A stretch of 39,339 nucleotides of DNA, from the NCBI GenBank assembly GCA_025964115.1, contig JAOPZM010000091.1, positions 1-39,339 of the forward strand, in the 5' to 3' direction. The number at the start of each line of letters is the position of its first letter. Within the stretch, counting starts at the first letter, position 1. This stretch comes from Solirubrobacterales bacterium (GTDB lineage Bacteria > Actinomycetota > Thermoleophilia > Solirubrobacterales > Solirubrobacteraceae). This document shows positions 1-39,339 of this stretch, piece by piece. The notes below the pieces were generated by a model, which saw only the letters and a program-made list of their open reading frames with translations, was not told the DNA's origin and did no database searches. Both the position numbers and the translations under genes were made by a program.

Positions 1-644
1 ACGAAGGGCGATGTCTTGCCCGCGTAGTAGGTGCTCGTCGCGGACAGGTAGGCCCCCCTCCACGACCCGAGCTGCTGGGTCCCGCTGGCGGCGCCGCCGT
101 CGAACCAGAGCTCATCGCCGCCGCCACCGCTGCCGGTGAGGAAGTTGCAGGCCGTCAGGTTCTCGACGCTCGTGCCTTGCGCCTTGAAGACGATCAGGCC
201 GTTGCGGCCGGTGGGGACACCGCGTTCATCGAGCGGCCCGAGGTTCTGGTCCGCGGCCGCCGAGCTGCACGGCGGCGTTCCCGGCTTGGTCCCGTCGAGC
301 ACCACGCCGTTGCGGTCCATGCCGCGGATGTGCACGCCGGGCTTGGTCAGCAGCACGGCCGCGCCGGCGCGGTCGTCGCCTTGGGGACCGGTGGGGACGG
401 TGGTTGCCGCGTCTTTGTAGTCGCCCGGTCCGATCAGGATCCAGTCGCCCGGATTAGCCGCGTTGACCGCCTGCTGGATCGTCTTGTAGGAACCGGTGCT
501 GCCGTTGTAGCGGCCGACGTGAAGGACGCGCGCCGCGGCGGGTGCCGCGCCGGCGAAAGCCGCGATCAGGGCGCAGCCGATCGCTGCAAGACCCGCCCGT
601 ACCCGTGTCTCCCGTCGATCCATCCCTGCATCGCTCTGGCGCAT
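1..644 (-). CDS. Secreted right-handed beta-helix protein (partial, C-terminus off the left edge)
   Basis: The minus frame is open from the left edge to an ATG at 644. A second in-frame ATG at 623 gives a cleaner signal peptide (MDRRETRVRAGLAAIGCALI, then AAFAGAAPAAA). The mature part begins with the pattern of parallel beta-helix (pectate-lyase-like) proteins: YKTIQQAVNAANPGDWILIG, followed by hydrophobic/glycine steps (GVHIRGMDRNGVVLDG, GLIVFKAQGTSVENLTACNF). About 214 codons are visible and the rest lies outside the window. It is probably an extracytoplasmic polysaccharide-binding or polysaccharide-degrading protein, or a structural beta-helix; no catalytic residues can be judged from this part. 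The fold is a firm call from pattern, the substrate is unknown, and the choice between 644 and 623 is open. Confidence 0.8.
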   Translation of the reverse strand, partial: MRQSDAGMDRRETRVRAGLAAIGCALIAAFAGAAPAAARVLHVGRYNGSTGSYKTIQQAVNAANPGDWILIGPGDYKDAATTVPTGPQGDDRAGAAVLLTKPGVHIRGMDRNGVVLDGTKPGTPPCSSAAADQNLGPLDERGVPTGRNGLIVFKAQGTSVENLTACNFLTGSGGGGDELWFDGGAASGTQQLGSWRGAYLSATSTYYAGKTSPF

Positions 645-959
645 CGGTGCAGCCCCCGCTTTCGGTGTCCCCCACACGGAGGGCTGAGTGGCCCGCCCTC
701 CTACCCCGCCACGGCTGAACATAAACACGCATCGTCGCAGTAGACAGGGCCTCTCCCCCAAACGTGCTAGGGCGAGCCCGCGCGTTCGTAGTAGACCCAG
801 CCGCCTGAGCGCTTGCCCCCGCTTGCAGTAACAGTTAAAACACGTCCTGGTTCAATGGAAGGCTGTCGGTCTGCGACCATGGCATTCCACTCACCGATCC
901 GCGCTGCGCCGCCGGACGACGTGACATGACACTCGGAGTTCCGGCGCTACCGTCGGGCC
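645..959. other. Intergenic region upstream of the beta-helix gene
   Basis: No convincing gene is seen in this 315-base stretch. A 7-bp inverted repeat (GGAGGGC 678-684 / GCCCTCC 695-701) sits 34-57 bases upstream of the beta-helix start, in what should be its 5' leader. An AT-richer patch at 830-855 could hold the minus-strand promoter (TTGAAC on the minus strand at 849-854), but the -10 is not convincing. Confidence 0.4.
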
Positions 960-1361
960 CTAAGACAGGTCGAGGTCGGCGAGCGCGCGCTCGCGGTCCC
1001 AGTAGAGGTTGATCGTCGTGACCCTGCCGTCCCGGACCTCGAAGATGCCGGCTGCCTTCGGCTGCATCTGCCCGAGCGCCATGCCGCTCGTCTTGCCGCG
1101 TCCAGTGAGGCGGATGAGAACCAGCACGCGCCCATCGCCGAGCTCGCGGTATCCCTCAGCCTCGCCGCCGTAATCCTCCCACGCGTTCATCACTTCGCCG
1201 TAGCCCTTGATCATCCCGGCGACACCAGTCCACGTGCCTGGTGCAGGCCCGTCGGCGACCGTGAACTCGATCTCGGGATCCGCCCACGCGACAGAGCTGT
1301 AGTCGCCATGTGCCCAGTCGGCAAAGAGCGACTGCACGAGGTCCATGCTCGTCGAGGGCAT
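960..1361 (-). CDS. SnoaL-like / NTF2-fold nuclear transport factor 2 family protein
   Basis: A 133-residue protein of the size and pattern of SnoaL-like NTF2-fold proteins. It has an N-terminal helix (LVQSLFADWAHGDYSSVAWA), then DPEIEFTVADGPAPGTWTG, a central helix with WEDYGGEAEGYRELGDGRVL, and a C-terminal strand pair (AAGIFEVRDGRVTTINLYWD, then RERALADL). Such proteins are small soluble cone-shaped folds used as polyketide cyclases, isomerases or ligand binders; the substrate here is unknown. The ATG at 1361 is chosen because homologous sequence begins only a few residues later; the ATG at 1346 is an alternative. The open frame runs much further upstream, but that part has no family character and would overlap the divergent gene at 1434. 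The 72-bp gap to that gene should hold both promoters. Confidence 0.8.
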   Translation of the reverse strand: MPSTSMDLVQSLFADWAHGDYSSVAWADPEIEFTVADGPAPGTWTGVAGMIKGYGEVMNAWEDYGGEAEGYRELGDGRVLVLIRLTGRGKTSGMALGQMQPKAAGIFEVRDGRVTTINLYWDRERALADLDLS

Positions 1362-1433
1362 GGCCGCAGCATTCCACGGTGGGGGTTCCGCGACCAGTGC
1401 GTCGTCGATGATCGAGCTGAGGCGCGGAGTACG

Positions 1434-1940
1434 ATGGTTGGCATGCGCCAGATGCGCGTGTCCTCGGGTGACTTCGTTCCGCCCTTGTCGGAGCAGCCAG
1501 CGGCTGAGAAGCGACGTCCACGCCGCTCCGTGATGCTGAAGCGAGTCGGGTTGGCCGCGGCGACGGCGTTTCTGACGGTGAACATCTGGACCGGTTGTCC
1601 TCTCCTCGCCCTGTGGGTCGGCGCCCAGACGGTCCAGGAACGGCGGGTGACGATGACCTCGCTGTTCGTGATCGTGGCCGTGCTCGCGGTGCTCGTGTTC
1701 GCCAGCGCTGTCGGCATCGCGTGGCTTAACGCGGCCTATGACGAACTCATCGGGCGCCCTCGCATCGAACGTCGGCCGGCGTGGATGCGCAGCATGCGCG
1801 CGGAGGCAGAGGTCCGCATCGTCCAGCGGGTGGGGGTGACCGCCCTGGAGCGCGTCGTGATGCTCAACGTGTACGTCGCCGTGATCCTCCTGGCGGTCTG
1901 GTTCGTCTTCTTCGCAGGGCCGCCGTTCCTGCACAACTGA
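1434..1940 (+). CDS. Membrane protein with three predicted transmembrane helices
   Basis: A 168-residue protein with three hydrophobic segments: VGLAAATAFLTVNIWTGCPL, then MTSLFVIVAVLAVLVFASAV, and near the C-terminus VVMLNVYVAVILLAVWFVFF. A charged loop rich in Arg and Glu separates helices 2 and 3 and is presumably cytoplasmic. No enzymatic motif is seen, so the function is unknown. The pattern resembles small conserved membrane proteins of soil actinobacteria. The start at 1434 follows GGAG four bases upstream; ATGs at 1443 and 1452 are alternatives. The open frame extends back to 1308, but that part lies on top of the SnoaL-like gene and is not credible. Confidence 0.7.
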   Translation: MVGMRQMRVSSGDFVPPLSEQPAAEKRRPRRSVMLKRVGLAAATAFLTVNIWTGCPLLALWVGAQTVQERRVTMTSLFVIVAVLAVLVFASAVGIAWLNAAYDELIGRPRIERRPAWMRSMRAEAEVRIVQRVGVTALERVVMLNVYVAVILLAVWFVFFAGPPFLHN

Positions 1941-1955
1941 CGGGCCGCAGGCCGC

Positions 1956-2027
1956 TCAGCTCAGGAACGAGAGCAGCAGCTCGCGGAACTCCTCAGGCGC
2001 GTGCAGCTTTAGGTAGCCGTCGCTGCC
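1956..2027 (-). pseudogene. 3' relic of an alpha/beta hydrolase
   Basis: Read on the minus strand, this stretch encodes GSDGYLKLHAPEEFRELLLS followed by FLS and a TGA stop at 1956-1958. It matches the extreme C-terminus of alpha/beta hydrolases, normally [catalytic His]-x-x-x-x-E-x-PEEF-x-x-L-x-x-FL. The frame is closed by TGA a few codons upstream (near 2036) and no further hydrolase sequence is found, so only about 22 codons survive. The family call rests on this short tail alone. Confidence 0.5.
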
Positions 2028-2209
2028 GGTATCTAAAGATCAACGGATTTTCTGACGCAAAGAGCGAGGTTTGCATCGACGCGACCCGCACGTTTGCGCT
2101 AGAGCGGTCGGGCGGGACGAGGGCAAGCACGAGGGTCACCCGGCAATCCGTCCGTTTTTTTAATTCCTTCGTGGGTCCTGCGAGAGGATGGAGACGATCA
2201 AGGGAGCTG
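2028..2209. other. AT-richer spacer before the small ORF
   Basis: No gene is seen. A run of seven T followed by AATTCC lies at about 2154-2165, unusually AT-rich for this DNA. It is a plausible promoter or decayed-terminator zone just upstream of the small gene at 2210. Confidence 0.3.
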
Positions 2210-2416
2210 ATGATGTCCAGCACCCCAGTACTGAGCCCGCGGCAGATGCGCCGCATGGAGAGCCTCCCCGAGGATTACAGGGTCGTTAAGACCCGTGATG
2301 GTGTGGTCATCCTGCGCCGCGCGGACGGCCAGCTGCTGCGCATGCAGCCCGACGGGCGCCTGGCGCCAAACCTGAGCGTGGAGCGCGTTCAGGACTACCT
2401 GCGGGTCAGCGGGTAG
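2210..2416 (+). CDS. Small conserved-type hypothetical protein (68 aa)
   Basis: A 68-residue protein beginning MMSSTPVLSPRQMRRMESLP. The body contains DYRVVKTRDGVVILRRADGQ and a C-terminal helix (LSVERVQDYLRVSG). I do not recognise a characterised family. The strand-turn-strand pattern suggests a small beta-hairpin fold followed by a helix. A good ribosome site (AGGGAG, 2201-2206) supports the ATG at 2210 or the adjacent ATG at 2213. It is convergent with the next gene across a 27-base gap that contains CGCTC-GGCCG-GAGCG, a possible small terminator hairpin. Confidence 0.65.
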   Translation: MMSSTPVLSPRQMRRMESLPEDYRVVKTRDGVVILRRADGQLLRMQPDGRLAPNLSVERVQDYLRVSG

Positions 2417-2443
2417 CGCTCGGCCGGAGCGTGCGGGCCGCTC

Positions 2444-2785
2444 TCAGGAGGGCTGCAGCTCGCGAGCGAGCTCGCGCGCTTCCGGCGTGCTGACGAGAAC
2501 GCGTTTCAGCGCACCCTGATTGCGGACCGCGAACGAAAGCGCGGGAATGCCTCGGCGCACGATGAACGCTCTATCGAGCGCGATCGTGCGGGCGATGTAG
2601 TAGAGCCCGGGCACCCGTAGGCCGACCTTGATCCCTGCGTGCATTGGCTCGCGCATCGGTTCCTCGATGACCTGGACTTCGCTCACGTCGCTGCGAGGCA
2701 CCTTGATGCTGCGCATCAGCCCGAGGGCCTTCTCCCAAGGCGCGAGGCGGACCTCCATGGTCTCGTCGGTCAGCAGCAGGCGCAT
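2444..2785 (-). CDS. PH-domain-like conserved protein (113 aa)
   Basis: A 113-residue soluble protein. Its sequence runs LLTDETMEVRLAPWEKALGL, RSIKVPRSDVSEVQVIEEPM and LKVPGLYYIARTI-type strands (here IKVGLRVPGLYYIARTIALD). It ends GALKRVLVSTPEARELARE. Alternating short strands and a closing helix with 'STPEA' are typical of small actinobacterial PH-like proteins whose biochemical role is not established. The ATG at 2785 is chosen because the similarity begins at once (MRLLLTDETMEVRL); upstream codons in this frame overlap the divergent UspA-like gene. It is divergent from the gene at 2916 with a 130-bp gap. Confidence 0.6.
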   Translation of the reverse strand: MRLLLTDETMEVRLAPWEKALGLMRSIKVPRSDVSEVQVIEEPMREPMHAGIKVGLRVPGLYYIARTIALDRAFIVRRGIPALSFAVRNQGALKRVLVSTPEARELARELQPS

Positions 2786-2915
2786 GAGGCCAACCCTAGC
2801 CTCGAAACGCGCACGAGCGCTCTTGCCCGGCGGGCGCCTCGGGCCGCCTCTGGCACAGTGCGCGCTCGAGTGACATGATCGAGGCAACCAGCCCAGGCAG
2901 AAAGGAGTTCCGAAG

Positions 2916-3368
2916 ATGGAGTCCTCCGAGGCCCCGACTCGCGTGCTCGTCGTGGCACACAAGACGGCCGCAACACAGCCGCTGCTCGACGCCGTGCGCG
3001 AGCGGGCGCAGCGCGGTCCCTCCAGGTTCACGCTGCTCGTGCCGATGGCGACGCATGGCCTGCACAAGGTCGTCGACCCAGAGGACCAGGACGCGGGCGA
3101 GACGCAGTCGGTCATCAACCAGGCGGTGCCGCTGTTGAGCGAGGCCGCCGGAACGCAGGTCGAGGCGCTCGTCGGCGACGCCGACCCCGGCGCGGCGATC
3201 CAGGACGCGATCAACCTCCATGGCTTCGACGAGGTGATCATCTCGACGCTCTCCCCTCGCGTGTCGCGCTGGTTGAAACTCGACCTGCCCAGCAAGATCT
3301 CCGGATTGGGGCTGCCCGTGACGACCGTGACGCCCGCTGACGTCCCGGCGGCAGAGAGCCGCACCTGA
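2916..3368 (+). CDS. Universal-stress-protein-like protein
   Basis: A 150-residue protein with a Rossmann-like start (TRVLVVAHKTAATQPLLDAV), a central helix and a C-terminal half (ALVGDADPGAAIQDAINLHG, then FDEVIISTLSPRVSRWLKLD and LPVTTVTP). This is the layout of UspA-like alpha/beta proteins: a 'GDADPG' turn, a 'DEVIISTLSPRVSRW' strand and a terminal strand. The canonical ATP-binding G-2x-G-9x-G[ST] motif is not clear, so nucleotide binding is uncertain. A strong ribosome site (AAAGGAG) stands ten bases before the ATG. A TGAAGAC/GTCTTCA hairpin follows the stop. It is probably a soluble stress or signalling protein. Confidence 0.65.
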   Translation: MESSEAPTRVLVVAHKTAATQPLLDAVRERAQRGPSRFTLLVPMATHGLHKVVDPEDQDAGETQSVINQAVPLLSEAAGTQVEALVGDADPGAAIQDAINLHGFDEVIISTLSPRVSRWLKLDLPSKISGLGLPVTTVTPADVPAAESRT

Positions 3369-3381
3369 GCCGTCCGGGTCT

Positions 3382-3399
3382 TGAAGACGCTTGTCTTCA
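3382..3399 (+). terminator. Hairpin after the UspA-like gene
   Basis: A 7-bp inverted repeat (TGAAGAC 3382-3388, GTCTTCA 3393-3399) with a 4-base loop lies 13 bases after the stop codon. There is no T-run, so it is a weak terminator candidate. Confidence 0.35.
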
Positions 3400-3430
3400 C
3401 GAGGCTCTATCGTCTCTTGTTCGCAAACAG

Positions 3431-3459
3431 GCCGCTCGACGGTCAGACTGCCGAGCGGC
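3431..3459. promoter_or_regulatory. Inverted repeat upstream of the Xre gene
   Basis: Perfect 8-bp arms GCCGCTCG (3431-3438) and CGAGCGGC (3452-3459) flank a 13-base spacer, 54 bases upstream of the small Xre-family gene. It could be an autoregulatory operator or a second terminator of the upstream gene; the sequence does not decide. Confidence 0.35.
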
Positions 3460-3513
3460 TGATATGACAGCTGTCTGTGGATCATCCGTCTGCGCAACGC
3501 CAGAGTTCGAACA

Positions 3514-3732
3514 GTGGAGCCAGTTCGCAAGCAGTTCGCAGCCAACCTGCGCCAGCAACGCGAACGTGCCGGTCTCTCCCAGGAGGCGCTCGCGGATAAG
3601 TGCGACCTGCACCGGACCGAGATCAGCCTGCTCGAGCGCTGCAAGCGCTCGCCGCGCCTCGAGACGATCGTGATCCTCTCGCGCGGGCTGGGACTCTCCT
3701 CCGCCGCCGAGCTGCTCAACGGCATCCGCTGA
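3514..3732 (+). CDS. Xre-family helix-turn-helix regulator (72 aa)
   Basis: A 72-residue single-domain Cro/C1-type regulator. The helix-turn-helix spans about residues 10-65: FAANLRQQRERAGLSQEALA, then DKCDLHRTEISLLERCKRSP and RLETIVILSRGLGLS. The Gln-Glu-Ala-Leu-Ala and Arg-Thr-Glu-Ile-Ser positions are typical of recognition and positioning helices. The start is GTG at 3514, with no strong ribosome site. It has no sensor domain, so it presumably acts as a small DNA-binding dimer. It sits just upstream of tRNA-Thr and outside the candidate island, so it is more likely resident than island-borne. Confidence 0.8.
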   Translation: MEPVRKQFAANLRQQRERAGLSQEALADKCDLHRTEISLLERCKRSPRLETIVILSRGLGLSSAAELLNGIR

Positions 3733-3782
3733 GGGCGGCCTCGAAGGCCTGCTGGCGCGGTACAGTGCGCTTTCGCTCGCGC

Positions 3783-3857
<75 letters not shown>

Positions 3858-4327
3858 GCTCCGTAGAGCCGATCCCTCGTCGCTCCGACCAGCCGTGCAA
3901 GGGCGTTATGGAAGCGTTATGGAAGCCTCAAGACCGTCTTCGGTACGTCGCCCGACTCGCGCACATATCTGGTGTGCCCGACACGCTCGCTCTTACGGGA
4001 AGGGAGGCGTGAGTTCGGCCCCGGCGGGGACGACTGCGTCTCGTCGAACTCAGGCGTCTCGTTGGCTACCCGGGGGGCGCCTGCTTTCCGCGCGATCCGA
4101 GACCGCGATCGGAACACGCCACATGCTCGTCGCGGTGCGAAAGCAGGAGCTCTTGGCAATCGTCTTCGGCTTGAGCCCCGCCGCTGCAACTTGTTCTGCG
4201 GCGTGAGTATGTGGCAGCCGCAGGCCCCAGGGCTGTGGGCGCGTAGGGATCGGTAGCCGAAGAGGTCTTGATGACGGACGTTTCGCAGCTGGGGGGCGCG
4301 TGGAAGGTTGGGCTCGCCGTTGCTCGC
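3858..4327. other. Non-coding left end of the island
   Basis: This is 470 bases without a credible gene; the short open frames have no family character. It holds an exact 11-bp tandem duplication, GCGTTATGGAA at 3903-3913 and 3914-3924, about 50 bases from the left repeat. Short direct repeats near an attachment core can be recombinase arm sites, but that is speculation. No integrase motif was found on either strand. Confidence 0.45.
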
Positions 4328-4801
4328 TCACTCTGTCGGTGAGTTGGTGAAGTAGCCCGGGGCGTCGAAGTGGGTGGGGATTCGGATTCCTAGGTCGGAG
4401 AGCGCTTCTTCGAGGCGTTCGAGCTCTGTGACGCCGATGCGCTCAGCCCATTGCGCGCGGAGGTCGTCGAAGACCTCCTCGCCAGTGCGAAGCAGGGCGT
4501 GGCCCTCGTCGGTGACCGTCAAGAGGCGGCGGCGGCTGTCTCGCGGATCGGCCTGGCCGGAGACGTAGCCTCGCTCCTCGAGAAACCCGATCGTCTTGGC
4601 TGCCGCCTGTTTTGAGACGCCGAGTTGACGGGCGAGCTCCGAGGCGGTGTCCGCTCCGGCGTCGATCGTGCGAATGGCGAAGTCGTGGACCGGGCGGATC
4701 TTTTCGTGCCCTCGTTCGGCCAGCTCCGCGCTTGCGGCGTCCGCGAGAGCCCGGAAGCCGCCGAGCAGCAGCAATGCGAGATCAGCGCCGGAGCGAGCCA
4801 T
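4328..4801 (-). CDS. MarR-family transcriptional regulator
   Basis: A 157-residue winged-helix regulator. The N-terminal helix is LALLLLGGFRALADAASAEL. The DNA-binding winged helix at about residues 50-100 reads ASELARQLGVSKQAAAKTIG, FLEERGYVSGQADPRDSRRR and LLTVTDEG; the DPRDSRRR wing is diagnostic of MarR proteins. C-terminal helices complete the dimer interface. It is divergent from the hydrolase at 4893, and two CAAC-N3-GTTG palindromes lie between them. The simplest reading is a ligand-responsive repressor of itself and the hydrolase. The ATG at 4801 is preferred; GTG at 4804 and TTG at 4819 are alternatives. No ribosome site is evident. A possible promoter (TTGTCG about 4833-4838, TTCTAT 4811-4816, minus strand) would give a leaderless mRNA. 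Confidence 0.88.
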   Translation of the reverse strand: MARSGADLALLLLGGFRALADAASAELAERGHEKIRPVHDFAIRTIDAGADTASELARQLGVSKQAAAKTIGFLEERGYVSGQADPRDSRRRLLTVTDEGHALLRTGEEVFDDLRAQWAERIGVTELERLEEALSDLGIRIPTHFDAPGYFTNSPTE

Positions 4802-4824
4802 CACGGGAGCATAGAACAAGTGAG

Positions 4825-4870
4825 TTGACGCAACGACAACTAGGTTGTTAGTCTAGAGACAACCTAGTTG
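4825..4870. promoter_or_regulatory. Double palindromic MarR-type operator with hydrolase promoter
   Basis: Two 11-bp palindromes, CAACTAGGTTG (4837-4847) and its reverse complement CAACCTAGTTG (4860-4870), are centred 23 bp apart, about two helical turns. With one extra base each they form 12-bp inverted arms around a 10-base spacer. For the plus strand, TTGACG (4825-4830) can be the -35 and TAGTCT (4849-4854, spacing 18) the -10, so the palindromes cover the -10 and start region. MarR binding here would block transcription of the hydrolase. The match is seen directly; the binding is inferred. Confidence 0.75.
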
Positions 4871-4892
4871 CCAATCCAATCGAAGGAGCACC

Positions 4893-5774
4893 ATGTCTCA
4901 GATCCCTGCTGGCGCCACGATCCCCGAGGTCACCCACCACACCGCCACGCTCAACGGCGACGAGCTGCATTACGTCACTGCCGGCACCGACGGCCCCCCG
5001 ATCCTGCTCGTTCACGGGTTCCCGGAGAGCTGGTGGGCGTTTCACAAGCTCATCCCGCTGATCGCCGCGGAGCACCGCGTCATCGCCGTCGACCTCCCCG
5101 GCTTCGGCGACTCCGGACACGAGCCGGGCGACTACACGAGCTCCTTCGCAGCGGAAAGCCTGCGGCAGCTAGTCGAGCATCTCGAACTCGGACCCGTGCA
5201 TCTCACCGGCCAGGACATCGGCGGAGTCAGCACCTTCCGGCTCGCCGCTGGCCACCCCGAACTCATCCGTAGTTACGCCGCGATCGAGACCGGCTTGCCC
5301 GGTTTCGGACTGGAGATGCTGGCCGACGTCACCCACGGGGGCGCATGGCACCTCGGCGTTCTCGCTGCTCCCGGCATCCCGGAGATGCTGCTCGCCGGAC
5401 GCGAGCGCGACTTCCTGGCCGGATACGCCTACCCCGCGATGAGCGCCACCGAAGGGGCAATCTCCGAGCAGGACATCGACGAGTTCACCCGGGTCTACTC
5501 CTGCCCCAACGGCTTCGGCGGTGCCACGGGTCTCTACCGCTCCATGCTCAAGGAGGGCGAGGAGATCAAGCAGATCGTCGCCCAGCAGCAGCTCACGATG
5601 CCCGTCCTCGCCGTCGGCGCAGGCACTGGACAGTTCACCTACGACACGATGGCCCAAGTCGCGCAGAACATCACCGAGGCCAAGCTCGACCGCATCGGCC
5701 ACCTCGCCGCGATCGAGGACCCCGAGACGCTCGCGCAGACACTACTGGGCTTCTACCGAACGCTCGACGCCTAG
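4893..5774 (+). CDS. Alpha/beta hydrolase, epoxide hydrolase / haloalkane dehalogenase-like
   Basis: A 293-residue alpha/beta hydrolase. The oxyanion motif HGFPESWW is at 41-48. The nucleophile elbow GQDIGG (106-111) carries Asp108 rather than Ser, as in epoxide hydrolases and haloalkane/fluoroacetate dehalogenases. The catalytic His is H270 in RIGHLAAIEDPE. Lid tyrosines at Y178/Y180 and Y215 could be the ring-opening pair of epoxide hydrolases, which favours that activity over dehalogenation, but the lid is not decisive. It is likely cytoplasmic. The ribosome site GAAGGAG (4882-4888) stands well before the ATG. It lies divergently behind the MarR gene and is probably induced by a substrate-like ligand. 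A strong 10-bp hairpin follows. Confidence 0.85.
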   Translation: MSQIPAGATIPEVTHHTATLNGDELHYVTAGTDGPPILLVHGFPESWWAFHKLIPLIAAEHRVIAVDLPGFGDSGHEPGDYTSSFAAESLRQLVEHLELGPVHLTGQDIGGVSTFRLAAGHPELIRSYAAIETGLPGFGLEMLADVTHGGAWHLGVLAAPGIPEMLLAGRERDFLAGYAYPAMSATEGAISEQDIDEFTRVYSCPNGFGGATGLYRSMLKEGEEIKQIVAQQQLTMPVLAVGAGTGQFTYDTMAQVAQNITEAKLDRIGHLAAIEDPETLAQTLLGFYRTLDA

Positions 5775-5800
5775 CGACATCAACCGCACCCCTCAACCCA

Positions 5801-5836
5801 GCGGCCCAGCTCGGCGTGCCTGACAGGCTGGGCCGC
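5801..5836 (+). terminator. Strong hairpin after the epoxide-hydrolase-like gene
   Basis: Perfect 10-bp arms GCGGCCCAGC (5801-5810) and GCTGGGCCGC (5827-5836) with a 16-base loop lie 27 bases after the stop codon. There is no T-run, as is common for terminators in GC-rich actinobacteria. Confidence 0.6.
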
Positions 5837-6565
5837 AGGTCGCGCCCTCTCCTGACTTCCCCCGCCTCCGAGCGCATACCGCGATCCTCCGCGTCAGCTC
5901 ACTGGGGCCGGGCTCACACCTGCTTCTTCGCGCCGAGGCGGCACTTCCGTCCAGGCTGCAGCTGTCGGGACGATCCGGCAGCGACCGCTCGGTCTGCACG
6001 ATGCCTCCACAGTCGGGAAAGGAGGGCTGCGCAAACCCGGCGACGACCGACCTGCCCGTCGCCAAAAGTAGGCACGTCGTCCGCCCGAGACGCGACGCAT
6101 GCTTGGGACGACAGGGAGGTGCCAACGCTTACAACCTGATCACGACTGCTTTGCGCCGTGCAAGCGGTCGTTTCGCTGTCCTCGGTCGACGCGCTTGGTC
6201 GTCGTCCTAAGCAGCGACGGCATCAGCGCCCATGCTGGCTACCGCTCGCCGAGGGAAAGCAAGCGCCGCAGCCCTGCTTTTGGCGAATCTCAGGACGGGG
6301 TCTCGGGATGCGGTCCCGTCCTGCTTTCGTGACGCCGTGGGGACCGCGCCGGGCAACTGCGGGACGGTAGCCGCCGATCGGAATCGCAGCGAAGCGTTTG
6401 CTCGGCGGCACCGAACGGGACGACTGAAGGTCTCTGGGAACATCCGCAACAAAGCCGCTCCTTCCATCGCGTTCGTGGCAAAACGCTCGTCTACACGACC
6501 GTCGGGCGGGCGGCGTAGATTTGTCGTGCAGACTTGCTGGGTGTCGAGATCGTCCGAACGTCGCT
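5837..6565. other. Non-coding, probably decayed DNA in the island
   Basis: This is about 730 bases in which no frame shows a recognisable protein family. The longest open frames overlap each other on both strands and have the Arg/Pro/Ser-rich composition of spurious frames. It contains a 9-bp inverted repeat (see 6291-6323). I looked for transposase or integrase motifs and saw none. Confidence 0.45.
6291..6323. terminator. Hairpin downstream of the LysR gene
   Basis: Arms CAGGACGGG (6291-6299) and CCCGTCCTG (6315-6323) with a 15-base loop, followed on the plus strand by CTTTC. It lies about 240 bases past the LysR stop on the minus strand, so its link to that gene is uncertain. Confidence 0.35.
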
Positions 6566-7507
6566 TCACGGGGCCGGGAGCGGCTTACCGCTGGGGTTGG
6601 GGGACGTTTGGTCTGAGGACGTCGCCGAGCGGAGCGTTTCGCGTAGCCATGTTTGGGCGGGATCGTTGTCCCGTCGTGGATGCCAAGCCATCGAGAAGCT
6701 GATTGGGGCGATCTCCGCTGGCGTCGGAATGACGGATAGCGACGTCGGGATCGTGAGAGCGTCGAGGAGCCGGTTTGGCAGCGTCGCGACGAGGTTGGTC
6801 TCTTGAACGACGGCTGCTGCAAGCGCGTGATACGGGACTGTGACGTTCGCGCGTCGCGACCGGCCGAGAGCCCCGAGGCGAATGTCGACGGCGCCCTGGC
6901 GTGCCTCAGCGATGTTGATGATCACGTGGTCGCAGTCGAGGTAGGCGTCCAGCGTCGGCTGGGCGGCCCTTGCAAGTGGATGCTCGGCGGAGAGCAGGCA
7001 CGAATAGCTGTCCTCAAACAGCGGCTCTGACCGCAACGGAGGCGGCGCTGCCCCGCCGGTGAAAACGATGTCCAACGCTCCGCGTTCGGCGTCGAGGTAG
7101 ACGGTGTCGCTCCAGCCGTCGAAGCGAAACGTCGAGCCGGGGGATTGTGCGAGCGCTTGGCGAAGCAGGGGCGGAGCGATCACCGACAGCAAAAAGTCGC
7201 TGCTGGCCAGTCGAAACGTGTGCCCGGCGTTACGAGGGTCGAATGGCTCGACTGAGAAGAGACTCTGTAGGCGGGGCAAGGTCTCGGCCAACTCACGCTG
7301 GAGCCGTTCGGCGCGCGGCGTCAGTTGGTACGCGCCAGCGCTGCGGACGAGCAGCTCGTCGTCAAACACGGCCCGCAGTTCACGCAACGCGCGGCTCATC
7401 GAGGGTTGGCTCATGTGCTGTCTCTCGGCGGCGCGTGAGACATGGCGCTCCTCTAGGAGAGCTGCGAGTGGCCCGAGCAGATTCAGATCTACGCCTTCGA
7501 TATTCAT
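6566..7507 (-). CDS. LysR-family transcriptional regulator
   Basis: A 313-residue protein of normal LysR length. The N-terminal winged HTH is VDLNLLGPLAALLEERHVSR, AAERQHMSQPSMSRALRELR and AVFDDELLVRSAGAYQLTPR (about residues 6-65). A linker helix and a LysR-substrate effector domain (about 90-295) follow. The effector domain includes RLASSDFLLSVIAPPLLRQA and DIVFTGGAAPPPLRSEPLFE, with DSYSCLLSAEHPLA nearby. The ATG at 7507 gives the standard N-terminus; the frame is open further upstream but runs into the divergent esterase gene. It is divergent from that esterase with an 88-bp gap, the classic LysR arrangement, so it probably activates the esterase when its ligand is bound. It is island cargo. 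Confidence 0.9.
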   Translation of the reverse strand: MNIEGVDLNLLGPLAALLEERHVSRAAERQHMSQPSMSRALRELRAVFDDELLVRSAGAYQLTPRAERLQRELAETLPRLQSLFSVEPFDPRNAGHTFRLASSDFLLSVIAPPLLRQALAQSPGSTFRFDGWSDTVYLDAERGALDIVFTGGAAPPPLRSEPLFEDSYSCLLSAEHPLARAAQPTLDAYLDCDHVIINIAEARQGAVDIRLGALGRSRRANVTVPYHALAAAVVQETNLVATLPNRLLDALTIPTSLSVIPTPAEIAPISFSMAWHPRRDNDPAQTWLRETLRSATSSDQTSPNPSGKPLPAP

Positions 7508-7595
7508 TTGGCGGATAGTGAGTATGCCAAGGATCGCGTTGACGAATGGCTCGGGTGGGGGGAGCATGGTCGCACCCCACCTGAAGGAGACGGCC
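7508..7595. promoter_or_regulatory. LysR/esterase divergent control region
   Basis: This 88-bp shared intergenic region contains TTGACG at 7539-7544, a possible plus-strand -35 without a good -10. It also holds an inverted repeat GGTGGGG (7554-7560) / CCCCACC (7575-7581) around a 14-base spacer, just before the esterase ribosome site (GAAGGAG at about 7583-7589). A LysR box is expected here; I cannot pick a unique T-N11-A site. Confidence 0.4.
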
Positions 7596-8504
7596 ATGAG
7601 CCAGCAGCAAAGAGACGCGCTCGAGGAGTTGATCCGCAAGGCCCCGCTCGACATCGGAGGCGACGTGATCGAGCAGCGCGCGAACTTCGAGAAGATGCTG
7701 AGCGCGCGACCGCTCGCTGACGACGTAAGCACGACCCCTGGGGACCTCGGCGGCGTTCCCGTCCTGAACATCGAGACCGGCGAGGCGAGCCACGACGCGG
7801 TGGTGCTGTGGTTTCACGGAGGCTGGTACGTGATCGGCTCGCCAAGAACGTCCGCAGGATTGAGCAGCGACCTCGCCCGCCGAGTCGACGCGAAGGTCAT
7901 CTCGGTCGACTATCGCCTGGCTCCCGAGCACCCCTACCCAGCGGCACAGCAGGACGCAAGCGCTGCCTACCGCGGTCTCCTGGACAGCGGCGTGGACCCC
8001 CGATCGATCGCGATCGTCGGCGAGTCGGCGGGCGGTGGTCTGGCCGTAGCGCTGCTCGCCTCGCTTGCCGAGGACGGACTTGCGCAGCCTGCCTGCGCCG
8101 TTCTGCTCTCACCGTGGACCGACCTCACCCTCAGCGGCGAGACCATGACCTCGATGGTCGGAATCGACCCCGTGTTCACCCGCGAGAAGGTGAGCGTTCG
8201 AGCGGCCGACTACGTCGGCTCCGCCGATCCCGCCGACCCCTCGATCAGCCCGATCTTCGCCGACCTCCACGGTCTACCGCCGATCCTGATCCAGGCCGGA
8301 TCACACGAGATCCTGCTCGACGACTCGATCCGACTGGCCCGCCGTTCCGCGATCGACGACGTCGACACGACGCTCGACGTGACACCTGGGGTGCCGCATG
8401 GCTTCCAAGCGTTCGCTGCGATCCTCGACGAGGGCGACGCCGCCCTGGCACGGGCTGCCGCCTTCCTTGATCACCACCTGAGCTGGGCCGAGGCCACGAC
8501 CTGA
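7596..8504 (+). CDS. HSL-family alpha/beta hydrolase (acetyl-esterase-like)
   Basis: A 302-residue esterase of the hormone-sensitive-lipase family. It has the HGGW oxyanion motif (WFHGGWYVIGSP, about residue 70), the family strand DYRLAPEHPYPAA, and the nucleophile elbow GESAGGGLAV. The acid loop is AGSHEILLDDS, and the catalytic His lies in GVPHGFQ near the C-terminus, so the Ser-Asp-His triad looks complete. These enzymes hydrolyse short-chain carboxylic esters or lactones; the true substrate is unknown. The ATG at 7596 follows GAAGGAG. The open frame upstream to 7104 overlaps the LysR gene and is not part of it. It is paired with the divergent LysR regulator inside the island. Confidence 0.9.
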   Translation: MSQQQRDALEELIRKAPLDIGGDVIEQRANFEKMLSARPLADDVSTTPGDLGGVPVLNIETGEASHDAVVLWFHGGWYVIGSPRTSAGLSSDLARRVDAKVISVDYRLAPEHPYPAAQQDASAAYRGLLDSGVDPRSIAIVGESAGGGLAVALLASLAEDGLAQPACAVLLSPWTDLTLSGETMTSMVGIDPVFTREKVSVRAADYVGSADPADPSISPIFADLHGLPPILIQAGSHEILLDDSIRLARRSAIDDVDTTLDVTPGVPHGFQAFAAILDEGDAALARAAAFLDHHLSWAEATT

Positions 8505-8983
8505 TAGTTCCGCCGGCCCGAGGATCCACATGTGCGTATCGGCGACGACGCTAGTCAAAGCCGTCCGAGTTAGGATGGCGATGCGTGTGTGACCCGCTTT
8601 GATGCCCGGACGCGCCTGTCAGCCCAGAGACCGGCGGTCCTCCTTTGCGCGGAAAGCAGGCGCCCCCCGCGTAGCCAACGAGACGACTGAGTTGGACGAC
8701 GACCACTGGTCTGTGCTCCGACGCGCCACACACTCGCTTACACCGGCGAAAGCAGCAGTCTGAGCTCGCGTTCTTCCGCCGCATGGGGCCCGGACGTCAC
8801 CGCGACCGCGCTGTGCGCGCCAGCCATCGCAGCCTCCCGACCGTAGGTGGCCAATGAGGTGTGCAACGTGGGTCCATCAGGCACACGCCCGCAGCTAACA
8901 ACGACGCCCACACGCGGGAGAGGCTCAACCTCGGCTTTGAGTCCCGTGCGCCACCGTGATCGACGCTCGCCAACACTCATTAG
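8505..8983. other. Non-coding right end of the island
   Basis: No convincing gene. A minus-strand open frame at 8738-8980 (80 codons) has less skewed composition than the usual spurious frames but matches no family I know, and it abuts the right repeat. I leave it uncalled. GC content appears lower than in the flanking genes. Confidence 0.4.
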
Positions 8984-9030
8984 TCCATGGTAAGGAAGGG
9001 GTCATCGGTTCGAGTCCGATGCTGGGCTTG
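8984..9030 (+). repeat. Right attachment-site repeat (tRNA-Thr 3' fragment)
   Basis: An exact 47-bp copy of 3811-3857. The bases before it do not form the 5' acceptor strand, D-arm or first anticodon strand of a tRNA, so this is a fragment and not a second gene. Confidence 0.9.
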
Positions 9031-9140
9031 CCCGAAACGCCTGCAAATCGTTCGATTCCTGGGGCGGCCGGGGAGGGCGTGCGCAGCCACCGCGCCGCCT
9101 GACCGTTCGTCCACTTCGGGGTCCGCGAGCGGGCTCCCCC

Positions 9141-10838
9141 ATGCCGGGCGCCGATCTGTCCAGTGTGGGTGCCTCTAGCCGGACCGAAGCAACGAGTGAT
9201 GTCGCAGTCTGCGACGGGGTTCCGGCATCGATCGCCGTGCTGGGCGAGGCCGGATCGGTCGAGCGTGCGACGAGAGCCTTCGTGGACCGGTTCGAGGTGC
9301 GCGACGGTTCATTGGCCTCGTGTCCACACGAGGTCGAGCTGATCACCGCTGGCCAGGCTGAGCGCCTTGCGGTGCTGCTCGACGGTCTCGAGGCGGACCT
9401 TGTCGCGGTAGTCGACGGAGACGGCCGGCGTTCGGCCGTGCTGACTATCCCCACCGGGCGCGATGAGGCGGATTTGGAGCCCGTAAGCCCAGTGCTCGAG
9501 GAGCCACTAGACGAGAGTCCCGCGATCGTCTGGCTGAAGGACCTGGACGGCCGCTACCTGCGCATGAACCGACGCTACGCCGACCAGCTCGGAACCGATC
9601 CTGAAGACGTGTGCGGCCAGACGGATGCCGAACTCGGCGCCGCGCGGTCAATAGAGGGACTACGACTGGAGGAACCGGACACCGCTGCTGGGACGGAGCT
9701 TCTGGAGCTCGAGTACCGGATCGGCGCGTTCGAAGAGCGTCCCGCGTTTGCTGTTCTACGGTTTGCGCTGCGCGACGGCGAGGGACAGCCGACGGCCACA
9801 TGCAGTGTCGCGGCACCGGTCGCAGAGGAGTCGCTGGCACGTTCAGAGTGCGAGCGGCTGATGAGGATCGATCGCTGGGGACGCCTCGACGCGTTCGCGA
9901 TCCGCCAGGAGCTACTCGACGAGTGGGGGCTCACGCTGGCCGACGGGAGCTCCGGTCCGCCCCTCGACCGCGACGAGCGCGTCGCGGCTGTCCTCGTCGA
10001 GCGAGACGAGGCGCTCGCGACGGCCGCGCGGCTGGAGGAGGAGCTGTTGACGGAGCGCGAGGAGCTGGGCAGCCTCCGCGCCGAGTCGGAACGCGCTGCC
10101 GGCCGCGCGGACGAGCTCGATGGCGTCGTTGCGGCCGAGCAGGCGCGATCGGACGAGCTCGAGCGGTCGCTCGTTCGTGCCGAGGGCCGTGTGAGTGAGC
10201 TGGAAGCCGGGCTGACGGCCGTCCGAGCGGAGCTCGAGGAGAACCTGCTACGTGCGGAGGCGGTCGAGGCTGCCACGTCCGCGCCGGAGATCAACGGCCT
10301 CGAGTGGGGCACAGGCTCGCAGCGCGCCCTCTCGGCCGCGCTCGTGGGCCTGACCGAGTGGCGAACGGTACTCAACCGAGCGGTTGGCACGCTCGGCTCG
10401 GAGGGAGGATGGGATGCGACTCTCGCGTGGTGCCGCGATGATCCGCCCGTATCGATGATCTGCGGCGCGGTCTGGATGCGCGACCCGGCAGCCCTGGCTA
10501 CGTTCGAGACCCGGGCCCTGAAGCACCGACGGGATGCGTCGACCGCGGAGTTCGGTCGTGCTCGCAACCGGATGGCGGCGACCTGCCTGCTCGAGTTGCA
10601 GTCAGCCGAGGACCCGCTGCTCAGGGCCGCCGCGGCGGAGGGCATGGGCTCGGCGCTACTGGTGCCAATCGGCGACGGCGGCGAGACGATCGCGATGCTC
10701 GAGTTGTTGTCTCGAACGGCCACCGCACCGAACGCGGAGCTAATGGTCTCGCTCGAAGCGATCGCTCTGCAGCTCGGTGCAATCGCACAGCTGCTCAAGT
10801 TCACGGACTCGCGCAGTTGGCGGATGGGGCGCGTGTGA
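9141..10838 (+). CDS. PAS / coiled-coil / GAF sensor protein without output domain
   Basis: A 565-residue soluble protein. Residues 1-110 are a weak PAS-like or unassigned region. A PAS domain at about 125-225 reads DESPAIVWLKDLDGRYLRMN, then RRYADQLGTDPEDVCGQTDA. A long Glu/Arg/Ala heptad coiled coil spans 280-378. A GAF domain at about 400-553 includes GMGSALLVPIGDGGETIAML and ends LEAIALQLGAIAQLLKF. No kinase, GGDEF, phosphatase or HTH follows; the chain ends a few residues after the GAF helix (SRSWRMGRV). It may signal through a partner. The ATG at 9141 lacks a clear ribosome site and lies 110 bases right of the island repeat. The stop overlaps GTG of the next frame (GTGTGA), so a downstream partner may once have been translationally coupled. 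Confidence 0.75.
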   Translation: MPGADLSSVGASSRTEATSDVAVCDGVPASIAVLGEAGSVERATRAFVDRFEVRDGSLASCPHEVELITAGQAERLAVLLDGLEADLVAVVDGDGRRSAVLTIPTGRDEADLEPVSPVLEEPLDESPAIVWLKDLDGRYLRMNRRYADQLGTDPEDVCGQTDAELGAARSIEGLRLEEPDTAAGTELLELEYRIGAFEERPAFAVLRFALRDGEGQPTATCSVAAPVAEESLARSECERLMRIDRWGRLDAFAIRQELLDEWGLTLADGSSGPPLDRDERVAAVLVERDEALATAARLEEELLTEREELGSLRAESERAAGRADELDGVVAAEQARSDELERSLVRAEGRVSELEAGLTAVRAELEENLLRAEAVEAATSAPEINGLEWGTGSQRALSAALVGLTEWRTVLNRAVGTLGSEGGWDATLAWCRDDPPVSMICGAVWMRDPAALATFETRALKHRRDASTAEFGRARNRMAATCLLELQSAEDPLLRAAAAEGMGSALLVPIGDGGETIAMLELLSRTATAPNAELMVSLEAIALQLGAIAQLLKFTDSRSWRMGRV

Positions 10839-11155
10839 GCGCCGGCCTGGGCGGGTCGCGTCTCTCGTTTAGGCAGCGGCGCACAGGCCGCGACCCGCGC
10901 GAGATCCAGCGCATCTACAACGTCCCGGGGACGTTTACCGCCGCTTCGAGCAGCCCGGCGAGCGACACCGACGAGGCGATCGTCGGCCCGCCCGACCACT
11001 GGGCCGGGGTCTTGACGCACTTGGCGCTCGACATGTGCTTCGCCACGTTCGCGCTCATCGCGCCCCCCGACCCCGAGTCGCTTCGCATCTTCATCGAGGA
11101 CGTAGCCCCGCAAGTCCGCGAGCGGGTCGACGAGGCGCGCGCCAACGCCCCTTAG
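10835..11155 (+). pseudogene. C-terminal remnant of an LLM-class flavin oxidoreductase
   Basis: About 106 codons resemble only the last third of luciferase-like (LLM) F420/FMN-dependent oxidoreductases. They run GRDPREIQRIYNVPGTFTAA, then IVGPPDHWAGVLTHLALDMC, and ESLRIFIEDVAPQVRERVDE. The TIM-barrel core with the flavin site is missing, and the frame just upstream belongs to the sensor gene. The GTG at 10835 overlaps the sensor stop, so a short peptide could be made, but it would not fold as an LLM enzyme. It is probably the scar of a deletion that removed the 5' part. It is not a copy of the intact LLM gene at 11569-12444, which belongs to a different subgroup. Confidence 0.65.
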
Positions 11156-11189
11156 CTCGCGCGACGCGCGACTCTAAGATGACTTCCAG

Positions 11190-11546
11190 ATGGCGACCCC
11201 TACGAACGAGATCGACCCCAGCGTGCCGCCGAGCGGGACTGGCTGCGTGGAGTGCCTGGCCGGTGCCTCTCCGGGTTGGTGGCTTCACCTGCGCCGCTGC
11301 GCGGCCTGCGGACACGTCGGCTGTTGCGATAACTCGCCCAGCCAGCACGCAACCGCCCACAGCAAGGCAACGGGACACCCCGTGATTCAGAGCTTCGAGC
11401 CCGGGGAGGACTGGTTGTTCGACTTCCGTTCCGGCGACTTCTTCGAAGGACCCGTTCTAGCGTCGCCGGACAGCCATCCGGCCGACCAGCCGGTACCCGG
11501 GCCGGCTGGTGCCGTGCCCAACGACTGGGAGCGCCACCTCAACTAA
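11190..11546 (+). CDS. UBP-type zinc finger domain protein
   Basis: A 118-residue protein dominated by a ZnF-UBP domain. Candidate ligands are C19, C22, C37, C40, C45, C46, H53, H57 and H63. The sequence reads CVECLAGASPGWWLHLRRCA, ACGHVGCCDNSPSQHATAHS and TGHPVIQSFEPGEDW. In eukaryotes this fold binds the C-terminus of ubiquitin. In actinobacteria it occurs as small stand-alone proteins of unknown role, sometimes in species without ubiquitin. The C-terminal tail (FFEGPVLASPDSHPADQPVP) is Pro-rich and probably flexible. Start ATG at 11190, with no strong ribosome site. It is not an obvious operon member: it lies 35 bases after the LLM relic and is convergent with the next gene. Confidence 0.88.
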   Translation: MATPTNEIDPSVPPSGTGCVECLAGASPGWWLHLRRCAACGHVGCCDNSPSQHATAHSKATGHPVIQSFEPGEDWLFDFRSGDFFEGPVLASPDSHPADQPVPGPAGAVPNDWERHLN

Positions 11547-11568
11547 GAGTCCGGCGGCGTCCGGGCCG

Positions 11569-12444
11569 CTAGGCACTGCCAGGCAGCTGCAACGCCTCGG
11601 CTGTCTTTGCCAAAGCGTCGAGGTGGGCGTCAAGCGTGGTCAGCCCTGAACCCATGGTGTCCACCGACAGATGGGTTGCGCCGGCTTCACGCCAGCCCTC
11701 CGCGCTTCTGATCACATCTTCCGCATCGCTGGCACCCAGGCTGACGCGAGCCTCCATCCCGATCGCTGCCGGGTCGCGGCCGGCCTCTGCGGCTGCCTCG
11801 GCGATGGTGGACCGAGCTGCATCGAGCTCCGGCCCGAGCCCGACCCGGGGAAACCAACCGTCAGCCAGCCTTCCCATTCGCCGGTAAGCAACCGGGGACA
11901 CGCCACCGAGCCAGATTGGGATGGGTCGCTGGACAGGTAGCGGAGCGAGTCCAGCTCCGGTAATGCGGTCGAACTTTCCGTCGTGGGTAACTGACCGTTC
12001 CGTCCACAGCCGACGAAGCACTTCGACCTGCTCCTCCTCGCGCTCGCCTCGTGTCGAGAAGTCCTGCCCCAACGCCTCGTACTCGACCGCATTCCATCCG
12101 ATGCCGATGCCGAGACGGAAGCGTCCCCGACTGAGGATGTCGACCTCGGTGGCCTGCTTGGCGAGCAGAGCAGTCTGCCGCTGCGGCGCCACGATTATGC
12201 CCGTCACGAGTTCCAACTTGGTGATCGCTGCGACGAACCCGTGGAAGACGAGCGGCTCGTGGAACGTCGTGTCCACGTCGTACGGGCCCTTCCACCCGGC
12301 ATGCACCGCTGGATCGGCTCCGAGAACGTGATCGTAGATCGCGAGGTGCCGGTAGCCGAGGTCCTCGACACGTCGGACATAGGCCCGAACCGTGTCCGGG
12401 TCGCTGGGCAGCTCCGTCTGGGGATAGATGACGCCCATCTGCAT
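11569..12444 (-). CDS. LLM-class (probably F420-dependent) oxidoreductase
   Basis: A 291-residue protein of the luciferase-like monooxygenase superfamily. The N-terminus MQMGVIYPQTELPSDPDTVR is followed by VEDLGYRHLAIYDHVLGADP. The core reads KLELVTGIIVAPQRQTALLA, KQATEVDILSRGRFRLGIGI and GWNAVEYEALGQDFSTRGER. RLGIGIGWN and the IAPQR strand are typical of the F420-binding subgroup that reduces or oxidises small substrates. It is a full-length TIM barrel, cytoplasmic. The ATG at 12444 is chosen because similarity begins at once; the frame is open further upstream without family character. The substrate cannot be told. It is divergent from the propeller gene at 12760. Confidence 0.88.
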   Translation of the reverse strand: MQMGVIYPQTELPSDPDTVRAYVRRVEDLGYRHLAIYDHVLGADPAVHAGWKGPYDVDTTFHEPLVFHGFVAAITKLELVTGIIVAPQRQTALLAKQATEVDILSRGRFRLGIGIGWNAVEYEALGQDFSTRGEREEEQVEVLRRLWTERSVTHDGKFDRITGAGLAPLPVQRPIPIWLGGVSPVAYRRMGRLADGWFPRVGLGPELDAARSTIAEAAAEAGRDPAAIGMEARVSLGASDAEDVIRSAEGWREAGATHLSVDTMGSGLTTLDAHLDALAKTAEALQLPGSA

Positions 12445-12759
12445 GGGTCGAGTTCTATCCGCTCGACAAAGTTCGTGTCGTACTCGGCCGCAGGTGCATA
12501 CGGGAGGCCGCTCATTCGAGCAGGATGATTGCGCGCGCCCCGCCCGCATCTCCCACTGGCCAGTGCCAGCGGTCAGTCGTGGCGTGGGTAGCCGAATTCG
12601 CTCCGGTGAATCGCAGATTTAGAGCAGAGGCGTCGGCGCACTCATAGAAAGTTGTCAAAACCTGCCAAACGCTGTTCAAACCTGCTACAAACGCCGTCCC
12701 GGCGCTATGACTGGCGCGGGCCCGTCGTGCGGCGGGCGAGAGGGACAGGGAGGTTCGGC
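12445..12759. promoter_or_regulatory. Intergenic region with a tandem 20-22-bp repeat
   Basis: No gene in this 315-base gap. Two adjacent imperfect copies of TGTYCAAA-CCTGC-CAAACGC lie at 12653-12672 and 12673-12694. The second copy contains an extended -10-like TGCTACAAA (12683-12691). They end 65 bases before the start of the secreted propeller gene. The repeat is seen; that it is an operator or activator site is inference. No good -35 was identified. Confidence 0.45.
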
Positions 12760-14220
12760 ATGCGTGTACTCGGCCACAACCACGAGCGACGCGTGGGCAG
12801 GATCGGGCTCATAGCCGTTGCGGCGGCGCTCGTGTGGTGCTTGAACCCTCTCCCGGCGGGCGCCCTCTCGCCGCCGGTCAACCTGAAGCCGCCGACAATC
12901 GTGGGGATCGCGCAAGTCGGACTCAAGCTCCGGGCCTCGCACGGTTCGTGGTCAAACAGCCCGACCTCGTATGCCTACGAATGGAAGCGCTGCAGCGCGG
13001 CTGGATCGAGCTGCGTGGGGATACCCGGCGCCACCCGCTCGGCCTACATTCTTGTCAGCGGCGACCTGGGCAGGACGCTGCGAGTGAGGGTGACCGCTTA
13101 CAACGCGGCCGGCCACTCCTCCGCAATCTCGGCCCACACCGCGGTCGTGACGGTCTCGACGAGCGTTCGCCACCTGGAGTACATCTTCAACGATGGGCCC
13201 GTGGAGGTCTACGACATCGACAACGCCTTCAAACTGGTTGAAACCTTCTCGCTGCCCGGGACGACTCTGGGTGTGAGGGGCGTGGCAGTGTCGCCTTCGA
13301 CGAACATGATGTTCGTCTCCTTCGGTGGCGACGGTGGGGGGAACGGCAACGGCTCGGTGCTCGCCTACAACCTTGTGACGAAACAGGTCGTCTGGTCGGT
13401 CAACCTCAACTCGGGCATCGACTCGGGCGCTGTCAGCAACGACGGCAAGCTGCTCTACATGCCGTGCGGCGAGCTGTGTGGCACGGGGACCTGGAACGTC
13501 ATGGACACTTCCAACGGCGCTGTCGTGGGGACGATCGTGCCCAATGGCACCGGGCCTCATGACGGGGTCATGTCGGCTGACGGAAAGGTCCTGTTGCTGG
13601 GGAACCGCAACTATCCGCATGTGAGCATTTACAACACGGTGACAAAGACCCTCTACGCACAGATCGCGCCGCTCGTCGGGGGCGTTCGACCTCTTACCAT
13701 CAACGGCAGAGACAACCGCGTCTTCACGACCTCCACCGGGTTCGACGGCTTCCAGGTGTCCGGTACGGAAGGGCTCGGCGAAGCTTTCTACACCGTGTCA
13801 TTCGGGGCGATCCCCTCAGGTTTCCCGTTCTCCACGGCAAGTCACGGGATCTCGCTGTCGCCCGACAGCAAAGAGGTCTATGTCATCGACGCCGTCCACA
13901 AAGAGGTGCAGGCGTGGGACGTTCATGGGGTAACGGAAAGCGTCGCTCCTAAGTTCGTTGCCGCCGTTCCGGTCAACGGGCTTACAGGAACCGAGGCGGG
14001 CTGCGCATACGACTGCGGACGAGATGGCTGGGTCCAGCACACGCTCGACGGCCGCTACGTCTTCGTGGGCGACTCGGGTGCCGTGATCGAAACTGCCACG
14101 CACAAAGTGATCGCGAACCTAACCAACCTCCTCAACACCCGCAAGACAATCGAGATCGACTGGTCCAATGGTCTGCCGGTCGCTACCAGTGGGCGAACAG
14201 GCGTGGGGCAGGTGGGCTGA
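12760..14220 (+). CDS. Secreted Ig-like plus beta-propeller (YncE-like) protein
   Basis: A 486-residue exported protein. The signal peptide is MRVLGHNHERRVGRIGLIAV followed by AAALVWCLNPLPAGALS. Residues about 38-130 are an Ig-like domain common in actinobacterial surface proteins (PPTIVGIAQVGLKLRASHGS, YAYEWKRCSAAGSSCVGIPG, then GRTLRVRVTAYNAAGHSS). From about 140 a beta-propeller of YncE/lactonase type follows, with repeats such as VRGVAVSPSTNMMFVSFGGD, DSGAVSNDGKLLYMPCGELC and HGISLSPDSKEVYVIDAVHK. The role of such propellers is unknown, usually ligand or surface binding. The ATG at 12760 is chosen for its GGGAGG ribosome site and signal peptide; the open frame from 12652 runs through the upstream repeat. 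A tandem repeat upstream may regulate it. Confidence 0.82.
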   Translation: MRVLGHNHERRVGRIGLIAVAAALVWCLNPLPAGALSPPVNLKPPTIVGIAQVGLKLRASHGSWSNSPTSYAYEWKRCSAAGSSCVGIPGATRSAYILVSGDLGRTLRVRVTAYNAAGHSSAISAHTAVVTVSTSVRHLEYIFNDGPVEVYDIDNAFKLVETFSLPGTTLGVRGVAVSPSTNMMFVSFGGDGGGNGNGSVLAYNLVTKQVVWSVNLNSGIDSGAVSNDGKLLYMPCGELCGTGTWNVMDTSNGAVVGTIVPNGTGPHDGVMSADGKVLLLGNRNYPHVSIYNTVTKTLYAQIAPLVGGVRPLTINGRDNRVFTTSTGFDGFQVSGTEGLGEAFYTVSFGAIPSGFPFSTASHGISLSPDSKEVYVIDAVHKEVQAWDVHGVTESVAPKFVAAVPVNGLTGTEAGCAYDCGRDGWVQHTLDGRYVFVGDSGAVIETATHKVIANLTNLLNTRKTIEIDWSNGLPVATSGRTGVGQVG

Positions 14221-14267
14221 GCTAACCCCGTTTGCGGGCGAGCCGCCAACCCAAGAGCTCATGCGCG

Positions 14268-15662
14268 CTACACCACCGTAGGCAACCTCACCGACTCCCA
14301 CGCCCCGAGCCCCCCAACCAGATCGCAGACCGTCGGGAACCCCTCGCGCATCAACAGGCTCGCAGCGATCGCGGACCGATACCCGCTCGTGCAATAGACC
14401 ACGATCACCCGCTCCTGCGGAAGCGACGCGCGCCTCTCCCGCAGCTGGCCCAGTGGCACGTTCACCGCGCCCTCCACGTGCTTCTCCTCCCACTCCCGTG
14501 AAGTGCGAACGTCGACGACGAGCAGCGGCTCTGGCCCTCCCAGCTGCTCAGCGAGCGAGGACGCCGTCACCCGCTCCGTCCGCTCGAGAAGCTCTGGCCG
14601 GGAATCAAGCGCCTGCATCCCGCCCCCGAGGTACCCCGCGACGGCGTCGAAGCCGATTCGTCCCAGCCGCGTCGCGGCCTCGACCTCCCTCCCCAGCTCC
14701 GCGACGATCACGATCGGCTGCGCGGGGTTGAGGATCGTGCCGCACCAGGTCGCGTACGAGCCGCCCAGACCGATGCACAGGCTTCCTCGCAGGTGGGCGC
14801 CCTCGAAGTCCGCGACCTCGCGCGTGTCGAGCACCTGGCCCCCCGCCTCCTGAGCCGCCAGCACCTCGTCGAGCGACAGCGGCTGCAGCTCGCGCTCGAG
14901 CGTCTCGTCGAGCGTCGGCCGCTCCTTCGTGTTGAGCACAGCGTCGTAGGTGAAGTAGTCCGGCGTGTCGGGCTGATCGGCCGTGACGATCCCGATGAAC
15001 TGCTGCTTGCTCATCGGCTTCAGCGCATAGTTGTGGAGCCGCTGCTCGCCGATCGTCGACACCGAGTCGGTGCTCAGGTGCTTGCCGCAGAGAGAGCCGG
15101 CGCCGTGCCCGGGATAGACGAGCGTCTCGTCGGGGAGCGGAAGCAGCTTCTCGCGCAGAGACTCGTAAAGCATCCCCCCGAGGTCCTCAGCGCTCCAGCC
15201 GAGCGATGCCCGCAGGTCCGGCCGGCCCACGTCGCCGATGAACAGCGTGTCCCCCGTGAGGACCGCGTGCGGGGCCCGCTCGTGCTGGTCAAGGTCGTAA
15301 ACGACGATCGAGATCGACTCCGGCGAATGACCGGGCGTCTCGAGCACTTCGAGGCGGACGCGGCCGAGATCGAGCGTGTCGCCATCGTCCATCGGCGTGA
15401 ACGCATACTGGGCGCTCGCCCGCGAGCCCAGGTGGATCGTCGCGCCCTGCCGGTCGCGCAGCTCGAGATGGCCCGCCACGAAATCGGCATGGAAATGGGT
15501 GAGGAAGACGTGACTGATACGGCACCCCAGCTCCGCCGCCGACTCGAGATAGCAGTCGATGTCGCGCTGCGGGTCGACGACCGCCGCCTCGCCGCTCTCC
15601 TCATCGGCGATCAGATAGGAGGCATGCGCCAGGCACGCAAGGTAGTACCGCTCGAGGATCAT
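14268..15662 (-). CDS. MBL-fold / double rhodanese protein (persulfide-dioxygenase-like)
   Basis: A 464-residue fusion. Residues 1-250 are an ETHE1-like metallo-beta-lactamase domain with HFHAD (H56, H58, D60), H112, D138 and H186, the mononuclear-iron ligand set of persulfide dioxygenases. Residues about 262-358 form a first rhodanese domain whose active-loop Cys is missing (AELGREVE in its place). Residues about 365-460 form a second rhodanese with the intact loop CTSGYRS (C424). Such fusions oxidise glutathione or other persulfides to sulfite and exchange sulfane sulfur, in hydrogen sulfide detoxification; the reaction here is inferred. Start ATG 15662, preceded by AGAGAGGGG. It lies 109 bases downstream of the amidohydrolase gene, same strand, possibly co-transcribed. 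Confidence 0.88.
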   Translation of the reverse strand: MILERYYLACLAHASYLIADEESGEAAVVDPQRDIDCYLESAAELGCRISHVFLTHFHADFVAGHLELRDRQGATIHLGSRASAQYAFTPMDDGDTLDLGRVRLEVLETPGHSPESISIVVYDLDQHERAPHAVLTGDTLFIGDVGRPDLRASLGWSAEDLGGMLYESLREKLLPLPDETLVYPGHGAGSLCGKHLSTDSVSTIGEQRLHNYALKPMSKQQFIGIVTADQPDTPDYFTYDAVLNTKERPTLDETLERELQPLSLDEVLAAQEAGGQVLDTREVADFEGAHLRGSLCIGLGGSYATWCGTILNPAQPIVIVAELGREVEAATRLGRIGFDAVAGYLGGGMQALDSRPELLERTERVTASSLAEQLGGPEPLLVVDVRTSREWEEKHVEGAVNVPLGQLRERRASLPQERVIVVYCTSGYRSAIAASLLMREGFPTVCDLVGGLGAWESVRLPTVV

Positions 15663-15771
15663 CTGCCAGGCCCCTCTCTGTGCGCTGGGAGACATCCAGC
15701 TTAACGGCTGTTCACCGCGATCAGTCGAGAACGCGCCCCAGACGCAGGGTGCCACTCTCCGTGGGCCGAGG

Positions 15772-17493
15772 TCAAATCCACTCCACGGGCCGCGAGGGCG
15801 CGATGATCGTGCCGGCCCGCGTGTCAACGAGTCCTCGCGCGTTGAAGCGTGCGCCGGGCAGGCTGTCTGAGCCGATGTACAGCAGCGTCGAGATCGGATC
15901 GGCCAGGTCGTGCCCGAGCTCGGAGAAGAACCGGCCCGTCTCGTCCCAGAAGTCCAGGACCTGAGCGAAGGGGGCGGCCGTGAGCACCCCGCCTACGGGC
16001 AGCGTCAGCATGTGGAGCTCGCCGTCGCGCTGGTAAGCGATCCCACCCCCCGGTGCCATGACTGCATCTACGCAGCGGCCGATCGCGTCCGAGTCGCTCC
16101 CAATCGCCACCAGCAGTCGTCGTGGCGTCAACGTCGACGCGATGCCCTCAAGACGATCCGGGAGGCCGTGGATTGCGGCGCGGGTGAACGATTCCGTACC
16201 CGGGTCGATGGCGACGCACACAATCGGCTTGCCCGTGGCTGATCCCCGGCCGGGACGCACCATCGCTGAGGACTCCAACGATATGACCGGATCGTCTGGA
16301 GCGGCGCGAAACGTGGACGGTGACGGGCCACTCCGCCGCTCGCTCCAGCGCGGCGCGCCCAACGCCGCCCAATCGACGTCCGGGACGTCAATCAGTAGCT
16401 GGCCGTCGCGGGCAACCTCCTTGCCAAGGCTGAACACCCGCTCTGGAAACGGGTGCTCGGCATCCTCGAGCACGTTCATGCTTGCCAGCCGACCTGGCGC
16501 GACGACACCTAGGTGAGCGTCCAGCGAAAGGTAGGTGGCGGGTCGTCGAGTGGCGCAGGCGTACGCCTCCTCGGGTGACATGCCGGCGCCGAGAGCGGCG
16601 GCAATGGCTGCATCGATGGTTCCGTGACGGGCGATCCACGGCGGCAGGCTCCAATCGGTGGTGAACGCTGTCCGCTCGAAGGAAACGCCTGCGTCGATCA
16701 CCTCGGCAACGATCGCGGGGGTGTCACGGAGGAGGTCGGTGTACCGGATGAACGCCCAGAGGCCGCACCGAAGCCGCTCGATCAACTCATCGCCTCGCTG
16801 TGACTCGTGGTCGGCCGTGATTCCGGCCGCCGCTGCTACTCCGAGAGTCCGCCCCGATGCGCCGGGGCTATGCCCCTCCACACGGAGGCCCTTCGACCGG
16901 GCCGCCGCGATCAGGTCGGCTATCTCGGACGGGACCTCATCCAGCACCGGTCGCGTCATCAACTCGCCGATCTGTACGACGTCGGGTCGCTCGATCAGCT
17001 CCGAGATCGCCTCCAACGGAACTGTACGGGGCCCCTCGAGACGGAGTGACCAGCGGAGAACAAGCGGCAGCCGCTCGGAGATGTCAAGCATCGGCGGGTA
17101 CTGCCGAGGCGACAGGAATCCATAGACGAACGAGTCGTCGGAGACGATGCAGGTGGTGCCGTGTACCAAGGCCTGTCCGCAGTAGCTGCCCGTCGAGAGC
17201 GGCCCAAGCGTGTGACAGTGCGGCTCGACGTAGCCCGGCACGAGTGTCCTGCCACGAAGATCGACTGTGGCCTCTCCGGGCGCGGCAAGGTCCTGGGCGA
17301 CTGCCGCAATCCGCGCGCCGACGATTGCGACGTCCCGGGCGGCGAACTCGCCGGACGCGAGCAGCACCCGTGCACCCTGAAGGAGGAGGTCGGGCGGCCT
17401 ATGGCCCCAGGCCGTTCTGGTCCGCTCGGCGACTTCGTGCCCCGTCTCACGCAGCGGGCTGTTGGCGAATTCGGGCTTAGTGGACGGCATCAT
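15772..17493 (-). CDS. Adenine-deaminase-like amidohydrolase
   Basis: A 573-residue two-domain protein with the layout of adenine deaminase (Ade). The N-terminal amidohydrolase barrel has the metal motif PGYVEPHCHT, then VEGHSPGASGRTLG and ITADHES, which supply further metal His residues, and FTTDW for the catalytic Asp. The C-terminal Ade domain reads GGGIAYQRDGELHMLTLPVG and RFNARGLVDTRAG. Family Ade proteins convert adenine to hypoxanthine and ammonia. Here several hallmark positions differ: the usual REGS is RYTD, and TDD is TDW. The substrate may therefore not be adenine. It is cytoplasmic. Start ATG 17493 or 17490 (adjacent ATGs); the ribosome site is weak. A strong promoter and palindromic operator lie 140-190 bases upstream. 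Confidence 0.75.
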   Translation of the reverse strand: MMPSTKPEFANSPLRETGHEVAERTRTAWGHRPPDLLLQGARVLLASGEFAARDVAIVGARIAAVAQDLAAPGEATVDLRGRTLVPGYVEPHCHTLGPLSTGSYCGQALVHGTTCIVSDDSFVYGFLSPRQYPPMLDISERLPLVLRWSLRLEGPRTVPLEAISELIERPDVVQIGELMTRPVLDEVPSEIADLIAAARSKGLRVEGHSPGASGRTLGVAAAAGITADHESQRGDELIERLRCGLWAFIRYTDLLRDTPAIVAEVIDAGVSFERTAFTTDWSLPPWIARHGTIDAAIAAALGAGMSPEEAYACATRRPATYLSLDAHLGVVAPGRLASMNVLEDAEHPFPERVFSLGKEVARDGQLLIDVPDVDWAALGAPRWSERRSGPSPSTFRAAPDDPVISLESSAMVRPGRGSATGKPIVCVAIDPGTESFTRAAIHGLPDRLEGIASTLTPRRLLVAIGSDSDAIGRCVDAVMAPGGGIAYQRDGELHMLTLPVGGVLTAAPFAQVLDFWDETGRFFSELGHDLADPISTLLYIGSDSLPGARFNARGLVDTRAGTIIAPSRPVEWI

Positions 17494-17635
17494 CTGCCAA
17501 GCGTCTGGTGGCGGAGGCCCCTGCTGTCCGGAAAGCTGCGAAGCGCCGACAACTCGTGCTCGCTTGGCGCCGCCGTTACGCTAGCGCGCTTCTCGTCGAG
17601 CGTGAAGGCGGTCCGCTCCTCCTCCTAGAAAAACG
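17494..17635 (-). other. Long leader of the amidohydrolase mRNA
   Basis: About 140 bases between the operator and the amidohydrolase start. It contains a very strong ribosome-site-like AGGAGGAGGAG (about 17617-17627, minus strand) followed by no ATG or GTG at a sensible distance. A short frame starting TTG at about 17638 (LVVFLGGGADRLHARREAR, then stop near 17581) runs across it. Either a small leader peptide or the first gene of the transcript has been lost. Seen directly; the interpretation is open. Confidence 0.35.
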
Positions 17636-17681
17636 ACCAAGCGGTTGGTAGGTGTATACAGACAACCGCGCCCGCTGTCAA
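17636..17681 (-). promoter_or_regulatory. Near-consensus promoter with palindromic TetR-type operator
   Basis: On the minus strand TTGACA (17676-17681) and TATACA (17653-17658) are separated by exactly 17 bases. The predicted start, near 17646, falls inside the palindrome ACCAAGCGGTTGGT (17636-17649, arms ACCAA/TTGGT). The arrangement is that of a strong promoter blocked by a dimeric repressor; ACCAA-type palindromes are common TetR sites. It points toward the amidohydrolase and MBL-rhodanese genes. No TetR gene is adjacent, so the regulator is unknown. Confidence 0.65.
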
Positions 17682-17805
17682 CCTGCGGCACAAAAGTCGG
17701 CTGGAGCAGCGCCCGTAAGGCCACAGGAGCTGGTCTGGCCGTGCCCCACGGCCGCTGGGTCGGACGCTGTAGGCTCTCGCCCACGCATATCCAAGAGGAG
17801 GGATC
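17682..17805. other. Spacer upstream of TrpB2
   Basis: This 124-base stretch should contain the plus-strand promoter of the TrpB2 gene; I see no clear consensus. The ribosome site AGAGGAGGG is at about 17793-17801. Confidence 0.4.
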
Positions 17806-19170
17806 ATGGCCGAGCAGCCGGTGAAGTTCCTGCTGAGCGAGCGCGATATTCCCACGCATTGGGTGAACCTGCTGCCGGAGCTCCCCGGCGAGCCGTTGCC
17901 GCCGCTGAACCCGCAGACGCTCGAACCGGCCGGGCCGCCCGACCTCACGCCGATCTTCCCGATGGGACTGATCGAACAGGAGGTCTCGCCCGAGCCGCTC
18001 GTGCCGATCCCCGACGAGGTGCGCGACGCCTACCGGCTGTGGCGGCCCACGCCGCTCTACCGCGCGCGGCGCCTGGAGCGCGAGCTCGACACGCCCGCGC
18101 ACATCTACTACAAGTACGAGGGCGTCTCGCCCGCCGGCTCGCACAAGCCGAACACCGCCGTGCCGCAGGCCTACGAGAACATGCGCGCCGGCATCACGCG
18201 GCTGACGACCGAGACGGGAGCCGGGCAGTGGGGCTCGGCGCTGGCCTTCGCCTGCACGCTCTTCGGGATGGAGTGCGAGGTCTTCATGGTCGGCTCCTCC
18301 TATGACCAGAAGCCCTACCGGCGCTCGATGATGCAGACCTGGGGCGCGACTGTTCACCGCTCGCCCAGCACGCTGACCGAGTCGGGGCGCGCGCAGCAGG
18401 ACCACCCGACCGGGTCGCTGGGGATCGCGATATCCGAGGCGGTCGAGGTGGCCGCCTCGCGCGAGGACACCAACTACGCGCTCGGCTCGGTGCTCAACCA
18501 CGTGCTGCTGCACCAGACGGTGATCGGCCAGGAGGCCGCGGCCCAGATGGAGATGGCCGGCGAGCAGCCGGACGTCGTGATCGGCTGCGTGGGAGGCGGC
18601 TCGAACTTCGCCGGGCTCGCTTTCCCCTTCCTGCGGCGGGTGCTGCGCGGCGAGGCGCAGATGCGCTTCCTGGCGGCCGAGCCGTCGGCCTGCCCCACGC
18701 TCACGCGCGGCGTCTACCGCTACGACTTCGGCGACACGGCCGGCCTCACGCCGCTGATGGCGATGTTCACCCTCGGCCACGACTTCGTGCCACCGCCGGT
18801 TCACGCCGGCGGCCTGCGCTACCACGGCGACGCCCCGATGCTCTGCGGGCTGGTGCGCGCCGGTGCTGTCGAGGCGCGCGCCTACCGCCAGAACGAGACC
18901 TTCGCGGCGGCCGTGCGCTTCGCCCGCAGCGAGGGCATCATCCCGGCGCCCGAGCCGGCCCACGCGATCCGCGCGGTGATCGAGGAAGCCGAGGCGGCTC
19001 GCGAGGCGGGCCAGGAGCGCGTGATCCTCTTCGGGCTATGCGGCCACGGCCACTTCGACCTGTCGGCCTACGACGCCTACCTGGCCGGCGAGCTCGAGGA
19101 TCCCGAGTTCTCCGAGCGGGACATGGACGCAGCGCTGGCGAGGCTGCCCGAGTCGCCCGCGATCGCCTGA
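17806..19170 (+). CDS. trpB: Tryptophan synthase beta-like PLP enzyme (TrpB2 type)
   Basis: A 454-residue protein of the longer TrpB2 branch. It has the N-terminal extension typical of TrpB2 ([15 protein letters not shown]...[13 protein letters not shown]). The PLP lysine is K114 in GSHKPN, the catalytic acid E136 in [13 protein letters not shown], and the phosphate-binding loop GGGSN at 263-267. It ends [20 protein letters not shown]. TrpB2 condenses indole and serine (or O-phosphoserine) to tryptophan without forming the usual TrpA complex. No trpA or other trp gene is nearby, consistent with an indole-salvage role. Cytoplasmic. The ATG at 17806 follows AGAGGAGGG. It is convergent with the giant secreted-protein gene, with only 10 bases between stops. 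Confidence 0.93.
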
Positions 19171-19180
19171 GCGGCCGCCG

Positions 19181-22108
19181 CTAGACGAACCAGTTGATCT
19201 CGAGCGATTCTTCGCGGGTCTGCGTGATCGTCAGGGCCAGGCCCATCTGTTCGATCGCCGCTTCGCCGAATTTGGCTTCGAGCACGTCCGGCGTTCCGCC
19301 TTCGAAGCGTTCCGGTTTCTGTTTGCCGCCGCTCTCGACGTATTTGAGGATCTCCGAGGTCGCCATTTTCCCGGCCACGTCTTTCACGAGCACCGAGCCC
19401 ACGACCTGCACCGGAACGGTGCCACACGTGAATTCGACCAGTGGCCCGGTGTGCCCGATCGGGAAGAGATCGGTGGCGACGTGTTTCAGCGGTTTGCTTT
19501 CCCACCCGAGGACGCCTTCGAGCGTGCTCGTCACGACTTCGCCTTCGGTGAGGGCGCCGGCGGTCGTGCATTTGGTCGCCTGCGATTCGCACCCGGTGAG
19601 CGTCAGCACCACGCCACTCACGCTTTTCGGCCCGGTGAATTCGCCCGTGCCGGTCTCGCCTTTGCACGTGACGAGCGTTTTTTTGACGGTTTCGAGCTTG
19701 ATCGTCGTCAGTTCTTTGAAGGCGGTCGTGAATTTCGGTTTCGAACCCGGCCCCGACGCCCATTCGAAGCCGAATTTTTCGGCCGTGGCGGGAACCGTGC
19801 AGGAGGCGCTCGAATACGCGCCTTTGACGCCTTTGGCGAGTTTGATGCATCTTCCGACTTCCGGCGCGGCGAGCGTCGTGAACGTCTGATCTTCGCCTTC
19901 CCCCGTGCCTTTCGCGTTCGTCGCGACGATCCGGAAGTGGTAGGTGGTGCCTGCCACGAGCGGTTCCGCCGTGGCCGACACCGCCACGGGGAAGACCCCC
20001 GAGCCCGGCAGCGTCGTGCAGGGCACGCTGGAGCTGTAGGGCAGGGTGGTGCCGTATTCGAAGTGGCAGTCGGTCACGGACGAGTTGTTCGGGTTCACGG
20101 TGGCGTTCAGCTTCGCCGAGGTCTGTTTGATCGTCGAGGCCGCTCCCGTGACCGCCGTCGGCGCGGTCGGAGTCGGGCTCACGAACACCCATACCGCCCC
20201 TTTTTCGAGGTTGTCGTTGGGGCCGCCGATCAGCGCCGTGGACGCGTCGGCCGACAGCGCGACGCTGTTGCCGAAGAGGCCCTTGCCGCTCTCGCCGGTG
20301 CCCGTGAGCTTCGCGCCCTGCTGTTCCCAGATCGTCCCAGACCGTGTGAACACCCAGGCCGCGCCGATTTCGAAGTTGTCGGTGACCCCCCCGATCAGCG
20401 CCGTGTTCCCGTCGGCGGACAGCCGCACGCTGACCCCGAAATGGCCTTTGCCGGTCTCGCCGCTACCTGTGAGCTTTGAGCCCTGTTGTTCCCAGGTGAT
20501 GCCCGAGCGTGTGAACACCCACGCCGCGCCGATTTCCGTGTTATCGCCGCCGCCGGCGATCAGCGCCGTGTTGCCGTCTTCCGACAGCGCCACGTTGAAA
20601 CCGAGACGGGCTTTGCCCGTCTCGCCGCTTCCGGTGAGCTTGGCGCCCTGCGCTTCCCAGGTCGCGCCCGAGCGGATGAAGGCCCACACCGCGCCCACTT
20701 CTTCGTTGTCACCGCTGCCGCCGATCAGCGCCGTGTTCCCGTCAGCCGAGAGCGCGACGCCCACGCCGAATTCACCGGGCTGTTCGCTTGTGGTGATCTC
20801 CCCGGCTCCCGTGATCTTCGGGCCCTGCTGCGTCCAGGTCGCTTCCGTCCGGGTGAACACCCACGCCGCACCGACTTTGAAGTTGTCGCCCGGGGCACCC
20901 ACCAGCGCCGTGTTGCCGTCAGCCGCCAGCGCCACCCGGAAGCCGAGATGGCCTGCGCCTTTCTCGCCAGCGCCTGTCAGCTTCGCGCCCTGCTGCGTCC
21001 AGGTCCCTTCCGTCCGCGTGAACACCCACGCCGCACCGACTCCTTTGTTGTCGCCCCCGCCGCCGATCAGCGCCGTGTTCCCATCGGCCGACAGCGCCAC
21101 GCCGAAGCCGAAGTGGCCTTCGCCGATCTCTCCCGCGCCGGTGAGCTTGGCGCCCTGCTGCGTCCACGTGGTTCCCGAGCGCGTGAATACCCACACCGCG
21201 CCGACGCCTGTGTTGTCTTCGCTGCCGCCGATCAGCGCCGTGTTCCCGTCCGCCGACAGCGCAACGCTCCCGCCGAGATGGCCCTTTTCGATCTCTTCAG
21301 GGGTCCCGGTGAGCTTGCCGCCCTGCTGGAGGAACGGGTCGATCGACAGCGGATAGCGCGAGCCCCGGTCATCGATCCTGAGCTGCAGACCTCCGTGTCC
21401 GAGCTGCATCGTCGCGGGCAGCTGCCTGCCCGTCGCGTCGACTGCGCTCAGCTGGCCGTAGGTGAGCGCCGTGGCGCCCGAACGCGTCCGGAACAGGACC
21501 TGCCCGCCGGCCTGCCGCCCCACGAGCGTCCCCCCCATCCCGAGCGCCAGCACGAGTGCGCCGCCGCCCTGCGGGCGCGTGCGCACGTTGAAGGCCTGCT
21601 CCAAGCCATAGGGACCGTTCCGGTAGAGCTCATCGATCGATCCGCGGCCGTAGAGCACCTGGCTCCCTGTCGCCGAGGGTGCGGCCGTGCTCACGCGCTG
21701 GAGCTGCGTGCCGCGGCCGACGGAGGCGAGCGAGAGCTCGAGCGTCCCGGCGGCGACGCTCAGATGCGCCCCTGACGCGGCGAAGCTGGTCGTGATCGAG
21801 CCTCCGGCGGTCTGCAGCGAGTCGCCGTGGCGGACCGCCCAGTAGCCGCGCTCGGCGCGGCCGATGCTCGCCGAGGCCACGGGGGCGAGGCTTGCCGGCA
21901 CGTAGTTGCGGTGGCTGGCGGTCAATGAACGGGTGGGTGCCGCCCCAGCGTGCAGTGCCACGGCGATCGCGGCGACACAGGCGAGTGCCGCGGCAACAAC
22001 GACCAGGGCGGGCCTCTGCAGGCGCCGGAGATCCAGGCTGACGCCACGGGCCGATGCCGCGCCGCCATCCAGGCTCAACACTCCGCTCCGTCCACCCCTG
22101 CTCGGCAC
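19181..22108 (-). CDS. Giant secreted repeat protein: 7 propeller-like repeats, Fn3-like domain, six-Cys C-terminal module
   Basis: About 975 residues. An N-terminal hydrophobic segment (ALVVVAAALACVAAIAVALH) is a signal peptide or anchor. Residues 60-260 form a domain ending RIDDRGSRYPLSIDPFLQQG. Residues about 261-648 hold seven FG-GAP-like repeats of 54-59 residues, with the core VALSADGNTALIGG, then DN-x-x-GAAWVFTR and W-x-QQGAKLTG; this suggests a seven-bladed propeller. One Fn3-like domain (CHFEYGTT...YHFRIVATN) follows, then a 228-residue C-terminal module with six Cys ending in EINWFV. It is likely a cell-surface or secreted binding protein. The start is uncertain: GTG at 22108 (GGAAGG upstream) is preferred and GTG at 22081 is the alternative. 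The frame is open further upstream but overlaps the divergent Xre gene. Confidence 0.8.
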   Translation of the reverse strand: MPSRGGRSGVLSLDGGAASARGVSLDLRRLQRPALVVVAAALACVAAIAVALHAGAAPTRSLTASHRNYVPASLAPVASASIGRAERGYWAVRHGDSLQTAGGSITTSFAASGAHLSVAAGTLELSLASVGRGTQLQRVSTAAPSATGSQVLYGRGSIDELYRNGPYGLEQAFNVRTRPQGGGALVLALGMGGTLVGRQAGGQVLFRTRSGATALTYGQLSAVDATGRQLPATMQLGHGGLQLRIDDRGSRYPLSIDPFLQQGGKLTGTPEEIEKGHLGGSVALSADGNTALIGGSEDNTGVGAVWVFTRSGTTWTQQGAKLTGAGEIGEGHFGFGVALSADGNTALIGGGGDNKGVGAAWVFTRTEGTWTQQGAKLTGAGEKGAGHLGFRVALAADGNTALVGAPGDNFKVGAAWVFTRTEATWTQQGPKITGAGEITTSEQPGEFGVGVALSADGNTALIGGSGDNEEVGAVWAFIRSGATWEAQGAKLTGSGETGKARLGFNVALSEDGNTALIAGGGDNTEIGAAWVFTRSGITWEQQGSKLTGSGETGKGHFGVSVRLSADGNTALIGGVTDNFEIGAAWVFTRSGTIWEQQGAKLTGTGESGKGLFGNSVALSADASTALIGGPNDNLEKGAVWVFVSPTPTAPTAVTGAASTIKQTSAKLNATVNPNNSSVTDCHFEYGTTLPYSSSVPCTTLPGSGVFPVAVSATAEPLVAGTTYHFRIVATNAKGTGEGEDQTFTTLAAPEVGRCIKLAKGVKGAYSSASCTVPATAEKFGFEWASGPGSKPKFTTAFKELTTIKLETVKKTLVTCKGETGTGEFTGPKSVSGVVLTLTGCESQATKCTTAGALTEGEVVTSTLEGVLGWESKPLKHVATDLFPIGHTGPLVEFTCGTVPVQVVGSVLVKDVAGKMATSEILKYVESGGKQKPERFEGGTPDVLEAKFGEAAIEQMGLALTITQTREESLEINWFV
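20170..21325 (-). repeat. Seven tandem propeller repeats inside the secreted protein gene
   Basis: Seven near-identical coding repeats of 162-181 bases. A common core on the plus strand (GATCAGCGCCGTGTTCCCGTC and variants) recurs near 20227, 20393, 20556, 20718, 20899, 21061 and 21226. The fourth repeat counted from the N-terminus is 4-5 codons longer than the others. High DNA similarity allows copy-number change by recombination. Confidence 0.85.
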
Positions 22109-22249
22109 CCTGCACCACCCTTCCCAGTCCTTGACGATGCGCTCCCCGCCGATATGGGCCTGCCTCCAAGCTGGCCCACCGCTATCCCTTCGCGTCAAGG
22201 TAGCGGATATTGCCGTCCGAGGGAAACGCAATGATGGCTTTCGATCGGC

Positions 22250-22804
22250 ATGGAACGCCCTTCCGCAGTCATCGAGCAGCTTCGCGCCGAGCGCGGCCTG
22301 TCCCAGGGAGAGGCCTGTGCGCGCGGGGGTCTGCCGCCGGCGACCTGGAGCATGGTCGAGTCCGGCTTCACGGCGAACCCGCACCCCGCAACGAAGCTGC
22401 GGATCGCCCGCGCTCTCGGCGTGACGCCGAGCAGCATCTGGCAGATCCGACCCGGGCCGCTTCATCTCGAGGACGTCGACGACCCCCGCTGGAAGACGGC
22501 CGTGCGGGCGATGGCGCGGCGACTGGAGCGCGAAGGGTCCCTGCAGGAACGACGACGCTTCGCCAGGCACCTCGCCGCCGTCCTCGACTGGGCGGACCCG
22601 GGCGGCACCGGCGACTGGGACGCCGATGAAGGCCCGTGGGCGGAGTTCTGGCAGCTCGGGCACTCGCTGCTGTTCGACCCGGAGAAGGACCCGATCGCGA
22701 TCATCGAGGGCAAGCTCGTCGAGCGGGACCTCCAGAGCTTCACGCCCGAGACGCCCGTGCGCATGATCGCCGCCAGGCGCCGCACCGGCGACGGCGTCAG
22801 ATAG
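22250..22804 (+). CDS. Xre-family HTH protein with an unassigned C-terminal domain
   Basis: A 184-residue protein. The N-terminal Cro/C1 HTH (about 1-65) reads VIEQLRAERGLSQGEACARG, then TWSMVESGFTANPHPATKLR and IARALGVTPSSIWQI. The remaining 115 residues (RWKTAVRAMARRLEREGSLQ...EFWQLGHSLLFDPEKDPIAI) are helical and not recognised. It is probably a DNA-binding regulator with a small sensing or dimerisation domain. Start ATG 22250; the ribosome site is weak. It is divergent from the giant secreted-protein gene across a 141-bp gap and precedes the GGDEF-EAL gene in the same direction by 187 bp, so it may regulate either. Confidence 0.78.
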   Translation: MERPSAVIEQLRAERGLSQGEACARGGLPPATWSMVESGFTANPHPATKLRIARALGVTPSSIWQIRPGPLHLEDVDDPRWKTAVRAMARRLEREGSLQERRRFARHLAAVLDWADPGGTGDWDADEGPWAEFWQLGHSLLFDPEKDPIAIIEGKLVERDLQSFTPETPVRMIAARRRTGDGVR

Positions 22805-22991
22805 CCCGTCGCGATTCGTGGGCTAAAGCACGAGAGGGCCGCGGGACCGCCGCGAGGCAGGCCGTTTTGCAGGCGTAAAGGCCTGTCGGTCATTTGTCGA
22901 GATGAGGGCAGGATGCACATGAACCCATGCCTTCAGGCTCGATCAAGCCAAAGACGCACGTGCGCGCGAGTTGGGAGCACTCAGGATCGCC
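22805..22991 (+). promoter_or_regulatory. Leader region of the GGDEF-EAL gene with two hairpins
   Basis: Two short inverted repeats are seen: TAGCCC (22802-22807) / GGGCTA (22820-22825), overlapping the upstream stop, and CAGGCC (22858-22863) / GGCCTG (22880-22885). The first may be a terminator of the Xre gene. I compared the region with the c-di-GMP (GEMM) riboswitch consensus and found no convincing match. A promoter is not obvious. Confidence 0.35.
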
Positions 22992-25583
22992 ATGCCCGAT
23001 AGCGAAACGCCCCAACACGACAACCCCACGGGCGACCCGACAGCCGCCCCCTCAGAGGCAGGACCCGTCAGCGGCCCTCCCGAGACGCCTGCTCAGCGCC
23101 CCGCCGAGCAGGTCGCCGACCCGCAGGCCCGCGACGCCGGCACTGCGGAGACGACGCCGGACGCTCCGGCGGTCGACCGCCTCACGCGGGTGAGGAATCT
23201 CGTCCGCAGCCGCAGGCTCGTGTGGGGCGCCGTGGCGCTCGTGTGCGTCGCGGCCGGGACCGTCGGCTCGATCCTCGGCGCCCAGACGGTGGCGCACAAA
23301 GATGCGAGCAAGGCGCGGCAGGCCTCGCGACAGACCTCGGCGGACGTCGCCTCCACGTTGAAGGCATCGGTCCAGCACCAGGAAGACTTCGCCATCGGCG
23401 CCACCACCTTCTTCGCCGGCAACCCCAAGGCGTCCCCCGCGGAATTCGAAGCGTGGGCGAAGTACGGCGACGGGTTCCACCGCTACCCCGAACTCGCGAA
23501 GCTCAGCCTCGTCACGCTCGTCCGCGCCTCAGAACTCCCCGCCTTCGAAGCGAAGATCACCGGCCGGCCGCTGAAACCGCCGCTCACAAGCCGCACCTTG
23601 AAAGGGCTGCGGGTGCAGTCCGCGCCGTCGCCGGGCTCAACCCTTCGGATCGTCCCCTCCGGCAAGCGTCCCGCCTACTGCTTCGTGATCGCCGGGCTTC
23701 CGAAGAGCGCCGCGAGGTACACGCCCCGGGGCCTTGACCTGTGCGCCGTGACCCCCGGTCTGCTCGACTCGCGGGACTCCGCGCAGAGCCTCTACACGAG
23801 CGTCTCCGCCAAGAACGTCGGCGCCCTCGGAATCGCAAGGCCGGTCTACAAGGGTGGCGTGCCGCCGACTGGCTTCACGGCCCGCAGGGAAGCCTTCGTC
23901 GGCTGGCTGCGCGAGGTGCTCCTGCCGACCGTAGTGCTGCAGCAGGCGCTGCAGGGCCACCCCGAAGCCGCCGTCCGCCTGCGTCACAAGACGGGCTCCT
24001 CGAGCGCGATCTTCACCGGCGGCACGCCCGGGCCCGGCGCGCAGAGCACCACCACGAACCTTCACAACGGATGGAGCGTCCGCAGCTTCGGCGGCCCCGT
24101 CGACGCCGCCGTGCTCGCCGACTGGCACGCGCTCGTGCTGCTGATCGCCGGGATCCTGCTGAGCCTCATGCTCGCCGTGCTCGTCGTCGTCCTCGGAGCC
24201 GGCCGCCCGCGCGCCGCGGCGCCGGCGGTCAAGCCCCGCGAGGTCCCCCACGAGGATCTCTACGACCAGCTGACCGGTCTCCCCAACCGCGCGCTGATGA
24301 TGGACCGCGCCCAGCGCATGCTCGCCCGCGCAAGCCGCGAGTCGGGACTGCTCGCCGGAGCGCTGTTCATCGACATCGACTGGTTTGAGAACGTCAACGA
24401 CAAGCTCGGGCAGGCCGCCGGAGATGAACTCCTTGGAACGGTCGCCGAACGGCTCGAGACGGTGATCCGCGCTCACGACACGGTGGGCCGGCTCGGAGGA
24501 GACGAGTTCGTCATCCTCGTCGAGTCGGCGGCCCGCGGCGCGCGGCTTGACTCGCTCGCCCGGCGCGTGATCGAGGCGCTGCACGAGCCGGTCAACATCG
24601 CAGGCTTCGGACCGAGCATCTTCCTGACTGCCAGCATCGGGGTCGCCTTCGGCCGCTACGCCACCCCCGACGATCTGCTGCGCGACGCCCACCTGGCCCT
24701 CGAGGCGTCGAAGGCCGCGGGGAAGGACCGCTACACCCTCTTCAACGCGAACATGCGCTCCGTCATCGAGGGGCGCGGCGTGCTCGAGACCGAGCTGGGC
24801 GCGGCGCTCCAGAGCAAACAGCTCTTCCTGATGTACGAGCCCGTCTATGACCTGACGAGCCGCAAAGTGGTGGGCCTCGAGGCGCTGCTGCGCTGGCGCC
24901 ACCCCAGCCAGGGCGTCCTCGGCCCCGAGCACTTCATCGCGCTGGCCGAGGAGACGGGGCTGAGCGTGCCGATCGGCCGCTGGATGCTCGAGGAGGCCGC
25001 CACCAAGGCCGCCGCGTGGAACGTGACCGGCCACAGGGTCAGCGTCTCGGTGCCCGTCACGGCGACCCAGCTGGCTCGGGACGGCTTCCCGACCGACGTC
25101 CGGCGGGCGCTCCTGCAGTCCGGGATAGAGCCCTCGCTGCTCACGCTCGAGATCTCAGAGAGCACAGTGCTGCAGGACATCGAGGGTGTCGCCGGGCGCC
25201 TGCAGGAGCTGAAGGAGCTCGGCGTGCGCATCGCGATCTACGACTTCGGCAGCGGCTACGCGCATCACTCCGACCTGCGCAGGCTGCCGCTCGACCTGCT
25301 CGTCGTCGACCGCTCCTCGCTCGCAGCCCCCGACGACGAGGACTACCGCAGCTGGCTGCTGCAGGCCATCCTGGTGCTCGCCAAGGACCTGTCGCTGACG
25401 GTGATAGCCAAGGGAATCGGCACCGAGCAGGAGATGATCACGCTGCAGACGATGGGCTGCACGCTCGCCCAGGGACCCTTCATGGGCTCGCCCGTCCCGG
25501 CGGAGGCCGTCGTCGAGCGGCTCTTCGACGCAGGCCTCGCGCCCGGCGGCATGATCGCCGAACGCGGCCAGTACACCCCCTGA
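22992..25583 (+). CDS. Membrane GGDEF-EAL protein with a degenerate EAL domain
   Basis: An 863-residue protein: a Pro/Ala-rich cytoplasmic N-terminus (1-75), TM1 (about 77-98), an extracytoplasmic CHASE-like sensor (about 100-375), TM2 (about 380-402), GGDEF (about 420-582) and EAL (about 592-845). The GGDEF site is intact: FIDIDWFENVND (459-470) and GGDEF at 502-506, with an RxxD inhibitory site (R493, D496), so c-di-GMP synthesis is likely. In the EAL domain E630 and E720 remain. However, the usual Asn is P688, the first Asp of DDFG is Y750, the Lys of LKID is V771 and the Glu of AEG is K807. Phosphodiesterase activity is therefore improbable, and it may bind c-di-GMP or act only as a regulator. 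The ATG at 22992 is preferred over TTG at 22971. Confidence 0.9.
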   Translation: MPDSETPQHDNPTGDPTAAPSEAGPVSGPPETPAQRPAEQVADPQARDAGTAETTPDAPAVDRLTRVRNLVRSRRLVWGAVALVCVAAGTVGSILGAQTVAHKDASKARQASRQTSADVASTLKASVQHQEDFAIGATTFFAGNPKASPAEFEAWAKYGDGFHRYPELAKLSLVTLVRASELPAFEAKITGRPLKPPLTSRTLKGLRVQSAPSPGSTLRIVPSGKRPAYCFVIAGLPKSAARYTPRGLDLCAVTPGLLDSRDSAQSLYTSVSAKNVGALGIARPVYKGGVPPTGFTARREAFVGWLREVLLPTVVLQQALQGHPEAAVRLRHKTGSSSAIFTGGTPGPGAQSTTTNLHNGWSVRSFGGPVDAAVLADWHALVLLIAGILLSLMLAVLVVVLGAGRPRAAAPAVKPREVPHEDLYDQLTGLPNRALMMDRAQRMLARASRESGLLAGALFIDIDWFENVNDKLGQAAGDELLGTVAERLETVIRAHDTVGRLGGDEFVILVESAARGARLDSLARRVIEALHEPVNIAGFGPSIFLTASIGVAFGRYATPDDLLRDAHLALEASKAAGKDRYTLFNANMRSVIEGRGVLETELGAALQSKQLFLMYEPVYDLTSRKVVGLEALLRWRHPSQGVLGPEHFIALAEETGLSVPIGRWMLEEAATKAAAWNVTGHRVSVSVPVTATQLARDGFPTDVRRALLQSGIEPSLLTLEISESTVLQDIEGVAGRLQELKELGVRIAIYDFGSGYAHHSDLRRLPLDLLVVDRSSLAAPDDEDYRSWLLQAILVLAKDLSLTVIAKGIGTEQEMITLQTMGCTLAQGPFMGSPVPAEAVVERLFDAGLAPGGMIAERGQYTP

Positions 25584-25585
25584 CG

Positions 25586-26403
25586 CTAGGCGCCTTCAGC
25601 CGGATCGGCGCCGACGTCCCGCAGCAGGCGGTTCGCCGTGTGCGCGTTGGCGGGATAGAAGGCCTCGATCGAGAGCTCCGCCAGCGTGATGTCGACGGCC
25701 GTGCCGAACGTCGAGAGCGTGCTGAAGAAGGCGAGCTCCTCCTCGCCGTCGCGCAGGCGCACCGGCAGCACGATGTCCTGCGAGCGGACCCGGCCCTGCG
25801 GTGAGCTGAGCTCGACGCCTGGGTAGCCGGCGAGCTCGTCGTGGAGGCTCTGCAGGCGCGGATCGGCGGTGACCTGCATCTCGCGGTGCAGACGCTGCAT
25901 CAGGTGTGCGCTCCATTCCCCGAAGTTCAGGGTCCGCGGCGCCATGCCATGCGGGTGAAGCGCGATGCGAAGCACGTTGGCCGGGGCCTCGAGCAGATCT
26001 GGCGAGACGCCCTCGAGCAGCGTTCCGAGCGCGTCGTTCGATGCCAGCAGGTCGTGATAGCGGTCGATCACGAGGGCGGGGTAGGGCTCGTGGGCGCGCA
26101 GGAAGCGGTCGATCGCTCCGCGCACGAGGTCCATCTCGGGCTCCTCGAGCGAGCGCTCGGTGTAGAGCGGCGCGAAGCCGGCCGCGAGCAGCAGCGTGTT
26201 GCGCTCGCGCGGCGGAACCTGGAGCTCCTCGGCGAGGTGGAGGACCATCTCGCGGCTCGGCCGGGCGCTCCCGTCTCGAGGAAGCTCAGATGGCGCGATG
26301 ACACGCCGGCGTTGAGCGACAGCTCCAGCTGGCTGAGGCTGCGCCGTCGCCGCCACGAGCGCAGCAGCTCGCCGACTGGAACCGGAGCGGCCGCGACTGC
26401 CAT
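25586..26403 (-). pseudogene. Xre/MmyB-like regulator broken by a frameshift
   Basis: Two overlapping minus-strand frames together make one regulator. The first (from ATG 26403) encodes the HTH: VGELLRSWRRRRSLSQLELS, then LNAGVSSRHLSFLETG. The family then continues with the R-x-RPSREMVLHLAEEL pattern, but this is found only in the other frame (SARPSREMVLHLAEELQVPP...). That frame goes on through the MmyB-like ligand-binding domain (HEPYPALVIDRYHDLLASND, GEEELAFFSTLSTFGTAVDI) to the stop at 25586. The shift lies at about 26265-26275 and behaves as a one-base deletion. Whole, it would be about 272 residues. It is either a recent pseudogene or a sequencing error. It is convergent with the GGDEF-EAL gene, 2 bases between stops. 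Confidence 0.85.
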
Positions 26404-26514
26404 CGGCCTAAGCTACTCCGCAGGGTGCCCCGGCGCGATTACCTGTCGGGTAATGCATCTGCGCCGCTGGGAGCGCGCACGCCGCTAACGTCGGGGCGAG
26501 GACCTGCAAGGGCC

Positions 26515-29500
26515 CTAGACGAACCAGTTGATCTCGATCGCTTCGGCGCTCGTCTGGGTCACCGAGAGGCTGAGCCCCGCCTGTTCGAAGGGTCCCCCGG
26601 CGATGGACGCTTCGAGTAGTTCGTCCGGTTCGCCTTCGAAGTGTTCCAGCCGCTGCCTGCCGGCGAGCTGCACGTATTTCACGATCGTCGAGTTCGACAT
26701 GCGGCCCTCGGTGACGGGGGCGAGCACCGAGCCCCGGACCGTGAGCGAGGCCACGCCACACGTGGCTTCCGCGATGGGGGCCCCGGCTTCGGCCGGGAAG
26801 AGAGCCTGCGCGACGGTGTGTTCGGCCCTGCTTTCCCATCCGAGGACGCCCTGGAGCGTCTTCGTGACAATTTCGCCTTCGGCCGCTCCCATGCTGCTGC
26901 ATGGGGAAGCCCACGCTTTGCAGCCGGTGAAGTGGACCACGAGGCCGCCGACCGTCCGCAGGCCGGTGTATTCGCCCGAGCTCGTCTCGCCCGTGCACTT
27001 CACTTTGACCCTGCCGACGGTTTCGAGCGTAGGCACCGTTTCCGAGCGCGACGCCGTCGTGAACTGGCGGTTCGGGCCCGGTCCCGGCAGCCATTCGTAG
27101 GAGAAGCTTTCCGCTGTGGCCGGCGAGGTGCAGGTGCCGGTCGAGAACCTGCCCCTCGTGCCGCCCGGCAGCCGCACGCAGCGTCCGTATTCGGGGGCGC
27201 CTTCGGTCGTGAACGTCTGATCGGCGCCTTCCGATGCGCCGCCTGAGTTCGTCGCCTGGACGCGGAAGTGGTAGGTCGTGTTCACCTTCAGCGCCGTCAG
27301 CTGCGCCGAGACGGCGACGGGCGTGGAGCCCGCGCCCGGCGCCGGCGTGCAGGGCACGCTCGACCCGTAGGCGGTCGAGTTCCCGTATTCGAAGTGGCAG
27401 TCGCTGACTTCGCCCCCGTTCGGGTTCACCGTCGCGCCGAGAGCGGCCGTCGTCTGCTTGACGGCCGAGGCGGCGCCCGTTTCCACCGTGGGCCGGTTCG
27501 GCAGCGTGGAGAACTGCTGGTCGGACCCGAGGCTCGTCCCGCCGGGGTTCGTCGCGACGATCCGGAAGTGGTAGGCGGTGTTCGGTTGAAGGGCCGACAG
27601 CGCGGCCGTCACCGCCACGGAGCTCGAGGCCGACCCCGGTGAGGAGGAGCAGGGCGCGCTCGACCCGTAGGCCGTCGTCGTGCCGTAGTCGAAGTGGCAG
27701 TCGCTCAGTTCCGCCCCGTTCGGGTTCACCTTGCCGCCGAGGCTCGCCGCGGTCTGGGCGATCGATGAAGCGGCGGTGGTTTCCACCTTTGGCGCGTTGG
27801 GCAGCGTTTTCAGGGACTGGTCGCTTCCGAAGCTCGTGCCGCCGGCGTTCGTCGCGACGATCCGAAAGTGGTAGCCCGCGTTCGCAGTGAGCGCGGTCGG
27901 CTGGCCCGTCGCGGGCACGGGCGAGGTGCCTGATCCCGGAAGCGAGACGCACGGCACGCTCGAGCCGTAGGCTTCGGTGCTCCCGTAGTCGAAGTGGCAG
28001 TCGCTGACTTCGCCCCCGTTCGGGTCGACCGTCGCGTTCAACGTCGCCGAGGTCTGATTCAGCGCGGAGGCCGTACCCGTTTCGACCGCAGGGGCGTTCG
28101 GCAGCGTCGTGAAGCTCTGGGAGCCGTCGGTGCTCGTCCCGCCCGAGTTCGTGGCGACGATCCGGAAGTGGTAGCCGGTCACCGGGTTGAGGCCCGTCAC
28201 CGCCGCGGAGACCGCGACTTCACCGCTGCCCGACCCCGGGAGTGCCGAGCAGGGAACGCTCGAGCCGTAGGATTCGCCGGCGCCGTATTCGAAGTGGCAG
28301 TCGCTCACTTCGCCGCCGTTCGGGTTGACGGTCGCGTTGAGCATGGCCGAGGTCTGCGTCAGCGACGACGCCGGCTTGGTCACGACCGCCGGCCGGTTGC
28401 TCGACGCGGTCGTCAGCATCTGGTCGCCGCCGACTCCCATCCCCGCGGGGTTCACGGCGACGATCCGGAAGTGGTAGCTGCTCTTCGCGGCAAGCCCCGC
28501 CACGGGCGCCGCCACCGGCACCGGGCTCGAGGCCGACCCCGGCGAGGAGGAGCACGGCGCGCTCGACCCATAGGAGGCGGTCGTGCCGTATTCGAAGTGA
28601 CAGTCGCTGACTTCGCCGCCGTTCGGGTTGACCATCGCGTTGAGGGTGGCCGCGGTCTGGCCCACGCCCGAGGCCGGGTCCGTTTCGGCCGTGGGAGCGT
28701 TGGCCAGGGTCGAGAACGACTGATCGGCGCCTGGCGTCGTCCCGCCGGGGTTCGTCGCCCTGATCCGGAAGTGGTAGGCGGTGCTCGCCTTCAGGCCCGC
28801 GAGCGTGGCCGAGACCGCGACGGGGCTCGAGCCGGACCCTGGAGACTGCAAGCAGGCGACGCTCGACCCGTAGGAGCTCGATGTGCCGTATTCGAAGCGG
28901 CAGTCGCTGACGGCGCCACCGCTGGGATTGACGCTGCCGTTCAACGTCGCGGACGTCTGCTTGATCGAGGAGGCCGCGCCGGTTTCGACGATCGGCGGGC
29001 TGGAGCCCGGCGGGTTCGACGCGGGGCCCGGTTCGGGGTGCGGCGAGAGCAGGAGCGGGGGGCGCGGCTGCTGGCTGAAGTCGAAGTCGCTCGCCAGGTC
29101 GCCGAGGCCGGGGGCTTCTTCGCGGACGGTGGGACGGGCGTCGGGCCGTCCGTCGGTGGCGGGGTTCAGGCGGGCCTTGTTGAGGAAGGCGTCCTCGATG
29201 AACTTCAGGTAGGCGTCGTGGCTGAGGCGCTGATGGTCGATGAAGCCCTTCTTCGCGTAGGGGCTTATCACCAGGCCCGGGACGCGGATGCCGTAGCCGT
29301 TCTGGTCGACCACCGGCGGTGTGACGTGGTCGTAGAAGCCGCCGAGGTCATCCCAGGAGACGAGGATCGCCGTGGTGCCCCAGCAGGGGCTGCGCATGAT
29401 CGAGTTGACGAGCGTCGTGATGTAGCTCTGTCCCTTGGAGACACGGCTGGGGGGATGCTCGGAGACTTCCTGGCTGGGCACGACCCAGGAGACGTTCGGC

Positions 29501-30486
29501 AGGCCGCAGGTGCTCGTTTCGTGGATCGCCGAGTAGAGGCTGTTAATCGACTGGATGTTCCCCACCTGCCCGTCCTGCTGCACGTCGGTGAAGTAGGGAA
29601 GCTGGTTCCAGATGCTGATCGTTTTGGGCCCCTGTTTGACCGGTGCGCACGTGAGCGCTTCGTCGGCCTGGCAGTCGGGCTCGGAGCCTTCGAAGATGTA
29701 GTAGCGCCAGCTGACTTTCGCCTTGTAGAGGAGGTAGGTCAGGTCGGTGAAGGTGCGCGGGCCCTGCGCCACGCCGGCGGGGTCCAGGGAGCTCGTGCAG
29801 TCCATCGGGTTGGGATCCCCGGTGGGACAGGAGGCAGACCAGCCCGAGACGAGGAACAAGTGCTCGGGCAGGCTCCACGACGCGGCCGACTCGAACATGT
29901 TGTCCTGCAGTGTGAAGTTCTGCGCGTAGGTCCAATAGTTGGGAATCTCGCGCGCGTCGTGATAGCCCATCACGTCGAGGCAGTTGGTCTGCGAGGCTTT
30001 CGGGTTGCTGCACGGGAGGCAGCCCGCCGGGTCGGTGGTGCATTTGCTTTTTTCCTCCACCTGTTCGACGAAGCCGTCCATCCTTCCGCCGTTGACGTCC
30101 GAGCGCGTCGCGGCCATGCCGTGGGGCCCGCCGAAGTTGAGGTCGTTGGCGTTGTGGTAGGGCGCCACGCAGCCGCCGTTGAACGGGTCGTGGATGCACA
30201 CTTTTCCGGGGATTCCGTTGGCGCCCGGGTAGGTGCCGAAGTACGAGTCGAACGACCGGTTCTCCTGCATGATCATCACGATGTGCTGGATGTTGTGAAT
30301 CCCGTCGATCGGCGCCGCCTGCGCCCGGGAGGCCGCGCCGAGGCAGGCGAGCACCGCCATCGCGAAGACCGCCATGCGCGCCGAGAGGCCGCGAGACAGC
30401 GTCGGGCGTCCGACCGCGCCCAGCGCGAAGCTGGACCGTGACCGGTCCTGTCCTCCGGCTTGCGTTGAGACCCCTCTCACCGCCAC
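26515..30486 (-). CDS. Secreted phosphoesterase (phospholipase C / acid phosphatase family) with six Fn3-like repeats and a six-Cys C-terminal module
   Basis: About 1323 residues. The signal peptide (MAVFAMAVLACLGAASRAQA) follows a 37-residue N-terminal extension. The phosphoesterase domain spans about 58-470: HIVMIMQENRSFDSYFGTYP (catalytic ENRSFD near residue 75) and ILVSWDDLGGFYDHVTPPVV near 375 carry the motifs of bacterial phospholipase C/AcpA enzymes. These hydrolyse phosphatidylcholine-type lipids or phosphomonoesters outside the cell. Six Fn3-like repeats of about 99 residues follow (about 499-1095; DCHFEYG...YHFRIVATN...F-TL), then a 228-residue C-terminal module like that of the 19181 gene, also ending EINWFV. 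GTG at 30486 is chosen for GAAGGGA upstream; ATG at 30375 (start of the signal peptide) is the alternative. Confidence 0.88.
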   Translation of the reverse strand: MAVRGVSTQAGGQDRSRSSFALGAVGRPTLSRGLSARMAVFAMAVLACLGAASRAQAAPIDGIHNIQHIVMIMQENRSFDSYFGTYPGANGIPGKVCIHDPFNGGCVAPYHNANDLNFGGPHGMAATRSDVNGGRMDGFVEQVEEKSKCTTDPAGCLPCSNPKASQTNCLDVMGYHDAREIPNYWTYAQNFTLQDNMFESAASWSLPEHLFLVSGWSASCPTGDPNPMDCTSSLDPAGVAQGPRTFTDLTYLLYKAKVSWRYYIFEGSEPDCQADEALTCAPVKQGPKTISIWNQLPYFTDVQQDGQVGNIQSINSLYSAIHETSTCGLPNVSWVVPSQEVSEHPPSRVSKGQSYITTLVNSIMRSPCWGTTAILVSWDDLGGFYDHVTPPVVDQNGYGIRVPGLVISPYAKKGFIDHQRLSHDAYLKFIEDAFLNKARLNPATDGRPDARPTVREEAPGLGDLASDFDFSQQPRPPLLLSPHPEPGPASNPPGSSPPIVETGAASSIKQTSATLNGSVNPSGGAVSDCRFEYGTSSSYGSSVACLQSPGSGSSPVAVSATLAGLKASTAYHFRIRATNPGGTTPGADQSFSTLANAPTAETDPASGVGQTAATLNAMVNPNGGEVSDCHFEYGTTASYGSSAPCSSSPGSASSPVPVAAPVAGLAAKSSYHFRIVAVNPAGMGVGGDQMLTTASSNRPAVVTKPASSLTQTSAMLNATVNPNGGEVSDCHFEYGAGESYGSSVPCSALPGSGSGEVAVSAAVTGLNPVTGYHFRIVATNSGGTSTDGSQSFTTLPNAPAVETGTASALNQTSATLNATVDPNGGEVSDCHFDYGSTEAYGSSVPCVSLPGSGTSPVPATGQPTALTANAGYHFRIVATNAGGTSFGSDQSLKTLPNAPKVETTAASSIAQTAASLGGKVNPNGAELSDCHFDYGTTTAYGSSAPCSSSPGSASSSVAVTAALSALQPNTAYHFRIVATNPGGTSLGSDQQFSTLPNRPTVETGAASAVKQTTAALGATVNPNGGEVSDCHFEYGNSTAYGSSVPCTPAPGAGSTPVAVSAQLTALKVNTTYHFRVQATNSGGASEGADQTFTTEGAPEYGRCVRLPGGTRGRFSTGTCTSPATAESFSYEWLPGPGPNRQFTTASRSETVPTLETVGRVKVKCTGETSSGEYTGLRTVGGLVVHFTGCKAWASPCSSMGAAEGEIVTKTLQGVLGWESRAEHTVAQALFPAEAGAPIAEATCGVASLTVRGSVLAPVTEGRMSNSTIVKYVQLAGRQRLEHFEGEPDELLEASIAGGPFEQAGLSLSVTQTSAEAIEINWFV
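27241..28990 (-). repeat. Six tandem Fn3-like repeats inside the phosphoesterase gene
   Basis: Six coding repeats of about 297-300 bases. Each holds a conserved core (plus strand ...CCGTATTCGAAGTGGCAGTC..., encoding DCHFEYG) near 27394, 27691, 27990, 28288, 28585 and 28883. Each carries two Cys (in DCHFEYG and in the following SVPC/SAPC), probably a disulfide per domain. They probably serve as a spacer that holds the catalytic domain away from the wall. Confidence 0.85.
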
Positions 30487-30568
30487 CCCGAATCCCTTCG
30501 ACGTCGTGCGATGCAACCCGCGGGAATCTAACAGTTCCAATGCGTCCGCGAGCGCGCATACAGCTCGA

Positions 30569-31657
30569 TCACTCCGCGGCGGACGCTCCCGTCAGCCCAC
30601 TGATGTCTCGCAGCAGCCCGTCCATGCCGGCGATCTCGAAGGCGGAGCGCTGGCGGCCTGCCCCTCCCCCGCGGCCCAGCAGCGTCCGCAGACCCTCGAG
30701 CTCGGCGGTGCAGCCGAGCTCCCGCGCCTGGCCGCTGACGAGCTCGAGCCTGTGCTCCAGGAGCTCGCCCACGGGCCGCAGGCTCCCCTCCGCGTCGGGC
30801 AGGCGGGCGAGGACGCCGTAGCGAGCCGCGCGGAACATGCCCTCCTCGAGCACCTCGTTCGCGGGCTCGGGCTCGGGATCGGCTTCGGCGGCGTGACGGG
30901 CGAGACAGTGGGTGAGCGCCACGAGCCCGGCGATGTCCTCGAGCGGCGCCTGCGCGTCGAGCGCCCGCACCTCGACCGTTCCGAGACGCGGATGGGGGCG
31001 AAGCTTCCACCAGAACCACGTGTAGTCGGGCACGTCGGCGGCACGCGTGAGCAGCTCGACGGCGCCGGCGAAGTCGGCGAAGTCGCGCATCGCGCGCGGC
31101 ACCCCCGAGCGCGGCCAGCCGCGCACGGTCACCTCGCGGGCAGAGGCCAGGCCGGTGTAGCGGCCGTGGCGAAAGGGCGAGTTGGCGCCCAGCGCCTGCA
31201 GCAGCGGCAGATGCGAGCGCAGCCCGTTGAAGGCCCTGATGGCGGTCTCGGGATCGGGCATGCCGACGTGGATGTGGAGTCCGGCGACGGGTGTCGCCAC
31301 CGCGTCTCCGAGCAGATCGTGGATGCGCTCGTAGCGCGCCTTGTCGGTGATCTCCGCCTCGCCCTCGATCGCCGAGGGATGGGTGCCGGACCCGAGCAGC
31401 CCGGCGCCGGTCTCGAGCACGGCCCGGCGCAGGCCGCCGAGCAGGCCGACCGCCCCCGCTGCGTTGCGGCACACGTCGGTGATCAGCTCGACCTGGCAGG
31501 CGTGCAGCTCGCGCTCCACCGTGCCCTGCACGGGGCCGAGCCGCTCCTGCACCGCCTCCGAGGCGTTCACCTGCCGACCGGTCACGGGATCGACGAGGAA
31601 CAGCTCCTCCTCGACGCCCAGCGAGAACGGGTCGCTTGACCCGAAGGCGTGCTCCAT
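30569..31657 (-). CDS. YbdK-family carboxylate-amine ligase (glutamate-cysteine-ligase-like)
   Basis: A 362-residue enzyme of the GCS2/YbdK family. Diagnostic stretches are FSLGVEEELFLVDPVTGRQV (11-30, metal-binding GVEEE), ERELHACQVELIT, AGLHIHVGMPDPETA (about 126-139) and LGTVEVRALDAQAPLEDIAG. It joins a carboxylate to an amine at the cost of ATP. E. coli YbdK has weak glutamate-cysteine ligase activity, but the physiological product in actinobacteria is not settled, and many copies make modified amino acids or antibiotic precursors. Cytoplasmic. The ATG at 31657 is preferred because similarity starts with MEHAFGSSDPFSLGVEEE; GTG at 31672 is an alternative. The next gene upstream on this strand ends 47 bases away. 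Confidence 0.9.
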   Translation of the reverse strand: MEHAFGSSDPFSLGVEEELFLVDPVTGRQVNASEAVQERLGPVQGTVERELHACQVELITDVCRNAAGAVGLLGGLRRAVLETGAGLLGSGTHPSAIEGEAEITDKARYERIHDLLGDAVATPVAGLHIHVGMPDPETAIRAFNGLRSHLPLLQALGANSPFRHGRYTGLASAREVTVRGWPRSGVPRAMRDFADFAGAVELLTRAADVPDYTWFWWKLRPHPRLGTVEVRALDAQAPLEDIAGLVALTHCLARHAAEADPEPEPANEVLEEGMFRAARYGVLARLPDAEGSLRPVGELLEHRLELVSGQARELGCTAELEGLRTLLGRGGGAGRQRSAFEIAGMDGLLRDISGLTGASAAE

Positions 31658-31704
31658 CTCTCGCGCGCTCACGCCGGCAGTCTAGGCCCGGGTGGGCGCG
31701 TCGC

Positions 31705-33210
31705 TCAGGCCACGAGCTCCTCGGCGGCAGCCACCGCCGGCGTCCCGTTCCGGGAGAACTCCATCGCCTCGTCCTCGACCGAGCCGAAGCGCAGGCTGAT
31801 GATGTCCAGGGCGTAGTTCTGGTAGAGCCGCCACGGCGCCCGAGAGCCCTGTTTGGGGAATTTCTCGATCGAGCGTTTCACATAGCCGGAGGTGAGGTCG
31901 ATGAACGGCTCCTCGGTGACCGACGGGTCGCGGTTGCGCGGCGTGCACTGCTCATAGCCGTTCGCCGCCATGTGGTTGAGCATCCGGCAGATGTACTCGC
32001 AGGTGAGATCGCATTTGAGCGTCCACGAGGCGTTGGTGTAGCCGAACGCGAGCGCCAGGTTGGGCACGCCGCTGAGCATCATGCCCTTGTAGGTCATCGT
32101 CTGGGGCAGCTCGATCTCCTCGCCGTCGACGGCGATCTCCATGCCGCCGAACGCGAGCATGTTGAGGCCCGTGGCGGTCACGATCAGGTCGGCCTCGAGC
32201 TCTGTGCCGGAGGCGAGCCGCAGGCCCTTCTCCGTGAACGTCTCGATCTGATCGGTCACGATCGAGGCGCGGCCCTCGCTGATCACCTCGAACAGGTCCC
32301 CGTCGGGCACGAGGCAGAGGCGCTGGTCCCACGGGCCGTACTTCGGTTTGAAGTGCGTGTCGATGTCGAACCCGACGGGCAGCCGCTTTTCCTGCCCTTT
32401 GCGCAGCAGCGCCTTCACGAGCGCCGGCCTGCGGCGGCTGAGCTGGAAGCTCAGCATCGTCAGCAGCACGTTCTTCCAGCGCACGAGCGCGTACGCCCAT
32501 TTGGCCGGCAGCACACGCCGCAGGAAGTTGGCGATCGGGTCTTCGGCGGGCAGCGAGATGACGTAGCTCGGCGAGCGCTGGAGCATCGTGACGTGCTCCG
32601 CGCTCCGGGCCATCGCCGGCACGAGGGTCACGGCGGTCGCGCCGCTGCCGATCACGATCGCGCGCTTGCCCTCGTAGTCGATGTCGTCGGTCCAGTGCTG
32701 CGGGTGGACGATGCGTCCCTGGAAGCGCTCGCTGCCGGGGAGCTCGGGCGTGTAGCCCTCGTCGTAGCGGTAGTAGCCGCTGCACATCAGCAGGAAGCTG
32801 CAGCTCATCTGCACCGCCTCCTCCGTGTCGCTGCGCTGCGCCGTGACCGTCCAGCGCGCATCCTCGCTCGACCACTCGGCGCGCACGACACGATGGTGGA
32901 AGCGGATCTTCTGGTCGATGCCGTTGTCGCTCGCCGTGCTGCGCACGTAGCTGAGGATCGTGGGCCCGTCGGCGATCGCCTTGGCGTCCTCCCACGGCCT
33001 GAAGGAGTAGCCGAGCGTGTACATGTCCGAGTCCGAGCGGATGCCCGGGTAGCGGAACAGGTCCCAGGTGCCGCCGATGCAGTCGCGTGCCTCGAGGATC
33101 GCGTAGCTGCGCTCGGGGCAGTTCGTCTGCAGGTGATAGCCGGCGCCGACGCCTGAGAGTCCCGCCCCCACTATGAGCACGTCCACGTGCTCTGGCTCGA
33201 CATAAGCCAC
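31705..33210 (-). CDS. Flavin-containing (Baeyer-Villiger-type) monooxygenase, EthA-like
   Basis: A 501-residue two-dinucleotide-binding flavoprotein. The FAD site is GAGLSG (15-20), the NADPH site GSGATA (188-193). The Baeyer-Villiger signature F-x-G-x-x-x-H-x-x-x-W is FQGRIVHPQHW (163-173), ending W-T as in EthA-like enzymes rather than the usual W-P. These enzymes insert oxygen next to ketones using NADPH and oxygen, and also S-oxidise; the substrate is unknown. Start GTG 33210 (GTG-GCT-TAT), weak ribosome site. It is likely cytoplasmic. It is the last gene downstream of the PhzF/PNPOx-like pair on the minus strand and may be co-transcribed with them. Confidence 0.92.
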   Translation of the reverse strand: MAYVEPEHVDVLIVGAGLSGVGAGYHLQTNCPERSYAILEARDCIGGTWDLFRYPGIRSDSDMYTLGYSFRPWEDAKAIADGPTILSYVRSTASDNGIDQKIRFHHRVVRAEWSSEDARWTVTAQRSDTEEAVQMSCSFLLMCSGYYRYDEGYTPELPGSERFQGRIVHPQHWTDDIDYEGKRAIVIGSGATAVTLVPAMARSAEHVTMLQRSPSYVISLPAEDPIANFLRRVLPAKWAYALVRWKNVLLTMLSFQLSRRRPALVKALLRKGQEKRLPVGFDIDTHFKPKYGPWDQRLCLVPDGDLFEVISEGRASIVTDQIETFTEKGLRLASGTELEADLIVTATGLNMLAFGGMEIAVDGEEIELPQTMTYKGMMLSGVPNLALAFGYTNASWTLKCDLTCEYICRMLNHMAANGYEQCTPRNRDPSVTEEPFIDLTSGYVKRSIEKFPKQGSRAPWRLYQNYALDIISLRFGSVEDEAMEFSRNGTPAVAAAEELVA

Positions 33211-33259
33211 GGCGTCAGTCTACGCCACGGTTCACCACCCGATGAGTGCCGTGCGTCAC

Positions 33260-34162
33260 TCAAGCGCCGACGAACGCCCCGCCGGCCACGATCACAGCGG
33301 AGCCGCCGACCTCGACGCGCTCGATCCGCTCGGGCGAGCCCTCCGCCCGTGCGTGAAGCACGGAGGCGCGGCCGATCTCGGCGCCCTGGCGGATCTCGAT
33401 CTGCTCGCCGAAGGCGATGCGGCCGTGCCGGCTGAGATGCACTGCCAGCGGACCGGCGGCGGAACCCGTGGCGGGGTCCTCGGCCACGCCGAGCGCGGGC
33501 GCGAACATGCGAGTCTTCCATGACCCGCCCGAGCCGGCGAAGCAGCTGACGCACACCTCGCCGAGGTCGGCGAGCGCGCCCATGTCCGGGCGCAGCTGCC
33601 CCACGGTCGCCTCGCTGTCGAGCTGGACGTACACATGGACGGGACCGTTCGTGTAGGCCTCGACCGGCAGGCCCGAGCGCTCGACGCCCAGCGCGAGGAG
33701 CAGCTCGGCCCCGCGCTCGTAGGTCCGCCACGTGGGGATCGGCTGGCGCATCCGCCCGAACACGACCCGTCCGGCCTCGCGGGTGAGCTCGACGTGCACG
33801 AGACCGGCGCCCGTCTCGAGGACGACCGCGTCGCGCTCGAGCGCCGAGCCGGCGACGAGCGCGGCGCCAAGCACGGGATGGCCTGCGAAGGGCAGCTCGC
33901 GGGTGGGCGTGAAGATGCGAATCCGGCAGTCGCCCTGCGCCTCGGCGGGCAGCATGTGGACGGTCTCCGACAGGTTCAGCTCGCGGGCGAGCCGCTGCAT
34001 CGCCTCGGAAGAGACGCCGCGGGCATCGAGAAAGACGCCGAGCGCGTTGCCCTGCAGCGGCACGTCGCTGAACGCGTCCACGACGAGGTAGCGCCTGTGC
34101 TCGCCGGCCGCCCCTGCGGCGAGCGGATCGAACGCCGCCAGGCGGTCGAAGTCGCCGGCCAC
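33260..34162 (-). CDS. PhzF-family isomerase/epimerase-like protein
   Basis: A 300-residue PhzF-fold protein. The N-terminus has YLVVDAFSDVPLQGNALGVF, catalytic E66 in ELNLSETVHM, and the substrate loop RIFTPTRELPFAGHP (GHP at 94-96). The second half has the mirror motif EDPATGSAAGPLAVHL. In PhzF the Glu drives an isomerisation in phenazine synthesis, but most family members have unknown substrates and no phenazine genes are nearby. Cytoplasmic dimer expected. Start GTG 34162; this is one base from the upstream stop (TGA at 34164-34166), which strongly suggests translation from the same mRNA as the PNPOx-like gene. Confidence 0.9.
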   Translation of the reverse strand: MAGDFDRLAAFDPLAAGAAGEHRRYLVVDAFSDVPLQGNALGVFLDARGVSSEAMQRLARELNLSETVHMLPAEAQGDCRIRIFTPTRELPFAGHPVLGAALVAGSALERDAVVLETGAGLVHVELTREAGRVVFGRMRQPIPTWRTYERGAELLLALGVERSGLPVEAYTNGPVHVYVQLDSEATVGQLRPDMGALADLGEVCVSCFAGSGGSWKTRMFAPALGVAEDPATGSAAGPLAVHLSRHGRIAFGEQIEIRQGAEIGRASVLHARAEGSPERIERVEVGGSAVIVAGGAFVGA

Positions 34163-34163
34163 C

Positions 34164-35081
34164 TCAGCCGCGGCCCATCGCGCGCGCCTTCTTCAGGCCG
34201 CGCCGCGCGAGGTAGCCGTTGGCCAGCAGCAGGATCGTCTTGTTCGCCGGCGCACGGAAGCCGGTCTCGGTGTGCGGCGCGTAGACGTCCTCCTCCAGCC
34301 AGCCGGTGTGCTGACGTGCCTCGAGGCCGATCAGCTGGGCCTCATAGCGATGTGCGAGCAGCCCCGCGCGGCGCCCGCCGCCGGGCAGCCGCCCCTTGAG
34401 CTGGATGCCGGCGGCCGTGGCCGGCCCGACGCCGACCGGCACGATCATCGGAAAGCCGTCGCTGCCCAGGTAGCCGAGCAACGCGTGGGGAAGTGAGCTG
34501 ATGCGCTGCGCTGCGCGGGTGACGTCGATGCGCGGCCCCGATCCATTCTTCGGGGGAGCCTGGGAGGCGGGCTCGCCATGTGGTCGCGGCGTCCCGAGGA
34601 CGGTCGGCTCGCCGGCGCACGCGAGGTCGTGCCAGGAGATGACGCGCTCGACGTGCACGGTCACGACGACGCGGTCGCCGTAGTAGGCGCTGAGCCAGCG
34701 GTCCCAGAAGAGGCCTCTGCGCGGCTCTCCCATGAAGCGCGCCGAGGCCGGCCCGACTCGCTTCTCGAGCGTCTCCCGGTCGGGCTCGGTGTCGTAGCTG
34801 GCGGTGCCCTGCACGAGCACGAAGCGAGAGCCTGAGGCGAAGCCGTGCTCGCGCGCGTGGTAGGCGAGCGCGACACGTGGATTGTCGGAGATGCGGTCGA
34901 GCTTGCGGCCGAATCCCAGCGAGGTCGTGAAGCCAACGGTGGTGGCGGGACGGTCGCGCAGGCCGATCGGCGCGACCGGCGTCACGACCGTGCCGGCCGC
35001 CGGCGTCGCGTAGGCGAGCGCGGCGGTCAGGTCGCCGCCGATGATCTCGTCGTCGAGATCAGACCACACGCGAGCGACCAT
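34164..35081 (-). CDS. Pyridoxamine-5'-phosphate-oxidase-like flavin-binding protein, two-domain
   Basis: A 305-residue protein with two PNPOx-like split-barrel halves. The first (about 1-150) reads ALAYATPAAGTVVTPVAPIG, TTSLGFGRKLDRISDNPRVA and VLVQGTASYDTEPDRETLEK. The second (about 185-290) reads ISSLPHALLGYLGSDGFPMI, GRRAGLLAHRYEAQLIGLEA and WLEEDVYAPHTETGFRAP. In actinobacteria such proteins bind F420 or FMN and reduce small substrates; the cofactor cannot be decided by eye. A weak GAAG-type ribosome site precedes the ATG at 35081. It is divergent from the crotonase at 35188 and the first gene of a possible operon with PhzF and the monooxygenase. Confidence 0.75.
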   Translation of the reverse strand: MVARVWSDLDDEIIGGDLTAALAYATPAAGTVVTPVAPIGLRDRPATTVGFTTSLGFGRKLDRISDNPRVALAYHAREHGFASGSRFVLVQGTASYDTEPDRETLEKRVGPASARFMGEPRRGLFWDRWLSAYYGDRVVVTVHVERVISWHDLACAGEPTVLGTPRPHGEPASQAPPKNGSGPRIDVTRAAQRISSLPHALLGYLGSDGFPMIVPVGVGPATAAGIQLKGRLPGGGRRAGLLAHRYEAQLIGLEARQHTGWLEEDVYAPHTETGFRAPANKTILLLANGYLARRGLKKARAMGRG

Positions 35082-35187
35082 ACTTCAGAACGAGTCCGGG
35101 CGTTGACGGGCCGCGCCGCCGCCACCGGCGCCACGCCGCTCGCGCCCGAGGGGTACGCTCGAAGGGCAAGCTCTCGAGGGAGGAAAG

Positions 35188-35991
35188 ATGAGCGAAGTGG
35201 TGCAGTACGAGGTTCAGGACCGGGTCGCCCTGCTCACGCTGAACAGGCCCGAGCGCCTGAACGCGTGGACCGGCGAGATGCAGCGCGCCTACTTCGACGC
35301 GCTGGAGAGCTGCGCCGCCTCCGAGGAGGTACGCGTGATCGTCGTGACGGGCGCCGGGCGGGGCTTCTGCGCGGGCGCGGACATGCAGGAGCTGCAGGCG
35401 ATCGGAAACGGCGACGTCGACTCGGCCGCCAAGGCCCAGGATCGGCGTCCGCAGACCTTCCCGCTGTCGATCCCCAAGCCGATCGTCGCGGCGATCAACG
35501 GCCCCTGCGCGGGCCTGGGGCTCGTGCAGGCGCTTATGTGCGACATCCGCTTCGCCGCCGAGGGAGCGAAGCTGACGACCGCCTTCGCGCGGCGCGGGCT
35601 GATCGCAGAGCACGGCATCTCGTGGATCCTCCCACGACTGCTGGGGCCGGCCGCGGCGCTCGACCTGCTGCTCTCCGGACGGGTGCTGCTCGCCGAGGAG
35701 GCCCTTGAGCTGGGCCTCGTCAACCGCGTGCTCGTCCCGGAGCTCCTGCTCGAGGAGACGATCGCCTACGCACGCGACCTGGCCACCAACTGCTCGCCCG
35801 CGAGCATGGCGACGATCAAGCGCCAGGTGTACACGGCGCTCGAGCAGGACCTCTCGCAGGCGCTGGCCGAGGCCGACGGGCTGATGCTGCAGTCGTTCAC
35901 GGCGCCCGACTTCGCCGAGGGCGTCACGAGCTTCCTCGAGCGTCGCGACCCGCGCTTCGCTGTGCTGTCCGGCGCCGCCCTGTCCCGCTAG
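35188..35991 (+). CDS. Crotonase-fold protein (enoyl-CoA hydratase/isomerase family), atypical active site
   Basis: A 267-residue crotonase. Oxyanion-hole elements are GFCAGADM (59-66) and GPCAGLGL (105-112), with CDIRFAAEGAKLTTAF after them. In rat enoyl-CoA hydratase the catalytic Glu pair lies at GGGCEL and QPEI. By alignment the first is Val113 here and the second falls on Arg or Gly (RRGL); E141 (RGLIAEHGISWILPR) is a conserved acid of a subgroup that has this replacement. Simple hydration is therefore less certain than isomerase or other activity on an acyl-CoA. Start ATG 35188 with GGGAGGAAAG just upstream. It converges on the VOC gene; the stops share CTAG. Confidence 0.85.
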   Translation: MSEVVQYEVQDRVALLTLNRPERLNAWTGEMQRAYFDALESCAASEEVRVIVVTGAGRGFCAGADMQELQAIGNGDVDSAAKAQDRRPQTFPLSIPKPIVAAINGPCAGLGLVQALMCDIRFAAEGAKLTTAFARRGLIAEHGISWILPRLLGPAAALDLLLSGRVLLAEEALELGLVNRVLVPELLLEETIAYARDLATNCSPASMATIKRQVYTALEQDLSQALAEADGLMLQSFTAPDFAEGVTSFLERRDPRFAVLSGAALSR

Positions 35992-36701
35992 GTCCCGGCC
36001 GGCTCGAGCAGCCGCAGGCTCACGCCGCCGACCTCGACGATCCCGCGGTCGCCGCGCGAGCCCTCCACGGCGAACTCGACGACCCCCTCTGCGCGCCCAT
36101 CGGCGGCCTGGTCGAACACGACCTCGCCGCCGTCGAGTCTCAGCGACGGCCGCCCGCCGATGGAGACGGGAACCCCCAGCACCTCTCCCCACGTCGTGGC
36201 GACGGCGAGGGGGTCTTCGACGGCGACGGTGATCCCGGCGAGATGCCCGGCCGCCCCCTCGCCCCTCTGTCCGGTCCATTGCGGGCCGCCCCAGCGCCAC
36301 GTGCCGTAGGGCTCGGAGCGGTCGAGTGAGACGATCGCGCCGCGCATATCGGCGGGATGCAGATGGGTTCCGGAGATGTCAGGCAGGTCGATGCCCCAGA
36401 CGACGCGCACGCCGAGCCGCTCGGCGCGCTGCCTTGCGCCGTCGAGGTCCTCGATGTCGAAGATCACCATGTAGCCGCCGTCGCCGCCATGGCGCGCGAG
36501 CCAGCGCTCGGCGGCCGTGCCGGGCTGCTTCGGGGAGATCACCTCGAGGAAGCAGTCGCCGAGGGCGAAGACGGCGTTCTCGAGGCCGAACTCCGCGACC
36601 CCCGGATCGCGAAACGGCTCGCCGAGCTCGAGCGCGGAGCGCAGCGCCGAGGCCACCGGCTCGAGACCGGCGGCGACGATCACGGCCTGGCGCAGTCGCA
36701 C
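35988..36701 (-). CDS. VOC-superfamily (glyoxalase-like) protein
   Basis: About 237 residues of two glyoxalase/bleomycin-resistance/dioxygenase modules. The start VRLRQAVIVAAGLEPVASAL fits the first beta-alpha-beta unit. GLENAVFALGDCFLEVISPK and GGDGGYMVIFDIEDLDGARQ follow, then a second unit (AGHLAGITVAVEDPLAVATT, VVFDQAADGRAEGVVEFAVE, SLRLLEPAGT). VOC proteins bind metals for isomerisation, ring cleavage or sequestration; the reaction is unknown. GTG at 36701 is preferred from family alignment; TTG 36731 (GGCGGAG before it) and GTG 36722 are alternatives. The stop overlaps the crotonase stop on the other strand. Confidence 0.78.
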   Translation of the reverse strand: MRLRQAVIVAAGLEPVASALRSALELGEPFRDPGVAEFGLENAVFALGDCFLEVISPKQPGTAAERWLARHGGDGGYMVIFDIEDLDGARQRAERLGVRVVWGIDLPDISGTHLHPADMRGAIVSLDRSEPYGTWRWGGPQWTGQRGEGAAGHLAGITVAVEDPLAVATTWGEVLGVPVSIGGRPSLRLDGGEVVFDQAADGRAEGVVEFAVEGSRGDRGIVEVGGVSLRLLEPAGT

Positions 36702-36868
36702 CCTCGATCGAGGCTCTCCCACGACGGGCAAGACTACTCCGCCCGGCGATCCGCTCGCGCGGCGCAGCCATCGGCGTCTGGGGCGATAATCGCTTGATCG
36801 AGTCGCGCCCGTCCTCCCTCTCGCCTCCCCCGCCGGCGGGCGCCGGGCCCGGTCGCCGGGCTCGCCGC

Positions 36869-37351
36869 GTGGCCGAATGGGTGCTTCCCGCGAATAACCC
36901 GTCAGGGGTCATCTACGGGACGATCATGATGGGGGCGCTGCTCGCGGCCGAGAGCGGGCGCAAGGAGACCTACCTGGAGACGTTCGCCTCGGCGGTCATC
37001 GCCGCCTGGCTGTACTGGCTGGCCCACGCCTACGCGACGGTTCTCGGACGTCGCCTGAGCGCGCATGAGCCGCTCACTCTCGGAGGGCTCGCGCGCGGGC
37101 TGCTCCACGACTGGTCGCTGATCCGCGGCGCGGCGGTCCCGCTGCTGGCGCTGCTGCTCGCCTGGGCCACGGGCGCGGCCCAGCAGACGGCGGTGGACGC
37201 GGCGCTGTACAGCGTGGTGGCGAGCCTGGTCCTCTTCGAGCTCCTCGCCGGGATCCTGACGCGGGCGGCCCGCGCCGAGCTGGCGCTCGATGTCGGCGTG
37301 GGCCTGACGATGGGGCTGGGAGTGCTCGCGCTCCAGATCGTCCTGCACTGA
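36869..37351 (+). CDS. Multi-pass membrane protein (unknown function)
   Basis: About 160 residues with four to five hydrophobic segments: GVIYGTIMMGALLAA, FASAVIAAWLYWLAHAYATV, GAAVPLLALLLAWATGA, AALYSVVASLVLFELLAGIL and GVGLTMGLGVLALQIVL. Loops carry Arg/His/Glu (GRKETYLE, GRRLSAHEPL). No known transporter or enzyme motif is seen. The start is uncertain: GTG 36869 is used, TTG 36794 or GTG 36881 are possible, and no ribosome site is convincing. It stands alone between the divergent VOC gene and the tandem TetR gene, 66 bases upstream of the latter. Confidence 0.65.
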   Translation: MAEWVLPANNPSGVIYGTIMMGALLAAESGRKETYLETFASAVIAAWLYWLAHAYATVLGRRLSAHEPLTLGGLARGLLHDWSLIRGAAVPLLALLLAWATGAAQQTAVDAALYSVVASLVLFELLAGILTRAARAELALDVGVGLTMGLGVLALQIVLH

Positions 37352-37403
37352 CGCGTCCGCGCCAGAAAAACCGTTCAATGGATGAATCCGAGCAATTGGA
37401 CTG

Positions 37404-37417
37404 TATATTGACGCGAT
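37404..37417 (+). promoter_or_regulatory. Probable -10 just before the tandem-TetR start (leaderless mRNA)
   Basis: TATATT at 37404-37409 is 8 bases from the ATG at 37418, so transcription would begin at or next to the start codon. There is no ribosome site. The 50 bases upstream are unusually AT-rich for this DNA. No good -35 is seen. Confidence 0.5.
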
Positions 37418-38794
37418 ATGCCTGCAGACAAAAAGTTACTGGCAGTCGCGCGCGGCGGTGGTCCCGCGCCGGCCACCGCGCCGGCGAAGCCGCTCTACAA
37501 GCGCCTGCCCTCGGGCCCGCACCGGCTCGGGCGCGAGGAGGTCATCCGCCATCAACGGATCCGCATACACGGGGCGATGGTCGAGGCGGTCGCAGCGAGC
37601 GGCTTCGAGGGCACGAGCGTCAGGCAGGTGATCGCGCTCGCTGGCGTCTCGCGGAGGTCGTTCTACGAGCAGTTCGCCAACAAGCAGGAGTGCCTGCTGG
37701 CGACGTTCGACCTGCTGGCCGGCAACGCCGTGCGGCGCGCGGGCGACGCGTACCTCGCCAGCAACGGCTCGCTCGAAGAGCGCTTGCGCGCGGCGCTCGC
37801 CGAGTTCGCGCACGAGATCGCGAGGAACCGCAAGGCGGCCGGGCTCGTGATCCTTGAGACGCCGACGGCAGGCGTCCCGGGCCTGATGCGCCTGCGCCAG
37901 GCGACGGGCACGTGCGAGCGGATGCTCTGCAGGAGCTTCACGGGCGAGCGCGAGGCGAGCCCGCTCCCCGTCCCGGTCGTGAGGGGGATCGCCGGCGGGC
38001 TGCATGCGGCGATGTCGGCGTGCCTGCGCGAGGACCGCAGGGTGCGGGCCGCGGAGCTGACCGAGGAGATGGTCAGCTGGACGCTCCGCTTTCAGACGCC
38101 GGCCGCCGCCCGCATGTCCGAGCTGATCTCCGGGCGCGTCTCGCGGAGCATGCGAAACGGGCTGCCCGCACGGCCCGGGCGGCGCGCCGCGATCGCGAGC
38201 GCCGCGGACGATCGCGAGCGGCTGATGGAGAACGCCCTGAGGCTCGCAACCGTGGAGGACCTGCGCGAGCTCAGCGCGCCGCGCATAGCCGATGAGGCGA
38301 ACGTGTCGATCGACGCGTTCTTCGAGCTGTTCGAGAGCAAGGACGAGTGCTACCTGGCGGCGCTCGACATGCTCGCGGGCGAGCTGCTGCAGGTCACTGC
38401 CGACGAGGGGCTCGCCTCGGCCGACTGGCCCCGCGCGGTGCGACGGGCGATCGGCGAGCTGATGCGCTGCCTGGCCGACCGCCCGCACTACGCCCGGACG
38501 ATCGCCGCCGAGGCCTTCGCCGCGGGCCCGGACGCGGTACAGCGCAACGTCGAGCTCGCGAGGGCGCTCGCGACGCTCCTCACCGAGGGGGCCCCGGGCG
38601 AGCCGCCGGGCAGGCTGACGGTCGAGGGCGTCGGCGGGGCGATCTGGAACACGGTTCGCTGCCAGGTGGCCAGCGGCCGCGTGCAGCTGCTGCCCGCGCT
38701 CTCCGACTACCTCTCCTACGTCGTGCTGGCGCCCTTCATCGGAGCCGATGCCGCGGTCGAGGTCGTGAGCGAGGAGCGCCCGGCTCGCAGCTAG
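37418..38794 (+). CDS. Tandem TetR-family regulator (two TetR units in one chain)
   Basis: A 458-residue protein, about twice the normal TetR length. Unit 1 has an HTH at about 52-98 (VRQVIALAGVSRRSFYEQFA, then NKQECLLATFD) and a helical ligand-binding half to about 230. A linker (ARPGRRAAIASAADD) follows. Unit 2 has an HTH at about 270-318 (LSAPRIADEANVSIDAFFEL, then FESKDECYLAALD) and its own ligand-binding half to the C-terminus. The two units are similar in pattern but well diverged. A single chain could thus mimic a TetR dimer or bind two half-sites. It is likely leaderless. Target genes are unknown. It converges on the LapA-like gene through a shared CTAG stop. Confidence 0.88.
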   Translation: MPADKKLLAVARGGGPAPATAPAKPLYKRLPSGPHRLGREEVIRHQRIRIHGAMVEAVAASGFEGTSVRQVIALAGVSRRSFYEQFANKQECLLATFDLLAGNAVRRAGDAYLASNGSLEERLRAALAEFAHEIARNRKAAGLVILETPTAGVPGLMRLRQATGTCERMLCRSFTGEREASPLPVPVVRGIAGGLHAAMSACLREDRRVRAAELTEEMVSWTLRFQTPAAARMSELISGRVSRSMRNGLPARPGRRAAIASAADDRERLMENALRLATVEDLRELSAPRIADEANVSIDAFFELFESKDECYLAALDMLAGELLQVTADEGLASADWPRAVRRAIGELMRCLADRPHYARTIAAEAFAAGPDAVQRNVELARALATLLTEGAPGEPPGRLTVEGVGGAIWNTVRCQVASGRVQLLPALSDYLSYVVLAPFIGADAAVEVVSEERPARS

Positions 38795-39066
38795 CGGCGT
38801 TTCGCGGAGCGGCGGTCTGCGTAGTAGGTGAGGATGATCCCCACCAGCAGGGAGACGACGATCACGATGATCAGCGGCGCGTGACCCGAGCCGACGATCC
38901 AGTTGACTTTCACTTTCCCCGTGTTGAGCACCGCGAAGAGCGTGATGATGACGGCGAGGATCACGAGCGCCGCCGTGCGCGCCTGATCGCGTTTGCGGGG
39001 CCCGGCGCGCTTGGCCGGCTCCGTCGCCGGCCGGGCGCTCTCCGGATCTTCTGTGGCTGCGGACAT
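38791..39066 (-). CDS. LapA-domain small membrane protein
   Basis: A 91-residue protein with a charged N-terminal tail (SAATEDPESARPATEPAKRA, then GPRKRDQ) and two transmembrane helices (AALVILAVIITLFAVLNTGK, LIIVIVVSLLVGIILTYYA). The segment between, VKVNWIVGSGHAPL, carries the F-x-x-x-N-...-V-...-W/F pattern of LapA (YciS-like) proteins. In E. coli LapA-type proteins help control lipopolysaccharide assembly; a Gram-positive-type relative must do something else, and the role here is unknown. ATG 39066 is preferred over GTG 39072. The stop overlaps the TetR stop. Confidence 0.8.
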   Translation of the reverse strand: MSAATEDPESARPATEPAKRAGPRKRDQARTAALVILAVIITLFAVLNTGKVKVNWIVGSGHAPLIIVIVVSLLVGIILTYYADRRSAKRR

Positions 39067-39097
39067 GGCCACGTGCGATGTTACCCGCTGCGAGCGC

Positions 39098-39339
39098 TCA
39101 GGTGACGGTCGTGTTCGCGGCGTCGGCGAGCAGCTCGGCCTGCACCCATGGGCAGCCGATGGAGAGGTCCTCGACGCCGAGGGCGGCGGCGACGTTGAGG
39201 GTCATACCGTGGCGGAAGAAGTCATCCAGCGGCTCTGACTCGGCGCCGGAGAGCTCGCCGACCAGCTCGACCATCTCGGCGAAGCGGTGGCGCACGCTCG
39301 CGCGCACGACGTCGTCCTCGCAGGCCGCGTAGCACTGGT
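39098..39339 (-). CDS. C-terminal part of a TetR-family regulator (partial)
   Basis: The minus frame is open through the right edge (…QCYAACEDDVVRASVRHRFA) and ends at 39098 with LLADAANTTVT. The helices AEMVELVGELSGAESEPLDD and FFRHGMTLNVAAALGVEDLS match the ligand-binding tail of TetR-family proteins of the actinobacterial type with 'FF-x-x-GM-x-LNVAAA'. The HTH half lies outside the window. GTG at 39307 is only an internal codon. Confidence 0.7.
   Translation of the reverse strand, partial: QCYAACEDDVVRASVRHRFAEMVELVGELSGAESEPLDDFFRHGMTLNVAAALGVEDLSIGCPWVQAELLADAANTTVT

What the first reader, a model, noticed from the sequence alone, without database searches (positions are those of the whole stretch)
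19181..19868. Shared six-cysteine C-terminal module ending EINWFV in two giant secreted proteins (first copy)
The last 228 residues of the propeller protein match those of the phosphoesterase at 26515-27201. Shared features are six Cys in the same order, GVLGWES, ATA-x-F, RFEGG/HFEGE and an identical last six residues at the exact C-terminus. The two genes also share 23 identical bases over the stop codon. Different catalytic parts with a common end point to a sorting, anchoring or secretion domain not described by known signals (no LPxTG, no C-terminal TM).
Basis: partly seen in the sequence, partly recalled or inferred. Interest (0 to 1): 0.8.

Follow-up and report, generated by a model that had tools for sequence, protein, structure and literature searches.

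The report
Shuffled C-terminal barrel of secreted proteins
Two large exported proteins of an uncultured soil actinobacterium end in the same undescribed 228-residue folded domain, which in its genus also occurs alone and on the ends of many unrelated secreted proteins, so it looks like an interchangeable binding or attachment part rather than a secretion signal.

Summary
The last 228 residues of the window's FG-GAP propeller protein and phosphoesterase are homologous (49% identity, one gap, six Cys in register, identical EINWFV ends). They belong to an undescribed family: 14 places in this genome, matches in 11 of 23 other species of the genus, almost nothing elsewhere in the class and phylum samples. 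The module caps 26 multidomain exported proteins seen here (FG-GAP, RCC1, subtilase, phosphoesterase, TIG/PKD/fn3), always at the exact C-terminus; about 38 further proteins are little more than signal peptide plus module. AlphaFold predicts one all-beta domain (pLDDT 96.6): a 2-Cys hairpin plus a 4-Cys beta-barrel. It is very unlikely to be an export signal (phosphoesterase orthologues lack it; stand-alone copies carry no cargo) or an outer-membrane barrel (no Omp85). The domain tree shows that it moved between partners. Stand-alone copies are encoded beside a conserved pair of giant secreted proteins (NHL propeller + ~1150-residue protein) at 12 loci in 9 genomes, including another genus. 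Best reading: an optional extracellular binding or docking domain that attaches diverse secreted proteins to a common surface or matrix partner. The ligand is unknown. EINWFV itself is not a signal.

The parts
19181..22663 (-). Open frame of the FG-GAP propeller protein; the true start is probably near the GTG at 22042 or 22135, just before a signal-peptide/TM-like stretch; FG-GAP_2 repeats, one fn3-like domain, then the module
19184..19867 (-). C-terminal module, first copy (228 aa, six Cys, ends EINWFV)
19736..19867 (-). Two-Cys 'PE-x-GRC...C...FEW' hairpin sub-part of the first copy
19184..19735 (-). Four-Cys beta-barrel core of the first copy
26515..30540 (-). Open frame of the phosphoesterase protein (probable start near 30375 or 30471, Sec signal peptide); PF04185 domain, about six fn3-like repeats, then the module
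26518..27198 (-). C-terminal module, second copy (227 aa, six Cys, ends EINWFV)
19181..19203 (-). 23 bases identical to 26515-26537 (stop codon plus the end of EINWFV)

Best explanation
The module is a folded, disulfide-stabilised extracellular domain made of a small two-Cys hairpin packed with a four-Cys up-and-down beta-barrel. It is an optional cassette that has been joined repeatedly to the C-termini of Sec-exported enzymes, propellers and Ig-type proteins in one genus of Solirubrobacteraceae, and it is also made alone. After export by the N-terminal signal peptide it probably binds a common partner outside the cell (a cell-surface or matrix component, perhaps the NHL-propeller/giant-protein pair beside which many stand-alone copies are encoded). 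It would thus keep or concentrate the attached protein there, much as cell-wall-binding or dockerin-type domains do. Shown: homology, C-terminal position, variety of partners, shuffling, signal peptides, genetic linkage of stand-alone copies. Predicted: the fold and disulfides. Inferred: binding, the partner, and retention at the surface.
For: Family of copies in the own genome and 11 other species of the genus. The module ends 0-3 residues from the C-terminus in the multidomain carriers. Partners by Pfam include FG-GAP_2, PF04185, RCC1, Peptidase_S8, TIG, PKD, fn3, Ig. Signal-peptide-like N-termini in carriers whose start lies in the sequence at hand, and no TM in the module. AlphaFold pLDDT 96.6, pTM 0.90, one all-beta domain. 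Cys at the six positions in 44/44, 45/48, 48/48, 49/49, 49/49 and 49/49 rows. Tree: the window phosphoesterase module is sister to the window FG-GAP module, the G003 phosphoesterase module is far away, and RCC1 and S8 carriers are scattered. Phosphoesterase orthologues without the module. Stand-alone genes within 1 kb on the same strand of the NHL/giant pair: 13 of 38, against 1 of 26 multidomain genes, Fisher p 0.005; 12 loci in 9 genomes including a different genus.
Against: No ligand, binding site or localisation data. The fold search gives only generic 8-stranded barrels (Foldseek best E 0.024; VIA Z 9.5 to OmpW, tied with OmpA and similar), so function cannot be read from the fold. Most genomes with the giant protein lack the module, so it is not a required part of that system. 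The multidomain module genes are mostly not near that pair.
Confidence: 0.5

Rival explanations
1. Lipocalin/YceI-like small-molecule binder: the barrel holds a hydrophobic ligand (lipid, polyprenol, pigment) and gives each carrier protein a ligand-dependent property; attachment is not its role.
For: The predicted core is an 8-strand up-and-down barrel; VIA also matches YceI/polyisoprenoid-binding proteins, BcnB, DynF and de novo ligand-binding barrels at Z about 6-7.5.
Against: Those matches are in the range that common arrangements reach. No sequence match to YceI or lipocalin models in any of 49 members. Ligand binding does not by itself explain why it is joined to so many different extracellular proteins.
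Confidence: 0.2
2. C-terminal sorting/secretion signal read by a dedicated machine (as T9SS CTD, PEP-CTERM, LPxTG).
For: Exact C-terminal position in the multidomain carriers; varied N-terminal parts.
Against: Stand-alone signal peptide + module proteins. Orthologues without it. No conserved terminal peptide. Sortase does not track the module: none found in module-bearing G003, G007, G022, G023 and found in module-free G012, G016, G017. No Omp85.
Confidence: 0.08
3. Protective or folding cap: a rigid disulfide-rich domain that only shields the C-terminus from proteases or helps folding, with no binding partner.
For: High-confidence compact fold with the last strand as the C-terminus, six conserved Cys, extracellular setting.
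Against: Stand-alone expansion (up to three in tandem) and linkage to the NHL/giant pair are not explained.
Confidence: 0.15
4. Outer-membrane barrel, i.e. an autotransporter-like arrangement with passenger plus C-terminal barrel.
For: Best structural matches are OmpW/OmpA barrels (VIA Z 9.0-9.5, rmsd 3.0-3.7, 122-146 aligned); the passenger + C-terminal barrel layout is reminiscent.
Against: No Omp85/BamA in the own genome or 24 relatives, while the control search finds it in diderm genomes. Several strands have polar or charged residues on both faces. Conserved Cys in the barrel. The A9 family gives the same OmpW-type matches, so these may reflect strand number only.
Confidence: 0.03

Closest known systems
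T9SS C-terminal domain (P. gingivalis RgpB CTD; PMC4804311)
   Same: Folded beta domain at the exact C-terminus of varied exported proteins with N-terminal signal peptides.
   Different: The CTD is an Ig-like 7-strand sandwich of about 65-75 residues with the export signal in its last 22 residues, cleaved by PorU, in diderm Bacteroidetes. Here: 228 residues, six Cys, barrel, stand-alone copies, no conserved terminal peptide, no Omp85 found.
Non-covalent attachment or docking domains of secreted proteins (cell-wall-binding repeats, SLH, CBMs, dockerins; from general knowledge)
   Same: Optional, shuffled C-terminal accessory domain on unrelated enzymes and adhesin-like proteins; also encoded alone.
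   Different: No convincing match to any Pfam or NCBIfam model; ligand not known.
YceI / lipocalin-type soluble barrels and TbpB/HtaA-type surface barrels
   Same: Beta-barrel arrangement (VIA Z about 5.5-8.9 over the two models).
   Different: No detectable sequence relation; Z values are near background; different Cys pattern and extra hairpin.
A9 family: small secreted 4-Cys beta-barrel proteins beside the same NHL/giant pair (found here)
   Same: Signal peptide, about 160-residue predicted barrel, a C-x-GE-x-C stretch that aligns (hhalign E 4e-4, probability 34%), beside NHL/giant genes, once C-terminal to a protease-like protein.
   Different: Homology not established; no hairpin; different position of the fourth Cys.

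Membership tests
C-terminal sorting signal (LPxTG / sortase substrate) | LPxTG-like motif, hydrophobic stretch and basic tail at the C-terminus | tested here: not met
   C-terminus is a structural beta strand; no TM-like stretch in the module
C-terminal sorting signal (LPxTG / sortase substrate) | Processing enzyme co-occurs with carriers | tested here: not met
   PF04203 in 16 of 24 genus genomes, not tracking the module; some of the genomes are incomplete
C-terminal sorting signal in general | Export or localisation of carriers depends on it | tested here: inconclusive
   Orthologous phosphoesterases lack the module; localisation itself cannot be tested here
T9SS CTD | Diderm host with outer-membrane secretion machinery | tested here: not met
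   No Omp85 in 25 genomes, control positive; T9SS genes themselves not searched
Autotransporter / outer-membrane beta-barrel | Omp85/BAM insertion machinery in the genome | tested here: not met
Autotransporter / outer-membrane beta-barrel | Each strand with a nonpolar lipid-facing side | tested here: inconclusive
YceI / lipocalin | Sequence match to the family model | tested here: not met
   No such Pfam match at E<=1 in 49 members
YceI / lipocalin | Fold and ligand-binding cavity | tested here: inconclusive
   VIA Z about 6-7 only; cavity not examined
Cell-envelope attachment domain (functional class) | Optional, shuffled domain on several unrelated secreted proteins | tested here: met
Cell-envelope attachment domain (functional class) | Binds an envelope or matrix component | not testable with these tools
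   needs a binding experiment

The most novel reading that the evidence does not exclude
The module is the docking part of a lineage-specific extracellular assembly. The NHL-propeller/giant-protein pair with stand-alone modules forms a surface scaffold, and enzymes, propellers and Ig-type proteins that acquired the module plug into it: a cohesin-dockerin-like system in soil actinobacteria built from an undescribed barrel domain.
Probability: 0.2. Interest if true: 0.75.

Novelty: new variant of a known kind. Interest (0 to 1): 0.5.

Why it matters
It is a domain family missing from Pfam and NCBIfam that connects many secreted proteins (64 examined here, from 13 genomes) of uncultured soil and permafrost Solirubrobacteraceae, whose cell surface is almost unknown. 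The linkage to a conserved giant-protein pair gives a concrete partner to test, and orthologous enzymes with and without the module are a natural experiment on what it does.

Tried and rejected
Pfam and NCBIfam on the module, alone and on 49 members: nothing convincing. Sequence profile against the PDB: no match. Foldseek against PDB and viral models: no match below E 0.001. G308 hit in another family: rejected as contamination (99.97% identical over 2888 bp to a G002 locus; genome flagged 7% contaminated). EINWFV as a signal tag: rejected, only two of 49 copies have it. The 23 shared bases as gene conversion or a regulatory site: not needed. Sortase as partner: no co-occurrence. Omp85 dependence: none found. 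Widening to Thermoleophilia at large: profile searches of 232 order, 399 class and 396 phylum genomes found almost nothing outside the genus; the first-look limits of the class and phylum scans could hide very remote relatives. Homology with the A9 small-barrel family: suggestive only. Homology with the A8 pair: no support. Alignment-based scans of genome contigs failed twice for lack of conserved stretches before a three-row alignment worked. Literature searches gave no description of this module.

Full report
Observation. The two open frames at window 19181-22663 and 26515-30540 (minus strand) end in homologous stretches of 228 and 227 residues: 49% identity, 66% positives, one gap, six Cys in register, identical EINWFV ends. 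The first carries FG-GAP_2 repeats and an fn3-like domain, the second a PF04185 phosphoesterase domain and fn3-like repeats; the module itself has no convincing Pfam or NCBIfam match. The 23 shared bases are real, but codon use explains them once the six residues are shared.

It is a family. A search of the window's own genome (a 3.0-Mb MAG, 84.6% complete) found 13 places with one sequence and 14 with the profile. Of 23 other species of the genus, 11 have it, with 1 to 16 places each; the rest have none even at E 1. In the whole order (232 genomes) only two genomes of one other genus add a match each. A class sample of 399 and a phylum sample of 396 genomes add nothing reliable (the G308 hit is contamination). 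Named carriers are MAGs labelled Solirubrobacteraceae, Solirubrobacterales or Actinobacteria.

Architecture. In 26 multidomain carriers the module reaches the C-terminus to within 0-3 residues. The N-terminal parts are FG-GAP or RCC1 propellers, subtilases, phosphoesterases, TIG, PKD, Ig and fn3 domains, or unknown. About 38 more proteins are little more than signal peptide plus module. Carriers whose N-terminus is in hand have a Sec-type signal stretch, and the module has no TM-like segment. The module has two parts: a 44-residue two-Cys hairpin and a 185-residue four-Cys core. The hairpin can be duplicated, missing (only in stand-alone proteins) or placed after the core. A few divergent stand-alone copies have extra residues after the core.

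Fold. AlphaFold on a 49-row alignment gives pLDDT 96.6 and pTM 0.90: a single all-beta domain whose last strand (206-225) runs to the C-terminus. PDB comparison yields only generic 8-strand barrels: VIA Z 9.5, rmsd 3.3, 134 aligned to OmpW, tied with OmpA, OprF and others; soluble barrels follow at Z 6-7.5. An outer-membrane barrel is very unlikely: no Omp85 in 25 genomes of the order (control positive), and several strands with polar residues on both faces.

Shuffling and dispensability. In the domain tree the window phosphoesterase module is sister to the window propeller module (support 99/90), next to a propeller module of another species, whereas the module of the orthologous phosphoesterase in G003 lies elsewhere; RCC1 and subtilase carriers are also scattered. 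Phosphoesterase orthologues occur in 14 genomes of the genus (57-71% identical), but among those whose ends are in hand only the window's and G003's carry the module. Others end after the catalytic domain, or with fn3 or a different C-terminal domain (some loci are cut before the gene's end, among them one with fn3+TIG). The module is thus an optional cassette, and there is no sign that it is needed for export.

Linkage. Many stand-alone module genes sit on the same strand beside a conserved pair: an NHL-propeller/fn3 protein and a ~1150-residue secreted protein, often with a basic two-Cys tail. The usual order is module - NHL - giant - module, at 12 loci in 9 genomes, including one of a different genus. 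Thirteen of 38 stand-alone genes lie within 1 kb of the pair against one of 26 multidomain genes (p 0.005; copies within one genome are not independent). The giant protein itself is in 101 of 232 genomes of the order, mostly without the module. Beside some of those pairs there are other small secreted four-Cys proteins (A9 family) with a predicted barrel as well (pLDDT 92.8); homology with the module is suggestive but unproven (hhalign E 4e-4, probability 34%; same generic PDB matches).

Interpretation. A folded domain with stand-alone forms, optional presence on orthologues, many partners, no conserved terminal peptide and no co-occurring sortase does not look like a sorting signal. The T9SS CTD, the best known folded C-terminal export domain, is smaller, Ig-like and tied to an outer membrane (PMC4804311). 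The best explanation is a non-covalent binding/docking domain acting outside the cell, with the NHL/giant pair or a surface component as candidate partner. The binding step is inference. A lipocalin-like ligand-binding role and a mere structural cap are the main rivals.

Noticed in passing
L016:286-6881 (G000:C111); L067:9207-16960; 101 of 232 genomes of the order: Conserved pair of giant secreted proteins (NHL propeller + ~1150-aa protein without Pfam match), often ending in a basic two-Cys tail such as KKRxACExxARKKYG; widespread in the order and without Pfam description.
   Followed up: partly
L165:6827-7441, L174:7601-8879, L177-L190: A9 family of ~160-aa secreted four-Cys beta-barrel proteins beside NHL/giant pairs; once as C-terminal domain of a protease-like protein (L188) and in tandem (L187, L190).
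   Followed up: partly
L198-L203, L205: Phosphoesterase orthologues without the module often end in a different ~125-aa C-terminal domain (RQxPRFH...TCxxRC...GY), another exchangeable end.
   Followed up: no
upstream of the ORF starts in L173, L042, L033, L011, L006: Recurrent upstream reading 'GKRSS' a few codons before the Met of small secreted genes, suggesting a conserved leader or ribosome-binding region carried along by duplication.
   Followed up: no
window 22971-25583: CHASE-GGDEF-EAL protein encoded between the two module genes.
   Followed up: no

What the first reader, a model, noticed from the sequence alone, without database searches (positions are those of the whole stretch)
22992..25583. 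Intact GGDEF joined to a degenerate EAL
The cyclase half keeps GGDEF and the inhibitory RxxD, but the EAL half lacks the key Asn, Asp, Lys and Glu (P688, Y750, V771, K807). It should make c-di-GMP but not hydrolyse it, with the EAL half acting as a sensor or brake.
Basis: partly seen in the sequence, partly recalled or inferred. Interest (0 to 1): 0.5.

Follow-up and report, generated by a model that had tools for sequence, protein, structure and literature searches.

The report
Membrane c-di-GMP protein, dead EAL domain
A soil-bacterium membrane sensor carries a c-di-GMP-making domain joined to a c-di-GMP-destroying domain whose catalytic residues are gone but which evolution has kept; this is a known kind of protein, here as a small duplicated family found in one genus.

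Summary
Window 22992-25583(+) encodes 863 aa with CHASE, GGDEF and EAL domains. P688, Y750, V771 and K807 stand where Asn, Asp, Lys and Glu belong. Two further EAL positions are changed (Q616E, E810G), so 6 of 12 active-site positions are lost. The protein belongs to a clade of nine ("A"), seen only in its own genus: 9 of 24 genus genomes, 0 of the other 208 in the order. The clade is monophyletic on a tree built without EAL columns (100/100). All nine lack the Asn and the AEG Glu. The EAL barrel is still conserved (mean pairwise identity 64%, intact paralogues 68%), so it is constrained, not decaying. Loss of phosphodiesterase activity is well supported. "Should make c-di-GMP" is weaker: the GGDEF motif and I-site are intact, but the clade has lost two near-universal GGDEF residues (His474, Asp567), and three of nine members have broken GGDEF motifs while all nine keep the I-site. 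Best reading: a CHASE-controlled GGDEF whose non-catalytic EAL (EALLR kept) is a c-di-GMP-binding or docking regulator. It is a new member of a known kind.

The parts
22992..25583 (+). whole gene, 863 aa, CHASE-GGDEF-EAL(degenerate), stop included
23217..23285 (+). first membrane helix, about aa 76-98
   Evidence: hydrophobic stretch read by eye; lies in the long N-terminal helix of the model; inference
23433..23984 (+). CHASE sensor domain, aa 148-331
   Evidence: Pfam PF03924 E 1.3e-6, over cut-off; model best matched by AHK4 sensor domain 3t4j, Z 17.4, rmsd 3.3, 235 aligned
24123..24200 (+). second membrane helix, about aa 378-403
   Evidence: hydrophobic; helix 313-338 of the model, whose residue 1 is aa 66; inference
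24261..24731 (+). GGDEF domain
24468..24479 (+). I-site R493-A-H-D496
   Evidence: kept in 9 of 9 clade-A rows
24495..24509 (+). GGDEF motif, aa 502-506
24411..24413 (+). Q474, where LGH has His
   Evidence: codon place computed from the aa number
24690..24692 (+). H567, where ADxALY has Asp
24792..25493 (+). EAL domain
   Evidence: confident barrel in the model
24837..24839 (+). E616 replaces the Gln of YQP (RocR Q161)
24879..24893 (+). EALLR (ExLxR), aa 630-634, retained
   Evidence: motif meaning from PMC10333796 passages
25053..25055 (+). P688 replaces metal-ligand Asn
25239..25241 (+). Y750 replaces first Asp of DDFG
25302..25304 (+). V771 replaces Lys of KID
25410..25412 (+). K807 replaces Glu of AEG
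25419..25421 (+). G810 replaces second Glu of AEGVE

Best explanation
The gene encodes a membrane receptor with an outside CHASE sensor and an inside GGDEF-EAL pair. It arose by duplication of an intact CHASE-GGDEF-EAL protein within one Solirubrobacterales genus. In the copy, the EAL domain lost its phosphodiesterase chemistry early (Asn and AEG-Glu gone in all nine members) but kept its barrel and gained a new, shared loop-6 sequence; this member also keeps the EALLR ligand motif. Most likely the EAL now binds c-di-GMP, or docks on a partner, without cutting it, and so tunes the attached GGDEF and/or signals to a target. The GGDEF of this copy is probably still able to bind nucleotides and may make c-di-GMP with I-site feedback, but cyclase activity is uncertain. 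Shown by sequence: domains, residue losses, one origin, continued constraint. Inferred: no phosphodiesterase activity (very likely), c-di-GMP binding by the EAL (likelier than not), control of the cyclase (open).
For: Six of 12 EAL active-site positions lost in the window protein. Asn233-equivalent absent in 9 of 9 clade-A members and Glu352-equivalent in 9 of 9, counting palsa_609 (L047/L105), whose two residues are read from a separate ORF fragment. Clade A is one clade on a tree without EAL columns: SH-aLRT 100 with 49 rows, bootstrap/SH-aLRT 100/100 with 30 rows. The EAL is still constrained: over 21 genome pairs carrying both copies, mean identity A 0.635, B 0.675; without G020 (15 pairs) 0.666 and 0.689; the CHASE differs far more, 0.407 against 0.581. 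No in-frame stop in the match of any clade-A row. Confident barrel, pLDDT mostly 80-94 over the EAL part. EALLR kept in the window; loop 6 is DFG[SN][GA]YA[YHR][HR]SDL in all 8 readable clade-A rows instead of DFGTGYASL. Printed precedents: FimX EAL binds c-di-GMP with 4 of 10 catalytic residues left (PMC3527489 passages); LapD has a degenerate EAL, an altered loop 6 and binds c-di-GMP (PMC3032553 passages).
Against: No binding or activity is measured. Q161 and R179 are cited as substrate-binding in RocR: R179 is kept but Q161 is Glu here. ExLxR is exact in only 5 of 9 clade-A members, and L065 has EAKPS, so ligand binding may not be a clade-wide trait. Matched counts show some relaxation: EAL sites invariant in 7 genomes, 81 in A and 107 in B. 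GGDEF motif broken in 3 of 9. No neighbouring gene is conserved, so no partner is suggested.
Confidence: 0.6

Rival explanations
1. Both domains are non-catalytic. The protein is a pure receptor or scaffold like LapD/FimX that reads c-di-GMP through the I-site and/or EAL and signals by protein contact, possibly outward to the CHASE domain.
For: I-site Arg and Asp kept in 9 of 9 while the GGDEF motif is broken in 3 of 9 (DEDEF, GGDQF, GDDRF); His474 and Asp567 lost in 9 of 9. Among 40 other rows three lack both His and Asp, and two of those three have broken GGDEF motifs. In the own genome, of 23 GGDEF hits only this one and a wholly degraded one (L022) lack both; L023 is partial.
Against: The window copy keeps GGDEF and the residues equivalent to PleD D327, N335, D344, G368, G369, E370, E371, K442. 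One relative lacking both His and Asp (L066) has an intact GGDEF motif.
Confidence: 0.3
2. The EAL half is a decaying leftover with no function; only the CHASE-GGDEF half matters.
For: Two relatives have no EAL at all: L078 (574 aa) and L079 (580 aa). EAL catalytic residues vary among clade members.
Against: EAL identity in clade A is close to that in intact paralogues and far above the CHASE; no in-frame stops; clade-specific shared residues in loop 6 and after KVD; L078 and L079 fall outside clade A.
Confidence: 0.08
3. The EAL keeps some phosphodiesterase activity despite the changes.
For: E630, R634, E720, E723, D751 and Q827 are kept. Full-length FimX with few residues left shows very weak activity (PMC3527489 passages).
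Against: Asn, first Asp, Lys and Glu all gone together, including three of the six RocR metal ligands named in PMC7911125.
Confidence: 0.04

Closest known systems
Intact CHASE-GGDEF-EAL paralogue in the same genome (L059, G000:C7:9097-11520)
   Same: same three-part architecture, 52% identity over query residues 27-845
   Different: all 12 EAL positions and all GGDEF positions canonical
FimX (P. aeruginosa)
   Same: GGDEF-EAL with catalytically weakened EAL; binds c-di-GMP (PMC3527489 passages)
   Different: REC-PAS protein with degenerate GGDEF; here membrane CHASE and intact GGDEF motif
LapD (P. fluorescens)
   Same: membrane receptor with degenerate EAL, loop 6 altered; Lys in place of a metal ligand (KVL) (PMC3032553 passages)
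   Different: HAMP and LapG-binding periplasmic domain, GGDEF degenerate, EAL glutamate lost; here CHASE, EAL glutamate kept. Model match 3pjw at 24% identity ranks below MorA
MorA and PA0575 of P. aeruginosa (4rnh, 5m3c)
   Same: best sequence and model matches over GGDEF-EAL
   Different: canonical EAL residues in the aligned chains
CHASE sensor of cytokinin receptor AHK4 (3t4j) and PcrK (6k62)
   Same: fold of the sensor, Z 17.4 (rmsd 3.3, 235 aligned) and 16.6 (rmsd 3.7, 236 aligned)
   Different: 16-19% identity; ligand not predictable

Membership tests
EAL phosphodiesterase (active) | EAL domain fold | tested here: met
   PF00563 E 3e-58; model matches EAL structures, e.g. 5m1t TM-score 0.92 by target
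EAL phosphodiesterase (active) | complete metal and catalytic residues (RocR E175, N233, E265, D295, D296, K316, E352) | tested here: not met
   N, first D, K, E replaced by P688, Y750, V771, K807
Degenerate-EAL c-di-GMP receptor (FimX/LapD kind) | EAL fold with catalytic residues lost | tested here: met
Degenerate-EAL c-di-GMP receptor (FimX/LapD kind) | ExLxR motif | tested here: met
   EALLR in the window; exact in 5 of 9 clade-A members
Degenerate-EAL c-di-GMP receptor (FimX/LapD kind) | binds c-di-GMP | not testable with these tools
   needs ITC or MST
LapD family | HAMP and LapD-type periplasmic domain | tested here: not met
   Pfam finds only CHASE, GGDEF, EAL at E <= 0.001
GGDEF diguanylate cyclase with I-site | GG(D/E)EF and RxxD | tested here: met
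GGDEF diguanylate cyclase with I-site | near-universal LGH and ADxALY residues | tested here: not met
   Q474, H567, E571; their need for activity is not established here
GGDEF diguanylate cyclase with I-site | makes c-di-GMP | not testable with these tools
   needs enzyme assay
CHASE sensor | CHASE domain between two membrane helices | tested here: met
   PF03924 over cut-off; fold match; helices read by eye and from the model

The most novel reading that the evidence does not exclude
Clade A is a metal-free c-di-GMP receptor made by swapping metal ligands for lysines. Lys stands at the Asn position in 5 of 9 members and at the Glu position in 6 of 9 (this copy has P688 and K807), much as LapD has Lys in its KVL. 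The ammonium groups would hold the phosphates where Mg2+ sat, turning a phosphodiesterase into a tight sensor that signals to its own cyclase or outward to the CHASE domain.
Probability: 0.15. Interest if true: 0.5.

Novelty: new member of a known kind. Interest (0 to 1): 0.3.

Why it matters
It gives a clean natural series inside one genus: intact GGDEF-EAL, degenerate EAL, and EAL-less relatives with the same CHASE sensor. That makes it possible to test how a c-di-GMP phosphodiesterase turns into a regulator after gene duplication. The single protein is otherwise ordinary: GGDEF proteins with dead EAL domains are widely known.

Tried and rejected
A conserved partner gene was sought by all-against-all comparison of ORFs of 80 aa or more in the window (10001-39339), L099-L106 and three intact-copy loci. 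Apart from the gene itself and its antisense shadows, mainly repeat-protein similarity (FG-GAP/fn3 type) and a few single-locus matches were seen, so no operon or partner was claimed. The first genome-contig scan with the single protein found nothing. A first residue table was wrong because minus-strand loci were read on the wrong strand; it was replaced. In one search the 'D' for L047 at the Asn position is out of frame: the contig has N runs, and a separate ORF fragment reads Lys there and Thr at the Glu position. Searches of the held library for 'Solirubrobacter', GGDEF and EAL, and for 'CHASE domain' with GGDEF, EAL, c-di-GMP and Actinobacteria found no paper. Two primary papers on EAL residues (PMC2945410, PMC2394985) are not held. 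dN/dS was not computed: at these distances synonymous sites would be saturated.

Full report
What is there. The window's ORF 22992-25583(+) encodes 863 aa. Pfam finds CHASE (148-331), GGDEF (424-580) and EAL (601-834), all over the curated cut-offs. The start at ATG 22992 is favoured because orthologues L038 and L040 share the N-terminal MxxSExPQ stretch. The window is contig C78 of a 2.99 Mb, 265-contig assembly, 84.6% complete. Named records of its closest relatives are Solirubrobacterales and Solirubrobacteraceae MAGs.

The residues. Counting from the EAL glutamate E630, their spacings match RocR N233, D295, K316, E352; RocR numbers other than K316 are from passages of PMC7911125, K316 is recalled. 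Q616 to E and E810 to G are further changes. Kept are E630, R634, E720, E723, D751 and Q827. Of 13 EAL domains in the own genome, 10 keep all 12 positions, one loses 1, one loses 2, this one loses 6.

A clade, not a single accident. Searching 24 genomes of the genus and building trees on the CHASE and GGDEF columns only puts nine proteins in one clade, A: L037 (window), L038, L039, L040, L041, L043, L046, L047, L065 (SH-aLRT 100, 49 rows; 100/100, 30 rows). It attaches next to or among the intact paralogues of the same genus (B, 14 rows); the exact branching is unresolved. The profile search of 232 genomes of the order gives a clean gap: eight matches at 775-838 bits, all clade A, then 615 bits and below, the first of these being an intact copy; the ninth, G001, is a partial match at 460 bits. 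Only seven candidates per genome were scored there. So clade A was seen in 9 of 24 genus genomes and in none of the other 208. Seven genomes carry both A and B.

What the clade has lost. The Asn position reads P, K, E, M, K, K, Q, K in the eight complete rows, and K in the ninth from a separate ORF fragment. The AEG Glu reads K, N, K, K, K, T, K, K, and T in that fragment. The first Asp is lost only in the window copy and the Lys only there and in L065 (Arg), among the eight rows that can be read, so the window protein is the most degenerate. The Asp-to-Tyr change needs one base and is seen in one metagenome assembly only, so that residue alone could be an error; the clade-wide losses could not.

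Constraint. For the 21 pairs of genomes with both copies, mean identity is: EAL 0.635 (A) and 0.675 (B); GGDEF 0.693 and 0.732; CHASE 0.407 and 0.581. Without the fast G020 copy (15 pairs) the EAL values are 0.666 and 0.689. Counting sites invariant in seven genomes, A has 81 and B 107 in the EAL, so there is mild relaxation but not free decay. The loop-6 motif DFGTGYASL of B is replaced by DFG[SN][GA]YA[YHR][HR]SDL in all eight readable A rows. That loop is called a switch loop in LapD, where its consensus is also not conserved (PMC3032553 passages). AlphaFold models the EAL part as a confident barrel; the one EAL stretch under pLDDT 50 after the domain's start (model 342-344, aa 753-755) is in this loop.

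The GGDEF half. The window copy keeps GGDEF, RxxD and the residues equivalent to PleD D327, N335, D344, G368-E371 and K442. But all nine clade members have lost the His of LGH and the Asp of ADxALY, which are present in 37 and 36 of 40 other rows. Three other rows lack both, and two of these have broken GGDEF motifs. In clade A the motif itself is intact in five, SGDEF in one (a form said to keep activity, PMC10333796 passages) and broken in three. The I-site pair is kept in all nine. So cyclase activity is possible here but is not the shared property of the clade.

Sensor and surroundings. The CHASE model matches the AHK4 cytokinin-sensor domain best (Z 17.4, rmsd 3.3, 235 aligned, 16% identity). 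That identifies the fold, not the ligand. Neighbouring genes are not conserved between clade members, so the protein probably acts in trans or on itself.

Judgement. The closest printed precedents are FimX and LapD, both with weakened or dead EAL domains that bind c-di-GMP (passages). A review lists ExLxR as the determinant of binding in degenerate EALs (passages); the window has EALLR, five of nine members have the motif exactly. I therefore favour a non-catalytic EAL kept as a c-di-GMP-binding or docking regulator of a CHASE-GGDEF protein. Shown: residue losses, single origin, constraint. Inferred: no hydrolysis (very likely), c-di-GMP binding (likelier than not), sign of regulation (unknown).

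Noticed in passing
L078 (G004:C59:6806-8323) and L079 (G009:C29:11156-12739): Relatives of 574 and 580 aa with CHASE and GGDEF but no EAL at all, outside clade A and not each other's nearest kin; the EAL may have been lost more than once in this genus.
   Followed up: partly
L085 (G022) and L086 (G023): Opposite case: GGDEF motif broken (TGARF, ADCEF) with the His and Asp positions changed, while the EAL half keeps its active-site positions.
   Followed up: no
L034 (G000:C214): Another partly degenerate EAL in the same genome: second Asp to Asn and AEG Glu to Val.
   Followed up: no
window 25586-26356 (-): Convergent neighbour with MmyB-like ligand-binding domain (PF17765), probably an XRE-type regulator; not conserved next to the other clade-A genes.
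   Followed up: partly
window 26515-30540 (-) and 19181-22663 (-): Two long genes flank the region: a phosphoesterase with fibronectin type III repeats (1341 aa) and an FG-GAP repeat protein (1160 aa).
   Followed up: no
window 15772-17493 (-): Amidohydrolase with adenine deaminase C-terminal domain.
   Followed up: no
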